Below, one piece after another: positions 1 to 64,000 of a stretch of 64,000 nucleotides of DNA (within the stretch, counting starts at the first letter, position 1; each line of letters begins with the position of its first letter). A program made the translations under genes and the position numbers. The notes under the pieces are model-generated. The model did no database searches. It worked only from the letters and a program-made list of their open reading frames with translations, and was not told the DNA's origin. The DNA comes from Cylindrotheca closterium. Its lineage: Eukaryota; Bacillariophyta; Bacillariophyceae; Bacillariales; Bacillariaceae. The DNA lies in NCBI GenBank assembly GCA_933822405.4, contig CAKOGP040002158.1:62001-126000 (forward strand), read 5' to 3'.

Positions 1-2
1 TC

Positions 3-1502
3 TCGTTACTCAAAGAAGCCATCTTGCTCAGTTCCAAACCCATTCCGGAAGCCCACTTGCAACTGGGCAAGATTTTTCTCCAAGACGAAGAAGATTCTAC
101 AGACTTGGCGATTGGTGAGTTTCAATCCATTTTGAAATTGGCCGAACAATCACGATTGGTCAGTGGTTCCAAAAAAGCCAAGAAGCTACGAGGCAGGACT
201 CATTTTCAAATGGCCATGGCCTATCAAGACGAAAACATGATTGCGGAAGCTGCCAATCACTACGACTTGGCCCACAAGTACAAGAGCTGTTGGGATTATT
301 ACATGGCCTCCAAATGCTTTTCCTTGGTTGGCAATCTCCCCAAAGCGATTGAATTTTGCAAATTGGCCTTGGAGAGGGAAGAAGATCTCGGCGACGCCAG
401 GTGCGATACCCATTTGCTCTTGATTTCCATTTACGAAAAATTGTTCTTGGTGGAACAGTTGGAGGGTTCCCTGCAAGAATCCAAGCATTACAAATATCAT
501 CAGGATATCGAACAATATTGTTCCTCTCTCATCAAGGCCAAGAAGTTGGCCTCGAATTCGCAAGAACGCTCCGAATTGTATCTCAGATTGGATACCTTGC
601 AAGGATTGATTCCTTGGAAATTGGACACCATTCAAGAACACTTTCCTCCCAAGACGTGGTTGGCTACCACCAACACTGCCAGTACTTCTTGTAGAACGGG
701 ACGATCGGCAGCCTTTACGGAAGATAGCGAAAATACCTTTGAAATGGGGGAAATGGAAGACAATAATAGCATGTATTCCAATTCGTTGTACAGTACGAGC
801 TTTGACCATGATTGCAAGGATCATGATGGTGAAAATCATCATGGCAGTGACCATGATGATGATAATAATGATGGCAGTGAGGATGAAGATAGCGATTACT
901 ATGATGAGGAGGACGATGACGAGGGTGATGTACTATCCAAGGATGTGCATTCAGATGACGATACTGGTGATGAATGGACCGAAGATAGTCATGATATTGT
1001 CTCTGTGGATCCAGTTATGGAAGACGACGTTTCCTTGCATGATGATGATGATGAGGAAAAAGACGGCGATGATGATCAGGATGATGATAGTCATGAAGAT
1101 GCCATGGATGATTCTGATGATAATCACGATAACGACGACGAGGAAGAGGATTTCGAACCAGAAACGAATGACCATGTAGAAGTAGAAAATGGTGGCAATG
1201 TACTAGAAGCTACACAATGTATTATGCAAGAGCCAGAAACAGACGACGAGGAACATTCCGAAGCCAACGAACTAATGGAAGACAGTCATGATGATGCTAC
1301 TCCAGATGGTGATGACCAAGAAGACCAGCCTCTGGAGACAGCGAAGGATGATGAGCAAAATGGCCATTCAAAATTGGGAGCAGCCAATGATGATAATGAT
1401 GAAAAGAAAGATCCTATTCCAGATCTAGTTGCTGACTCTGGTGTGGACGAGGATGCTTCTGCTGTGAAGATGGAAGAGGAATCCGATGAAGCTAGTCTAT
1501 AA
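3..1502 (+). CDS. TPR-like protein with long acidic Asp/His-rich tail, 5' truncated
   Basis: The reading frame is open to the left edge of the window, so the N-terminus and true start are missing; about 500 residues are visible. The first ~210 residues are helical and contain paired-helix repeats of TPR type, for example around HFQMAMAYQDENMIAEAANHY and the following YYMASKCFSLVGNLPKAIEF. From about residue 235 the protein becomes almost purely acidic and low in complexity, with Asp/Glu runs mixed with His, Asn and Ser, encoded by imperfect GAT repeats. TPRs normally bind partner proteins; an acidic tail could bind metal or basic proteins, but that is inference. No catalytic domain is visible in the part present. 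Real coding sequence is likely; the family is not identified. Confidence 0.75.
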   Translation, partial: SLLKEAILLSSKPIPEAHLQLGKIFLQDEEDSTDLAIGEFQSILKLAEQSRLVSGSKKAKKLRGRTHFQMAMAYQDENMIAEAANHYDLAHKYKSCWDYYMASKCFSLVGNLPKAIEFCKLALEREEDLGDARCDTHLLLISIYEKLFLVEQLEGSLQESKHYKYHQDIEQYCSSLIKAKKLASNSQERSELYLRLDTLQGLIPWKLDTIQEHFPPKTWLATTNTASTSCRTGRSAAFTEDSENTFEMGEMEDNNSMYSNSLYSTSFDHDCKDHDGENHHGSDHDDDNNDGSEDEDSDYYDEEDDDEGDVLSKDVHSDDDTGDEWTEDSHDIVSVDPVMEDDVSLHDDDDEEKDGDDDQDDDSHEDAMDDSDDNHDNDDEEEDFEPETNDHVEVENGGNVLEATQCIMQEPETDDEEHSEANELMEDSHDDATPDGDDQEDQPLETAKDDEQNGHSKLGAANDDNDEKKDPIPDLVADSGVDEDASAVKMEEESDEASL

Positions 1503-2185
1503 TTGAAAGAGAAAGAAGAAGAACGGAAACAGTGAAAGTACTCTTTTGCAATTTTGGACAAGCAGCGGACTGTTTGCATGTTCTGTAACTATTATTTGTC
1601 GTCTTGCGACAGCAACATCATGTTGTTGGTAATGACCAAGATGATGTCGGCTGCGCACTAGACTCACTCTACATGATATATCATATAAGACCACAATGTA
1701 CTATTTACCCAAAGGAAAGGCTCTTTCATAGAAGGAAGACTTTAGAATGAATCATGCATAGCAAAATGCATCGGCATTATTCATTCTTAGTTACCACGGT
1801 TACCGGGGTGCTGGTATACCAGTGATACCGGTACACGTACTGGTATAGTTCACTCAAACTTGCCGTGGGACTGACTGCCTTGTAGCCTTGACACCGGTAT
1901 TCGCATATCTGAATATATCCGGGTTCCGTTTTCAAAGAATACAGGCGATATATGAATATACCGTATGAATATTCGATTCATTCACGAATACGCAGTCTCA
2001 AAAACACCAATGATGATGACTCTCTCCGACTCCCCAAATTAAATTTCGGCCACAGAGAGAAGAAGAATAAACCACAGAGGCAACTCGAAGTTGAAAGTGA
2101 TCAAACATAACGTAACGTCAAGCCTTACGTTTACTTTCCCACTGCCTGATACCAGCTCAAACGGCATCAAAGAGTACCCAGACAG
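1503..2185. other. intergenic
   Basis: 3' flank of the TPR-like gene and 5' flank of the next gene. No supportable ORF. Around 1790-1850 there are imperfect inverted words built on GGTA and TACC, with an exact TACCGGTA at 1826-1833. Around 1909-1992 the word GAATA recurs. Possible promoter, unproven. Confidence 0.5.
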
Positions 2186-2845
2186 ATGCAACGCCCCGAA
2201 GTGGAAATCCTGCAAAGTTCAGCCGAAGGCACTCGTGAAACCGCACCCAAAGCTGGAATCTCCGTGACGGCCTCTCGGTCCCTCTCGATGGCTTCCACAC
2301 CGGCCGAAACCTATCCGCAAAAGGATGTGCCCAGAGTGAAACCCGTCAGTCCCACCAATCTGACCCACGCGTCGACGGGAGGCGGCAATGGTCCCACCAT
2401 TGGAACGGCGAGTTGCTGGAACGCGCTCCAGCAAATTCAAGACTCCATTGTCGAAACCTCCCAAGCCGCTCGAGCGTCTCGCCTGAGTTCCGAATACTCG
2501 GGACAATCTGCAATGCGAGCAAAGGTCAATGACACCCTGGGGGTCGCCAAGGTGGCATCGGTCACCTGTTGGTCCAAAATGTCCCAATTTGCCTGGGATT
2601 TGGCCTTGCCCGAAGTGGATTCCAACAAGCATTCCGATGGTGGTACTAAATCGAACAAAGTTCCAGCGGGGATGCAAAATGTGACGGGGGTGACCAATGC
2701 CGAACGATTGAAACAAAAGGCGGCCCAATCCGTCACGGCACCGGAATTGCCACCGGAAGGAGAATCATCGTTGCCAGAAGAATCATTGACGGTCGACGAA
2801 GACGGATTGGCAGTGGAGGTGATTGAGAATGTGGATAGTTTGTGA
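2186..2845 (+). CDS. hypothetical protein, 219 aa
   Basis: Complete ATG-to-TGA frame of 219 residues that I do not recognise. It is polar, rich in Ser, Thr, Ala and Glu, with no membrane segment or signal peptide. A central stretch (about residues 75-155) has Trp and spaced hydrophobics (CWNALQQIQDSI, CWSKMSQFAWDL) and may be helical. Both strands have overlapping open frames, but the plus frame has the usual coding bias, an ATG and an acidic C-terminal tail. Probably soluble and partly disordered. No function is proposed. Confidence 0.6.
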   Translation: MQRPEVEILQSSAEGTRETAPKAGISVTASRSLSMASTPAETYPQKDVPRVKPVSPTNLTHASTGGGNGPTIGTASCWNALQQIQDSIVETSQAARASRLSSEYSGQSAMRAKVNDTLGVAKVASVTCWSKMSQFAWDLALPEVDSNKHSDGGTKSNKVPAGMQNVTGVTNAERLKQKAAQSVTAPELPPEGESSLPEESLTVDEDGLAVEVIENVDSL

Positions 2846-3731
2846 TGAAAATGCTTGATTCAATTCATTCCTATACCTTCATTCATTCACAACAAAAAAG
2901 TCCAAACATCTGGCATTGCTACTGTAAATTCTCATTCATTCATTCATCCACATTATCATGCTTTTAAAATGCAATAGACATCCTATATATATATATATAT
3001 ATATATATAGATGTATATGTATTCTTAATCTTTCCAACACTGATGATTCGAGGCGCCATGTAATTGGGAGAATGAAAGAATGAATATTTATAGTTATATA
3101 TATATATATATATATATACTGCTTCATTGATTGTTGTTTCCATGCATTCATGATTGGCGGCAAAATGTCGCTACAATCGACAATGCAGAGCAGCAAAAAG
3201 GGGAACGGCAGTAACTGACTATACAGTACATATACCGAGACTGACTGACTGACTGACTACATGTACCGTCTGACTAACTCGGCAGACCTATTGCAAGTGT
3301 ATTTTGTGTTGTGTAGAAAATTTAAAAAAAACCCAACCAGGATATTATCGCCATGTAGGTGTGTATACTTTCGTTATCTATAATTGTTGTTGTTGTTGTT
3401 GTTGTTTGCCATTGCATTGTTTTAGGGATGAGAGTGGTAGGCTTCTGCGTTTGGCCCCTTCGGTTCTTCCTCCCTCAGGCATGCATGCATGCATGCATCA
3501 AGGCAATTCTCATCTTGCATGCCAAAGCCACGATTCACGAGCCATGGCTTCTTCTTCCTTTCTTGCTTGGGCAGCCTTGGAAAAAATGAGGCTTGGAAAT
3601 GTGTAGTAGTGTATGCATTTTTTTTACGTGTAAGTACAGTATGATGATAAAACTCTGTACATGTTCTTCAAAATAGTAGGTAGTAGTTGTTCGTTCCCCG
3701 CCTCCCTCCTTTAGCTAGCTAGCAAGGCTAG
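2846..3731. other. intergenic, microsatellite-rich
   Basis: Contains (AT)n at about 2984-3009 and 3095-3119, (GACT)n at 3239-3258, (GTT)n at 3384-3407 and (ATGC)n at 3479-3498. An open frame at 3304-3606 crosses the GTT repeat and gives poly-Cys; I do not accept it as a gene. The rest shows nothing recognisable. Confidence 0.6.
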
Positions 3732-3887
3732 CTAGGCCGCAGGAACCAGTGTCATGGTAGTCATCATCATTTCATCATGCTGCTGTTGCCATTCGGCCAG
3801 TTCCATTTGCAAGGTATCATACAATAGAAACCTGGCAATGATGAGAACTTTTACCATCATGGTTATTCGAGAAGCGTCCATCAACAT
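3732..3887 (-). CDS. candidate 51-aa small protein
   Basis: A short minus-strand ATG frame ending in TAG, followed by a repeat-rich flank. The 51 residues include an amphipathic hydrophobic stretch (VKVLIIARFLLYDTL), then a charged Gln/Glu/His segment and a Met/Thr-rich tail. It could be a tiny membrane protein, the last exon of a spliced gene, or chance. Homologues in other diatoms would be needed. Low confidence. Confidence 0.22.
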   Translation of the reverse strand: MLMDASRITMMVKVLIIARFLLYDTLQMELAEWQQQHDEMMMTTMTLVPAA

Positions 3888-4596
3888 TTTGATTGAATTG
3901 AATTGAATTGGATTGGATTGTGTGTGAGATGTTTTTTGTGAAGAAGACGAAGAGACGAGACTGTTCTGATATTATATATATATGAGATCAGTAGATCAGA
4001 TGTGATTTGATTTGATTTTGATGTTCTTGAGGTTGTATTTCAGCGAGTTCTTTTGCATCAAATATTTTTTATATTGTGTGCACCTGCTACTATTCTCTTT
4101 TCTGGCCAAAAAGAGGAGAAAGATACCTGCTGATAAGACAAATTCCTACCGGAAGCCTGCGTACCGGCACTTTCTGCTTTCGACGACATCACTTAATTGA
4201 CACTACTGTGACCGAACCTTTTGCCGAAATTCGACCTCGAAGATTCGAGATTCATTCGATTCCTTCGACCTTCAAAAGATTCTCGGAGTTGAGAGTTGCT
4301 GGCGACTGACTGACTGACTCACTCACTCACTCGCTCAGCGAGCACATCATTATTGGCGGTATACTACCGGTACACGTGTAGACGTGTACAGTCAACGGAC
4401 TCACTCGCCGAACGGATAAGCTTCGGTAAACAAGGGTACCGGTATATCCCGCTTCCCGTGAAATCGGTAATTCCCTTTTATTGGGAGCCATCCACGCTCT
4501 GACAATTTATAAAAAAGATGATGATAATATTGGCAAGATTGATTCATTGATTCATTGATTGATTGATTCAGATCATTCTCGACGAATCTAATAATA
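3888..4596. other. intergenic upstream of the YeeZ-like gene
   Basis: Holds GATT/ATTG microsatellites near 3890-3920 and 4540-4568, a GACT/CACT run at 4302-4330, and two exact TACCGGTA palindromes (4365-4372 and 4437-4444) within 240 bp of the next start codon. No gene is supported. Confidence 0.5.
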
Positions 4597-6276
4597 ATGC
4601 AATGCTACATCGCACCAATCGTGAATACATTCTTATTCTCTCTCACCTTACAACTGATTGTGGGCAGTCATTATCATCCTCCTCATGCTGCTGCGTTGGC
4701 ATTTACCCCAGCGACAATCAGCACGACGACTAGGAAATCGTCATCTTGCCGAAAATCGTTCATGGTGCGGCATTATTCCTCATCTACGGTGACTGCCAAT
4801 GAACATAATAATAATGAACATAATAATAATAATAATAATCATGATGATGATGATCCTAAGGACGACAGCAACAACAACAATGCAATCACGACCCCCACAC
4901 GCCGCTTGCTGATTGTGGGATATGGACGGGTGGGTCAACAAGTGGCGGCTCATGCAGCAGCAGCAGCAACATCATCATTGGCATCCGATGATACTAATAC
5001 CATACCATGGTCGTTTGACCAGATTGTGGGTACCACTCGGAACAACAATAATGATGATGATGATGATAATGATAGTACAAGCGCAACTACCGTCTACGAA
5101 GATGATGATGACGACTGTAACATTTCTTCTTGCACTGTGACGACGATTCCAATCTCTGACCTGTTGAATCCACCAGGTACAAGTACTACTACCAGGGTAC
5201 TATTGCAAGACGACTATTATTCCCATGTCTTGATTGCCATGCCTCCCGTAGAGGAAATTTATCAAGCGATTTTGGATTCCTTTTTCTTGTGCAATAATAT
5301 AACAAATTATGACGACGGCGCGGACAGCAATCATGATAAGAATAATACAACAACAACAAAAAATAATAATAATGATACTAAATGGCTGGGCATGGTGTCC
5401 ACGACGGGTGTTTATGGCAATCACCATGGAGAATGGGTGACGGAAGAATCGGAATTGAGGTGTAACAGTGCGGCTGGCGGGTCTACTGCTAAGAAGAATT
5501 ATGTCCAATGGGAACAAGCCTTTCAAAAGAAGGCAACTCTTGGCAAACAACAACAACAACATCGAGTGCGAGTGCGAGTCTTTCGATGTGCGGGTATTTA
5601 CGATTCCACAAAGTCGGCTCTGCACACCTTGTGGAAGAAACAGCAGAAACTGCCACGAGATAATGAAGCAGCAACAACAGCATTTCAACTGCTACAGGAC
5701 AACCAACCATCAACCCAAAAAGGGAAACAGGAGGACAGTACGACGTCCACGACAATAGTAGAATCGAAAACGAATCGAATCCATGTTGCCGATATTGCCC
5801 AAGCAATTGTCAATAGCATGATGATGATGATGGAGGGTGAAGATGAAGAACAACGATCAAATTCATCACCATTTGAGATTTACAATCTTTCCGACGACTT
5901 GCCGGAACGTCGATCCAAAGTGATGGAGTATGCTTCCAATTTATTGACGAATCGCTTGGGTGAAACATGGACAACAAGAGCAGCCGATAGTGAGGAGCTT
6001 GGACTGAGTAATGATGACGACGACAGCAGCAGTGGCAGTAGTGGAATTAGTAGCAGAAAGAAGGATCCTAAAATGCCCAAAAAGGAATCTGCTGGAGAAA
6101 CCAAATCCATTCGTCGGACTCGACGGGAACAAGAACCCAAACTCATCGACAATCAAAAGCTCAAAAGAACATTGTTGCCAGAACTTGCATATCCAACCTA
6201 CAAGGAGGGTCTGGATGCCATTTTATTGGATCCACAGGCGCCTTGGAACCAGAACAAGAATAGCGAACAACGTTGA
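4597..6276 (+). CDS. plastid-targeted YeeZ-like NAD(P)-binding epimerase/dehydratase
   Basis: A 559-residue single-exon protein. Residues 1-35 are a signal peptide ending in ALA with Phe at 36, the junction typical of secondary-plastid targeting in diatoms. A Rossmann start follows at about residue 103 (LLIVGYGRVGQQV, a GxGxxG loop). Further on come MVSTTGVYG with a catalytic-region Ser/Thr, and a conserved YVQWEQAF segment. RVFRCAGIYD and NRIHVADIAQAI match atypical short-chain dehydrogenases of the YeeZ/NAD-dependent epimerase type. The canonical YxxxK is not obvious, as is common in that group. Asn/Asp-rich repeats (AAT and GAT codons) inflate several loops, making it much longer than bacterial relatives of about 275-300 residues. 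Substrate unknown. Confidence 0.78.
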   Translation: MQCYIAPIVNTFLFSLTLQLIVGSHYHPPHAAALAFTPATISTTTRKSSSCRKSFMVRHYSSSTVTANEHNNNEHNNNNNNHDDDDPKDDSNNNNAITTPTRRLLIVGYGRVGQQVAAHAAAAATSSLASDDTNTIPWSFDQIVGTTRNNNNDDDDDNDSTSATTVYEDDDDDCNISSCTVTTIPISDLLNPPGTSTTTRVLLQDDYYSHVLIAMPPVEEIYQAILDSFFLCNNITNYDDGADSNHDKNNTTTTKNNNNDTKWLGMVSTTGVYGNHHGEWVTEESELRCNSAAGGSTAKKNYVQWEQAFQKKATLGKQQQQHRVRVRVFRCAGIYDSTKSALHTLWKKQQKLPRDNEAATTAFQLLQDNQPSTQKGKQEDSTTSTTIVESKTNRIHVADIAQAIVNSMMMMMEGEDEEQRSNSSPFEIYNLSDDLPERRSKVMEYASNLLTNRLGETWTTRAADSEELGLSNDDDDSSSGSSGISSRKKDPKMPKKESAGETKSIRRTRREQEPKLIDNQKLKRTLLPELAYPTYKEGLDAILLDPQAPWNQNKNSEQR

Positions 6277-7707
6277 CAATATTGTGCTATTGTGCCCTCT
6301 CTTTCTCTCAAGTGCCCATCTGCGATTGCTGAATTCAATGGCATTGAGTGACCCAATCCATCTCCTTCTTATATCGTGACATACAAAATGTTCGCGCAAA
6401 AAGAGATGATATTTTCATCAGTGTAAGTGTACAGTATTGTAACAGTCTGCTTCACACTGTAACAGCTGCACTTATTGCAACAGAAATAATACCATTCCAT
6501 GTTCCATGAATGAAACATTGGGTTACGCCACCCGTTGTCACTTTATCCAATCGTTGCCCTGCTTTCTATTTAGATACTTTAAAATTGACAGGGAGGGGCG
6601 CACTCTTTATTTGTGCATGCTCCCTATCTTCTACGAGCCAAGCCTCGCCGATTATAACCAACTCAGCACCAATCTCAACTGTTTGAGATCCCTCTCCTTA
6701 TTGTCCTTCTCGAACGACTTCGTGTCGGATCCGTACTAACTTTCGAGCCGGGCATTTCCAAAGTCAATAAACCTAATCTTCTGACCGTCAAATAAGACAA
6801 GATTGCGCATTTCCAAATCTCCGTGGGCGACACCTGCTTCGTGCACTGCTGCTTTTAGATCAGCTATAGTAATGCTTGGTTGTATGTAGACACCGACTCC
6901 CCGTCGAAAGCCTTGTGCGTGTCGAGGTGGGCCCATTTTTATATACAACAGTAGTAGTAGAAAAAAGGCAACCGCATCGCCACACGTTCAGGAATGAATC
7001 ACCCAAGACGATGCATTGACTATATTATCGAGCCGCAACATGCAAAAATTGTGGGATCGCGCCGTCCCTTGTGGATGACACAAGATGTGGTAGACTTGTG
7101 TTTCATGCTTCAGCTCACCAATACGAGTGTTGTACTATCACCATGCAATGTGATGTGAGTGAGAGTATTATGGTAGTGCGGCGTGGCGTGGCGTGGGTTT
7201 TCGAGCACTCTTCACGACTACGACGACTAACGTACAAGTACCCTGGTGCACGTGTGCTGGTACCGGCACTGGTGCTAGCACTCACTACCGGGGATGGCCA
7301 GGAAAATCAACATTTACTCCCAAGAATTGAGTGCTAAATTTCTATTTCCCGGCCGTTCCGGTACCAGGTAGTCGTCCTCGTCCGATGCGAAGTCCGACGT
7401 GGAAGTCAAACGAGTCGATTGACAAGAACCGAACTCACCAATTGAAGAAGCACGTGCGTGACTTGTTGAAGGTTGATGGATGGATTGATGTGACGAATCT
7501 ATTAGTACTTTGATTGATTAAAATATGTGTGTAAAGTATATCATAGCATACTACAATATATTGTTCTTTTGTGTTGGATATGTTCTTGCTTTTAGCTTTT
7601 TACAGTACTGTTTGGATGCTTATTTCAATTCTATTTTTTTTTTCAGTCAGCCCATCACCAGCAATCTGATGATAAGAAGGAGAACGATCATGATATTGAT
7701 AATCACT
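6277..7707. other. long intergenic region holding one kinase-like relic
   Basis: Apart from the minus-strand kinase-like fragment at 6736-6936, I see no supportable gene in 1.4 kb. There are TACAGTA words (6430-6436 and near 7602) and several near-copies of the TACCGGTA motif around 7250-7370. Confidence 0.5.
6736..6936 (-). pseudogene. protein-kinase-like fragment (catalytic loop plus DFG)
   Basis: A 66-residue minus-strand frame from ATG to TAG. It contains HEAGVAHGDLEMRNLVLF followed by IRFIDFGNAR. This is the catalytic loop (HGDL with the downstream Asn) and the metal-binding DFG of a protein-kinase-like fold, in the style of RIO, aminoglycoside-phosphotransferase or atypical kinases. 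The ATP-binding N-lobe and the rest of the C-lobe are absent, and an in-frame stop lies upstream. A relic is most likely. A possible splice acceptor (ACTATAG just before the LKAAVHEAG segment) leaves open that this is the last exon of a spliced gene. Confidence 0.5.
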
Positions 7708-8466
7708 CTATGGTGCGAGTGCACTCATGGCTGCTTCTTGCCGAACGGCGGTAATACTATCCTCATCATTCTCGTTTTCATTGTATTGTACATTGCAAGA
7801 TCCCTGCAAGTATTCCTTGAGAGTCTTTTGAAAGTCATTCCACAATTTGCGATTTAGCTTGAGTTCTTCCACCAAGCCTTCTTCTGGATGGTACAGGTGC
7901 ACAAATGGAAAGGACTTGACTCCCAAGCCTTCAAACAGGGCGGCAGATTCTTTATCCAATAACGGAATTTGAACCACCTTGACATTTTGCATCGAATGCA
8001 GTCCGGCGGCCATGGCCTTCATTTTGGGTTTCAACCGCAAACAGGTCCGGCACCAGGGAGCTGTGAAAAAGACCACCACGAGGGCATCGGTGACATCCGC
8101 AACATGAGTCTTGTATTCTTGCAAACTATGTACTTGGGTGATCATTTCATTCGTCTTAATGACCATGGGCGAGTCGGATTGTTTGTTTTGCCGCCTCAAA
8201 ATGTTGGACATTCGAAATTTCTTTTTGTTTTTGTTGTCTTGTTCTTCATCTTCTTTTTCCCGGGAGGGCATGTCGAAGATGGAAGACTGCATTCTAGTTT
8301 TTGTTGGTGTTGCTGTTGTTGATGTTGTCAATGTTGACAATCTGTGTCGTTGGTTATTTTGTGGTGTCATGAGAAATGCCAACGTGGAACCATAGCGATA
8401 GGGTCGGAATACGAACAAGCAAATCAAGCAACTGAATAGAGGAAGGGTGTGTGTTCGGAAGATCAT
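7708..8466 (-). CDS. plastid-targeted thioredoxin-like protein
   Basis: A 252-residue protein. Its N-terminus is a hydrophobic signal peptide with a TLA-Phe junction at residues 28-31, like diatom plastid presequences. After a basic, polar linker comes a thioredoxin fold: VVVFFTAPWCRTCLRLKP (about residues 130-147) with redox site W138-C-R-T-C142, and later KSFPFVHLY with the cis-proline. The two cysteines of a CxxC are both present, so thiol-disulphide activity is possible; the WCRTC variant differs from the usual WCGPC. It may be a plastid redox protein; partners are unknown. It is divergent from the LRR-like gene with about 530 bp between start codons. Confidence 0.85.
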   Translation of the reverse strand: MIFRTHTLPLFSCLICLFVFRPYRYGSTLAFLMTPQNNQRHRLSTLTTSTTATPTKTRMQSSIFDMPSREKEDEEQDNKNKKKFRMSNILRRQNKQSDSPMVIKTNEMITQVHSLQEYKTHVADVTDALVVVFFTAPWCRTCLRLKPKMKAMAAGLHSMQNVKVVQIPLLDKESAALFEGLGVKSFPFVHLYHPEEGLVEELKLNRKLWNDFQKTLKEYLQGSCNVQYNENENDEDSITAVRQEAAMSALAP

Positions 8467-8998
8467 TTTGATTATTGTGGTACTTGATAGTCGTGATGTA
8501 TATATATATATATAGAGTCAGTCGTTTGTTGTTGGTAGTGACTAAGCAAGACTGAGTTAGAATGAACGATGATTCAGTCTTGAGACCTCAGATGTGTGTT
8601 TGTGATGTTTGATGTTTCTTCGTTTGTTCTAAAGATTTGTGGGCGAACGCACTACAGTACAGAGAGGTCGCAGATTTACTTACACACGTCACTTTTTTGG
8701 AAGTTTGATTGGCCCATAATGTCAACGGAGGTGGACAGAACGCTTCGTAGCTTGTTCGTAAGTTCGTACCAGCCAGGTAGTGTCATTCGTGAAAGAAGGG
8801 AGTTCGCAATAGACGTAAGGGGGTTCTGTTCGGCATTTCCTCAAAATCCAAATCGTCACGACACCAAAGATACCTCTTTCTTCTCTTGCTCGTTCGGAAC
8901 AATGCTAAGTCACCCGGAAGAACACCCTTCATCATTTTGAATTTGTTCTGGTTGATGATGGCGAAGAAAATCACTTCTTTGGCAGTAGCGATAGAACA
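8467..8998. promoter_or_regulatory. divergent promoter region
   Basis: Non-coding DNA between the start codons of the thioredoxin-like gene (minus) and the LRR-like gene (plus), so it must hold both promoters. An AT run at about 8497-8513 and a TACAGTA word near 8655 are the only visible marks. Confidence 0.45.
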
Positions 8999-10510
8999 AT
9001 GACTGTGACGAAGGATCAACCACCGTTGCTCTTGCGCCTAGAGCGTGGCATGAGTGAGACTTTCATGTTGGAACAAATTGCTTCATTACTACTACATGAT
9101 CAGGATGATCATCCTCCTTGTTCTGTCGTCGTCGTCGTCGTCGTCAAACTGCAAGTCGTTTCCCATTTTTCTTCGGCACCCTTTGTATTTTCCAAGAAGA
9201 TTGCGGATGCTTTGATCCTTGCACTTGGGCATCATTCTCATTGTCAAGTGGATTTGGAGTTTGATTTTCTGAAAGATACGCCGGAACTATCCAGGCTCCT
9301 CTGTGGTTTGGAAAAATCCATCACAACCCTTAAATTGATTGGCATTGTGGTTGGGACAGCAGACACAAAGAAGACAAACTCAATGGCGACCTTGTGGAAC
9401 TACATTAGCAAAAAGGGTACGTCTTTGAAAAATATACATGTGACGATACGAGCCTCCGAGTCTTCCATTCAACCTTTTTGTCAGGCACTGCAAACCAATG
9501 ATTCATTGGAATTGGTTTCCATCTGCTGCTATGACAAACAGCATGTATTGGATGAATCCTTATGGAACGCAATACAATATCACCCATCAGTTACTAAACT
9601 ACATATTGTAGCCTTGGAGCAAACCATGACTTCATTCGTGTCGAGCATTGGCCTAGATCTTGTTGTTGACCATGCTGAAAAAAGCATCCAGCTTCCAAGG
9701 AAATTAAAAGAGTTGCGACTTTCGTCATTGCTGGGTGGTGCCTTATCTCGGAATCATATTGCTACTACTACAGAAAAGGACGAGTCATCAGCATCATCAT
9801 TAATGTGGACCAACTTTATGCTTTCACTCCAAACACAAACACCACACCTACAACGACTCAGTTTGAACAGTATACCAAGTCTGACCACCGACATTGTCGA
9901 CGAAATGTTGTGCAACATCCATCCAAAGCTACAATTTCTAGACTTGCAAGGGAACTATTCCATTCAATCGATTTTCTTTCCAAAGTGGTATAAAACGATC
10001 AAACAACATGCTGGTCCTCAACATGCAGCCTCTCAAATTCGACAAGTCAACATTCTTGGGCCGCTATGGTGGGACATGAACAGCAACAATGCTATAGGTT
10101 TCCATCCACATAGTGACTGTAACAATGGCCACGATGTCGTGACATACCTGATGACACTTTTTGCCAAGCACCTTTGGTTGTATCAACTTGGTGGAAAATT
10201 GGAGCATCTCTTGGAAAAGTTGGACACCCAGCTGCAGCTGGATGGCGGGGTCCTTCAAGAACAAGAACAACAAGAACAACAACAACGCAACAAGAAGAAG
10301 GAACATCTCTTGACACTAGCCGACTGGAATCGATCAGGATCTCGACACTATGCCAGTCAAATATTTGCGTCCAAATCATTTTCACCGGCACTTTTGCCAT
10401 TGGTGCTGCAACGATCATGCCATCAATCGGAAGCAACCATGACAATCCAGCGACAAGCAAGCGTTGTCAACAGGACACTCCAAGAAACTTTACCGATTTT
10501 GCTTCATTGA
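8999..10510 (+). CDS. LRR/RNI-like hypothetical protein, 503 aa
   Basis: Single ATG frame of 503 residues. It shows irregular leucine-rich spacing typical of ribonuclease-inhibitor-like repeats: ITTLKLIGIVVG, LWNYISKKGTSLKNIHVTI, NDSLELVSI, YHPSVTKLHIVAL, LKELRLSSLLG, TPHLQRLSLNSI and LQFLDLQGN. Such repeats usually bind proteins. No F-box, kinase or membrane segment is seen. A Val run (GTC repeats) near residue 42 and a Gln/Glu-rich low-complexity insert near residue 420 are replication-slippage products common in this genome. Specific function unknown. Confidence 0.7.
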   Translation: MTVTKDQPPLLLRLERGMSETFMLEQIASLLLHDQDDHPPCSVVVVVVVKLQVVSHFSSAPFVFSKKIADALILALGHHSHCQVDLEFDFLKDTPELSRLLCGLEKSITTLKLIGIVVGTADTKKTNSMATLWNYISKKGTSLKNIHVTIRASESSIQPFCQALQTNDSLELVSICCYDKQHVLDESLWNAIQYHPSVTKLHIVALEQTMTSFVSSIGLDLVVDHAEKSIQLPRKLKELRLSSLLGGALSRNHIATTTEKDESSASSLMWTNFMLSLQTQTPHLQRLSLNSIPSLTTDIVDEMLCNIHPKLQFLDLQGNYSIQSIFFPKWYKTIKQHAGPQHAASQIRQVNILGPLWWDMNSNNAIGFHPHSDCNNGHDVVTYLMTLFAKHLWLYQLGGKLEHLLEKLDTQLQLDGGVLQEQEQQEQQQRNKKKEHLLTLADWNRSGSRHYASQIFASKSFSPALLPLVLQRSCHQSEATMTIQRQASVVNRTLQETLPILLH

Positions 10511-10747
10511 CTTCTACTGTACAATAGTGTGGACATAATAAACGTCCTAGAATACATATCCTATGAAACATGCATTTTACTAAAACATAAAATTACAATT
10601 ACACATACCGTACACGGACATGACACAAAAGTTAGTCCTAGGACACATTCTCTTCTCTTTTTTCTTTATATGTAATACGAAACATCTATACAGCGAGTAC
10701 AATGAGTGGCAGCAGGTAGCCGTTTGGTGTTTTGCTTGTGTCGTGGC

Positions 10748-13700
10748 TTATTCTCGAAAACGCTGGCACTCGTCGCGAATGATTTCATTGGTCATGTCCG
10801 ATGTCAACGGTCGATCCGTGTTGGATTGGGCCGCCAAGACACACCATCGAGCTTGTTCGTATGCCAAGTTGTAGCTTCGACGGTCACTCAAGTATTCTCT
10901 GGTACCAACGTCCAAAACGAGGGCAATTTCGTCTGGCTTTAAAGCATACAAGGGTGGCATTTCGGACAAGATTGTATCCTTGAGTTGCTGACGCTCGGCT
11001 TCTCTCTTTTGTAGCTTGGATGTCTGTCGAGTGGTGTTGATTGGAGAGAGCATTGCGCTGCTGGGTTGCTCGACGGTGGGCGAGTCCACATTCCCATTGT
11101 CTCGTAAAACCTGGCTTGCATTGTCATCAACAGGCGAGGAGTCGTCACGCGTTTCTTGTGCGGGTTCTTCTACCAAGACGATTGGACAGGCTTGGTTGGA
11201 ACCAGGGGTTGACTCGGTCTTTGTTGTCGTCGCCTTGGTTGATTCTGGCGTTGGATATGCTCGGGCCGTCTTAGACTGCATCGTCGCTTTCTTGTTGTTT
11301 GCTATCTGGGCTACTTCTGGTGTTGGCTTGGCTCGTCGCGCCTTTGATATTGCTGTAGTTTCCTTGGTCATGGTTGCCTTCGAATCGGTCAAATTCGTTT
11401 TCGGCTTGGTCATCTTTTTCACAGCAGACTTTGACTTGGATTCAGTTGGATCCTTTTTCAATTTTTTCATTGGTTTCTTCGCTTGCGTTGGCTTGGATGA
11501 GTTTGGCTTAGATTCAGTTGGGTCCATCTTCTTCGACTTCGCCACAGTGTTCTTCTTGGCTTGTTCTTGTCTGTTTTTTTCTTTTGACTTTGTTGTATTG
11601 TTCTTGGGTGGTTTTGTCTTGGGCCTGCTTGCTTCGAATGACTCGGGATCTGGTTTTCTTGCTCTTCGTCTTTGTTCTGCTTCTCGCATCGCTTTTTGGG
11701 CTAGTTGTCTCGCCTTGTGGGCTGTGGACATCTCCATATCGGCAGTCGCCTGCTGAGTGGGCTTCGGCGAAGTCGGTGGGTCCATTCGTTTCCGGATGGT
11801 CGGACTTGAGCTCTCTTCTTCATTTTCTGAGATCGATTCATTCGCGGAAGAGGACGCATTCTTCTCGACAGTAGAACTCGGATCGGAAGGTTCTTCTCGA
11901 CGACATGAGACTTCCTCTTGGTTTTTCGATATTGATTCTTTTGGAGCAGAGGGAGCATCCTGAATTGGTGAACAACCTGAGGGTTCTTCTCGCTCGCGTT
12001 TCTGATCAGCATCCGTAGGCGTATCAGTAGGAGCGTCTGCAGGATTTTCAGAGCGACAATCAGTGGGAGCATCAGTGGGAGCATCGATAGGAGGATCGGA
12101 AATGGCAGAGTGTTCAAAATCATCGTAAACATTCGAAGTTTGTGAGGTATTTTCAGACCCAATTGTGTCTTCATCGTCCGAGTCAACCCCGTCGATCATG
12201 GAAAGATACGCTTTTGTGCCGTTCACGTGTTCATTTGCCATTAGGATACTTCTTGAAATCGATTCATTTTGCTGTTCAGAGTCTGTCCAATGGAGCATGG
12301 ACTCGTTTGTGATGGGAATATCGTTCATAGCTTGGAGCGCAATCATTCCAGGGAGTTTCATTGTTGGGCCACACATGTCCTTTGTCTCCGGCGTGACGCA
12401 TTTTAGGTTTCCGCAGTTCCAACTGTTGAAAAAACTCTTCTTTTCTTGTTCCGTCGCTTCAGTTGATTCAGTTTCCTTTTCCCGCTCTTCTGCGAAGGCA
12501 GTTTCCGCAATGCTGTTTTCAGCGACGCTTTCCGACATACTGGTCACACTCATGTCAGCCAATGCTGAGAGTCCCATTCTCCTCTCCTCTTCAGTCAGAC
12601 TTTGATTGTCGCAACCAGGAATGTCAAATGACGGTTCAGCGCATTCTGGAATTGACGGTAGCCTGTTTGGATAGCGCTGGGATGCCGCAATCAATCTGTC
12701 AATTTGTTTGAAGTCAACCACAGGAAATTGGTTTGCAAGGCGACCAGAGGACTCGGAATTTTGGCTTGCTGCCGACGAAGCAACGAGAGGCCCACTTTCG
12801 ACCTCCTTGGCCATGTCATCCATTAGCGCTTTTCGATTGACCTTGGGTCTGGATGGCTTTTCTTCTTTGCACGAACGATCCAGGATCCCCAGGTCTGTAT
12901 TGACAAGCAAATTATCAAGGAGGTCCCATAATGATTTTGGTTCTGGCTCTGTCGGTTGCGGAGCGGGCTCCTCAACAGATGACATGTCAAATTGAACTCG
13001 TCTTTCTGGGTTCTTCTTTTTCTTCTCGTCGCTATTGGACTTGACCAGAATGGATGGTATCCATGCTGAAGAAGATGTCTCCCCGCTTGATGGCTCTTGA
13101 TTCAAAGATACCGAGTCCCCTGTCGCAGATTTAGAGATTTCGAGTTCTCCATCGTAGGCAGAGTCCATGGTGGGTGCAGGGCTTGTCATTTCATTAATTG
13201 CATCAAGGACACTTTCGGGATGGGAAGAATCACTTTCTTCGCTTGCAGAGGCAGAGACCTGAGATTCTGTGAGACCCAATTGCTCTTTCAATTCTTCGAT
13301 CCTTGATCGTCTCTTGACTATTTTTGCTTCATCTGCTTCTGCCGCTATTTCGATGACATTATCACAGTCATCTTCATCTTCGACCGAGTCATTATCTGAA
13401 TCATCATCAAACATGGAAGCTGCGCTTCTGGCTGATTCTCTGGTTGCAGAAGAATTTTCCGATTCGTTGGTTTCGACTGTTGACGTCGCCTTGACGACAG
13501 AAGCCATGTGATCCGATTCCTCTGTTAAGACAGTTTCCATCCTCGTTTCACTGAGCTTTTGCTCCAAATGATTTTCACTAGATGATACACTCAAACTGAG
13601 GCTTGATGCACCTTCGCGCTCACCACAGGATGGCTTGGCGTCGTTGAGGTATTGCTCGTTCTCTTCCGAGGGTGCATTCACAATGGAATCAAAGCTATTC

Positions 13701-13945
13701 GAAATGGATGCCCCCAACACATCTCGAGAATTAGAAGACTCGCTACTGCTTGCCAATGTTCCGTCTAGTGCATCTTCTCGGCATTCGGCTTCGGGTTCAT
13801 CGTCCGAGTCCGAAAACCCCTCGACTTTGGCATCTTGCCCGAAGTAAGTACCAAACGGTGACTGCCAATATGATTTTTGCTCTTGCCCAGTAGATGCTTG
13901 GGCTACTTCTGTAGCTTGCAGTTGACTGCTGCTGTCAACCTTCAT
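10748..13945 (-). CDS. large disordered Ser/Glu- and Lys-rich protein, 1065 aa
   Basis: The open frame extends upstream to 14083, but the first ATG is at 13945, giving 1065 residues. It is almost wholly low complexity: an acidic Ser/Glu-rich N-terminal two-thirds, a short DAPTDAPTD-type repeat near the middle, then a Lys/Thr/Ala-rich basic stretch resembling histone-H1-like tails (KKPMKKLKKDPTESKSK). The last ~85 residues look folded and helical (LQKREAERQQLKDTILSEM, then PDEIALVLDVGTREYL) and are the only part likely to carry family identity. No enzyme motif is visible. Possible scaffold or chromatin-associated protein, but that is inference from composition alone. Confidence 0.7.
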   Translation of the reverse strand: MKVDSSSQLQATEVAQASTGQEQKSYWQSPFGTYFGQDAKVEGFSDSDDEPEAECREDALDGTLASSSESSNSRDVLGASISNSFDSIVNAPSEENEQYLNDAKPSCGEREGASSLSLSVSSSENHLEQKLSETRMETVLTEESDHMASVVKATSTVETNESENSSATRESARSAASMFDDDSDNDSVEDEDDCDNVIEIAAEADEAKIVKRRSRIEELKEQLGLTESQVSASASEESDSSHPESVLDAINEMTSPAPTMDSAYDGELEISKSATGDSVSLNQEPSSGETSSSAWIPSILVKSNSDEKKKKNPERRVQFDMSSVEEPAPQPTEPEPKSLWDLLDNLLVNTDLGILDRSCKEEKPSRPKVNRKALMDDMAKEVESGPLVASSAASQNSESSGRLANQFPVVDFKQIDRLIAASQRYPNRLPSIPECAEPSFDIPGCDNQSLTEEERRMGLSALADMSVTSMSESVAENSIAETAFAEEREKETESTEATEQEKKSFFNSWNCGNLKCVTPETKDMCGPTMKLPGMIALQAMNDIPITNESMLHWTDSEQQNESISRSILMANEHVNGTKAYLSMIDGVDSDDEDTIGSENTSQTSNVYDDFEHSAISDPPIDAPTDAPTDCRSENPADAPTDTPTDADQKREREEPSGCSPIQDAPSAPKESISKNQEEVSCRREEPSDPSSTVEKNASSSANESISENEEESSSPTIRKRMDPPTSPKPTQQATADMEMSTAHKARQLAQKAMREAEQRRRARKPDPESFEASRPKTKPPKNNTTKSKEKNRQEQAKKNTVAKSKKMDPTESKPNSSKPTQAKKPMKKLKKDPTESKSKSAVKKMTKPKTNLTDSKATMTKETTAISKARRAKPTPEVAQIANNKKATMQSKTARAYPTPESTKATTTKTESTPGSNQACPIVLVEEPAQETRDDSSPVDDNASQVLRDNGNVDSPTVEQPSSAMLSPINTTRQTSKLQKREAERQQLKDTILSEMPPLYALKPDEIALVLDVGTREYLSDRRSYNLAYEQARWCVLAAQSNTDRPLTSDMTNEIIRDECQRFRE

Positions 13946-14363
13946 GGTGTCGTCAAACCAAGTGAAACAGAGCTGATAATAGAATGTTGTTGTTGGAAGC
14001 AGGTCACTACTTGCAATGAATACACTCGCTAATTTGGTGGCGATGAAAAAAAACCTCGCGAAAATTTTAGTAGCGATCGCCAAATGAACTGTGAAGTCGG
14101 ACGTGTCAAGTCAAGCGTAAAAGTTAGATTCGCCAAACGCGCGGTGCGCAATGATTTTTTTATTTTATGATACGACCAAGAGTATTCTTGTGATACGACG
14201 AATTTTTTTTACAACTAGACTGAGCATTCCACAATCTATCGAACCTTCCGTACATGGATCGTATCAGCTAAGTAACACCTACTCGATAAAATAAACGGAT
14301 CGGATAAATGATTGTATACTTTAGGAACGTGATTCTTCGTCTAATCCTCAATCTAAATAAATA
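13946..14363. other. intergenic
   Basis: Lies between two minus-strand genes; 5' flank of the disordered-protein gene and 3' flank of the SWIM-like gene. T-rich stretches and a repeated GATACGAC word near 14168-14200. The frame of the preceding gene stays open here but without an ATG. Confidence 0.4.
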
Positions 14364-15698
14364 TTATTCAACAGATAGAATTGCACTCATACTGCTTCCA
14401 TCCACACTGGCATTGTCAATGTTAGACAGCAGGGAGCCCAGACTGTTTTCACCTTCAAGAATGATGCTAGTGCTACCCTCACTGCTGCCATCAACAGTTA
14501 CAAGTGCATCCATACTGTGCTCGTCTGCACTATATACCATGCTGTCCTCGTCCTCATTACCATAGGTCCTCGTTCGTTCGGGATATCTCGCAATGCTAGT
14601 ACTACCGTCACTGTCATTGACGGTTAGAAGTGCGTCCATGCTGTTGTCGTCCTCACTATCATTGCCATTATTGTAGTTCTTCATTTGTTCAAAATCTCTA
14701 GAAATGGCGTCACTGCCATCAGTGGCTAGAAGTGTGTCCATGCTGCCCTCACCCTCAGTATCATTTTTATTATTTCCTTTCTTCATTTGTTCAGGATCGG
14801 TAGCTAGCTCTAGAGCTCTTCCCAAATGTGGGCACACAAAGTTTTCTGTCCAACCGGATTCTGTATCGCACCGAAGGCGCTGCCGCAAAAATTCTGGGCA
14901 ATCACAGGAAACCGAAAATCCCCACCACTGAGGTCCATCGACCTTTTCCAGCTGTTTGATATTTCCGGATGCTCGTAGATTATAACACTCGTCCTCGTCG
15001 TCATCGCCGATTTCTCCAGCAGCTTGCCAATGGACTTCGAATTCTCCACACTTTTGGTCAATATCAGCCGCTTTTAGAATAGGAGCTCGTCTACATTTGC
15101 AACGAGTAGAATCATCGATGAAGTGCAGCCTGGTCAATCCTGGGATTATAATTTGTGCATCGTATTCGTTGTCTTTGGTTGGTGACTCTCTCTGTGTTAC
15201 AGGCACGATCGTTTCTTCCATACTCGGAGGTGCTGGAAGAGAGAGAGTCCTCTCGTCCACTTCCGTAGTTGGTCGTTCGACGACAGAAGTAGGCGACGGC
15301 GGTTCTTTGTTCGCCATGAGATCAACACAAAGCTCCAACGCTATTTGCAAATGATGGCAGACATGGTGCTCCATGTAATTAGAATCGATTGTCTTTTGCT
15401 CCTGCTCGGCATATCCTGGGCAGGAGCACCTGCATTCAAATCCCCACCATTTGGGTCCATTGTTCTTCCATTGGTCACCTTTGGCAATGTTGCCAGTGGC
15501 TTGTAGATAGTATTTCTGCCTTCGTCCATAGCTCGCCGTCCATGAAAAGTAGAAACTCTGTCCGTCAGAGTAAATCTTCGATTTGGTCATTGTTGGTATG
15601 CAAAGTTGATGTTCATCGTCTTCTTCGAAATCACAGGTAAAGTGTTCTCGTTTCAGGCCTGGAATAGAGCCATTGTAGCTACTACTAGTTGTGGCCAT
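14364..15698 (-). CDS. protein with two tandem SWIM-like zinc-finger modules
   Basis: I start at the ATG at 15698 (444 residues); the frame is open further upstream, with another ATG at 16052, but that part does not resemble the modules. Two homologous ~115-residue modules occur. Each has an IPGLxRxHF start, a Tyr-Leu-x-Ala-x-Gly-Asn-Ile strand, GPxWWGF, and then Cys-x-Cys-Pro followed by Val-Cys-x-His-Leu and ALEL. CxC...CxH is the SWIM zinc-finger signature, known for DNA or protein binding in transposases and MEKK1-type proteins. The acidic C-terminus holds imperfect repeats containing SMDALLTV and STSI. No transposase or kinase domain is attached. Function unknown. Confidence 0.7.
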   Translation of the reverse strand: MATTSSSYNGSIPGLKREHFTCDFEEDDEHQLCIPTMTKSKIYSDGQSFYFSWTASYGRRQKYYLQATGNIAKGDQWKNNGPKWWGFECRCSCPGYAEQEQKTIDSNYMEHHVCHHLQIALELCVDLMANKEPPSPTSVVERPTTEVDERTLSLPAPPSMEETIVPVTQRESPTKDNEYDAQIIIPGLTRLHFIDDSTRCKCRRAPILKAADIDQKCGEFEVHWQAAGEIGDDDEDECYNLRASGNIKQLEKVDGPQWWGFSVSCDCPEFLRQRLRCDTESGWTENFVCPHLGRALELATDPEQMKKGNNKNDTEGEGSMDTLLATDGSDAISRDFEQMKNYNNGNDSEDDNSMDALLTVNDSDGSTSIARYPERTRTYGNEDEDSMVYSADEHSMDALVTVDGSSEGSTSIILEGENSLGSLLSNIDNASVDGSSMSAILSVE

Positions 15699-16245
15699 TG
15701 GATTGTTTGTGTATGTAAGTATTCTATTGGAATATGGGTTGTCTTTTTTTTGGTTGATAAGATGGAGAGATTGACAAGAATGTTTCGCCAAAGTGTTCGT
15801 GTTAGGGTGCACCGTAGAATTGAATTTTGTGACCATTTGAAGCTCAAAAGACCAGAAATAGTCCCATTTCACCATGTGCCGAAGACGCCAGCGCCCACCT
15901 TGTGCGCCAAGGTACATCTCCGAACATTCAGAACATATATGTTTAAATAGAAAGGTGCACCTGGAAAGGTTCGTAAGCTTCCTCACCTTCTGATCTATTA
16001 TCCCAGTGACGGAGTCGTCAAGTACGTGTAATCCATTATTCACTGTCAACATGTACGACTGCGACAAATACTATACTACAGTATTATTGGCCTGAAAGTG
16101 CATGGTAGGTTTTCTTCCTTCTAATTTATCGCAGTGAAAGTGCAAAATGATCACTAGTATAGCATCCACTATATTACTAATTTCTATTCTATTATTTGGA
16201 CCGACTTTATAGCTTGACTGACTCCAATGCATTGCAACTGTGCCA
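15699..16245. other. intergenic
   Basis: 5' flank of the SWIM-like gene and 3' flank of the short-chain dehydrogenase gene. The SWIM gene's frame continues open to 16067, so an N-terminal extension cannot be excluded. TACAGTA near 16078. No other gene seen. Confidence 0.4.
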
Positions 16246-17238
16246 TCACGCTGCTGTACTCTCTTCCGTGTTGGTTTTTGTGGTATTTACAAAATCCTTT
16301 TGATTTATAATTTCATGAATTGCCTGAGCCGCTTTGTCTTGTATCGTAGTATCCTTGTACTCTGCAAAACTAGGGATTGCTTGGGCTTGGTCGGCTACAG
16401 GACCACTCGAACCCTTTTTGCTAGCATAAAATCCACCCGTTGGGAAGGTTTCGTCGTCCATCAATGCATCAATGTACCTCTTGGCACCCTCTTCGACTCC
16501 ATGCGCTCGTCCAAACATGGCAAAGACCTTGAACACACCCTTGACTACTAGCTTTCCCGCCATGGGCATGTCATCAAAGAACTTGGTCCCGCTGCTTGCC
16601 CCAGGACTGATAGAGACAAACCTAATGTTGTGGTGCTGTCGAGCCATGTAGGACGTCCAAAGGGTTCCCATATACTTGACGACCCCATAGGTCTCCCCAC
16701 GTGCAGGTGCCATGGATTTTCGAGAGGCGATAAATCTGCCATCAGCAACCCTCTTGAATTCTTCCACGGAATGTTCGTCGAGTTGGACTCGTTTGGCTGA
16801 CAATTCGGGAATGTCTCGGACGGCCTCGCTGGAGGAGTACACCACCGTACTACCACTTTTCAGCTTTCCAGCTTGAAAGAGTTCTTGCGTCAGCACCACG
16901 TGACCGAGAACGTTTCCAGCAAAACTGATGGTGACTCCATCCGCTGTCAAGTCCAATCCCAGCATTCCCCCAGCATTCAACACGAGACCATCAATGGACG
17001 AATCCTCCAAAGATGCAACAGCGTTTCGGACAGAATCAAGGTCACAAACATCCATTACCAGAACTTGAAAGATTTGCTTGCTGGTGATCCTTTCGAGATC
17101 TTCCTTTGCAGCCTCTGCCTTGGCTGGATTGCGACAGGCAAGAATGATTTTCTCCACTCCCTCGACTTCTGAAGCAAGTTGTCTGGCGCACTCCTTGCCC
17201 AAACCAACATTGGAACCAGTCACCATTACGGTCTTCAT
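16246..17238 (-). CDS. short-chain dehydrogenase/reductase
   Basis: A complete 330-residue classical SDR. The cofactor loop TGSNVGLG is at residues 7-14, followed by ILACRNPAKAE with the Arg typical of NADP binding. VMDVCDLDS and GLVLNAGG (the NAG motif) follow, then VVYSSSEAV with the catalytic Ser and YGVVKYMG supplying the Tyr and Lys. The layout resembles retinol-dehydrogenase/WW-oxidoreductase/protochlorophyllide-reductase-like SDRs. No presequence is evident, so cytosolic is likely. Substrate cannot be read from sequence. Both length and motif order are normal for the family. Confidence 0.9.
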   Translation of the reverse strand: MKTVMVTGSNVGLGKECARQLASEVEGVEKIILACRNPAKAEAAKEDLERITSKQIFQVLVMDVCDLDSVRNAVASLEDSSIDGLVLNAGGMLGLDLTADGVTISFAGNVLGHVVLTQELFQAGKLKSGSTVVYSSSEAVRDIPELSAKRVQLDEHSVEEFKRVADGRFIASRKSMAPARGETYGVVKYMGTLWTSYMARQHHNIRFVSISPGASSGTKFFDDMPMAGKLVVKGVFKVFAMFGRAHGVEEGAKRYIDALMDDETFPTGGFYASKKGSSGPVADQAQAIPSFAEYKDTTIQDKAAQAIHEIINQKDFVNTTKTNTEESTAA

Positions 17239-17680
17239 CTTTGATTCTTTATTTGTGTGTTTGTGTGCTTGTGTGTGTGTGGTTTGTGCGCAATACGGGG
17301 TTATCGTGGATTATTGGACACTGCGATGTACACACCTCATGGTAATATATATAATTCAGCCCCGCACATCTCTCATCTCACCATCGTGTGCGTATTTTTA
17401 TTGTCGCATTTTGGGAGAATATGAGGAAGGGGGATGCGTATAATAGGAGAAATATGCACATTGGGGGGAATGACTACTTTGACATCAAAATGACTGACTA
17501 GGTTGAATAAATAGTCACCGCATCTTATACCGCGGTATGACGAGAGATGTGCTTGCTCGATGTCGCAATGTAATGATGATGACGCACATATATACTGGAT
17601 CAGTGAGGTTGATAGCATAATATACTATCCCTATCCCTATCCCTATCCACATTGCTGCTTTGACAAAAAGGCACAATAGT
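17239..17680. promoter_or_regulatory. divergent promoter region of SDR and eEF2K-like genes
   Basis: Separates two divergent start codons. It contains GT-rich DNA next to the SDR start and a TATCCC microsatellite at 17626-17648, just upstream of the kinase ATG. No ORF is supported. Confidence 0.45.
17626..17648. repeat. TATCCC hexanucleotide repeat
   Basis: About four tandem TATCCC units, 33 bp before the alpha-kinase start. It resembles telomere-type CCCTAA repeats but differs in base order and is far too short to be a telomere. Confidence 0.7.
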
Positions 17681-20012
17681 ATGACAGAAGAGAATTACAG
17701 TAATCCCGCAAGAAAGAAACTCATCAAGATTCTAAAGGAATGCGCCGCCAAGGCTATTTCCGACGAAGATCCTTGGGGCAAACATGAGATTGAAAAGATT
17801 CCAGCCGAACTTGTAATCAGACATCTGTTTCAACCATTGACCAAAACCTGGACTATGGAAGAGACCATTGTCAAGCAGGAGAATGTACCTTTCACTAATG
17901 GGGCCATGCGATTTTGCTATCGAATGAAAAAGCTGGCAACACCACCGGCATCCGCATCCAATCATCGGTTTCATGATCACGGCTGGAAGAAGGCTCTCAA
18001 TTATGTCAGCAAAGCCTATCAAGTGGACGGAAAGATTGATACTTCGGAAGATGCCAAGAATGCTGTTCGAAATGATATTCTACTGCAGTATGAAGCATCT
18101 CATTGGGCCAAACTATTCAACGAGAAGGATCCTCCAAAGAAGATTAATTTTATTCGAGCCTATGCCTTGGAATTCCCGAACAGAGAGGGCAAACCTTGGT
18201 TTGCAGTGGAGCGATACATTGCCGGAACGGATGACTATGGTGTTGGGTTCTTCAAGCATAATACAAACTCTGGCTTTGTCGATGAAGACTTGCACCGAGT
18301 GACACCTCAGGTCTTTTCGGCGTACAGCTTTTACGAATCGTCGGGGACACGACTTGTGGCAGACATTCAAGGTGTCGGCGATCTCTATACTGATCCCCAG
18401 GTGCTTTCCAACGATTATAGATTTGGTGATGGCGATCTTGGGCCAAGAGGTATGGCCCTCTTCTTCGCTACCTTTCGACACAATACTCTTGGTAGGTTTC
18501 CTGTGAATGAACTATTATACAATTTCGAATTGAGCACAGGGAAAGCTCACCTTTTTGTCGGATTTATTAGCTGAAAGTCTAGGTATTCCTGTATTTCCTC
18601 TGTCAAAGAACGAGTTGGAACATCAAGCTAAGTATGAGGATGATGTCTATTCCTTGTCAGGCGATGGCTCGTCGTTTCAGGAAATGCTTAAAGGACTGGA
18701 CAAGTTTGCTGCCATGGATGCCAATCGAAACCGGCGGCAATCCGTGTTCATGATACCACCCGTTCAAATTAATCAACAAGAAGAAGATGCTAATACAGAG
18801 ACCCGCTCCAACATGACCAAGCGAGACCAGATCCGAAAGTCGCTCACTGTTACAAGGATATCTAAACCAGTATTTGCTAGAAAAGGAAAAGAAATGGACG
18901 AAGTCAAGTATTGCTTGGATCTGGCCAAGAAAGATTTCAAATTTGATAGCAAGGCCTATCACCGAAAGGCATCGGGTGAAATGATCAAGCGCAAGGCAAC
19001 TCCGGCTCGCCCAAGTCTCATGATCCGACATGTGTCCGATATGATGGAGGTAGATGACGAAACCAAATTGAATTTAGGAAAAGTGCACTATCAGCTGGCG
19101 GTTCTTCACGGAATGAACCGCTTCCCCGATGTAGTCCCCGTTGGTCCAGATGAAACCAAAGCTGATGTCGCTCCACACGATGCCTTTTCTGTCTTGTTTC
19201 ATTTGGCGCATGCCGCCAGTTTGGGATCGGTCGCTGCATGCCTTTCTCTTGGTCGCTTGCATGCTGGTTTGGGAACTTCGGTCTCCGAACTTTTAGACAC
19301 GGTGGTCCCAATTGATTTTGATGCGGCCAAGGACTTGTTTCGCAGATGCATGGCGTCCAAATTTCCACCCGCGTCTCCCAAGGCAGCTGCAGGTTGCCTA
19401 CTCTATCAAATGTACTTGGACGATCGCGAGTCACAGGACTATGTCGACGGGGAAGACACCTTTGGAGTTGAAGTCGTTTCCGATATCACATTGGCGCAGC
19501 TATTGGAAGACATTCTCTCTTTGATCGAAGAGACTGACAAGGAGTCAGCGGAAGCAGCAAAACACACCAACGTCAGGGAAGAAGCCGCTCGCCAATTCAA
19601 GGTGGGAGATAGAGTGGAAGGAAATTATTTTTTGGAAGGATCGTTCTACCCAGGCGATGTGACAGCTATTTCAGAAGACGGAAAGGTGGTAGAAATCTGC
19701 TACGACGATGACGGCTCCAAGGAGTCATTGACACTCGAAAATGTGCGGCTCATCATCCCACCCACAGCGACCCAAACGGTGATGGGCGGACCACTTTCGG
19801 ACGAAGAAGCACTTGGTTCGGAAAATACTGATGAAAAATGTGTTGTGGAAACCTACGAACTCAAGGGAGAACTGGCTGCTCTCAAACTCAAATTGGGATC
19901 CAAAGACGCAGCCGCAGCACTTTATGAAGACGCGTCGAATGATGCCATGAATGCTGGCAAAATGAAGAAAGCCAGTGAATGGAGTCTGAAAGCAGCCGAA
20001 CTAATGGAGTAA
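17681..20012 (+). CDS. eEF2-kinase-type alpha-kinase with Tudor-like insert
   Basis: Two exons, 17681-18491 and 18571-20012, with a 79-bp GTAGGT...TTATTAG intron that rejoins the frame exactly (750 residues). The frame is open to 17660, but the first ATG is 17681. Residues ~65-290 are an alpha-kinase domain of eEF2K type: FTNGAMRFCYRMKKL, LNYVSKAYQ, DILLQYEASHWAKLFN, NTNSGFV, LVADIQGVGDLYTDPQV, FGDGDLGPRGMALFF. The intron cuts the conserved segment just after this. A Ser/Lys-rich linker follows, then Sel1/TPR-like helices (~435-560), as in eEF2 kinases that slow translation elongation by phosphorylating eEF2. An extra module at ~610-665 (VGDRVEGNYF...DVTAISEDG...ICYDDDGS) looks like a Tudor/SMN barrel, unusual for this family. 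No calmodulin-binding site is obvious. Confidence 0.88.
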
Positions 20013-20211
20013 TATGCTGGTCTCCGCCATACAGCCAACTCATGTGGTAATGTAAAGTGAAAATATTGTTCCAAGGGTTGCATATGGTAGGATATATATA
20101 TACGCGGCTGAATACACAACACACAACACTGTATTATATATACATCACGTTTCGCATTTTGGAGTCACAGCAGTCAAACCGAGAAGCGTTTTTTCTTGTA
20201 CATTTTTATAT

Positions 20212-20628
20212 ATGCGACTGGAATACCAGGTATATAACTGCAACACCGGTATGACTCTCATAATTTGCAGAATCGCAAAAACAAACTCAAGAGCACCGAA
20301 CAGCTCCAATCACTGTTCAATTTCTACTACATGTGTAAAAACTGGCCGTTACCAGTGCTTTTCTTTCCTTCTTCGGCCCTCTTCTGCGCTTTCTGCTCAA
20401 TACTTTTTGACAACTGTGGATTGCGAAGAAGCTTGTGATTCATTCTCTCTAGGCTCCCCCATTGGTTGCGACGCCAACTGTTGTCCATACAAAAAGGACC
20501 TTAACCTCGTCCTACACGTCCTATCGGAAAATACAAAAGCGAAAGCGATCTGGTTAGCAATTCAAGTTGTATTGCTGACTGCAATTGTGGTACTCTGCTG
20601 TTGTTACTGCCAATCTAGACGAACTTAA
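20212..20628 (+). CDS. candidate small Cys-rich membrane protein
   Basis: ATG frame of 138 residues. The second half has a Cys-rich segment (VDCEEACDSFSLGSPIGC, then DANCCPYKKD), a strong transmembrane helix (WLAIQVVLLTAIVVLCCC) and a short basic tail, consistent with a type I membrane protein. The first ~50 residues look less like coding sequence, so the true start may be internal or on another exon. It may also be a 5' exon of the following membrane-protein gene, but I could not find a convincing junction. Unknown function. Confidence 0.4.
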   Translation: MRLEYQVYNCNTGMTLIICRIAKTNSRAPNSSNHCSISTTCVKTGRYQCFSFLLRPSSALSAQYFLTTVDCEEACDSFSLGSPIGCDANCCPYKKDLNLVLHVLSENTKAKAIWLAIQVVLLTAIVVLCCCYCQSRRT

Positions 20629-20777
20629 AACGATACCGAGCGTTGGAATGTATATGGCGACTGTTAAATTGTGTTGGGCGGGATTTTTGCGGGTACCTTT
20701 GTGTGCGCGTATAATAGGTCCCACTGGCATTGTGCCACCGGTGGGGTTGGAGACATTTATAGGCGTCCTAACTGGGA

Positions 20778-21611
20778 ATGACTTTGGGTCCGCCTATATT
20801 GACCCAAATGGAATTCAAGAGCTGCGCAACCTTCAGCAGTGCCATTGGTGTTTCCGAGATTGGCACTATTGGACCGCAAGATGGTATTACTCCTCTTGCC
20901 GTTTGTACACACAGAACTACCAGCACTTCTAATTTTGTGACCGCTAGCTGTCCTTCCGATACTGTGTTGGTGGTCACTGAGCGAGGAGGCAAAGAGTGGG
21001 CGCCAACGGCGCAGGAAGGTCGGCCTTTGACTGGTTTTGGTCTACCGCAGCCATTGGCATACTTTGATGTCACGAGTACATGGCCCGATACCATTGATGT
21101 CCTTCTCCCAAGCGATGTTGGTTGCGTCTTGGGCGATGGTAGCGCCTGCTGCTGTTGCAGTGATGTGCCTGAAGACTGCGTCCGAGAAGATGGCAGCTGT
21201 CGGAATACCCGGGGAGTGATTGAGGAGGTTTGCAATGGTGCTCAAACAGACCGCTGTTTCTTCAACTCGCCTGTGAGGTCTAGCTCTCCACCAGGTAATA
21301 GGGGCTCTAGTCCTGGATCTGGTGGCGATCTTGTCTGTGAAGCTAAAACTCCGAAGAGTGCCCCATGGAGTGCCGACTGGCTTTTGGCGTGGATTGTGAC
21401 ATCCGGCATGAGTCTCATGGCATTGGTGGGTGCTTTCAAAAAGACAGCCTTTGATCGACTCTTGGAAGCCATTGGAATCAGATTGGATCACAAACTGGAT
21501 CAAATTACAGATTCCATGGCGATTGATGTTCCAGCAGAAGCAGCAATGGCACAGGCAACGGCGATTCCGGAAGCAAGAGCCGAAGTGGAAATGCAACGGG
21601 TTTCAAAGTGA
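20778..21611 (+). CDS. hypothetical single-pass membrane protein, 277 aa
   Basis: ATG frame of 277 residues, probably lacking an upstream exon because no signal peptide is present. A Cys-rich region (GSACCCCSDVPEDCV, SCRNTRGVIEEVC) precedes a transmembrane helix near residue 205-225 (WLLAWIVTSGMSLMALVGAF). A cytosolic-type tail follows with amphipathic helix (FDRLLEAIGIRLDHKLDQI) and an Ala/Glu-rich end. The layout of Cys-rich domain then membrane helix matches the preceding candidate, so the two could be exons or diverged copies. Family not recognised. Confidence 0.55.
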   Translation: MTLGPPILTQMEFKSCATFSSAIGVSEIGTIGPQDGITPLAVCTHRTTSTSNFVTASCPSDTVLVVTERGGKEWAPTAQEGRPLTGFGLPQPLAYFDVTSTWPDTIDVLLPSDVGCVLGDGSACCCCSDVPEDCVREDGSCRNTRGVIEEVCNGAQTDRCFFNSPVRSSSPPGNRGSSPGSGGDLVCEAKTPKSAPWSADWLLAWIVTSGMSLMALVGAFKKTAFDRLLEAIGIRLDHKLDQITDSMAIDVPAEAAMAQATAIPEARAEVEMQRVSK

Positions 21612-22015
21612 AGGAAAGTTGGAAGGCGGCATACTTCAACACATGTAAGCCCCCATGAGTGATGGGGGCAAAAATAGTCATTAAAATAACATTGTGTAGC
21701 AAATGAATGTGTACATACATGTCTTTGCATTCTTTGTTTATTACAACTCATTACATTTTACGTCTGTTCTACTGCAATCGATATGGAAGCGCGTCTCCAA
21801 ACGAATACATGCACCATGAACAACGGAGGCAAAGTCGTATAATATATATTGAATAGCAATATGTTTTTTTTTGGGTACATATCCCCATGCTATTCTAATT
21901 GCTTTCTACCTGAAACTGATGTTATCGATATAGTCCTAATATGTGTCTCCCCGTCCCCGCCCCATATTATTGCCCGACGAGCAAGTATTATACCATATAT
22001 ATATATATACAAATA
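21612..22015. other. intergenic, convergent 3' flanks
   Basis: Between a plus gene and a minus gene that converge. An inverted repeat, CCCCCAT against ATGGGGGC at about 21650-21670, could form a hairpin just past the plus gene. AT run near 21993-22010. No ORF accepted. Confidence 0.4.
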
Positions 22016-22891
22016 CTAGGCAATCGTCGTGTCATTAGAAGATTTGGAATGATGATGAAGTACCAATTCGTTCTGCAGTTTTTCAGTGGTCGACTTGATT
22101 TGAAAAAGTTCTTGCTGCAGACTGAAAATGTCGTCGTGAAGAGTCGCAATGGTGTTGAGATAGTTGTTCATTTCTTGATAGTCTTGCATCATAGTATTTG
22201 TGACGGCTCGTTCTTCTTCCTCGTCATCCAAGACAACGTTGGTAGAAGTATCATGACTAGCAGTAGTCGTAGTAGTAGTCGTAGTCGTAGTAGTAAAGTT
22301 GGCAATCAATCGAGCAAGTTCCAAATCATGGTCATTGAGTTCCTCGTCCTCGTCCTCCGTGCACTGCTGCTGTACTAAAAATGATTCGTCCACAGCAGGG
22401 TGAATCTTCTTCTTTTGGAGTTGAGTGATGCTGCTGCGAGTCTGGCAGCGAGCCTTTCGCCTGCGCGTTGTTTGGTTGCAAGTCTTTTGCTTCTTATTCT
22501 TTTTGGGTGCGACAAAAAGCTTGTGCGGAATGGCTTGTCGTTTGTTCATTGCCTTCGTTTTTTCTGGTGTTTTCCCCTCCATCATCAGTTGAGCCAAAAT
22601 CTTGTCGCGATTCCGTCCGACAAACCAAATGAAATCAATGTCGTTGAGTTGCTGAATCTTCCAATCATTCAGTTGAGGAACGTGGCGTCCCTTTTGCAAC
22701 AATCGATACAGCTTGCGTTGGGCCGAGACCCAGGTTCCGAGCTGTTGGTGGCGCTGCGGAACGAGCGTGTTGCCATGTTCCTTGCGGTAGTCCAAGAGTT
22801 CTTGGAATCGGAATTTCCAGGTTTTGTCAGCGGTTTCTCGTTCGTCTTGCATTGATGGTGAATTTGTTGATTTTGATGATGATGATGCCAT
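22016..22891 (-). CDS. helicase-associated-domain protein, 291 aa
   Basis: I use the ATG at 22891 because the upstream part of the frame starts without one. Residues ~25-95 match the helicase-associated (HA) domain: WKFRFQELLDYRKEHGNTLVP, LGTWVSAQRKLYRLLQ, then a helix ending in FIWFVG. HA domains are short three-helix units found in many copies in diatom proteins and in some bacterial helicases, and may bind nucleic acid. A basic segment (APKKNKKQKTCNQTTRRRKARC) could be a nuclear localisation signal. A run of eleven Thr codons precedes a C-terminal coiled coil. No helicase domain is present. Confidence 0.75.
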   Translation of the reverse strand: MASSSSKSTNSPSMQDERETADKTWKFRFQELLDYRKEHGNTLVPQRHQQLGTWVSAQRKLYRLLQKGRHVPQLNDWKIQQLNDIDFIWFVGRNRDKILAQLMMEGKTPEKTKAMNKRQAIPHKLFVAPKKNKKQKTCNQTTRRRKARCQTRSSITQLQKKKIHPAVDESFLVQQQCTEDEDEELNDHDLELARLIANFTTTTTTTTTTTASHDTSTNVVLDDEEEERAVTNTMMQDYQEMNNYLNTIATLHDDIFSLQQELFQIKSTTEKLQNELVLHHHSKSSNDTTIA

Positions 22892-23308
22892 TGCTATTGT
22901 TGCTTTGTTGAATTGGATACGTAATTGCTTCAGCAGTTGATGTTGGCAATGAAAGGAAATCAAAATTTGAGGATCGATGATTTCTGATTTTATGTTTCAC
23001 AAACGTTGTGTGTGTTTCCATTTTATGTGTCGTCCAAAACCTCAGATTTTTTTCTAGCGCGCCAGGATTTTATTTTAGGTGAAGGTTCTCATCCACGTAT
23101 AATGTTTACGCAAAAAAGCTAGTACATCATTCCATTGAAACTACATCAGTGCCACGTTTCCGCGCCAGAAAATTTCCAAATTCCAAAACATCGCAAAAAT
23201 CGTTCATCGCAGCCGCTTCTTTCTTCTTGCTATTATTGCACCAATCAATACAAACTCCATACAAGACTGCTATCCATATCAGGGCATTCTCTCAAATCAG
23301 GAATCATC
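22892..23308. other. divergent intergenic region
   Basis: Between the start codons of the helicase-associated-domain gene and the small secreted-protein candidate. The plus frame opens at 23135, but that part looks like untranslated leader. No motif recognised. Confidence 0.4.
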
Positions 23309-23796
23309 ATGGCGTGCAAGAAATCTAGTAGTATTTTAATACTCCTAGTACTACTCCTAGCGCCCTTTCCAGCAAACTCGCCGTCCTGGATTTCGACGAC
23401 CCCGAATCATTGGCTTTTCACTATCCACTTTTGCCTCATGAGATTCGATTGCCGTGGACAGGCGGTACTGTCGACCGGAACTGTGACAACAACAACAATG
23501 ATGATCTTCACAATAGGGCTGAGGAACCCCAGTTTACTATAGTGACACGAAACGCAAACGACATGACGCCATTGCTGCATGCCATTGTCGCGTGTTGCGC
23601 AGAGAAAGATGGTCCAGGTCTGCAGGATTACAACTTTCGACCCATTGTAGAAAACAAGCATGGATATGTAACCCCCAAAGTCAAAAAACGAATCAAAATG
23701 GACCAACTCAATCGAGATGGCCCAAGCATGCAACCACGACCACTCAAAGATGTTCTTGGTAGTCGTCCTAGCAGCGGTTTTCCGAAGCGTGCATAA
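23309..23796 (+). CDS. candidate small secreted protein with a frame break
   Basis: An ATG at 23309 starts a classic signal peptide (KKSSSILILLVLLLAPFPA). The frame that follows is less convincing than the +2-shifted frame, which is open from 23329 to 23796 and reads LAVLDFDDPESLAFHYPLL, then continues to a basic Pro-rich end. The two frames overlap for about 210 bp without stops. Either a small intron or a single-base sequence change joins them; I found no normal-sized intron that fits both phases, only a 47-bp one (23314-23360) that would remove the signal peptide. Total length would be about 160 residues. Family unknown. Confidence 0.4.
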
Positions 23797-24161
23797 TTAG
23801 TAAACTATATTCAAATATTCAATATCCATGTAGGTATAGATAGGACTTGTGTAAATATTCTTCAATGAATGCGACCGGCAGTCAACTCCCAATTGCTCGT
23901 GTCTCCGTCGGCACTAGAATATTATAGTTTCCCGAAATCCTTCGATAATGATTGATGAAGTTACCATTCAAATTCAAAGTTTCCCTTTTCTATTCGAACC
24001 CATGAGCTCAAACGCATGGAGACTATATGATATATAGATAGGACTGGTGTGTTGCTAGCACAACTTAAGTATTGGAAGCAATCAATGATGCATAGAGTTC
24101 TTTTCAAATTTATTGTACATTTGACTATTCTAATTTCTCATTCCCTTCTATGCCTATACTA
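23797..24161. other. intergenic, convergent 3' flanks
   Basis: Between the small secreted-protein candidate and the 3' end of the cyclase-PDE gene. The left boundary of the tandem duplication lies in it, at about 24120-24135, where sequence begins to match 31689 onwards. Confidence 0.5.
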
Positions 24162-27100
24162 TTAGCCCGACTTTTCTTCTTCTTGGTGTTGGTATTTCAA
24201 CAACTGCTTCAGCCGGTCGGCATATCCTTGGACGATCTCTTCCCCTTTGTTTTTCCATTCGGCCCGATTCGCCTTGGCGTACAGCAAATATTCGTCGCTC
24301 GACACTCCAAATACTTGACACTCTTCCAGTTTCTTAGCCAATGGAATTACATAGTTGTCAAAGAACCAAAGCTCTCCCTTGTACCATCCACCAGTGGGAT
24401 CAGTTTCCGATCGGCCCTCCACAAATGCCTTGTACATTTCATTGAACAATCGTTGATTCCACTTTTGGTAGACATGCCAATGTTGCATGGTATGGCTCAC
24501 ATCGGACGCTTGAATGATGTGTTCAATAACAATGGTGGCTTTGCGGTTGCTTTGGACTCGTAAATCTTCTTCGTCACTCGTCAAATGAAAGGCCTTGTGC
24601 CAACGATTCTCGCGCATGGCCTTCAAGTCCTTGTCAAATATGTCCGTGGCCAATAGACAATTGACTACCAAATTGCGAAACCGCTGTTGCTCGATGCCAT
24701 CCATGTAGATGGTATGCCTTAGAGCGGCAAATCGAGGTTCCATCAAGAGTTCCCATGCAAGCTCGACACTGTTTTGTTCGGCAATGGCCTGGTGCTGAAA
24801 ATGCACTGCCATACTTGGGTCTTCCTTGGCCAGAATAAAGTTGGGCACTCCTCGATGGTCGACATCATGAATCATGGACGAAAATATCACTGCAAATTGA
24901 GTCAGGGGATCCGCCGCCAGTCCAAAGGTCTCACTGTCGCGGATCGAAACGATCCGAGACAATAACTTGGCACTGCTTTGAGTCACGTGACTTGCATGTT
25001 CAAAGTTGTGGAATGGGTTGTCTTCCTTGTACATAGAGGCAATCTTTCGGCAGTATTCTTGGAGTTGGTCCTTCACCTTGTTTGGTATTTCGACGGCAGC
25101 GTTTTCCCATTCCTCAATCGGTTGGTCTCCATCCCCGGGGAGTTCAATGAATTCCACCACTTCGTCCAGGCAAGATGCAGCAATGGCATTCCCAGAAGTA
25201 GGAGCATCGCCTTGCCAGATTCCTGAAAGAGTCCGTGTCAGCCTTTTCGAGGCAGACTTCTTGGACATGTTTCGTTTGGCGACGATTGCCTTTAGACTCT
25301 TTAGCAAAATATCATAATTAAAGTCCGCATAAAGATCAATGTGGGGAGTCGCCGGGGTTTCAGCTTCCTCATCTTCTTCGTCTCTTCCAGACTCTCGTAA
25401 GGACGAGTCCAGCATGTACTTGGCTGCATTCATTTCCTTCATCCCCTCCTCCATTCCGTCAAGGCTTGTGTCCATCCAAACGGTTGACGCAGATCCTGAA
25501 CGCACCGTGGCAGCGCCTTTGGGCATGATCCAATAGGTTTGCATTTCTCCTTTTCCCTTGGCCTGAATCTTATCTTCGCGCTTTCGAAGCCAGCTTCCCT
25601 TGCCCCATGCTCGAAGTTGTTCCGAACACTCTTCCGAGCACTGGATACAGCCTGCCTTTCCGGTACTATACCGATATCGCAAAATATGTGAGTGAATGAA
25701 TCATTGACTGAGGCACGCCACTTTCGAACATTCCACTACAATGGCTGGCTTCAACAACATACCTTTCAATTCTAGAACATGTGTTCACAGTGTCCCCAAA
25801 GAGCTGAAAGCGGGCCCGATCTCCTCTCAATACTCCAGCCGTGATCGGGCCACTATGGATCCCAATTCGAACGGTCAATTCACCAGTCTCGGGTCCCAGC
25901 GTGGGAATGAGCTGGTGGGCCAGAACGCTTGTCTTCTCCAGGCAGTCTCGAGCAAAGGCACTGTGCAAAAAAGATCGAGCAAACGAAAAAATGCAGCGGT
26001 TTGAGCAGTGATTAATATGCATCAATCCAGCAACGATCCAGGAACAGCACAGAAGACTAGACTTACACCATATTCAAAGCACTGTGAATCAAGACGAAAA
26101 AGCGGAGGTACAAGAAGTGATGAGTACGTCAGTCAATCCAACAATTGCAAATAATCAATCCATTGAAGCAAACTCTTACTGTTTTTCACAAGGCTCTGGC
26201 AATCCACATACTGCCAGATAGCAATCTCCAATGGTTTCTACCTTGAAGACACGACGGCGAAGCGCTAGCTTGTCAAAGGTTGAAAACATCGTCTCGAGCA
26301 AGATAAATACTTGGCTAGGTTCTCTGGATGAGCTCCAAGCAGTAAAACCTGCAATGTCCATAAAGAGAACTGTTGCCGACGGGAAAAAATCGGCAATAGG
26401 CGCCGCCTTTCGTTCACCGTTATTGCCTGGTGATGATTGTTCTGGAAATTCCAGACTCCGCGCAGACCCGGGCTTACCAGTTCTTCGGAATGCATCCTTC
26501 TTGCTGTTCGTGGGCGTATCATTGTCTCCATAAAGTTTGTCCTTGACTTGTTTTGGAAAAAGAGAGCTAACTATTGCATTGCTTTGGAGTGCCACCGTCC
26601 TGACCTTCCTCTGTCGCATTTCAACGTACCAATCGTATACGCCGAAAACCAATACCGCGACAAGCATCACACCAGCTACAACGATTGCATATACGACGGG
26701 CTCGTCTGTCAAAAACAGATCGGCCATCTGACGACGAGGAACAACATCATTAGACAATTTGTGCAATGCCAACGAGAAGGAAAGTCATATACCTGTACTC
26801 ACCTCTTGGCTAGGGTACACTCGAATCCTGTAATTCAGTCGACTTTCATCGACCGGGACGCCAGTATAGATGCGATTGAAGGTGGAATCTTCCCCACCGT
26901 CAGAATCCTGAAACGCTTTGTATTCTGCGGCAATTTCAAATTCATCATATCGCGGATCGTGCAGATCTGCATTCCCCATGAAAGTCGCATCATTACCATC
27001 AATCTTGTAGGTAAACTGTTGGTCTTCGTTCTCGACCACACAAATGATACCTTGAGCTGTTTCGGGTAAAATATTCTGAAAGTACGACTTCCAATAAACA

Positions 27101-28245
27101 GTCGCGGTGAGGATGGCTACCACCTTGTCTCGAGATGACGAGCTCTGAAACACGGGATAGTGGAGGAATCCGATTGGTTCCCCCGCCTCGTAGGTGCCAT
27201 ACCCACCAATGCGCAATACTTCTTGAGTGAATTCCAGATCACGAGTGGATTGAAAGTCCAACCCTTGTTGATAGGACTCGGCCCTGGCAATGACTGCGTT
27301 CTTCTTCTCTGTCAGGATTGGAAAATCCAGTTGGAATTGTTCGTCCACCAGTTGATTGAAATTGATGTAGTAGTTGTTGTCGACCACCACCGGCGAGTAT
27401 TGCCAAACGGGTGTCCAGACTCCTGGTGATGTGTCGACTCCCACATGGCTCTTGATGTAGGGCGAAATTCGAATCGTCTCGTCAAGCTCAAAGTACTGAG
27501 TTCTTCGTCTCCTGTTTGTGTTGTTATCAGTCGTAGGGAGAAGATCTGATGTTGGTTTTGGTTCTCCTGATGGTGGCAGGGACGAGTTGGTCATTGATGT
27601 CGGTTCAGTCGAAGTGCTGGTCGTCGGCTGAGAGGATGTGGCGATACTCGGAAGAGAGGATGGTGCATCCGTCGGTGTAGCTGTTGGCGAGCGATCTTCC
27701 ACAACTGCATCTTGAATCCAATGTTGTTGATTCAATACATGCTCTTCCCATTGCAATCGTTGACGATCACCCACAATTGGAAGAAATCTTATGGATGCGG
27801 CGCTGGACAAGGCCAGAAACGGTCGGAAGAAATTGGCGCTATCCGGGATAGTGACAAACGGCCAGGTCTCGTCGCGAAAGAGATAGGTGACAGAAGATGA
27901 TAGACTCTCCATGGCTTGCAGTTTCTGAAAGGAGTCTTCATAGAATCCGCTGACCAATTTGGTGCCATGCGATTGGAAAGTATTGTAGAATTCCTCTTCC
28001 TGCACATCCGCCGCATATTTATGGGCGTAGACTGCGACTGCAACGGCCACACTTATCAAGACAAAGAGCAGAACGATCTTTAAGCGAAAAATTGCTCGAC
28101 TTTCACTTCGTGCCAAAGCCTTTTCATATTCTCTGTCTACTTTCTGAGGAGCCTCCTCGGTACCACTGCTGGCATCGAACTTACTGCTCTCCTCCTCGAC
28201 TGATTCCGAGGTTGAGTCTTCTCCATCCAGCAATCGGCCTGACAT
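24162..28245 (-). CDS. receptor nucleotidyl cyclase-phosphodiesterase (CHASE-cyclase-PDE), copy 1
   Basis: Five exons: 28245-26803, 26727-26180, 26081-26067, 25960-25763, 25665-24162; introns of 75, 98, 106 and 97 bp rejoin the frame to 1235 residues. Exon 3 is only 15 nt. Layout: acidic cytosolic N-terminus; TM1 at ~53-75; an extracellular CHASE-like sensor to ~480; TM2 at ~491-511; class III cyclase ~590-785; linker; PDE ~935-1190. Cyclase motifs are [11 protein letters not shown] (metal Asp605), [17 protein letters not shown] and NTCSRIES, so metal, Asn and Arg residues are present. The Glu of VETIGD favours GTP. PDE motifs are [18 protein letters not shown] and ASDVSH. It should both make and destroy a cyclic nucleotide at a membrane. 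The cyclase/PDE fusion is known from diatoms and other protists. It diverges from the plus-strand choice-of-anchor-like gene. Confidence 0.93.
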
Positions 28246-28763
28246 TGTTGTTTTGGGTTTGGTGATGAAGGTTTAAAGAAATAATTGATTCGCTTCTGTT
28301 TATCATCACTTTTGTGTTTTCACCAGTCCCCTTTGCTGTGCATTTGGCACACAAGTACCTTGTTCTTCATCCGCAGCCACTATATGTTTGATATGGTATT
28401 TCCATTGGTATTTATTTGTGTTCTGCTGCGGAAGGCCATTTTACATTTCTCCGCAATGGAAAAAGTGTCATTTCGGAGAACCCTAAACCAGCCCAAACAA
28501 AACTCCCTCTATGTAAGCACGATGCGGATATTCGAATCCTCAATGTTTGAAGAACTTCAAATCGTCTGTGCGAGCATTTTTGTGCCGCTGACATTACTGC
28601 GAAACGCAAAGACACTGCGCTCCCGGTCACGCTCACTATTACTCCCTCATCCCGATTGCACATCCCGATTGCGCAAGTGAAATATCGGTTACACTATAAA
28701 ATCGTCACAGATCAACCATTTCGATAATAAGCTCAAAATAAACAAGTCTTCCAATATAGTAAC
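28246..28763. promoter_or_regulatory. bidirectional promoter, copy 1
   Basis: 518 bp between divergent start codons of the cyclase-PDE and choice-of-anchor-like genes. It is unrelated to the equivalent 419 bp at 35800-36218, apart from a few bases touching each ATG. A CCCGATTGC-type word is repeated near 28650-28675. Open frames inside it look accidental. Confidence 0.55.
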
Positions 28764-31034
28764 ATGGCTTCCACCTCGCTAGTCCTCCCCATATTGATTG
28801 CTTATTTGGCCGCGATATTACTCTTGCCCAGCAACAATCAGGTAGATGCCATTCAGGTAAAATTCGAACGGGAAAATGCCATGCCAAAGGGCAACATTAA
28901 AAGCTTTGATTTCAAGAGTCGGATTATCTTACCATATGGGCCAGATCTGTATGGAAGCGAGGTTCCGCAATCACCAAATGACCAGCCGTATCGAGGATAC
29001 GGGCCAGGAATGGGCGCTTCCGAAACTGTTCAGTACGATCATCTGAATCACTTTTTTTACAGTGCGAGTGATCAAGGTTACATTCTTGTCGCTGATTATG
29101 CCGACCCCTCCTCTCCTAAGATCTCCAACTATAGTTTCAAAGCGGAGTCCAAGTTGTTGGGAAGTATCTCGATTTGTCCGAACCAAGGCGTCATGCTCTT
29201 GTCGTTATCCAAAGTCGGACGTATTGATGTCTACGATTTGGTGTCCCGCGACGACCCAAAAGTGCCACAGCTCCTCAAGTCGGTCGACTGTGGGCCTAAC
29301 GCCAAATATGTTTTAGCAAGCAGCGATTGCAGTGTCGCGGCGATTGCCAACTTGAATGTTGGGGAGGGCTTGGCACAAGGGAGTGTCACTATCATTCAAG
29401 GGGTTCTGTCGGAGGAACCCAAGCGAACTACCATTCCATTAGATTACAATGCCTGGGATGACGCCTACCTGTTGCGCCGAGGACTGAACATGCCCATGAC
29501 CAAGAAGGCCTTGGAGTACTGGGATGATTACTCGCATCTAGCGGACGACCTGGACTTTACTGATCTGCGGAACAATTACAAGTCTTCCATCTTTTTGGAA
29601 CCACAGAGTTTGACCTGGGGGCCGGAAGAGAAGGAACTCCTTGTCAATATGCAGCAAAACAATGGTTTGCTGCGAATCAACATGACTGACCTTTCTCCAG
29701 TCGCAGTTGCTGGCTATGGGATGAAGGACCACTCCTTTATTCCCGTGGACATTAATGCCAACGATGGAGATTGCAATCTAAAGACCTATCCAAGCTTGTT
29801 TGCCATGAGAAATCCCGACCAAATTGCATCTCTCAAGTACAACGACAAACACTATGTGATCACTGCAAATGAAGACGGCGGGAAAGAGTATGAGGACTGG
29901 GAAGAAGCAATCAAATCCAATGACCTATTTCAGGTAAGAAATTGTTGGTTCTGGGTCGTTGCTATCTTTCATTGACTCACACAGTATCACAATTATGCCC
30001 ACTTTCTTCAGGGCTCCAACTTCAGACTGCAGAACGTTGTTGTACCAAAAGCTATCTTTGATGAAAACAATACAGCAGCAGGCCATTCCGCATTGTTCAA
30101 TAACGAGTGCCAAGACAGTAATGATCCTGGTGCCGAACAGCTTTGCTTGAAGAAAGTCGAACTCAGCGTTGGTTCCAATTCCATTGACTTTGAGTCCGAT
30201 CCTATGAATCCGATCTTTTATCGAATGGTTCTATTTGGAGGAAGAGGTTGGTCCATATACGAGTTGCCAGAGAATCCTCGTAGTCAGCTCAAATTGGTCT
30301 TTGATAGTGGCGATGTCATGGAACGAGAAGGCTGCAGTAGCTTTCCATGGTCACACAACGCTCTCATGGACGAAGAACTGGCACCTTTCACTGGCCCGAA
30401 CAATACCTTTGTCAAGGCCATGGAGGCTGAGGGTGACTGGGATGTCGTTCAAGCTATCAAGGAACTCAATGATCCAGCGCAAGACGGATGTTTGGATCAG
30501 GGTGATGGGACTCCTGGAAGTTGCCCACTCTCGGAAATGGTGGACAGCCGATCTGGCAAAGATGGTGCTGGCGTAGAGAACGTAATCATGGGAGAAGCTT
30601 GTGGTCGATTGGTGGCGGCCATGGCCACGGAAAAGAGCTCCATTGCCATGCTCTTTGATATCACGGACATTACCACTCCGGAATTGCTGAAAGTCTTCCA
30701 CTTGTCCCCAGCAGCTCAGAACAAAAGTTTTGGGTTGGCCTACAATGATGGAGAAATTGGAGAAATCGATGCGGAAAGTGGTGTCTTTCTTTCGGCAGAA
30801 GAATCACCTTCTGGTAAGGCTGGAATATTATTTGCCGGTGCCCTGAGTGGAACTGTATCCTGGTGGGAGTTTGATTGTAAAGAAGAATCACCATCGTCAT
30901 CAAAGAGAAAGAGTAGTAAACAGGCAGAATCAGCTGCTTCTTCTGTCAAATTCAGAATGTCGTCGTCATGGGCAACGATGATAGTGATTCTGATGGCTGG
31001 ATCATTCGGAATATCTGACGACGTTTTGCTGTGA
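28764..31034 (+). CDS. choice-of-anchor-I-like secreted/anchored protein, copy 1
   Basis: Two exons, 28764-29933 and 30012-31034; the 78-bp intron (GTAAGA...TTCTTCAG) is phase 0, total 730 residues. An N-terminal signal peptide (LVLPILIAYLAAILLL) and a hydrophobic C-terminal segment (SWATMIVILMAGSFGI) suggest surface display, perhaps by a GPI-like anchor. Between them lies a beta-propeller-like domain resembling the bacterial choice-of-anchor-I family. Supporting motifs are YVITANEDGGKEYEDW, DSRSGKDGAGVENVIMGEA, MLFDITDITTPELL, FLSAEESPSGKAGILF and a final SGTVSWWEFDC. Enzymatic activity is not evident. An in-frame alternative acceptor (CACACAG at 29978-29984) would add nine residues. Its tight divergent pairing with the cyclase gene is kept in both copies. 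Confidence 0.75.
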
Positions 31035-31715
31035 TCTCAACAGCTGCTGTAGATTGAATGAATTGAGAATGGTGGTGCTCTGTCGATAGACGGGAGCAAA
31101 AATGCGTATAATAATATTAGAAGATAGATGTTGTTTGGTTTCACATTGCAAGAGAGACGATATGAAAATAGGTTGCATATAGCGACACGAGAATCAGGTA
31201 CAGCAGGGGTAAATATAGTGCCGAGATTCTTTTTCATCGGAGAGTCGACGACATCTCATTCACAAAATGATGAGCACGCAATGATGAAAGGACTGGGATA
31301 CGGACGCAGACGGACGCCAATTGTATCTTTTGATATATTATCCCATAGTCATAACACAACCATAGTGACCAGCAGTGACCAGTAGTGACCAGCTCAAGTA
31401 TACTCGTATATTATTGAAGACAAGCAATAGTCGGAAACCTTTGGGCGTTGGAAGATGCCCTCAATGCCCAAAATGAAATATGGTCACGTGTCGTCCCATA
31501 TATATCCGCATCCTTATTGTTTTTCACAAAGTTGGACAATAACTCAATCGTATGCAACCATGATCCAAAAACGATAGCATTGGATCTACTTTTATTAATA
31601 TGCATAATCATTAGTCTGTATGCATGCTATCAATCAAATTCATAGAGTTATGTTATGGTCTATTTGACATCAGCTCGACTATTATACTTTCTCATTCCCT
31701 TCTATGCCTATACTA
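31035..31715. other. intergenic between the duplicated units
   Basis: Convergent 3' flanks. The first ~130 bp match the sequence after copy 2 (38487 onwards). Three near-perfect AGTGACCAG direct repeats lie at about 31367-31393. The unit junction is near 31460-31690, a stretch with no counterpart in the other copy. No transposon ends or target duplications were recognised at the junction. Confidence 0.5.
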
Positions 31716-34700
31716 TTAGCCCGACTTTTCTTCTTCTTGGTGTTGGTATTTCAACAACTGCTTCAGCCGGTCGGCATATCCTTGGACGATCTCTTCCCCT
31801 TTGTTTTTCCATTCGGCCCGATTCGCCTTGGCGTACAGCAAATATTCGTCGCTCGACACTCCAAATACTTGACACTCTTCCAGTTTCTTAGCCAATGGAA
31901 TTACATAGTTGTCAAAGAACCAAAGCTCTCCCTTGTACCATCCACCAGTGGGATCAGTTTCCGATCGGCCCTCCACAAATGCCTTGTACATTTCATTGAA
32001 CAATCGTTGATTCCACTTTTGGTAGACATGCCAATGTTGCATGGTATGGCTCACATCGGACGCTTGAATGATGTGTTCAATAACAATGGTGGCTTTGCGG
32101 TTGCTTTGGACTCGTAAATCTTCTTCGTCACTCGTCAAATGAAAGGCCTTGTGCCAACGATTCTCGCGCATGGCCTTCAAGTCCTTGTCAAATATGTCCG
32201 TGGCCAATAGACAATTGACTACCAAATTGCGAAACCGCTGTTGCTCGATGCCATCCATGTAGATGGTATGCCTTAGAGCGGCAAATCGAGGTTCCATCAA
32301 GAGTTCCCATGCAAGCTCGACACTGTTTTGTTCGGCAATGGCCTGGTGCTGAAAATGCACTGCCATACTTGGGTCTTCCTTGGCCAGAATAAAGTTGGGC
32401 ACTCCTCGATGGTCGACATCATGAATCATGGACGAAAATATCACTGCAAATTGAGTCAGGGGATCCGCCGCCAGTCCAAAGGTCTCACTGTCGCGGATCG
32501 AAACGATCCGAGACAATAACTTGGCACTGCTTTGAGTCACGTGACTTGCATGTTCAAAGTTGTGGAATGGGTTGTCTTCCTTGTACATAGAGGCAATCTT
32601 TCGGCAGTATTCTTGGAGTTGGTCCTTCACCTTGTTTGGTATTTCGACGGCAGCGTTTTCCCATTCCTCAATCGGTTGGTCTCCATCCCCGGGGAGTTCA
32701 ATGAATTCCACCACTTCGTCCAGGCAAGATGCAGCAATGGCATTCCCAGAAGTAGGAGCATCGCCTTGCCAGATTCCTGAAAGAGTCCGTGTCAGCCTTT
32801 TCGAGGCAGACTTCTTGGACATGTTTCGTTTGGCGACGATTGCCTTTAGACTCTTTAGCAAAATATCATAATTAAAGTCCGCATAAAGATCAATGTGGGG
32901 AGTCGCCGGGGTTTCAGCTTCCTCATCTTCTTCGTCTCTTCCAGACTCTCGTAAGGACGAGTCCAGCATGTACTTGGCTGCATTCATTTCCTTCATCCCC
33001 TCCTCCATTCCGTCAAGGCTTGTGTCCATCCAAACGGTTGACGCAGATCCTGAACGCACCGTGGCAGCGCCTTTGGGCATGATCCAATAGGTTTGCATTT
33101 CTCCTTTTCCCTTGGCCTGAATCTTATCTTCGCGCTTTCGAAGCCAGCTTCCCTTGCCCCATGCTCGAAGTTGTTCCGAACACTCTTCCGAGCACTGGAT
33201 ACAGCCTGCCTTTCCGGTACTATACCGATATCGCAAAATATGTGAGTGAATGAATCATTGACTGAGGCACGCCACTTTCGAACATTCCACTACAATGGCT
33301 GGCTTCAACAACATACCTTTCAATTCTAGAACATGTGTTCACAGTGTCCCCAAAGAGCTGAAAGCGGGCCCGATCTCCTCTCAATACTCCAGCCGTGATC
33401 GGGCCACTATGGATCCCAATTCGAACGGTCAATTCACCAGTCTCGGGTCCCAGCGTGGGAATGAGCTGGTGGGCCAGAACGCTTGTCTTCTCCAGGCAGT
33501 CTCGAGCAAAGGCACTGTGCAAAAAAGATCGAGCAAACGAAAAAATGCAGCGGTTTGAGCAGTGATTAATATGCATCAATCGAGCAACGATCCAGGAACA
33601 GCACAGAAGACTAGACTTACACCATATTCAAAGCACTGTGAATCAAGACGAAAAAGCGGAGGTACAAGAAGTGATGAGTACGTCGGTCAATCCAACAATT
33701 GCAAATAATCAATCCATTGAAGCAAACTCTTACTGTTTTTCACAAGGCTCTGGCAATCCACATACTGCCAAATAGCAATCACCAATAGTTTCTACCTTGA
33801 AGACACGACGGCGAAGCGCTAGCTTGTCAAAGGTTGAAAACATCGTCTCGAGCAAGATAAATACTTGGCTAGGTTCTCTGGATGAGCTCCAGGCAGTAAA
33901 ACCTGCAATGTCCATAAAGAGAACTGTTGCCGACGGGAAAAAATCGGCAATAGGCGCCGCCTTTCGTTCACCGTTATTGCCTGGTGATGATTGTTCTGGA
34001 ATCTCAAGACTCCGCACAGATCCTCCCCTACCAGTTCTTCGGAATGCATCCTTCTTGCTGTTCGTGGGCGGATCATTGTCTCCATAAAGTTTGTCCTTGA
34101 CCTGTTTTGGAAAAAGAGAGCTCACTATTGCATTGCTTTGGAGTGCCACCGTCCTGACCTTCCTCTGTCGCATTTCGACGTACCAATCGTATACGCCGAA
34201 AACCAATACTGCGACAAGCATCACACCAGCTACAACGATTGCATATATGACGGGCTCGTCTGTCAAAAAAAGATCGGCCATCTGACGACGAGGAACATCA
34301 TCATTAGACAATTTGTGCAATAACAACGAGAAGGAAAGTCATATACCTGTACTCACCTCTTGGCTAGGGTACACTCGAATCCTGTAATTCAGTCGACTTT
34401 CATCGACCGGGACGCCAGTATAGATGCGATTGAAGGTGGAATCTTCCCCACCGTCAGAATCCTGAAACGCTTTGTATTCTGCGGCAATTTCAAATTCATC
34501 ATATCGCGGATCGTGCAGATCTGCATTCCCCATGAAAGTCGCATCATTACCATCAATCTTGTAGGTAAACTGTTGGTCTTCGTTCTCGACCACACAAATG
34601 ATACCTTGAGCTGTTTCGGGTAAAATATTCTGAAAGTACGACTTCCAATAAACAGTCGCGGTGAGGATGGCTACCACCTTGTCTCGAGATGACGAGCTCT

Positions 34701-35799
34701 GAAACACGGGATAGTGGAGGAATCCGATTGGTTCCCCCGCCTCGTAGGTGCCATACCCACCAATGCGCAATACTTCTTGAGTGAATTCCAGATCACGAGT
34801 GGATTGAAAGTCCAACCCTTGTTGATAGGACTCGGCCCTGGCAATGACTGCGTTCTTCTTCTCTGTCAGGATTGGAAAATCCAGTTGGAATTGTTCGTCC
34901 ACCAGTTGATTGAAATTGATGTAGTAGTTGTTGTCGACCACCACCGGCGAGTATTGCCAAACGGGTGTCCAGACTCCTGGTGATGTGTCGACTCCCACAT
35001 GGCTCTTGATGTAGGGCGAAATTCGAATCGTCTCGTCAAGCTCAAAGTACTGAGTTCTTCGTCTCCTGTTTGTGTTGTTATCAGTCGTAGGGAGAAGATC
35101 TGATGTTGGTTTTGGTTCTCCTGATGGTGGCAGGGACGAGTTGGTCATTGATGTCGGTTCAGTCGAAGTGCTGGTCGTCGGCTGAGAGGATGTGGCGATA
35201 CTCGGAAGAGAGGATGGTGCATCCGTCGGTGTAGCTGTTGGCGAGCGATCTTCCACAACTGCATCTTGAATCCAATGTTGTTGATTCAATACATGCTCTT
35301 CCCATTGCAATCGTTGACGATCACCCACAATTGGAAGAAATCTTATGGATGCGGCGCTGGACAAGGCCAGAAACGGTCGGAAGAAATTGGCGCTATCCGG
35401 GATAGTGACAAACGGCCAGGTCTCGTCGCGAAAGAGATAGGTGACAGAAGATGATAGACTCTCCATGGCTTGCAGTTTCTGAAAGGAGTCTTCATAGAAT
35501 CCGCTGACCAATTTGGTGCCATGCGATTGGAAAGTATTGTAGAATTCCTCTTCCTGCACATCCGCCGCATATTTATGGGCGTAGACTGCGACTGCAACGG
35601 CCACACTTATCAAGACAAAGAGCAGAACGATCTTTAAGCGAAAAATTGCTCGACTGTCACTTCTTGCTAAAGCCTTTTCATATTCTCTGTCCAATTTCTG
35701 AGGAGCCTCCTCGGTACCACTGCTGGCATCGAACTTACTGCTCTCCTCCTCGACTGATTCCGAGGTTGAGTCTTCTCCATCCAGCAATCGGCCTGACAT
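31716..35799 (-). CDS. receptor nucleotidyl cyclase-phosphodiesterase (CHASE-cyclase-PDE), copy 2
   Basis: Same five-exon structure as copy 1: 35799-34357, 34281-33734, 33635-33621 (15-nt microexon), 33514-33317, 33219-31716; 1235 residues. Exons 4 and 5 (end of the cyclase plus the PDE) translate identically to copy 1. Changes cluster in two places: two residues in the N-terminal cytosolic segment (KLDREY and SDSRA here against KVDREY and SESRA), and several in exon 2, in TM2 (PVIYA against PVVYA) and the linker before the cyclase core ([11 protein letters not shown] against [11 protein letters not shown]). All catalytic motifs are intact, so both copies should be functional. The clustered differences next to long identical stretches suggest recent duplication or gene conversion. 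Confidence 0.93.
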
Positions 35800-36218
35800 T
35801 ATATTGTTGATTATGTTATTATTGTTATCGGATTTTGGTGCAGTAGTAAATGAAGTGAAGCGCTCTGCAGACGTCTACTACCGGTAATATATTCTTCGAC
35901 GATGTCACTTTCAAAAAAACTGGGTGTTGGCGTCTATTCCTGATTTGGGTCAGTTTCGCGTCACCAGTAGACATTTCCAGATTGATTTCTTTGCATTACG
36001 GCTCCAACACTTAACGAAGAGTGTTCTCCGTTTCTTTTTTCGATTTGGCGGGAAGGCTATTTTCCATTTCCATTAGTGTTCCAGTGATGTAGGAAATTAT
36101 ACACCACATTGCATTGTGCAAGAGAATAATATTCAATATATCAGCATATCAGCATATCATCATATCAACATATCAACATCCATAACCATAAACACCAAAT
36201 CCGCAAGTCCAATATAAC
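35800..36218. promoter_or_regulatory. bidirectional promoter, copy 2
   Basis: 419 bp between the divergent start codons of the second pair. No visible similarity to the copy 1 promoter. Contains an exact TACCGGTA (35879-35886) and a run of CATATCA repeats at about 36140-36178 close to the plus-strand ATG. Confidence 0.55.
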
Positions 36219-38486
36219 ATGGCTTCCACCTCGCTAGTCCTCCCCATATTGATTGCTTATTTGGCCGCGATATTACTCTTGCCCAGCAACAATCAGGTAG
36301 ATGCCATTCAGGTGAAATTCGAACGAGAAAATGCCATGCCAAAGGGCAACATTAAAAGCTTTGATTTCAAGAGTCGGATTATCTTACCATATGGGCCAGA
36401 TCTGTATGGAAGCGAGGTTCCGCAATCACCAAACGAGCAGCCGTATCGAGGATACGGGCCAGGAATGGGCGCTTCCGAAACTGTTCAGTACGATCATCTG
36501 AATCACTTTTTTTACAGTGCGAGTGATCAAGGTTACATCCTTGTCGCTGATTATGCCGACCCCTCCTCTCCTAAGATCTCCAACTATAGTTTCAAAGCGG
36601 AATCCAAGTTGTTGGGAAGTATCTCGATTTGTCCGAACCAAGGCGTCATGCTCTTGTCGTTGTCTGACAAAGGACGAATTGATGTCTACGATTTGGTATC
36701 CCGCGACGACCCAAAAGTGCCACAGCTCCTCAAGTCGATCGATTGTGGGTCCAACGCCAAAAATGTCCTGGCCAGCAGCGATTGCGGCGTCGCAGCGATT
36801 GCCAACTTGAATGCTGGTGAGGGCTTGGCACAAGGGAGTGTCACTATCATTCAAGGGGTTCTGTCGGAGGAACCCAAGCGAACTACCATTCCATTAGATT
36901 ACAATGCCTGGGATGACGATTACCTGTTGCGCCGAGGACTGAACATGCCCATGACCAAAAAGGCCTTGGAGTACTGGGATGATTACTCGCATCTAGCGGA
37001 CGACCTGGACTTTACTGATCTGCGGAACAATTACAAGTCTTCCATCTTTTTGGAACCTGAGAGTTTGGCTTGGGGGCCAGACGAAAAAGAACTCCTTGTC
37101 AATATGCAACAAAACAATGGTTTGCTGCGAATCAACATGACTGACCTTTCTCCAGTCGCAGTTGCTGGCTATGGGATGAAGGACCACTCCTTTATTCCCG
37201 TGGACATTAATGCCAACGATGGAGATTGCAATCTAAAGACCTATCCAAGCTTGTTTGCCATGAGAAATCCCGACCAAATTGCATCTCTCAAGTACAACGA
37301 CAAACACTATGTGATCACTGCAAATGAAGACGGCGGGAAAGAGTATGAGGACTGGGAAGAAGCAATCAAATCCAATGACCTATTTCAGGTAAGAAATTGT
37401 TGGTTCTGGGTCGTTGCTATCTTTCATTGACTCACACAGTATCACAATTATGCCCACTTTCTTCAGGGCTCCAACTTCAGACTGCAGAACGTTGTTGTAC
37501 CAAAAGCTATCTTTGATGAAAACAATACAGCAGCAGGCCATTCCGCATTGTTCAATAACGAGTGCCAAGACAGTAATGATCCTGGTGCCGAACAGCTTTG
37601 CTTGAAGAAAGTCGAACTCAGCGTTGGTTCCAATTCCATTGACTTTGAGTCCGATCCTATGAATCCGATCTTTTATCGAATGGTTCTATTTGGAGGAAGA
37701 GGTTGGTCCATATACGAGTTGCCAGAGAATCCTCGTAGTCAGCTCAAATTGGTCTTTGATAGTGGCGATGTCATGGAACGAGAAGGCTGCAGTAGCTTTC
37801 CATGGTCACACAACGCTCTCATGGATGAAGAACTGGCACCTTTCACTGGCCCGAATAATACCTTTGTCAAGGCCATGGAGGCTGAGGGTGACTTGGATGT
37901 CGTTCAAGCTACCAAGGAACTCAATGATCCAGCGCAAGACGGATGTTTCGATCAGGGTGATGGGACTCCTGGAAGTTGCCCACTCTCGCAAATGGTGGAC
38001 AGCCGATCTGGCAAAGATGGTGCTGGCGTAGAGAACGTAGTCATGGGAGAAGCTTGCGGACGATTGGTCGCGGCCATGGCCACGGAAAAGAGCTCCATTG
38101 CCATGCTCTTTGATATCACGGACATTACCACTCCGGAATTGCTGAAAGTCTTCCACTTGTCCCCAGCAGCTCAGAACAAAAGTTTTGGGCTGGCCTACAA
38201 TGATGGAGAAATTGGAGAAATCGATGCGGAAAGTGGTGTCTTTCTTTCGGCAGAAGAATCGCCTTCTGGTAAGGCTGGAATATTATTTGCGGGTGCCCTG
38301 AGTGGAACCGTATCCTGGTGGGAGTTTGATTGTAAAGAAGAATCACCATCGTCATCAAAGAGAAAGAGTAGTAAACAGGCCGAATCAGCTGCTTCTTCTG
38401 TCAAATTCAGAATGCCGTCGTCATGGGCAACGATGCTGGTGATTCTGATGGCTGGATCATTCGGAATATCTGACGTTTTGCTGTGA
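36219..38486 (+). CDS. choice-of-anchor-I-like secreted/anchored protein, copy 2
   Basis: Exons 36219-37388 and 37467-38486, same 78-bp phase 0 intron, 729 residues. Domain layout as in copy 1: signal peptide, propeller-like choice-of-anchor-I region and hydrophobic C-terminal tail. A scatter of substitutions (for example SDKGRIDV against SKVGRIDV and PESLAWGPDEK against PQSLTWGPEEK) plus loss of one residue at the C-terminus distinguish it. The reading frame and all motifs are intact. Divergence here is higher than in the PDE half of the neighbouring gene, which argues that sequence similarity is uneven along the duplicated block. Confidence 0.75.
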
Positions 38487-39084
38487 TCTCAACAGCTGCT
38501 GTAGATTGGTGGTGCTCTGTCGATAGATGGGAGCAAAAATGCGTATAATAATATTAGAAGATAGATGTTGTTTGGTTCCACTTATTTGCAAAAGATGCGA
38601 TATGAAATACTATCCTATGATACATACGATGCATAGTAACATACTGTACCATATATTATTATGATATCCGATTGCATGTACCATTTGTTTCGGGGATATA
38701 TATAAGGGGTGCCCTCATAAATAAGTTCGGAGAGGAACTATAAAGTGACACCAAAAATGTGAGTCTTTACAGGACTGGTATACGGACGCAGACGGACGCA
38801 CAACATATTTAGTTATCTTCAGCCATGAAGACAAGTAATACTCGGAAGCCGTTGGGCGTGGAAGATTCCGGTCTTGACGACGAGACATCTGAAATTATCT
38901 GGTACTGGTGGTACCTCTGCACCTGTGTGGAAGAATAGAAACAACAACAGAAGATATCTCTATCTTTTTGAATACAGCAGTTCAGTGCCGACAAACCCTC
39001 TACAAGTCCCTGAGTTCTGACGAGAGTTCAAGCTTCAACGAACTTGAGAATAAATCCAAATCCCCTGAGAAATAAATATCAATA
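38487..39084. other. intergenic
   Basis: The first ~120 bp and patches to about 38870 are the tail of the duplication. Short repeats (AT-rich near 38640-38700) and a TACTGTA word near 38643. The remainder is the 5' flank of the PLAC8-like gene. Confidence 0.45.
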
Positions 39085-39924
39085 ATGTCACAAGAAGTCA
39101 GTATCGTCGCTCCAAGCGACATGGAAGAAGGCTACCAATTTGATGCTCAAGTAGATGGCAAGACGGTAAGTCATTTCTTCAGTGAATGCTGCTGCTATGT
39201 CGTACATGCGGCAGTATCACAATCATAATATTACTGTGTGCTCATCCTATTGTCTCTTTTTCTATTGAATCATGTCCCTTATTATATCGTCTGAATTCAC
39301 AAATCACGCATCCTTTTGGAATCAACCTATCCTCTGAAAATTGTATCTGTTCTATAGTTCACCGTTACAGTACCACGAGGTGGCGTCCGTGCCGGACAGG
39401 AGTTCACTACCATCGCTCCCTTTGCCTCTGACGATGAGCCCAACCGATTCCGATTCGGACTCTTTCAATGCTGGACGGGGGATGCACAATGTCTGATGGG
39501 ATTCTTTTGCAGCGGCTGCTTATTAGGTCAGTTGTTGCAACGGCTGAAATTGAGTTTCTATGGCGTCAAAACGAACGATGATCAATACGAGAATTCTTGT
39601 ATCATTATGACTGTCGCCTATGGAATTGCTCTATTGTTGGGATTGATTTTGGTCATTGCCACGGGAGCTGGTTTCATGATCATGTACATTTATTTGCTTT
39701 ACTTGGTGGTCGTCTTGACTTTGACGCGGTTGCATATGCGCAATCTGTACAGTATTCCGGGACAAATGTTTGGGGATACTCCTCTGGATGACTTTTGCTA
39801 TTCCTTCTGGTGCACCTGCTGTACGCTTATTCAATTGACGCGTCATACACATGATGAGAAGATTTACAAATATCGGTATGAGTCCAAGACTGGATTGCCT
39901 GAAGGAGCTCCAGAAGTTGTATAG
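39085..39924 (+). CDS. PLAC8-family Cys-rich membrane protein
   Basis: Two exons, 39085-39165 and 39358-39924. The 192-bp intron (GTAAGT...TCTATAG, phase 0) gives 215 residues. After a short acidic N-terminus comes FTVTVPRGGVRAGQEF, then the PLAC8 core: a Trp/Phe-rich start (FGLFQCW), Cys clusters (CLMGFFCSGCLLGQLLQRL), a long hydrophobic hairpin (AYGIALLLGLILVIATGAGF and MIMYIYLLYLVVVL), and the second cluster DDFCYSFWCTCCTLIQLTRH. PLAC8 proteins sit in membranes and are tied to cell size and metal transport in plants; the role here is unknown. Exon 1 was found by its ATG and the exact frame match at the junction. Confidence 0.85.
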
Positions 39925-40534
39925 AGTGGGCAGAAGTTGTGATTGCAGCCAGTTATAATATTCATTGGATTGTTTTGTATCAACGACTACCCCCACTTGT
40001 CTCTATCCTCTATCCTCTACTTCTTTTGCCAGGACGACCGAAGTCATCAAATAATTATAAGGTGCTATATTCATATGTCAATAATTTGGCTCACAATTCA
40101 TCTTAGCCACTACTTGACTGTGTGAGGTATGATGGCTGAATAACAAAACGACATTCAGGCAACCATCTGGAGTTGAGTATGCATCTGCAAGTGCACAGAA
40201 TCTGCCGCCATCAGACGTATTCTGCAACATAGTAGCAAGCGAGATGATTTTCAAAATGGACACATGCCTTCTAACATCATGAGTATCGTACAGTACGTGT
40301 ACTTTTATTAATAGGCTGGAAGCACTCAAAACAAATTTTAAAAACGAAGACCTGCCACTCAATCCGACTGGTACGACTAAACCAAGCTTTGGGTCATCTT
40401 TGTCGTTCGATTCAAATCAAACCGCAGCATTGATGAATAGGGTTCAGTATCGCATTTTGTCATCAGAATAGTATACTGTCGACAACAACATACAATCTTA
40501 CTAACAAAAGCATAAGGCACAAATAGCATTTACA
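39925..40534. other. intergenic
   Basis: 3' flank of the PLAC8-like gene and promoter of the ARF-type GTPase. A minus-strand open frame at 40078-40362 has no recognisable features and I do not call it. Nothing else seen. Confidence 0.45.
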
Positions 40535-41101
40535 ATGGGAGCTGCTGCATCTACCTACTCTCTCTTTTCCTCCGTATTCGATCGTCTCCTGGGTGGAAAC
40601 AAGGAATACCGCATTCTCATGCTTGGTCTGGATGCCGCCGGCAAGACCACATTGCTCTACCGACTCAAGCTCGGTGAGGTGGAACATACGGTGCCTACCA
40701 TTGGTTTCAACGTAGAACAAGTGCAGTACAACAACAAGATCTCATTCGTGGTCTGGGATGTCGGTGGTCAAGACAGATTAAGAATGCTTTGGAGACATTA
40801 CTATGAAAATGTTCAGGCATTGATTTTTGTAGTGGACAGCGCGGATATCGATCGATTAGATGTCGCCAAGAGCGAGCTGCAGAAACTTGTAGCGGCCGAA
40901 GAGTTGAAGGATGCCATCATTCTGATATTCGCGAACAAGCAAGATTTGCCTGGTTGCGTCAAGGCATCGGAAATGGCTCCCAAATTGAATTTGCCTGCCA
41001 TGAAGAATCAGTGGTTCATTCAACCCTGTGTGGCCACTGATGGACAAGGATTGTGCGAAGGACTCGATTGGCTGTCTGATGCTTTGAGCAAAACGAAATA
41101 A
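40535..41101 (+). CDS. ARF-family small GTPase
   Basis: A complete 188-residue ADP-ribosylation-factor-family GTPase that cycles between GDP and GTP to recruit vesicle coats or effectors to membranes. Gly2 after the initiator Met (MGAAAS) is a myristoylation site and is followed by an amphipathic helix. The nucleotide-binding motifs are all intact: GLDAAGKTT (P-loop), PTIGFNVE (switch I), WDVGGQDR (switch II with the catalytic Gln) and NKQD for guanine; the C-terminal helix is present. Length is normal. The sequence is closer to ARF than to SAR or ARL outliers, but several substitutions leave the exact subfamily (ARF or ARL1/5) open. No intron. Confidence 0.95.
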
Positions 41102-41566
41102 ATCAATGAATGAATGAACAATGAGGGAGTGATCAAGTGAACTGAAGTGTTGTTTATAACTAGTATATAATCGATTAGTTTTTTTCAAATACATACTGTA
41201 CAGTATTGTTGGTTCTGAAATGAAACCATCGTGATGATGATGGAATTGCATGGCATTGCCTTATTTGACTCGCTAGACGTGGCGGCTTTATAGATAAGTA
41301 CTGTAGCTCATTGTATTGCTTTCACAAATACGCCGACTGCAGGAGCTAACACAGTTGGTGTCATTGCCAACGAACAGAATGTCCAATTCGATTTCTCTCA
41401 AGCATTCTCAAAAGCAAAGAGTATGCAAAAAGAACACGATTGGATGCAAAATGAAATGAACATTACGGGAATATAATAAATGTCTCTAAGCAATAGTGGC
41501 CATGGCTATACTTTCTGCCCACTGACACCTCTATATATTACAAGGCTCGTTCCTTCTTGGCGCATT
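41102..41566. other. intergenic, convergent 3' flanks
   Basis: Between the ARF-type gene and the first F-box/Cys-cluster gene. Has TACTGTACAGTA near 41200 and TACTGTA near 41298. No ORF. Confidence 0.5.
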
Positions 41567-43126
41567 TCATCCATTCATTTTCTCTGTGCCTCCATTTTTT
41601 TCATTCTGTTCCATTTTTTCCATCATGTTCCGAAGCTGCTTTTCTAACTCATTCAACTTTTCATCGGTAATATCGGCAGCCGATAGCAGTGGTTCGTGGA
41701 GGATATTATGGACGTACGTTTCTGTGAATTTATAAGACCAGCTCTGGGATTGCCAGGTACGATGGCAAAGGTCATTGGCATATCTCAGTCCCTCTAGTCT
41801 CGTCTGCAAGGTTTTCAAGATTTCCTCGGTTTGCTCTTTGCGCATCACAATCTTCTTGGCTCGAGCCGCCAATGGCGGGATATCGTTGGCAGGGTCAAGA
41901 GACTTTGGATCCTCCAATGGGTCTTCCAAGATCTCACTAATGCACTTATTGTGAAAGTAATAGCAACGTCTCCAATTGACCCATCGGTATTGAATCACTT
42001 CAGCAGCATCTTTGTGATCCACAAGAGTCATAATCTGCTGAATATAATGGAGGCCGAGCCTTTTGTTTTCGTTCAATCCATAAATTGCATCCGATACTTC
42101 CTGGAGTTTCTTCTGGCTGTTCAGTTTGCTCGGTGCTCTCAAGGCTTTGCCCAGAATCTTTTCAAGCCTTGGATCACGAAATTCATATGAGTTGACCCTT
42201 AGGCTCCACTGTCGCGCCTCCATCTTGGCAATCAAATCCTGGTCATCGTTCAGCTTTACCACTAGTTTCTGGATAATCTCGTCGCATTTTTGTCTCTTGG
42301 CAATGAGTTTCTTTCCAGTGATTTTCTTCTTTTCTTGCTTTAAAGCGGCCAAAGCTGCCTGACGATTCTTAACATCTCGACGGTTGTCGCCAGGTGCCTT
42401 CAGTATTGCTTGCCTTGCCGTTTCGGCATTCGGTTGTTGATCATTGCACTCTTCGACAAATGCTGCCACTTCCTCAGTAGCAGAGGTATCATCCGAATAA
42501 GCATCACCCCCTTTTCGATGTTCCATGGCCTCAATATCCTCCGATGTCACTAGTGGGCCAATCCTATTGCCACATTTATCCTCGAAGGGCTTCGAGATGA
42601 GGAAAGAATGTGGACTTCGGTTTCCTTTGCGAGGTCCCAACATGACGCCAGGGGCCTCAAGATACGGCCTCCATTGCTTGTTTCTTCGAAGGAGCTTTGT
42701 GGACTTTGTCAAGCAATTTTCGCAGAGAAAGAGGGCAAAAGCCTTGCAGACGTATCGGGTCGGAACGTTGCAAACTTCACATTTCTTGCCACATACCACT
42801 CGCAGTAATCTCAATGGCGATGGTACCCAAATCTTTCGCTCCCGAACGGGTCCTAGCATTCTCTCTAGAGATGTCTGCGGGTATCCTCCCGAGAGCATGG
42901 TCGCACGAACCACATGTCCATACTCAAGAGTCGCCTCAACGCCTCTGCTGGTACAGGCTAATAGCAGCAACTGCCGGAGATCCAAAAAGGAGAAGAGTAT
43001 GGCAACGACATCTGCACATCCAAAGAGTTTGTCCGCAATCAGATTTAGATTTTGTGGGGTAGCATCGTCTACTTTCGAACGCTTGACAATAGTGGCTTTG
43101 TCAGCGGCTTTGCGTTTGGGTGGCAT
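41567..43126 (-). CDS. F-box-like protein with Cys cluster, paralogue 1
   Basis: A 519-residue protein from a clear ATG (MPPKRKAADK, a basic possible nuclear signal). Residues ~30-75 look like an F-box (LFGCADVVAILFSFLDLRQLL). Then comes a block shared with the next gene: RATMLSGGYPQTSL, IWVPSPLRLLRVVCGKKCEVC, YVCKAFALFLCENC and STKLLRR. The six cysteines in this block may bind zinc. The second half is helical and charged with repeated Trp-centred units (ARQWSLRVNSYEFRDPRLEKIL). F-box proteins act as substrate adaptors in SCF ubiquitin ligases; that role is inferred only from the weak F-box match. Confidence 0.7.
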   Translation of the reverse strand: MPPKRKAADKATIVKRSKVDDATPQNLNLIADKLFGCADVVAILFSFLDLRQLLLLACTSRGVEATLEYGHVVRATMLSGGYPQTSLERMLGPVRERKIWVPSPLRLLRVVCGKKCEVCNVPTRYVCKAFALFLCENCLTKSTKLLRRNKQWRPYLEAPGVMLGPRKGNRSPHSFLISKPFEDKCGNRIGPLVTSEDIEAMEHRKGGDAYSDDTSATEEVAAFVEECNDQQPNAETARQAILKAPGDNRRDVKNRQAALAALKQEKKKITGKKLIAKRQKCDEIIQKLVVKLNDDQDLIAKMEARQWSLRVNSYEFRDPRLEKILGKALRAPSKLNSQKKLQEVSDAIYGLNENKRLGLHYIQQIMTLVDHKDAAEVIQYRWVNWRRCYYFHNKCISEILEDPLEDPKSLDPANDIPPLAARAKKIVMRKEQTEEILKTLQTRLEGLRYANDLCHRTWQSQSWSYKFTETYVHNILHEPLLSAADITDEKLNELEKQLRNMMEKMEQNEKNGGTEKMNG

Positions 43127-43530
43127 CTTGGGGCTAAAATAAGAACGACAGAATCAATCAATCATCACGATTCCGCAATTATTATGGGTGCGCCGGTCCA
43201 CTACATTGGTTCTGTCTTTTCAAAAACAAAAAAAGGGGTGCATGAAAACCTGAAAACATGCAAAAGTCGCAGCATATGTACTGTACTGTACTGTACAGTA
43301 GTACCGCTACCTGGTACTGGTACAAAGGGCCGGCCGCCGCACCGACCAATCGAACTTTAGGCCGAGTACTTCGACTACTTTTTTATGGGTCATATGTTCA
43401 TTCATTCTTCAAAAATGGCGGTTAGGACCTACAACTATACTGTACCGTATATTACTCTTGGTTACACATCAGGCAACAAATCTAATGTTCATGAGAACTG
43501 ATGTTTATTATCACCGGTAATATTGAACCA
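43127..43530. other. intergenic
   Basis: 5' flank of the first F-box-like gene. A short run of TACTG/GTAC words at 43277-43323 can fold back on itself (GTACTGTACTGTACAGTAC). An NaeI/NgoMIV-type GC patch, GGCCGGCC, follows. No gene seen. Confidence 0.45.
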
Positions 43531-43767
43531 TCATATAACAGCCAAGCAAAGCATCGGATGATGCATGTAGTATAGATAGATGATATTGCCATTCGTCGGC
43601 GGTGCTGTCGTCTTTGATGAAGAAGAAGCCGCCATAGTATCCTCGAACGGATAATAAGGTTCTCTAGCTAGCGACACGACCTTCAACCGTTTTCCACGAG
43701 AGGGAGTGAGTAGGAACAAAAGCAATTTCAGCAATTTCAAAAAGGAGAAGAAACGCGATCCTCTCAT
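43531..43767 (-). CDS. candidate 78-aa membrane or secreted protein
   Basis: Minus-strand ATG frame of 78 residues lying between the two F-box-like paralogues. The N-terminus is basic and then hydrophobic (RGSRFFSFLKLLKLLLFLL), like a signal anchor, followed by a basic stretch, LAREPYYPFED, and a Ser/Thr/Pro-rich region. It has no recognised family. It may be a real small gene or a chance frame. Confidence 0.33.
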   Translation of the reverse strand: MRGSRFFSFLKLLKLLLFLLTPSRGKRLKVVSLAREPYYPFEDTMAASSSSKTTAPPTNGNIIYLYYMHHPMLCLAVI

Positions 43768-43869
43768 CTTACAACTCAACTTGTTGTTATGTATGAAAAA
43801 ATGTGCTAGCTTTTCCTACATTGCTCCAGCTACTGCTATGATATACATTGAGAATAGTATTCCTTTTCC

Positions 43870-45654
43870 CTAGAATCGGAAGCCCGAGGCTTCTCTCTCT
43901 TGAATTTCGGCAATCAGTAGGTTGGACATTTTGTTAACTTCCGAATCACTCAACTGCTCGACATTTTGAAGCTTGTTGCTCAGGGCCTTTTTCCCTACCG
44001 AGTTCCAGAAAGTGCAAGTATTGGTTTTCGCATTCCATGTCCATCTCTCCAGTCTGGTCTTCCATGTTGGATATGGCTCGGCGATTGGCTCCAACAAAAG
44101 CTCCATTCGGTTCTTGATTAGCTTTTTCTTTTCCATGACCGGCCGCAATTGTCCTTCCAAGCTATCCAATTTCGCATCACTAATATCGTGGGGCTTGGAA
44201 ATTGGCTCATATAAAATGTCTTGTATGTAGCCTTCCTTGAACATCCAAGACCAATTCCAGGTATTCCAACTGCGTGCGCCTAGGTCATCGGCACACGAAA
44301 GGTCTTTTAGTCTCTCTTTTAGCTTTTCTACTACTTCTTCCCCTGGTTCTTTACGGCACACAATATATTTCACTTGGACGGCCAATTCCTGAACGTCATC
44401 ATCAGTCAAATCCCGTGGTTTCGACAAGGGTTCCTTGAGAATGTCCCTTATGGCGGGATTCGAAAAGCCAAAGCACAGACCATACGTTCGATAGGTACGT
44501 CGCAGGACTCGATGGTCTGCTTCTGGATGATCGCAATAGTCGATAATTTGTTGCATATACCGTTCCATGAGTCTCCTTTCCCCCGTCGCCAGTCGGAGTT
44601 CGTCGGCGACTTGTTGCAACTTTTTCTTCGAAGCGTATTTGCTGGGTGCCCGCAGAACTGGTACCACGAGTTTTCGGACGATCGAATCTTCGTTAAACGT
44701 ATATTGGTTTTGACGACCGTTCCATTGGCGGGCATTTATCTGGGCAATGATTTGGGGTTCGTCTGGCTCTTCCAGCAGCTTGATGAGTTCCACCATGAGC
44801 TCGTCCGACTTGATGCGTCGAGCTTCGCCATAGCGATCTCTGGCTTCTTCCTTTTCTTCTTGAACAGCGACTCGTCGATCCACCGCATCTTGGCGATTAT
44901 CGTTGATTGCCTTTACAATGGATTGGACAGCAGCTTCCGCTTGTGGTTGCTGTTCATCACAGGTGTGGATCAACGCTGCTACTTTTTTGGCGGGTGTCGC
45001 TGTTGACTCACACTCTTTCGTCATTGCGGACATGCGTTCTATATCTTGAAGAGTAACGAGTGGGCCAATTGGGTCACCGTTTATGTCTTTTCGTGGCGCC
45101 GTCATGAGGTAGGAAGAGGAAAATCGTGTGGACCCCTTGCGGGGTCCCAAACAGACACGATTTGCTTGCAAATAAGGTGTCCATCGTTTGGACCGTCGCA
45201 ACAGTTTGGTGGACTTTTCCAAGCATTTGTTGCAAAGGAAGACGCCAAAGGACTCGCAGACAAACCGCGTCTTCTCACCACACTCTTCGCACCGTTTGCC
45301 GCAGACCATTCTCAACAGTCGAACAGGAGAAGGTATCCAAATGCTGCGATTCTTAATCGGAGGAATAATTCTGTCAAGAGAAGTCAATGGAAAGCCCCCT
45401 GAAAGCATGGTAGCTCTCAACACATGATCATAGGTCAAGAGAGACTTGAACTCCTTGCTGACACAGACAAACCGGAGCAACTGTCTGACATCCAAGAACG
45501 AAAAGATGTCCGAAACAACGTCAGTTCCAAAGAGTTTTTCGGCAATGAAACACCCCTGAGTCTTTTCTTCAGTCTTCCTTTCATTGGGATCTGTCTTGAG
45601 CCGCTTGGATACTTTCGCTTCGCAGTTGCGAGGAGATCTTCGTTTCGGTGCCAT
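43870..45654 (-). CDS. F-box-like protein with Cys cluster, paralogue 2
   Basis: The frame is open to 45675 but the first ATG is at 45654 (MAPKRRS), giving 594 residues. It is a diverged tandem paralogue of the gene at 41567-43126, with the same order of blocks: basic N-terminus, F-box-like LFGTDVVSDIFSFLDVRQLL, RATMLSGGFPLTSLDR, CGKRCEECGEKTRFVC, FLCNKCLEKSTKLLRR, and then Trp-centred helical repeats. It has an extra C-terminal repeat unit compared with paralogue 1. All six cysteines of the cluster are kept, supporting a structural role such as zinc binding. Function unknown beyond the possible ubiquitin-ligase adaptor role. Confidence 0.7.
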   Translation of the reverse strand: MAPKRRSPRNCEAKVSKRLKTDPNERKTEEKTQGCFIAEKLFGTDVVSDIFSFLDVRQLLRFVCVSKEFKSLLTYDHVLRATMLSGGFPLTSLDRIIPPIKNRSIWIPSPVRLLRMVCGKRCEECGEKTRFVCESFGVFLCNKCLEKSTKLLRRSKRWTPYLQANRVCLGPRKGSTRFSSSYLMTAPRKDINGDPIGPLVTLQDIERMSAMTKECESTATPAKKVAALIHTCDEQQPQAEAAVQSIVKAINDNRQDAVDRRVAVQEEKEEARDRYGEARRIKSDELMVELIKLLEEPDEPQIIAQINARQWNGRQNQYTFNEDSIVRKLVVPVLRAPSKYASKKKLQQVADELRLATGERRLMERYMQQIIDYCDHPEADHRVLRRTYRTYGLCFGFSNPAIRDILKEPLSKPRDLTDDDVQELAVQVKYIVCRKEPGEEVVEKLKERLKDLSCADDLGARSWNTWNWSWMFKEGYIQDILYEPISKPHDISDAKLDSLEGQLRPVMEKKKLIKNRMELLLEPIAEPYPTWKTRLERWTWNAKTNTCTFWNSVGKKALSNKLQNVEQLSDSEVNKMSNLLIAEIQEREASGFRF

Positions 45655-46087
45655 GCTATTGATAGTGATGAGCAACTAGATGAATGAATCAATCAATCAA
45701 TCAATCAATCAATCACAAGCTGCGTATCTGTTCTGATTTCGTTTTCTTTATAATATTTCAATCGTGCTGTCAGTTTTTGACTCATCCGACTGAAGCACGA
45801 ACTGACAGCGGATCGCTACATGTACCCGAACCGGTAGAACACCGTAATACAATATAAAAGCAAACCAAACGAGACCAAAAGTAAAGTATAAGAATGATTT
45901 TATGAGGTTTGTTACTTGGTCGGCCACCTACGCAGCTCCGCGTTCCTCAAACAACGCTTTCCAAGAAATGAACATCATGAAAATCACATGGTTGCCTTCA
46001 GAGACATGGGGTATGAGGGTGTCCCACATTTAATAAAATGTCAACAAAGTCAATGCAACCACCTTATGTTTCATCACAACTCCTAAT
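45655..46087. other. intergenic with AATC microsatellite
   Basis: 5' flank of paralogue 2 and 3' flank of the uS5 gene. Contains (AATC)7 at 45687-45714, 33 bp before the ATG of paralogue 2. No gene. Confidence 0.55.
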
Positions 46088-46894
46088 TTAGGCAATTTGC
46101 TTCTTGGAAAGGAAGTCAGTGTGTTCTTGGTATGGGTGATCAATAAGGGCGTTCTCCTTCCACAATTCAGGAGATAGGTACCCATAGGTGGCACGAAGGG
46201 CGTAAAAGATGGCCTTGATGAAGTTACCCATGGTACGGGTGTGACCAGTAGAACTGCAGTAGCAATCATCAATTCCAGCCATGTGCAACAACTTCTTTCC
46301 GGCGGGAGAAGAAACAAGACCGGTACCACGAGGGGCAGGGATCAGACGAACACGGACGGAACCACACTTTCCAGTAACCTTGCATGGGACAGTGTGTGGA
46401 AGACCGTTGGCACGTCCCCAGAATCCGCGACGGACTGGGGCAATGTTCAACTTGGCAGCAGTGATGGCTCCACGGATAGCGGTGGCAACCTCAGAAGAAC
46501 ACTTGACTCCAAGACCAATGTGTCCATTCTCGTCTCCAATAGCAACAAAGGCCTTGAAACGAGTTCTTTGACCAGCAGAAGATTGCTTTTGGACAGGCAT
46601 GATCTTCATGACCTCATCCTTTAGCTTATCCTTAAGGAAGAAATCGATAATTTCGGCTTCCTTGACAGGGATGGAAAAGAGAAAGATTTCCTCAATGGAG
46701 CCAATCTTTCCTTCCTTGACCAAACGTCCGAGCTTGGTGACGGGAACCCAAACGTTCTCATCTCCTCCACGGCCTCCTCCACGTCCGCGTCCACGTCCAC
46801 GACCGCGGCCTCCACGTCCACCGCGTCCTCGGCCGCCATCTCCACGGCCGAATCCTCCTCGTCCTCCTCTTCCAGCAGGTGCTTCTTCACTCAT
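46088..46894 (-). CDS. RPS2: 40S ribosomal protein S2 (uS5)
   Basis: A complete 268-residue cytosolic uS5. The N-terminus is an Arg-Gly-rich (RGG) tail typical of eukaryotic RPS2, a known target for arginine methylation. It is followed by [16 protein letters not shown], the double-stranded-RNA-binding-like S5 domain ([33 protein letters not shown]) and the C-terminal S5 domain ([38 protein letters not shown]). It forms part of the small-subunit mRNA entry site and decoding-fidelity region. Codon use is strongly biased, as expected of a highly expressed gene. No intron within the coding region. Confidence 0.98.
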
Positions 46895-47289
46895 TGTTGT
46901 TTGTAGCTGATAATGTTTGGAAAGGAGAGAATTGTGTAAGACCCATACCTTGCTACTATTGAAACACTATTGACACTGCTTGATGCAACAAAGCTTTGAC
47001 TGTTCATCGTGAAAAGTTGCCATGGCTCCACTTACTTTTTTCTTGGTTTATATAGAGTGAGATGTTGAAATCAAAACCTTCGTTCACCGACAGACCATCA
47101 CCAGTTTTTTCAAAGTTTGGGGTAAGGAGTAAAATCGCGGACGAAGGATGGAAGTTTGACTCGATCGACTAAAAAGAGATCCTAACTTCAAACTTGCAAC
47201 ATTCCAATCCCCAATACGATCATGGCGGGATATGAATGCAGCAATACAATATGATATTCGTTGTAGCATTATGGTACAGTATTTTATAA
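46895..47289. promoter_or_regulatory. promoter and leader region of RPS2
   Basis: 5' flank of the ribosomal-protein gene and 3' flank of the RRM gene. It has a TACAGTA word near 47274. A 5'-UTR intron is possible but I could not define one. Confidence 0.4.
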
Positions 47290-49683
47290 TTAAAAGTTTA
47301 GCTTTCTAGTCCAGTATAGCATTGCATCCTTGGGTGTCTCCATCCATTGCAATTCACAATCTTCCTCCTCCAACAAGCTCAGCTTTTCCATCAACCGCAA
47401 GTACGACCAATAGGCAGCTTCAAAGTCTTGGAACTGTATTATGCAGTTGCTGGTGCTGTTTTCATTTTTTCGGTTGTGCCGTCGGGAACTGGCCCGCTGA
47501 TCACCATCAATGTCGAGACACACGTAAAGTTCGGGATGCAAAATCTGTGACAATTCGTATTCAATGGCACCAATGTCGTGGACTCCAGCAATATCCTCCA
47601 AATAGAGTTTGGTCAAATCTTTGGAGGGATACGATCGAATCAAATGCCGATCGAGGACCATTCCAAAGATTCGGAGCGGATCCGAGGCTGCGGTTTGGGC
47701 GCTGGCCACGTCCGCAAACAAAATCATGGCGTAGAGGGCCGTGCGGGGCCGCCGCCAGGGCTCTCGTTGGGAGGAAGGATTCCGAATTTTCTTTTTCGAG
47801 TCGACCGATCGACGGCCGGGATCCAAATGAGGCTTTTTGTTAAAGACGGCAATGGATTCAATGGGACCGCACCGAGAGTAAGCATCCATGAGCAAGTTTT
47901 CATTCGCATCAATGGGCAAGTTGTCAATGATAACGAGTCGCTCGTTGGGTGCATTGGAGGGAAAGTCTGGAAACGCCGGAGCAGTGGATGGGAGAATTGG
48001 AGTCCGTGGCGACGTGATGGGTGGAAAGTCTTGCAGATTGATGGCTTCAAAGAGAACATAACTGCGGGGTTTCCGTTTTGCGGCTGCCTTCTTCTTCTTG
48101 GACTTGGACACTGCAGCTTCCGCTCCGGTGGACACGACATCTTGGAAACTTTCCAAGACAGCTTCTTCCAATTCTTCGTTCAATTCGCTTTCAATTTCGT
48201 CATCGTCGGACTCCTTGTTGTCATCGTTATTCTCTTCCAGTTTCCGATTGTTGGTTTGATATTCTTTTAACAAGAGTTCATGAATGGTTGCAAACGAGTC
48301 CACAAAGTTGTCCAGCAGTCCATCAAACGCCTTGGAAGACTCAGTAATCCGTGGATCCGACATAATGTCACCCCGACTGTTGGTGCCGTCGTCTTCGGCA
48401 GTGACGTATAAGAAATCTCCCAAATCGGCCGCCACCAAGTGAATGTACCGTTTCAAAGGTTCTCGAATTTTATTGTACAAGACTTGGATCCGCTTTTTTC
48501 GTTTCGGATTGTCTGGTGATACTGCTGTCGGCAATGTCCTATCCTGTTCGCAGGCCTCAATGTGATCCTGGAGTACGGCCAAGAGTCGGTCGTATCTTGC
48601 TTTGGGCATGGATTCTTGCAAGCGTTCCGCCAGCTCCCGGGCTTCCTTCTCTTGCTGGTCTTGCGATTTGGCATTGTGAATGGCCGCCAATCGGTCGGAG
48701 CGTTCCGCCAGGTATCGTTTCCATGGATAGGGCTTGCCATCTTTCTTATTATTATTATTTTCTTGATTTTGCAAATTCATTTTTCGTTTGCGTGTGACAC
48801 TCCATAGAATTGGAAATTCGACTGCCGATTGACGAACCTTTTGCAACAATGCCACGTGTTCTTTAGTTGGCTGCTTTGTCTGCTTTCGTGGTTGTTGTGG
48901 TTTGGGCTTGTTGGCTGCTGCTCCTCCTCCTCCATTACTGTTATTATTATTATTATTATTCTCATTGGAGACCAGAATCAAATCCCAAAAGGCAGCCTTG
49001 ATATCCTTGGATTGTTTTGGTAGATAGCTTTGCGTATGGGTCATGTAAATGTTATTGGAAGCAGGATTTTTTCGATTGATCTTTTTGTTTTTCAACTGAT
49101 TCTTGAGCGTGCTGATCCACTTGAGCCGTGAAACATCATGTCGTTGGAGGACAGGGGCAAAACGATTGCGAATGGTTTCTTTGGAATGCAAGTCCTGAAG
49201 CTGGACCAATTGTATCCGCGATGAATTATCCCTGTTTTTCTTGGATTCACCTTTTGATTTGTTGTGTTTGGTGTTGGATTTGTCCTTTTTTGACGCCGAC
49301 GAAGGAGGATCTCCAGCATGAGCGTCATCTGGAAGATTCTTATTATTCTTTTTTGCTAGTCGTGGTGGTGTCGATTTGTTGGTAGGACTATCTTTAGTAT
49401 CCTCGACTTTTTGTATAGAAGCAAACCCTCGCCGTTGTTGTTGAAAGATGAACGATTGAATAGGAAGTGATGCAGTGAATGATATGGAAGAAGATAATGG
49501 TGATCGAATCCGGGGCGGACACGTGGTTGAATCATCGTAATAATAGTCTTGACAATACAATGTGTGTACCCCGGCCCCGGCTTGTGTAGAATTCCGACTG
49601 ACGACAAAGGATCCATGTACATTTCTTCTTCTCCTTCTTCCTATTATTCTACCACTTGTCGCTATCGTTCTTCTGGTGATCAT
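47290..49683 (-). CDS. mitochondrial RRM-domain protein, 797 aa
   Basis: Single-exon, ATG to TAA. The N-terminus is Arg/Thr/Ser-rich with no acids (TRRTIATSGRIIGRRRRR), and further on QQQRRGFAS resembles a matrix-processing site, so mitochondrial import is likely. The middle is Lys-rich, helical and low in complexity with Asn runs. An RNA recognition motif sits at about residues 580-690: RLVIIDNLPIDANENLLMDAY (RNP2-like strand) and later LYAMILFADVASAQTAA (RNP1 region). A C-terminal stretch may hold a second degenerate RRM (IIQFQDFEAAYWSYLRL). A role in mitochondrial RNA metabolism is inference. The length and insertions are lineage-specific. Confidence 0.72.
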   Translation of the reverse strand: MITRRTIATSGRIIGRRRRRNVHGSFVVSRNSTQAGAGVHTLYCQDYYYDDSTTCPPRIRSPLSSSISFTASLPIQSFIFQQQRRGFASIQKVEDTKDSPTNKSTPPRLAKKNNKNLPDDAHAGDPPSSASKKDKSNTKHNKSKGESKKNRDNSSRIQLVQLQDLHSKETIRNRFAPVLQRHDVSRLKWISTLKNQLKNKKINRKNPASNNIYMTHTQSYLPKQSKDIKAAFWDLILVSNENNNNNNNSNGGGGAAANKPKPQQPRKQTKQPTKEHVALLQKVRQSAVEFPILWSVTRKRKMNLQNQENNNNKKDGKPYPWKRYLAERSDRLAAIHNAKSQDQQEKEARELAERLQESMPKARYDRLLAVLQDHIEACEQDRTLPTAVSPDNPKRKKRIQVLYNKIREPLKRYIHLVAADLGDFLYVTAEDDGTNSRGDIMSDPRITESSKAFDGLLDNFVDSFATIHELLLKEYQTNNRKLEENNDDNKESDDDEIESELNEELEEAVLESFQDVVSTGAEAAVSKSKKKKAAAKRKPRSYVLFEAINLQDFPPITSPRTPILPSTAPAFPDFPSNAPNERLVIIDNLPIDANENLLMDAYSRCGPIESIAVFNKKPHLDPGRRSVDSKKKIRNPSSQREPWRRPRTALYAMILFADVASAQTAASDPLRIFGMVLDRHLIRSYPSKDLTKLYLEDIAGVHDIGAIEYELSQILHPELYVCLDIDGDQRASSRRHNRKNENSTSNCIIQFQDFEAAYWSYLRLMEKLSLLEEEDCELQWMETPKDAMLYWTRKLNF

Positions 49684-50181
49684 GCTGCTTTGATGGAGGC
49701 AGAGTTGTGGTGGACAATACAGTTATATATTTGCATCCGCTGAAAATGCGACGAAAAAATATGATGGGTGGCGATTGATGAGTGCGCGATTGATCGCGCG
49801 AATTTTCTGGCGGGAGATGGAGACATGTTCAATATACCATATGGAAGTATGTCATCCGTGGCATGGATACTGTAGCATTACGGTACAGACATTCAGCATT
49901 TCTAGGGCAAGATTATCCTAGGACGTCTTATAAAACCAAACTTCAAAATGCCACTTTCGAGGAAGGAGACTTTTATGCAACAGTCCCAATAAAACTGAAA
50001 GAATTCTGATTCGATTTGGAAAGCACCGAGTTTTGTGGAATATAAATCGTCAAGAACTCGATGAAGAAAAAACACTTTTCCTCTGAGTGATTGTTGTTGG
50101 ACCACTTAGTCTCGCCTGAATAACAATGAATCAATCACTTTGATTCTTCTATATAGCAGGCATTTTTCATACCGGTATATT
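49684..50181. other. intergenic
   Basis: 5' flank of the RRM gene and 3' flank of the glycosyltransferase gene. TACTGTA near 49867 and exact TACCGGTA at 50170-50177. No gene. Confidence 0.45.
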
Positions 50182-51273
50182 TCATATGAACTTGGCCACA
50201 TATTCAGGTGCTCGTTCTTTCAATAGTTCCCAACAGGCAGGATCATAAACTGTTTCGTTGTAGTTGATTTCCTCTAAAATGGTTTGATTTGGTTTGCACG
50301 CCAATACCATATTCCATTCCGACTTTTTCTTCGCCACATCACCTCTTCCACATCGCTCCTTGAACTCGCCAAAGGAATAGGTATGAATGTGATACAGAGC
50401 CGCCACATCGTTCGGAAGGTCCTCATTGCGTGCCCCCCCGACTATTTTGCCATTGGTGTCCCTGGTTCGCATTGTTTCTGACGCGTTGTACTTGACAAAG
50501 TGTGCGCTTCGAACATTGGGTGTTATTTGGGCTCGTACAATGGTTTTCACCAACGGATTTGTGGCGTTGGCGTCCCGTTTTTGGAACCGCAAGGTAACTG
50601 GTTTTGGTTCGTAGGTAGTTTGTCCATTGAATCCAAACATGACCCAATTCACCGCCAATCCACCATACTCTAATGACAGACTGTCCAGCAAATCCATGAG
50701 CTGAGGATACTTTGTTCGATCCTTAATCACCAAGAACTCATCCAAATCAAAAAAGGCAATCCAGGAATGAGCCTTTCGGTTCCTGATGTCTTCCCAACAA
50801 AGTGTGTAGGCAGGCCGTTGCGCCCGAAAGGAAGGAAAATGTCTGATCACCACCCTCTCTTTCGTAGATTGTGGTAGTTGATCGTGCCACGGCGCGAGCT
50901 CATTGTGCTCGGAATTGTCATAGAGGTATATCGTTTCAAATCCGATGGCCAGATTGTAAATGACCCACTCGTCAATGTACCGGAGGCCGTCCTTTTGAAT
51001 CGCGCAGAGTGCAGCCGAATGGCCATAGGCATTTTCCAAATCCATGTCCGTATTTTGAATGGCGTTGGCATAGGGCAATATCATGCGCTTGTCAAAAATG
51101 CGGAAACTACAAACTAAGACGACCACGGAAAAGAGGCCGAGTGTGGAGGTCAAACTCGGAACTTGGTAATGACTTGCTGATGTTGCTGCTGATGCTGCTG
51201 ATGCTGTCGGAGAGGCCATTTCGTTGGCCCTCGTTTCGTCCTCGTTAGTAGTAGTGCTGCGCTTGGATCGCAT
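50182..51273 (-). CDS. GT92-like (DUF23) glycosyltransferase, type II membrane
   Basis: A 363-residue protein with a short cytosolic tail, a single membrane anchor near residues 41-58 (LTSTLGLFSVVVLVCSF) and a lumenal catalytic domain, the usual Golgi layout. The domain matches the GT92/DUF23 group: AALCAIQKDGLRYIDEWVIYNLAIGFETIYLYDNS at the start, then WIAFFDLDEFLV with the DxD metal/sugar-nucleotide motif, GGLAVNWVMFGFNG, and a late His-containing YHIHTYSF. Members transfer hexoses such as galactose onto glycans; the donor and acceptor here cannot be deduced. The piggyBac element lies upstream, its end 264 bp from this start codon. Confidence 0.85.
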   Translation of the reverse strand: MRSKRSTTTNEDETRANEMASPTASAASAATSASHYQVPSLTSTLGLFSVVVLVCSFRIFDKRMILPYANAIQNTDMDLENAYGHSAALCAIQKDGLRYIDEWVIYNLAIGFETIYLYDNSEHNELAPWHDQLPQSTKERVVIRHFPSFRAQRPAYTLCWEDIRNRKAHSWIAFFDLDEFLVIKDRTKYPQLMDLLDSLSLEYGGLAVNWVMFGFNGQTTYEPKPVTLRFQKRDANATNPLVKTIVRAQITPNVRSAHFVKYNASETMRTRDTNGKIVGGARNEDLPNDVAALYHIHTYSFGEFKERCGRGDVAKKKSEWNMVLACKPNQTILEEINYNETVYDPACWELLKERAPEYVAKFI

Positions 51274-51560
51274 TGCTGCATGGAGGATGATTGCATATAT
51301 ATATATTTATACGGTATGTTGTTTGTAATCCCCTGTGTATCGTCCCGCCTTAACATCAGCATTTTGAAGAATGACGCTGACCTGAAACTCGACAACACCG
51401 ACTAAAACGTGGACTGCTCGATCGAAGATATATATGGTACTGGGAGAGGGGAGAGTTGGAGACAAAAGATGAGAAGCTTCCGATCAAACACTCATATTCA
51501 TTTTGGTGTAACACGTGTTAGTCTTGGTATGATCTTTTTAACCCATCCACGTTTTTGGAC

Positions 51561-51580
51561 TCGGCCCTGATCAGGGCCGA
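51561..51580. repeat. piggyBac left subterminal palindrome
   Basis: TCGGCCCTGATCAGGGCCGA is a perfect 20-bp palindrome starting 20 bp inside the left transposon end. It is a likely transposase-binding site, by analogy with subterminal sites of other piggyBac elements. Confidence 0.8.
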
Positions 51581-51850
51581 CTTCATTTAAAGTTTTTTTC
51601 TCGTACGACAAATTATGTACCGCGCTTGCGTGGAACCACAAAACCAAAATCACAAAGTTTTCTAAAAACATGTATTGATGTAGTTACAAACGTATTCACG
51701 AGACCACGAAGATGTCAATGCGATAAGCTGCTAGTATACGAATCCATCAATTAAACCACTCCAAATCTGATCAAAAACTCAGAATTAGTGTAGCGCCATT
51801 TTTTGTCAAGATTTTTATATGTAAGCCGAGACAGGCATCACTTGAATCAC

Positions 51851-54568
51851 TCATTTTCGCCGCTTTTTTGTGGCAGGAGGCCCTAGTCTGCCCAGAAATG
51901 ATGCTTGGCCCGCTTCATATATCTCTACAACACGTTCCCGCTGGGCCAGTGGCATCTGGTGGAAGAGTCTCCAGCAATTTCTGTCCACTTCCACACAAAA
52001 TGGCAGACAACAGCCGTTACCCAATTCACACCCAGCACATACTGAGCCGGCTTTGCTGTACTTCCCATTAGCCAAACAAAGTGTACACTTTCTTCTACTG
52101 TCGCGTCCTTTCTTCTGTGCATATCTTTTCTCAATGTGATGAGCAGGAAGTATGGAATTCTCATCCGCCGGTGGGAGACCATGTTCAACTGCAAAAATCC
52201 GGCTCCCCATAAAGTGATACACCAGTTGTTTCTTCAGCTCCAAAAGGTTCGGCCACTCCTTCCTCGGTATCTTTTTTGCAGCACAGTATAGGATCCCAGC
52301 ATTCTCAATGCCAACATCCACATAGTAAAAGAAGATTCGGATCCACCAACGACGCAGCCCATGAAGTCGGGTTTCAGCGTGGAGACGTCTCTGGTCAGCA
52401 AAGTCCACGCCACCCATGTACTCATTGTATCTCCGTACTATTTCTGGCCTATTCAGGTCAATGATACCTCTTTCAGCTTTGCTCCGCCTTTTGCAGCTAC
52501 CAGTTGGCCTGCAGTCCCCATCTGAGGTAAGGACAATGACAGGCTTGCGGTCTTTCCAGATCGTGAGACCAATAACAATGGTCTGACCCTTTGAATCCTC
52601 GAAAGTGTACACATGACACTCGTGGTACCCACGCGGCTTGTCTCTGGCATATTTGTTGGTCCATCGAAGATGCTTTGGGATCCGGTTGGCCATCACAGTG
52701 CCGGTGACAAACAAGTCACTTTCGTGAAGTTCCTTGATTACCTCGATTGAAGTATAGAACCGATCCACATAGACAGTTCTGTAGGAGCCATTGTATGGGT
52801 TACAAAGTCGTTTCACAACCTGCGTAGTCTTCTTCAACTCTTCAGATTGAATGTGTCCAGCACCACCAGTATACATTTCCACATTCAAGACATATCCAGA
52901 AGTGGATTCTGTCAAGACATACAACTTGATTCCATATCGCGCCGCCTTGGTGACAACTCGGACCTTAAATCCAATTCGTCCAAAGGCTCGGATTAGTGAC
53001 TCGTCAAGGCTTAGTTGTTGCTCGGGCTCATAGAGATCTCTAAATCTTTCCAACAGTGCCCCAGAGAACTCTTGAAGTTTCTGGTTGGGATCTGCCGGGT
53101 CTGCATCCACGGGAGCAATATGGAGGCCACGCATGATCCTGGCAAATTTTCTTCCCGTCATGATTCTTCTGATTGGAGGACAGTTGATCAGTGGATCCTC
53201 AGAGAACCAAGCAGAAGGTCCATCCCGCCTTCTTTGGCATGAGGCAATCCAAAGAACAGAGAGAGTATCCATGAGATCGTCACGTGTGACGTCCTTCCAA
53301 TCAGCGCCCTTTAATGCGGATCCATATTCGTTTGTTCTCTTCACTACATTAGACATAATTCTCTGTGTGAAAACGGAATTAAAAGCCTTAGGAACACTAT
53401 TGAGGCTTCCAGGTGCATGTTGTATGCCCTTCCTTCCAAAAGGGATTGAAGGTTCGTCCTGATCTTTGGTCCGAGTGGCTGGCGGGCTTTGAATAATAGT
53501 TCGGCGCTTCTCTTCAAACTTTGTTGGAGAATCAACACCCTCAAACGTTGTTGATGTGATCCAGCCTTCTTTTGGTGGAAGAGTCTGTTGAGGAATTCCT
53601 TCTTCATCATCTTTGTCAGTAGGATCCGGCTCCGCAAGTTGGTAGCGCTCGTCAGCTTCCATGAAAGAGCCAGCTGACTCCGCAAGTGCTTCTTCAGGCG
53701 CCCAACAGGTTTCGTCTTCCGCCACAACCGTCAGAGCTTCTTCTTGGGAAACAGGACTCTCTTTGGACCATTCGAGACGAGTCAATAGGGTTTTTCTCTT
53801 TGACCAAATGGGTGGATGCTTAAAAATGTTGACTAATGCTTCAACATCAGCCATTGCTTGATGAGCGCCATCGAGGTCCTTTCCTGTGATATACTTGTAC
53901 ATAGTCGCAAGCTTGAAGTTGTGTGGGCGAATAATTCCATAAGGATAGTCCTGGTGCTTTACCCATAGATATGGATCAATCTGAAATGTAATGTTGGGAC
54001 AGATCTCCACTCTGTGAATTTGGCATTGCTCCAATAGAAATGGATTGTCGAAACTTTTTCCGTTGTATGCGACTAGGCATACCTTTGTGCAGGGATCATT
54101 CCCAATATTCTTCTTGATCCAGGTCATAAATGCATTTCCAACAGTCTTGAAGTCGCTTTCATTCCTCAGCTTGGCATCTGTGATGCCATGGATTGCAACA
54201 GAGTCGCTAACACCCTGTCTTGGTTTGACTAGTGAATAAAATGGTCCAGTCCCGGCAAGTTCATCTCCTTTGTTATCCAATCCAATGGCATACAATTCAA
54301 TGATTTCATTCAATATTTTGGAGAATCCCGTTGTTTCAATATCATAGATGATGTAGATGACCTTGATGATGGTTGCTACGCTTGCTAGTACTTGATTTCC
54401 CCTTGGTGGATTCGGAACATCAGTTGGTGTCAAATTTTGATGTTTGCATGGGCAATCCAATGAATTCTTTCTGTGACCAACCAAGCCACAGGCACTGCAC
54501 TTTGATGGCTTCCTTGGTTTGGTCTTGGCTGCAGCCTCTGCAACTTTGGGGCTTCCAGAGGGTGTCAT
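51851..54568 (-). CDS. piggyBac transposase fused to a DEDDh exonuclease
   Basis: I use the ATG at 54568 (905 residues); an in-frame ATG at 54757 would add 63. Order: a basic start and a zinc-knuckle-like CSACGLVGHRKNSLDC at ~24-39; a DnaQ/TREX-like 3'-5' exonuclease at ~70-250 with all five DEDDh residues (D76 and E78 in YDIETTG, D174 in NGKSFDNPF, H236 and D241 in GAHQAMAD); an acidic linker; a piggyBac transposase at ~390-790 with D522 (LDES), D602 (YVDRFY) and D722/D725 (GGVDFADQ); and a Cys-rich C-terminal domain (CTLC, CAGC, CC, C, C, H) at ~828-870, followed by KKRRK, probably nuclear. PiggyBac excises by hairpins and inserts at TTAA. The exonuclease half is not part of standard piggyBac proteins. 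No frameshift or stop interrupts it. Confidence 0.93.
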   Translation of the reverse strand: MTPSGSPKVAEAAAKTKPRKPSKCSACGLVGHRKNSLDCPCKHQNLTPTDVPNPPRGNQVLASVATIIKVIYIIYDIETTGFSKILNEIIELYAIGLDNKGDELAGTGPFYSLVKPRQGVSDSVAIHGITDAKLRNESDFKTVGNAFMTWIKKNIGNDPCTKVCLVAYNGKSFDNPFLLEQCQIHRVEICPNITFQIDPYLWVKHQDYPYGIIRPHNFKLATMYKYITGKDLDGAHQAMADVEALVNIFKHPPIWSKRKTLLTRLEWSKESPVSQEEALTVVAEDETCWAPEEALAESAGSFMEADERYQLAEPDPTDKDDEEGIPQQTLPPKEGWITSTTFEGVDSPTKFEEKRRTIIQSPPATRTKDQDEPSIPFGRKGIQHAPGSLNSVPKAFNSVFTQRIMSNVVKRTNEYGSALKGADWKDVTRDDLMDTLSVLWIASCQRRRDGPSAWFSEDPLINCPPIRRIMTGRKFARIMRGLHIAPVDADPADPNQKLQEFSGALLERFRDLYEPEQQLSLDESLIRAFGRIGFKVRVVTKAARYGIKLYVLTESTSGYVLNVEMYTGGAGHIQSEELKKTTQVVKRLCNPYNGSYRTVYVDRFYTSIEVIKELHESDLFVTGTVMANRIPKHLRWTNKYARDKPRGYHECHVYTFEDSKGQTIVIGLTIWKDRKPVIVLTSDGDCRPTGSCKRRSKAERGIIDLNRPEIVRRYNEYMGGVDFADQRRLHAETRLHGLRRWWIRIFFYYVDVGIENAGILYCAAKKIPRKEWPNLLELKKQLVYHFMGSRIFAVEHGLPPADENSILPAHHIEKRYAQKKGRDSRRKCTLCLANGKYSKAGSVCAGCELGNGCCLPFCVEVDRNCWRLFHQMPLAQRERVVEIYEAGQASFLGRLGPPATKKRRK

Positions 54569-54800
54569 TGGTGAGGAATGGATGATTGATTGATTTGCAT
54601 TGATTCGACTGAATCCAAGCCAAAAACACAATTTCGGTGAAAAAGAAAATGACCTGTCATTGCTCGAGAACATCACCTTGGAACCTAAGTTTTTGAGGCA
54701 TGCTTCTACTGTATTACAATAATATAGGTGTAAAATCGTATTGTCTAGTTCCATCATTAACCTATTCAACGGATGTGATTTGTGCTGAATTTTAGGGACT

Positions 54801-54818
54801 CGGCCCTGATCAGGGCCG
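54801..54818. repeat. piggyBac right subterminal palindrome
   Basis: CGGCCCTGATCAGGGCCG, 18 bp and perfectly palindromic, ends 16 bp before the right element end. With five flanking bases (GGACT) it is also a direct repeat of the left copy. Confidence 0.8.
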
Positions 54819-54838
54819 TCTGACCCCCGATGGGTTAA

Positions 54839-55160
54839 GGAGTTTACTAGCCACTGCAATCTGAAGCAAAAGTTTTACTGCAAGTTTGATGATGGGCTGG
54901 AGACGTTCACGAGGTACTACTTACTAGTTCTAAGGACTAGCACTACAGTAGCATTTTGAACCAGAGAACAAGAGTCATCGTTGCGGAACCACCTTGCATC
55001 ATCATGTACTAGTTGAGCCTTGAACAAGCTTGTGAAGGCATGCCTATTTCCGTAGATGTATAATGTTCTAGTGTTTTTTTATCATTCTATTCATTGTGTG
55101 TTCAGTTTTATTTAAAACATGCAGATAAGCAGCGGCCCTGAATCAATCAATCAATCGATC
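54839..55160. other. intergenic beside the piggyBac insertion
   Basis: Plain non-coding DNA between the transposon's right end and the next minus-strand gene. TACAGTA near 54943. AATC repeats at 55141-55158. No gene seen. Confidence 0.5.
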
Positions 55161-55689
55161 CTACAAGAATCCCTCCAACAGGAATACCATAACCGTGGCA
55201 ATCAGAGGGTATTCTGTAGTAAAGCCGAAAAAGTAGAGCATGAGGCTCGCAGCCATGACCATTTTCAAATAGACCTTGGGTTCTGGGACCATGCTGCTAT
55301 CAGCTTCTCGTTCTTCCAACAGCATCTGGACCGCCTCCTCCATATCCTTGTGACTTGACATGACGTTCATGGCCTCTTCTCGTGTTTTGGTGAGGGTTTG
55401 GTGAAGGGAATCGATCAAGTGTTCGTTGGATCGAATCGTATCGCGATACGAGTGAATCAATGCTTGCGCATGATCCAAACGATCTTCCAAGGAAGATCTA
55501 CTTGAGGATGATTCTTCGGAACTCCCATCCTCTTGCGATGATTCATCAAAGTCTGGGAGTAGAACGATATTGGAAGGAATGCAATTCGGGACAATCAGTC
55601 GCTGCTCACGATCAGCAGTGATGACTTCTCCTTCGTCTTGTTGTTGTTGTTGATTCAGAACTGCGGACCAGTGGTCGTCGCTGGTTTCG

Positions 55690-55723
<34 letters not shown>

Positions 55724-56018
55724 AAGACTTGTTTTCATCTTGTTGGATGCAGGGAATCTCCTGAGAAGTTTCATCATCTTGTTCTTGTGGTCGTTGCCTC
55801 TGCTCGGAAACACCCTTTTCAATGCTCAGCGTTGCTTCTTGGGCAACAGACGATGGTTGCACCAATGACTTCTTGTTGTTGCTGTCTTGATCCGAAGCAC
55901 AGGACGAACTGGCTAGATCAGGAACATCATCATCTGAAGTCTTGCTATTCTTGGAGTACCGAAAGGGACCTTTGAGCAAGCTTGGCTTGGTAAAGCTGAA
56001 GTGAAGTGCCTTTCCCAT
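55161..56018 (-). CDS. tail-anchored coiled-coil protein, 285 aa
   Basis: ATG frame of 285 residues. The first ~170 are polar and disordered, with an 11-residue Asn run and a Gln run (repeat codons). Residues ~180-240 form a predicted coiled coil (LEDRLDHAQALIHSYRDTI, then DSLHQTLTKTREEAMN). The C-terminus has two hydrophobic segments, MVMAASLMLYFFGF and YPLIATVMVFLLEGFL, ending at the stop, which suggests a membrane hairpin or tail anchor facing the cytosol. No family recognised. Coiled coil plus C-terminal anchor is common in organelle tethers and SNARE-like proteins, but no SNARE signature is visible. Confidence 0.65.
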
Positions 56019-56712
56019 GATATCTGTATGGTATTTTTGGGTTGTCGTATCTTTTTGCTGTGTGTCCTGTTGTTGTGGAGGGAGGCCGAATTCTGTCAGA
56101 TCAGAGATCGGGATTGCAAATTTGTCAGTGATGGTTGTGAACGCTTTCTCTGTTTCTGAGTCAAGCGCATCTGAATCAGCGAAAGTTTTCTACGCGTGTC
56201 GATCAAAGAATATACCTCCGATGACGCCATAAATAAGAGTTCAGAGCGGCGGAAGCCTCACGGAACTTCCTCCCTCAAACCAGAATTTTTTCGATATGTA
56301 GCTCCCTTAAATGGAATAGGATCATATGACGTCATCGTGACGCGGCGCCATTTTTCATGCCACACATTTAGAGTTTGACAAGATATCGAACACCTTCCTG
56401 TGTCCGGTCGAAGTGTTATTGCTATAGTTGTTGTTGTTGCAACTGTTGGATACAGCTTCAACAAACGAGAAGATCTTGACACATTTGTTGTGCATAGGTT
56501 GTGTATGACAGTCAAAGTTGCTGAAAGTATCCTATCAACCAATTCATGTGAAATTCATTCATTTCTAGTAGCTGCAGTTGACGAGAGTACTAGAACGTGT
56601 TCGCCATATTCCATATAAAACTCTATATTCTTGCATTCGCTCGCTGTATCTAGCATTTCCTTTGTATTTTAATACTATTCCTCCTAACGAGTTTGACATT
56701 GTAAGGCACTCC
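56019..56712. other. intergenic
   Basis: 5' flank of the tail-anchored gene and 3' flank of the LRR/ankyrin gene. Open frames on both strands (56258-56542 minus, 56400-56618 plus) lack coding character. Holds a perfect cAMP-response-element-like palindrome. Confidence 0.45.
56327..56334. promoter_or_regulatory. CRE-like palindrome TGACGTCA
   Basis: Perfect 8-bp bZIP-type site about 310 bp upstream of the tail-anchored-protein ATG. TGACGT elements mediate CO2/cAMP responses in Phaeodactylum; relevance here is inference, and one 8-mer can occur by chance. Confidence 0.3.
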
Positions 56713-58254
56713 TCAGTTCAAGCTTGTTCTCGAGGAGAGAAGGAAAGGCAACACATTCTCAACGACAATTGAAATACCAGAGTGGACTCGACAGCTCTGT
56801 CGATGGGTGCTGATACATGATTCCTCTTCACCACCATCACGAACATCATTGTCACCCGCATTATTGCCATCATTCGTTGTTGTTTTCAGCAATTTTGTTT
56901 TCCAAAGGACCATTTCCAACAAGGAAAGTATCTCTCGGATTTCGCACTGAATCAATTTGCGCAACACCCTTTCAACTTGTCGACTCGAAGTCTCGGCATC
57001 ATCTGATACTAATAATGTGACTCCTTTTTCCTGTTCTGTCAATACTTCTTGCCTCCATTGTTCCAGTCCAATATATTGGAGTCGCTGTTGGAGAAGAGTT
57101 GGTAGCCAAGTTCGAATGGCTTGCCTCCCAGCAGCATTCTTGCAACGATAATCTAACGGGGTCGATCCAAACGAATCCTTGGCTTGTATCATGGTCTCAA
57201 TAATAGAAGTTGGTAGCTCTTGTACCAATTCCATGACTGGGGTTTCCGCCAGCATTAAAATGTGCATGGGAGTCATTCCAAAAGTGTCCACTTGTTCCGC
57301 GGCTGCGTGAGCACCGATTGGATGTGCCTCGAGAATATCTCGCATCTTGAGAATCGTGTCTTGTGTAGAGTACTGGTAGGTCTGAAAGTAGCATAGTTTA
57401 TGCAACGGTCGATCTACGAATCGGCGCTGTAGTTTGGGGATAAGATCTCTCCAGGCCACTGCGAGTCTTCCCAGTTGAAAGTCAGGGGGAAAGGGCAAGG
57501 AATCCATGCTTCGTACAACCCACTGCTCGGGAGGTGTAAACAAATTTACCAAGGAAGAACAAGATTGTATGCCATCCGAGCCGCCAGTGATATTAGGCAC
57601 CACATCGAGCCTCCACAATCCTTCTGGAACTTCCAAAGATACCAAGGACGAACAGCCTTCCACTGCAGAGGGAGAAATGTCAGTGACACCAGGCGGGAAT
57701 CGGAGATGCGTCAAAGCGGAGCAGTCACAGAATACTTCCATGGGAAACAATCCCTTGATGTTGGGTGGAAGACGGGCCACTGACAATTCAGAACAACCCT
57801 GGAAGGCGCACTTATCAATATTTGTACACCGAGTGTGCTGTGACAAATCCAAATGCTGCAACGAGGAGCAGTTTTCAAAAGCCCCAATTCCAATGATTTC
57901 GATGCTCAATGGCAGCTCAACGGAAGATAGGCTATGACAGTCGTAGAAGGCGTAGTCTAGAATAGTCCGCAGAGTCGATGGAAACCTTACTGTTGTCAGC
58001 ATGGCACAACCCAAGAAGGTACGTCGTCCCAATCCTTCGACGCCCTCCTCCAGCATTACTTCCTCAAGCTCTTGACAGTCCTCGAAAGCGCTCTCAAAAA
58101 GTCTGTCAACGGATCCAGGAACGCGGGTAATCCTGACATTGCGAGGAACCAGCAGCGTTTGATTTTGAAGATAATTGTTGGAAGCAGCAGAGGCGGAATA
58201 GACAAAGACACCGTTCGCGTCAAAACCCAAGCGGGCTTTCTTCCGTGTACGCAT
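56713..58254 (-). CDS. BspA-like LRR (LRR_5) protein with ankyrin-like C-terminus
   Basis: A 513-residue intron-free protein. Residues ~45-230 are BspA/LRR_5 repeats of ~23 residues with the FxxCxxLxxVxxP pattern: AFEDCQELEEVMLEEGV, TFLGCAMLTTVRFP, AFYDCHSLSSVELP, AFENCSSLQHLDLS, AFQGCSELSVARLP and VEGCSSLVSLEVP. These form a solenoid surface for binding proteins. At ~325-400 come two ankyrin-like helical hairpins (FGMTPMHILML, FGSTPLDYRCKNAAG). The combination recurs in diatom protein sets, usually without known function. No signal peptide or membrane segment, so cytosolic or nuclear. The basic start (RTRKKARLGF) might act as a nuclear signal. Confidence 0.8.
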   Translation of the reverse strand: MRTRKKARLGFDANGVFVYSASAASNNYLQNQTLLVPRNVRITRVPGSVDRLFESAFEDCQELEEVMLEEGVEGLGRRTFLGCAMLTTVRFPSTLRTILDYAFYDCHSLSSVELPLSIEIIGIGAFENCSSLQHLDLSQHTRCTNIDKCAFQGCSELSVARLPPNIKGLFPMEVFCDCSALTHLRFPPGVTDISPSAVEGCSSLVSLEVPEGLWRLDVVPNITGGSDGIQSCSSLVNLFTPPEQWVVRSMDSLPFPPDFQLGRLAVAWRDLIPKLQRRFVDRPLHKLCYFQTYQYSTQDTILKMRDILEAHPIGAHAAAEQVDTFGMTPMHILMLAETPVMELVQELPTSIIETMIQAKDSFGSTPLDYRCKNAAGRQAIRTWLPTLLQQRLQYIGLEQWRQEVLTEQEKGVTLLVSDDAETSSRQVERVLRKLIQCEIREILSLLEMVLWKTKLLKTTTNDGNNAGDNDVRDGGEEESCISTHRQSCRVHSGISIVVENVLPFLLSSRTSLN

Positions 58255-58972
58255 ACATGTACAGGATCAGAACCAATGGATGGTGATACTCGTTGTATCA
58301 ATGTATCAAGAGACAATCTCTTCCTTTGTCCTCCAGGCTTATACAATGATGAGAAATGGATCGATCGGATGCGATGATATTATATTATGATCACGATACG
58401 AGACGACGAGACGATGTGATTGTGATACCACGATATAATGCGAGAGATGCTTTCGAATTTTGCGGATGACGATGATGATCGGGACATTGGAAGGAGATTG
58501 AAGCTAAAGTAGCCCCTCATACTATTGACCTCCGAAAATAATATAAGAACTACTAGCTGGGTACAACCCTCCTATCTTAGTTCATACGGTACTATGCCAT
58601 CGATAATTTTATAAAAGAGTGATACTGTTGGTGGAGATACTAGACATATTCAAATCATGGTCAGCTTCTAGAGTGAGTCAGTCAGCCAGCAGTCGTCAAT
58701 CATAAGGAGGAGGAAAGTCAACAACAAAGGAATTCATCAGGATGATGATTCATTCCTTTGTCCGGGGTGGATTGAAGGTCGACTATGCTTGTCAGAAACA
58801 CACCATTCGATGCCAAAGGGAACGGGATGCGCTAGAGAAGTTTGCACTGCCACAGAGCAATGAACAATGATGTCTTCTGGTCGTGAACAATGTCGTGAAA
58901 CGTAGCCGTGTCCATGCCCTGGTCCATGCCCCTCCCGCGTCATATAATGCAACGGAATATTGTACAATATCA
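58255..58972. other. intergenic
   Basis: 5' flank of the LRR/ankyrin gene and 3' flank of the VOC-DUF1289 gene. The start of the region has ATTATGATCACGATACGAGA-type words repeated near 58385-58440. A minus frame at 58737-59003 overlaps the neighbour's 3' end and is not convincing. No gene called. Confidence 0.45.
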
Positions 58973-59944
58973 TCACCCTTCTGCTAAAGAAAGGTTCTTC
59001 CAATAGTCCGCCTGTCGCTGCAATTCTTCCAAAGATATGGCGCCATCCAAAGGGATTGACGATTCATTGCATCTGTCGATGGCATCGAGTAATCCCATAT
59101 ACTTTTCAAAGGGAGACATGCTGGCCCAAGTCCCAACTTCAAATCCTTCTCGAAAACATCCAATGCATACCTGTCCTCCAAAGAAGTCAGCGTTGTATCG
59201 ACAAATTCGAGTACATGGAGTCACAGGTACCTTCGTCTGATCAGAATCGTCATGATAATCATCTTTAGGTCTTGTTGTTGCTGTTGCCGTTGGTTCGTGT
59301 ATATTGTGGCTAGGGGTCCCTTTCTCTTCTTTTTGATTTTCATCGTTTGACTGCTTCTCCATAGCCGGGCCCTTTAGTTCGACTGTGTTTCCTTCTGGAT
59401 CTTGGATGTAGATGGATGGACCTACTCCTTCCGCCCCTTTGCGCATGCCCGAAGACTGAATCTCGATTCCTTTGCTTTGTAGATAATCTTCTAGTTCGCC
59501 TTGATCGTACGGATCAATCCGTAAACAGAAGTGGTCGACGGCTGCTGCTGATGACGATGATGGTGATGATCGATGACCTTCATCATCATTATCAGTTGCG
59601 TCATCAGAATCTTCATCATCATCTCTCTTCATGAGGTCAATCATGGTATTGGGACCGGCTCGCAAATGTGTCAATCTTCCATTCAATCGACCAATGTCCT
59701 CTGGTGAATCAATGGTGCATCCAAGAATCTCGGTATAAAATTCCATCATTGGGTTGATGTCCTCTGGAAACGTCAGAACAATGTGATCCAAATGCTGTAG
59801 TTGAAAAGGTCGTCGAGCAGAAAAGGCTAAAGCATAATGCTTATGCGAATGGAAGAAGCATATCAGACTCAATGCAGAGCAGCAGAAACTGATACCTCTT
59901 CGGTTTCTGGGAGACCTGCTTTGTTTGCTGACGGTCATTGTCAT
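58973..59944 (-). CDS. plastid-targeted VOC (glyoxalase-fold) - DUF1289 fusion
   Basis: I place the start at the ATG at 59944 (323 residues); the next in-frame ATG is two codons on. A signal peptide (ISFCCSALSLICFF) ends with ALA-Phe (YALAFSARRP), the diatom plastid junction. Residues ~50-200 are a vicinal-oxygen-chelate domain of glyoxalase type: LQHLDHIVLTF with the first metal His, an Asp/Ser low-complexity insert, VDHFCLRI with the second His, and GNTVELKG with the Glu. After a polar linker comes a DUF1289-type Cys domain: PCTRICRYN, then QVCIGCFREGFEVGTWASMS, with CxxxC and CxxC as potential metal ligands. Bacterial DUF1289 proteins are usually stand-alone. Substrate unknown. Confidence 0.85.
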   Translation of the reverse strand: MTMTVSKQSRSPRNRRGISFCCSALSLICFFHSHKHYALAFSARRPFQLQHLDHIVLTFPEDINPMMEFYTEILGCTIDSPEDIGRLNGRLTHLRAGPNTMIDLMKRDDDEDSDDATDNDDEGHRSSPSSSSAAAVDHFCLRIDPYDQGELEDYLQSKGIEIQSSGMRKGAEGVGPSIYIQDPEGNTVELKGPAMEKQSNDENQKEEKGTPSHNIHEPTATATTRPKDDYHDDSDQTKVPVTPCTRICRYNADFFGGQVCIGCFREGFEVGTWASMSPFEKYMGLLDAIDRCNESSIPLDGAISLEELQRQADYWKNLSLAEG

Positions 59945-60234
59945 GTTCACATGCGATGAGAAAGATTATAATATATGATGTTTCAGCATTTTTACATGTG
60001 CGTCATCGAAATGAAGTTGTTGTGTGCGACATTGACTGCGACGCAAAGATACGGTCATTTGGCCGCTCGCCATCATAATATATATACAGCGGTAAAGATC
60101 CACTGTAAAATTAATCACTTGACGATTCTTTTGTTTTCTATTTTCTATTTTACATTGTCTACGTTATCATCTTTGTATATTATAAATATAAAAGACACCG
60201 CGCTTCACAATCATTTGATATAGTCATCATTACA
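59945..60234. promoter_or_regulatory. bidirectional promoter region
   Basis: 290 bp between divergent ATGs of the VOC-DUF1289 and protease genes. A TATAAATATA box-like sequence lies at 60181-60190, about 45-55 bp before the protease ATG, and another AT run is at 60077-60089. Confidence 0.45.
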
Positions 60235-63200
60235 ATGAAGATTGTTCAAATAGCCTCTGCTCTTACAATTGCAGCTTCACAAATTTCGGTAGACGCTGCT
60301 GCGGTCCGTCGCCGTCGACAAGAAGAAGCACGACCCCGTGGAAAGCCTCATTATATATCATATGATACTACGGAACGTAAAGAGGAATCATCCTCCAGGC
60401 CTCGTGTAGAAAATGTCAAGGACGTTCGACAAGAGGCTAATCCTCGTAATACGCCTACTGTTGTCGAGGAAACACATGAGCGTCGGCATAATACTATGCC
60501 TCGTACCAAGTCTAATATAATCGATGAGGAAACACAAGAACGGCAGCATTCCAAAAGGCCTCGTACCGAGCCTGCTGCGAAGGAAACGCAGGATCGGCAG
60601 CATTCCAATGATCCTCGAACCGAACCTGATATCAAGGAAACACACGAACGGCAACATGATACAAAGCCTCGTACAGATCCTGATGTCACGGAAACTCTCG
60701 AGCGCCAGCATAATTATACAAAGCCTCGTACTAAGGATGGCGGTGATGGCACACGTCCAAAAGAAGGCGACCCCAATCACATTGTCAATGGCCAAAATGC
60801 AGACGTTGGAGAATATCCATATTTCGTGGATCTCCATGGTTGTGGCGGGAGTCTGATTGCTCCCCAAGTGGTCCTTTCCGCAGCGCACTGCGCTCCCACC
60901 ATTTCGCCTGGTCAAACGGTGATTGTCAATGGCTACGAACGAGGACAAGTCACCAGCGAAGCCATTGAAATGGGCGTATTGAGTTTCGAAACCCATCCCA
61001 TGTACAATGAGGATATAAGTCTCGCGAACGACATCATGTAAGTTGTTGTGGTTGTTGTTGTTGTTGTTGTCGTTGTCGAGGGGTTGAGGATTATCATGCT
61101 TGATTATCATGTATGAGCTATATGTACTCTGACCGTTTCCATAATATAGGTTGATTCAATTGCAAGAACCTATCACTGTGGTCACACCAGTGACACTGTC
61201 ACTCAATGAGAATTCTACTGTACCAGCTCGCGGACAATTGCTAACTGTAATTGGAGTTGGTAACACGGAGGAAGATGGAGAGCAATCGAATATTCTCCAA
61301 GAGTTGACGGTTCCAGCTGTCAGTCTTGAAGCGTGCAACGATGAGGAATCTTACAATGGAGATATCATTGATGAAGTCATGTTCTGTGCAGGTGTGATTG
61401 AGGGAGGTCAAGATAGCTGCCAAGGTGACTCAGGCGGTCCAATTGTGGCAGTTGATGGCGACACGCATGTTCAAGTCGGTGTTGTTAGTTGGGGGTAAGT
61501 GAGACTATGCATGTCGGGATCAGAAACTCTATCCATTGAATAACTTTCGTCACCGCCATTGCTTTCTTGTTGCCACACATCATAGATATGGCTGCGCACA
61601 GGCCGATTTTCCAGGTGTTTATGCTCGCACAAGCAGTGCCATGGATTGGATCAACTTCCTGGTTTGCGATTGCTGGGGCTACGCGGATGCTAGCTTCTGC
61701 ACTGGCGATGACGGCACTGGAGGATTTGAGGTAAGTCGAGAGTCTTTGAAGTATGGCTCTCGTTCTGCTTTTGCTTTTGCTAATCATTTTGTTTCACATT
61801 GTCCCTTCGTAAACGACAGTGTCCCGATTCTTCAGCATCGGCAGGATGTGAACTCATTCCCGGGTGGGCCGATGCCGATGGATATAGATGGTAGGGTTTT
61901 CATTGTACTTTTGATTTGCTTCTGATCGCAATTGATTCATTCATTCTTACCGTTCCTTTCATATCTTTACGATTCCTTCAGCGCATGGGTAAGGCTTCTA
62001 GTGCACCGGCTTGTTTGTCTTGGATTGATCAAATCATGATTCTGATTTTTTCGCTGGTGCATTTCATTCCTTCAGTACGAAGACTACGACTCCGTTGGTT
62101 GCCCAGATCATGGTGGTAGCTTTGTGGGAAGTGACGGAATCACGGCATGGGGAGCATGCTGCCATTGTCAAGGTTGCGAGCTCATTGAAGGGTGGACTGA
62201 TGCTGATGGATTTGGCTGGTACGACTCTTATTGTGCTGTCGGTTTGGTTCTGTGTATTTGATTCGTTCATTCTAACTCTTCCGTCTATAATATTGCGATT
62301 CGAATAGCACATGGGTAAGCTTCTTATGCACTGTCTTGTTTGCTTCAGGTTGCGATGATGGATTGCTCTAATTCACTCTTATTTTTTTCGATCCATCAGT
62401 ATGAAGAGAACGACCTTGTTGGTTGCCCAAGTAACGGTGATAGTTTTCCGGCAGCCGACGGAACCACGGCAATGGACGCATGCTGCATTTGCCAAGCAGG
62501 CGACGATTCTTCAGGCAACGATTCCTCAGGCAACCAACAAGTTATTAGTGATGACACTGCTGGAGCCGGTTGTAGTTTGGTAGAAGGATGGAGTAAGTTC
62601 ATATTGCTGGCTGCCTCGATTGCTACTAAGGAAGGATGCTAATGACCCCTACAACTTAGCTGATTCATATGGAGATTCTTGTGAATGGTACGTCATGAAC
62701 GTCGTCGGTCTTTCGTTGTTTGATTGTTTTGCTCACATTTTGCGCCACATCGTAATATCAGGTACGAGCGAAACGATCACAAGGGCTGCCCTTTGTATGG
62801 TTCTGAAGTGGGCATCGACGGGTTCACTGTTGGCGAAGTATGTTGCATTTGCAGGGGAAACGGTTGCGAGCTCATTGAAGGATGGACGGATTCGTTTGGC
62901 GACAATTGCTTGTGGGTAAGCTATTCGATTTATCTCTGGATTTGTTGATTTGCTCCAGTGGTCAAGCTGGTTGATCCTGAAGTCGAAGCACGTCATTTGT
63001 AAACTCACGAGTTGCCTTGTTTGTTGCTGCTCATATTCTTCTTTCATTGCAGTATGAGGTATGTCTCTCTCGGCTTAACACTGATTCGCGTTGCTGTTTT
63101 GTCTTTCTTTCAACGTACTCATGTCAATTTCCTTTAAAATGTATACAGTTGCAAGACAATGCAGGATGTCCTTTGCATGGAAATACCACTAGTACTGACG

Positions 63201-63295
63201 GTATCTCGGCTAACGATGCGTGCTGCCACTGTACTGCTGCCACTGATGTTGTTGCTACTGAGGCCACCAATGCTACGGACGGTGGGCGGAAGTGA
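60235..63295 (+). CDS. secreted trypsin-like serine protease with four C-terminal six-Cys modules, 12 exons
   Basis: Exons: 60235-61037, 61150-61494, 61586-61730, 61820-61890, 61982-61988, 62076-62218, 62308-62314, 62400-62592, 62660-62687, 62762-62915, 63053-63058, 63149-63295. All have GT-AG borders and every phase fits, giving 682 residues. Residues 1-21 are a signal peptide, then RRRR. Five 18-20-residue propeptide repeats (ET-ERQH-PRT) cover ~79-168. The S1 protease starts at IVNG with H218 (SAAHC), D266 (NDIM) and S362 (GDSGGP); D356 in the pocket predicts cleavage after Arg/Lys. From residue 432 four ~50-residue modules follow. Each has GCELIEGW, seven residues, CxW-YE, GCP and CCxC. 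Exons 5 and 7 (7 nt) and 11 (6 nt) supply the CxW and YE parts of three modules. The other three 7-residue spacings agree with these junctions. Confidence 0.9.
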
Positions 63296-63447
63296 TTCAT
63301 TCAATGGAATCTTGTACCGCGATATCGGTGCCGTTACAGTTTAAACCTTCGTTATTTGGATGAAGCGTATCATCATGATTTTGAAAATTAAACTTCAAAA
63401 ATAAACGATCTATCTCGCCCAGTTTGGGTATGCATATGTTTTCAAGA
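63296..63447. other. short convergent 3' intergenic region
   Basis: About 150 bp between the stop codons of the protease gene and the convergent six-Cys-module gene. No feature seen. Confidence 0.5.
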
Positions 63448-64000
63448 CTAATTTTCGGTATTGCAGTGACAGCATGCATCCCATGCTCGAATGCCATCCG
63501 TACCTTTTACCATTCCCTCATTCCGACATCCCTTGGTGTCATTTTCCTCGTACCTATGAAGATTTCGAACGGGTATTATAAGCAACGCGGAGTACGTTTT
63601 AACGACTACAAAACAAAACATCAGTACATCAAGATGGGAACAAACTCACCATGCACAATTGTCAGTATACCTATCCCGCCAGCCGGAGACTAGTTCACAA
63701 CCGGTGGAAGTGCCAGAACTTCCGCTGGATGCAATATTATCTTCTTCTTCGTCCGACGATGTAAGGATCCAGCCATCTTCATCGACTATCCAATTATCTT
63801 CGTCTTCGTCCGAGGATGCAAGAACCCCTTCGCTCTCGTCTACCGAATTATCTTCTTCTTCGTCCGAAGCACACGTATTATCAAAACAAATGTCAAACAC
63901 CATATTTTCCCCATCGCTTCGAATATTTTTTATTATGATTCCAGTCTCCAACAGTGTACCATTCTGATACGATGCAGTATTTGGAAAGTTGTCGACGGAT
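63448..64000 (-). CDS. partial gene ending in the same six-Cys module
   Basis: 3' part of a minus-strand gene that continues beyond the right edge. The last exon is 63448-63553 (ends TAG); the previous one runs from 63650 to the window edge with no stop. The 96-bp intron (GTGAGT...CTTCATAG) splits a Trp codon, as in module 3 of the neighbouring protease. The final ~55 residues are one module: GCELVSGWRDRYTDNC, then W-YEENDTKGC, then DACCHC. Before it lie a Ser/Asp/Glu-rich linker and a beta-type tail (TLLETGIIIKNI, GENMVFDICFD) that resembles C-termini of secreted metallopeptidases such as M6-type enzymes. That family guess is weak because the catalytic part is outside the window. Confidence 0.78.

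Follow-up and report, generated by a model that had tools for sequence, protein, structure and literature searches.

A piggyBac-type transposase with a predicted N-terminal DEDDh exonuclease in an autonomous-looking transposon of the diatom Cylindrotheca closterium

INTRODUCTION

piggyBac transposons are valued because their excision is scarless, which depends on 4-nt donor-site ends remaining intact. In the published scheme, the 3′-OH attacks the flanking DNA 4 nt beyond the transposon end; hairpins are formed and then opened, and the complementary 4-nt overhangs that remain on the donor make seamless repair possible; the catalytic triad is D268/D346/D447 (PMC7351741). DnaQ-type exonucleases have already been described in other transposons. 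In Dada, a DnaQ-like DEDDy exonuclease lies inside the transposase core and small RNA genes are the targets (PMC3706591). KolobokD is a TTAA-specific transposon with a Kolobok transposase, 5′-RR...YY-3′ termini and a DEDDh exonuclease that its authors likened to TREX, ERI1 and exuperantia; its hosts are mollusks, arthropods and cnidarians, in a survey that was not wide according to the same authors (PMC9587614). No description of an exonuclease-piggyBac fusion was recognised among the listed matches of literature searches, which did not extend to Repbase.

Such a fusion had been proposed, from the letters alone and with no mention of these two precedents, for an element in the window analysed here, a 64,000-nt stretch of Cylindrotheca closterium DNA. 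With the piggyBac superfamily (piggyBac 6x67, piggyBat 9c0f) this element shares TTAA duplication, CC...GG ends, the predicted fold and a DDE_Tnp_1_7 domain with the D268/D346/D447 set. It differs in the zinc knuckle and DEDDh exonuclease that the diatom protein adds at its N-terminus, in protein length (905 aa versus 594 and 578 aa for the piggyBac 6x67 and piggyBat 9c0f chains, respectively) and in an 18-bp subterminal palindrome present at both ends. Like KolobokD, it is TTAA-specific and encodes a DEDDh exonuclease; unlike KolobokD, it has a piggyBac transposase and 5′-CC...GG-3′ ends, which depart from the KolobokD termini rule. With Dada it shares a DnaQ-like exonuclease domain within the transposase protein, whereas the diatom exonuclease is N-terminal to the DDE region, carries H236 of a DEDDh set and belongs to an element with a TTAA target. 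Finally, TREX1, TREX2 and the bacterial PolC/DnaQ-type exonucleases have the same predicted fold and all five catalytic residues.

RESULTS

Architecture of the predicted protein

The transposase ORF (51851..54568) lies on the minus strand, which the sequence-only reading had left unstated; it starts with an ATG at 54568, its stop ends at 51851 and it codes for 905 aa with no internal stop, so the single unbroken frame claimed there holds. The first domain, a zinc knuckle (residues 23–48; 54425..54502, minus), is recognised by Pfam as zf-CCHC_6 barely above threshold (22.1 bits, cut-off 22). The expression CxxCxxxGHx4-5C fits 9 of 25 homologs and does not match the window protein, in which the final gap is longer; Pfam also finds the knuckle in the homolog P0011, while in P0012 it stays below the cut-off. 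The DEDDh exonuclease domain follows (about residues 66–256; 53801..54373, minus), with Pfam RNase_T at residues 73–249 (E = 8.1e-19) and D76, E78, D174, H236 and D241 exactly where they had been placed. NCBIfam matches are confined to the N-terminal part of the protein, with PolC and DnaQ-type exonucleases at the top and all below the curated cut-offs.

An acidic linker (about residues 257–389; 53402..53800, minus) separates the exonuclease from the transposase. Its Asp+Glu content is 21%, against 11–12% in the two flanking domains, and part of it is modelled with low confidence (pLDDT of about 30 across residues 269–332). The piggyBac DDE transposase region (about residues 390–780; 52229..53401, minus) contains DDE_Tnp_1_7 at residues 395–757 (E = 7.4e-63). 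D522, D602 and D722/D725, again at the positions given by the earlier reading, align with D268, D346 and D447/D450 of piggyBac 6x67_C (positions counted by hand). The C-terminal Cys-rich region that it had also listed (about residues 805–880; 51929..52156, minus) is visible in the conserved Cys columns of the homolog alignment and in a profile alignment to the piggyBac and piggyBat C-termini; as a Pfam domain it did not pass, zf-Tnp_2 remaining below the cut-off (E = 0.88).

Taken together, sequence and predicted fold make us highly confident that the ORF encodes a piggyBac-superfamily transposase with an N-terminal domain of the TREX/DnaQ-type DEDDh (3′-5′) exonucleases on an acidic flexible linker, carried by an autonomous-looking, recently mobile cut-and-paste element.

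Ends, copies and mobility of the element

The claim of an intact element was borne out with wider bounds. A copy of 3301 bp, 100% identical and flanked on each side by TTAA and then by unrelated sequence, is present in contig C114; comparison with it delimits the whole transposon at 51538..54838 (minus strand; 3301 bp including both TTAA), with the target site duplications at 51538..51541 (left) and 54835..54838 (right). Thus, the TTAA target duplication looked for in piggyBac elements is seen in two identical copies with different flanks. The terminal inverted repeats, CCCATC at 51542..51547 (plus) and 54829..54834 (minus), open with CC adjoining TTAA, as in the piggyBac superfamily; with TTAA included, the two element ends are a perfect 10-bp inverted match, TTAACCCATC. 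The 18-bp palindrome CGGCCCTGATCAGGGCCG lies 24 bp from the left outer end (51562..51579) and 20 bp from the right one (54801..54818). The left flank of the window insertion (250 bp) occurs once in the assembly, as itself, and no allelic empty site was seen for this insertion, the left flank having no second match in the assembly. The identical copy, its unrelated flanks, the TTAA on both sides and the unique left flank indicate recent transposition.

A pattern built on the ends gave 13 matches genome-wide and none with a reversed control. Both ends were found in this way in C536 (the window), C114, C57 and C235, and a single end in C41, C60, C246, C355 (at the contig edge) and C556; C41 holds a 628-bp element with two ends, one of which has one base altered. 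C57 and C235 each carry an element of 1827 bp; the two elements share 99.9% identity and have TTAA at both ends. They resemble the full element mainly in terminal regions of about 215 bp (85% identity) and 370 bp (73%), and therefore they are relatives rather than fresh deletions of the window copy. The longest stop-free frame in them is at most 119 codons, and the C57 element has no exonuclease or transposase profile match. Partial copies occur in C51, C20, C503 and C9.

Elsewhere in the window, the neighbouring ORF at 50182–51273 (minus) resembles glycosyltransferase families 2_4 and 92, and a BspA-type leucine-rich repeat protein is found at 56713–58254 (minus).

Conservation of the two-domain protein

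Homologs of the full protein (at least 26) were identified among 7995 scored candidates sharing most words. Proteins with the same N-terminal domain are frequent among them: 20 of the at least 26 carry both PF00929 and PF13843, with 33–39% identity to the window protein. The single-frame fusion thus recurs in relatives, which rules out a chance ORF fusion or annotation artefact. In an alignment of 26 rows (the window protein and 25 homologs, P0026 being left out), the DEDDh columns are invariant in all rows that cover them (D76 and E78, 19/19 each; D174, 22/22; H236 and D241, 24/24 each) and so are the DDE columns (D522 and D602, 26/26; D722 and D725, 24/24). The catalytic residues, described as intact in the sequence-only reading, are therefore kept unchanged across distant relatives. 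In the 20 rows in which both domains are of sufficient length, 180 exonuclease columns are well filled; the 17 invariant columns among these take in all five catalytic positions (probability by chance about 4e-6), and distances in the exonuclease and transposase domains are correlated (r = 0.84, 0/5000 permutations).

Two of the relatives with both domains are transcriptome proteins by the names that their sources give, in libraries that may hold contaminants: P0011, from EukProt, whose name suggests MMETSP0417 (‘Mayorel...’), and P0012, from MMETSP (‘type:complete’). P0013, filed under a cyanobacterial MAG, is inferred to be a mis-binned eukaryote contig. PF00929 is missing from six of the at least 26 homologs (P0019, P0021, P0022, P0023, P0024 and P0026). 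Four of these look truncated because they start inside the exonuclease region (P0019, P0022 and P0024) or the transposase region (P0023); P0026 is an ordinary piggyBac, and P0021, which starts in the linker, could be a true exonuclease loss. A profile search (E of 1e-8 or better) gave at least 37 proteins, among which two C. closterium half-proteins were the only new ones related to the fusion; the remaining 35 listed are exonuclease proteins, mostly PolC, without a transposase domain in precomputed Pfam lists. With two short peptide patterns, no relative was confirmed among 37 matches in viral contigs or, for prokaryotic carriage, among 82 matches in genome contigs.

Affinities of the exonuclease

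Structure prediction returned the RNase-H-like exonuclease fold that had been anticipated. Its best exonuclease matches are TREX1 and TREX2, with 17–22% identity to the TREX chains listed. The two rankings differ, TREX being first among exonucleases by structure and PolC first by sequence profile: against structure chains, the exonuclease profile matched PolC at 1e-16, DinG at 2e-13, TREX2 at 7e-12 and ERI1 at about 1e-7. The only stand-alone exonuclease relatives found were P0027 (30% identity) and P0028 (28%).

In the exonuclease tree (37 rows), the transposon rows need three changes even by starred branches, and 9l8a as well as the group of P0027, P0028 and P0064 fall among them. A constraint uniting the transposon rows in a single clade was not rejected (p-AU = 0.192). 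The DDE tree has 29 rows, P0024 and P0025 having been dropped as too short, and its ‘exo’ label is also borne by P0019 and P0021–P0023, whose exonuclease is partial or missing. Long branches lead to C318, C80, piggyBat, piggyBac and P0026, and C318, another C. closterium sequence, is weakly grouped with the rows that lack an exonuclease (support 86/49).

Other piggyBac-type sequences in the genome

C318 (locus L035, 212–3559) is a very distant piggyBac, with 28% identity over window residues 420–760, a DDE domain and its own perfect 19-bp ends, TTAACCGTTTCCTGATCAG. The exonuclease profile matched it from profile position 23 on (E = 1e-15; nothing under 0.1 in the reversed control), and the first D and the E, upstream of the matched part, were read by eye from the translation. 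This exonuclease-bearing element has one in-frame stop, and Pfam reported no RNase_T in the segment past it. The C318 end sequence recurs as inverted pairs about 530–540 bp apart in C223, C4 and C43, which look like small non-autonomous elements. CCTGATCAG is common to both families near their ends (L035 212–230; window 51562–51579) and is possibly a common transposase-binding core.

Weaker exonuclease profile matches were obtained in C78, C38, C570, C87 and C109, with adjoining remnants matching the transposase profile at up to 7e-5 in C109 and at just 0.03–0.07 in C38. Within the stretches examined, the exonuclease profile found nothing in the piggyBac-type C80 and C524. Open frames of 508 or 368 aa in C30, C295, C532 and C146 (loci L033, L034, L032 and L031, respectively) show weak DDE_Tnp_1_7 matches restricted to profile positions 29–137; these may be another repeat family.

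Public gene models

Two separate public proteins named Cylindrotheca closterium, each from a contig with a stated length of 6906 bases, correspond to the halves of the window protein. P0029 covers residues 470–905 with 2 substitutions, and P0030 covers residues 1–162 and 197–450 with 7 substitutions, followed by an out-of-frame tail. P0030 departs from the window frame past about residue 451, whereas the window and C114 copies are open throughout; by this sequence comparison, the P0029/P0030 copy seems to have a broken frame. The stretch that P0030 lacks (residues 163–196; 53981..54082, minus) is 102 nt long, bounded by GT...AG, and is presumably missing through a predicted intron. It is most likely coding, since the ExoII motif lies inside it and D174 is kept in 22 of the 22 covering rows. 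An isoform from which these 102 in-frame nt were spliced out is possible and would be exonuclease-dead. As to the single transcript that the sequence-only reading wished to see checked, P0011 and P0012, relatives named as transcriptome proteins, hold both domains in one ORF, and no transcript dividing the halves was seen in an analysis that covered proteins of relatives and host gene models; the host gene models are split, in a copy that appears frame-broken.

DISCUSSION

The explanation that accounts best for these observations as a whole, which we put forward tentatively, is that the fused exonuclease may erode donor-site 3′ ends, thereby shifting repair to a templated mode with copy gain. 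The sequence-only reading had suggested that the domain may process donor ends, degrade competing DNA or counter host defence, all of which are hypothetical roles. Reasoning from canonical piggyBac, the transposase part would bind the ends, cut, and integrate at TTAA as piggyBac does, and would shield the 3′ ends of the transposon itself. Kept at the break by its tether, the exonuclease would digest unprotected 3′ ends, mainly the recessed ones of the donor site, and seamless TTAA-to-TTAA rejoining would be hampered. The donor gap might then be repaired more often from the sister or homologue, so that the element would be restored and its copy number would grow. Against a donor-site role, a 3′-5′ exonuclease alone yields 5′ tails, whereas recombination is initiated by 3′ tails, and ordinary cut-and-paste transposons, too, are often accompanied by shorter elements. 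The six clean elements were moreover detected via their ends, so that eroded ones would escape, and four contigs (C60, C246, C355 and C556) show a single end in the pattern search; the substrate might also be RNA. A stronger version appears unlikely, namely that this piggyBac lineage gave up seamless cut-and-paste altogether, with an exonuclease that would spoil the donor TTAA ends, force templated repair and make transposition effectively replicative, in convergence with the exonucleases of KolobokD and Dada.

The structural primacy of TREX1 and TREX2 among the exonuclease matches favours a scavenging role, in which the domain would clear transposition intermediates or competing extrachromosomal DNA in a TREX-like manner and leave donor repair unaffected, and in which element or host would be saved from a DNA-damage or DNA-sensing response. 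A similar proposal appears in the KolobokD report (PMC9587614). However, a fused nuclease would sit at the transpososome and not be free to scavenge, and we consider this role somewhat unlikely.

End correction, in which transposon 3′ ends that are damaged or wrongly cut would be trimmed, or ends otherwise mended before strand transfer, was proposed in general terms for the Dada exonuclease (PMC3706591). It would agree with the unaltered TTAA on either side of six complete elements in the genome. The published piggyBac scheme, in its available part, operates without such a step (PMC7351741), and C80 and C524 are piggyBac-type sequences without an exonuclease match in the stretches examined; end correction thus seems distinctly unlikely.

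Exoribonucleases are also found among DEDDh folds, and the match of ERI1 chains to the profile at about 1e-7 would suit an ERI1-like counter-defence in which the domain destroys RNA, for example small RNAs that silence the element. Since chains named as DNA exonucleases match better (PolC, DinG and TREX2, as above), we regard RNA degradation as improbable.

The separate P0030 and P0029 and the GT...AG-bounded residues absent from P0030 would suggest two neighbouring genes or an isoform lacking a functional exonuclease. Both readings are highly improbable in view of the off-frame tail of P0030, the fully open window and C114 copies, the ExoII motif in the absent stretch and the two named transcriptome proteins with both domains.

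In public gene models, the fusion is concealed because a near-identical copy is annotated as two genes. An exonuclease on a piggyBac is odd, since the best-studied piggyBac leaves its cut site undamaged. With a conserved, tethered and predicted 3′-5′ exonuclease, the link between end protection, donor repair and copy gain becomes directly testable by one inactivating mutation. To our knowledge, piggyBac would be the third transposon superfamily with a DnaQ-type exonuclease, after Dada and KolobokD, which hints at a recurrent need.
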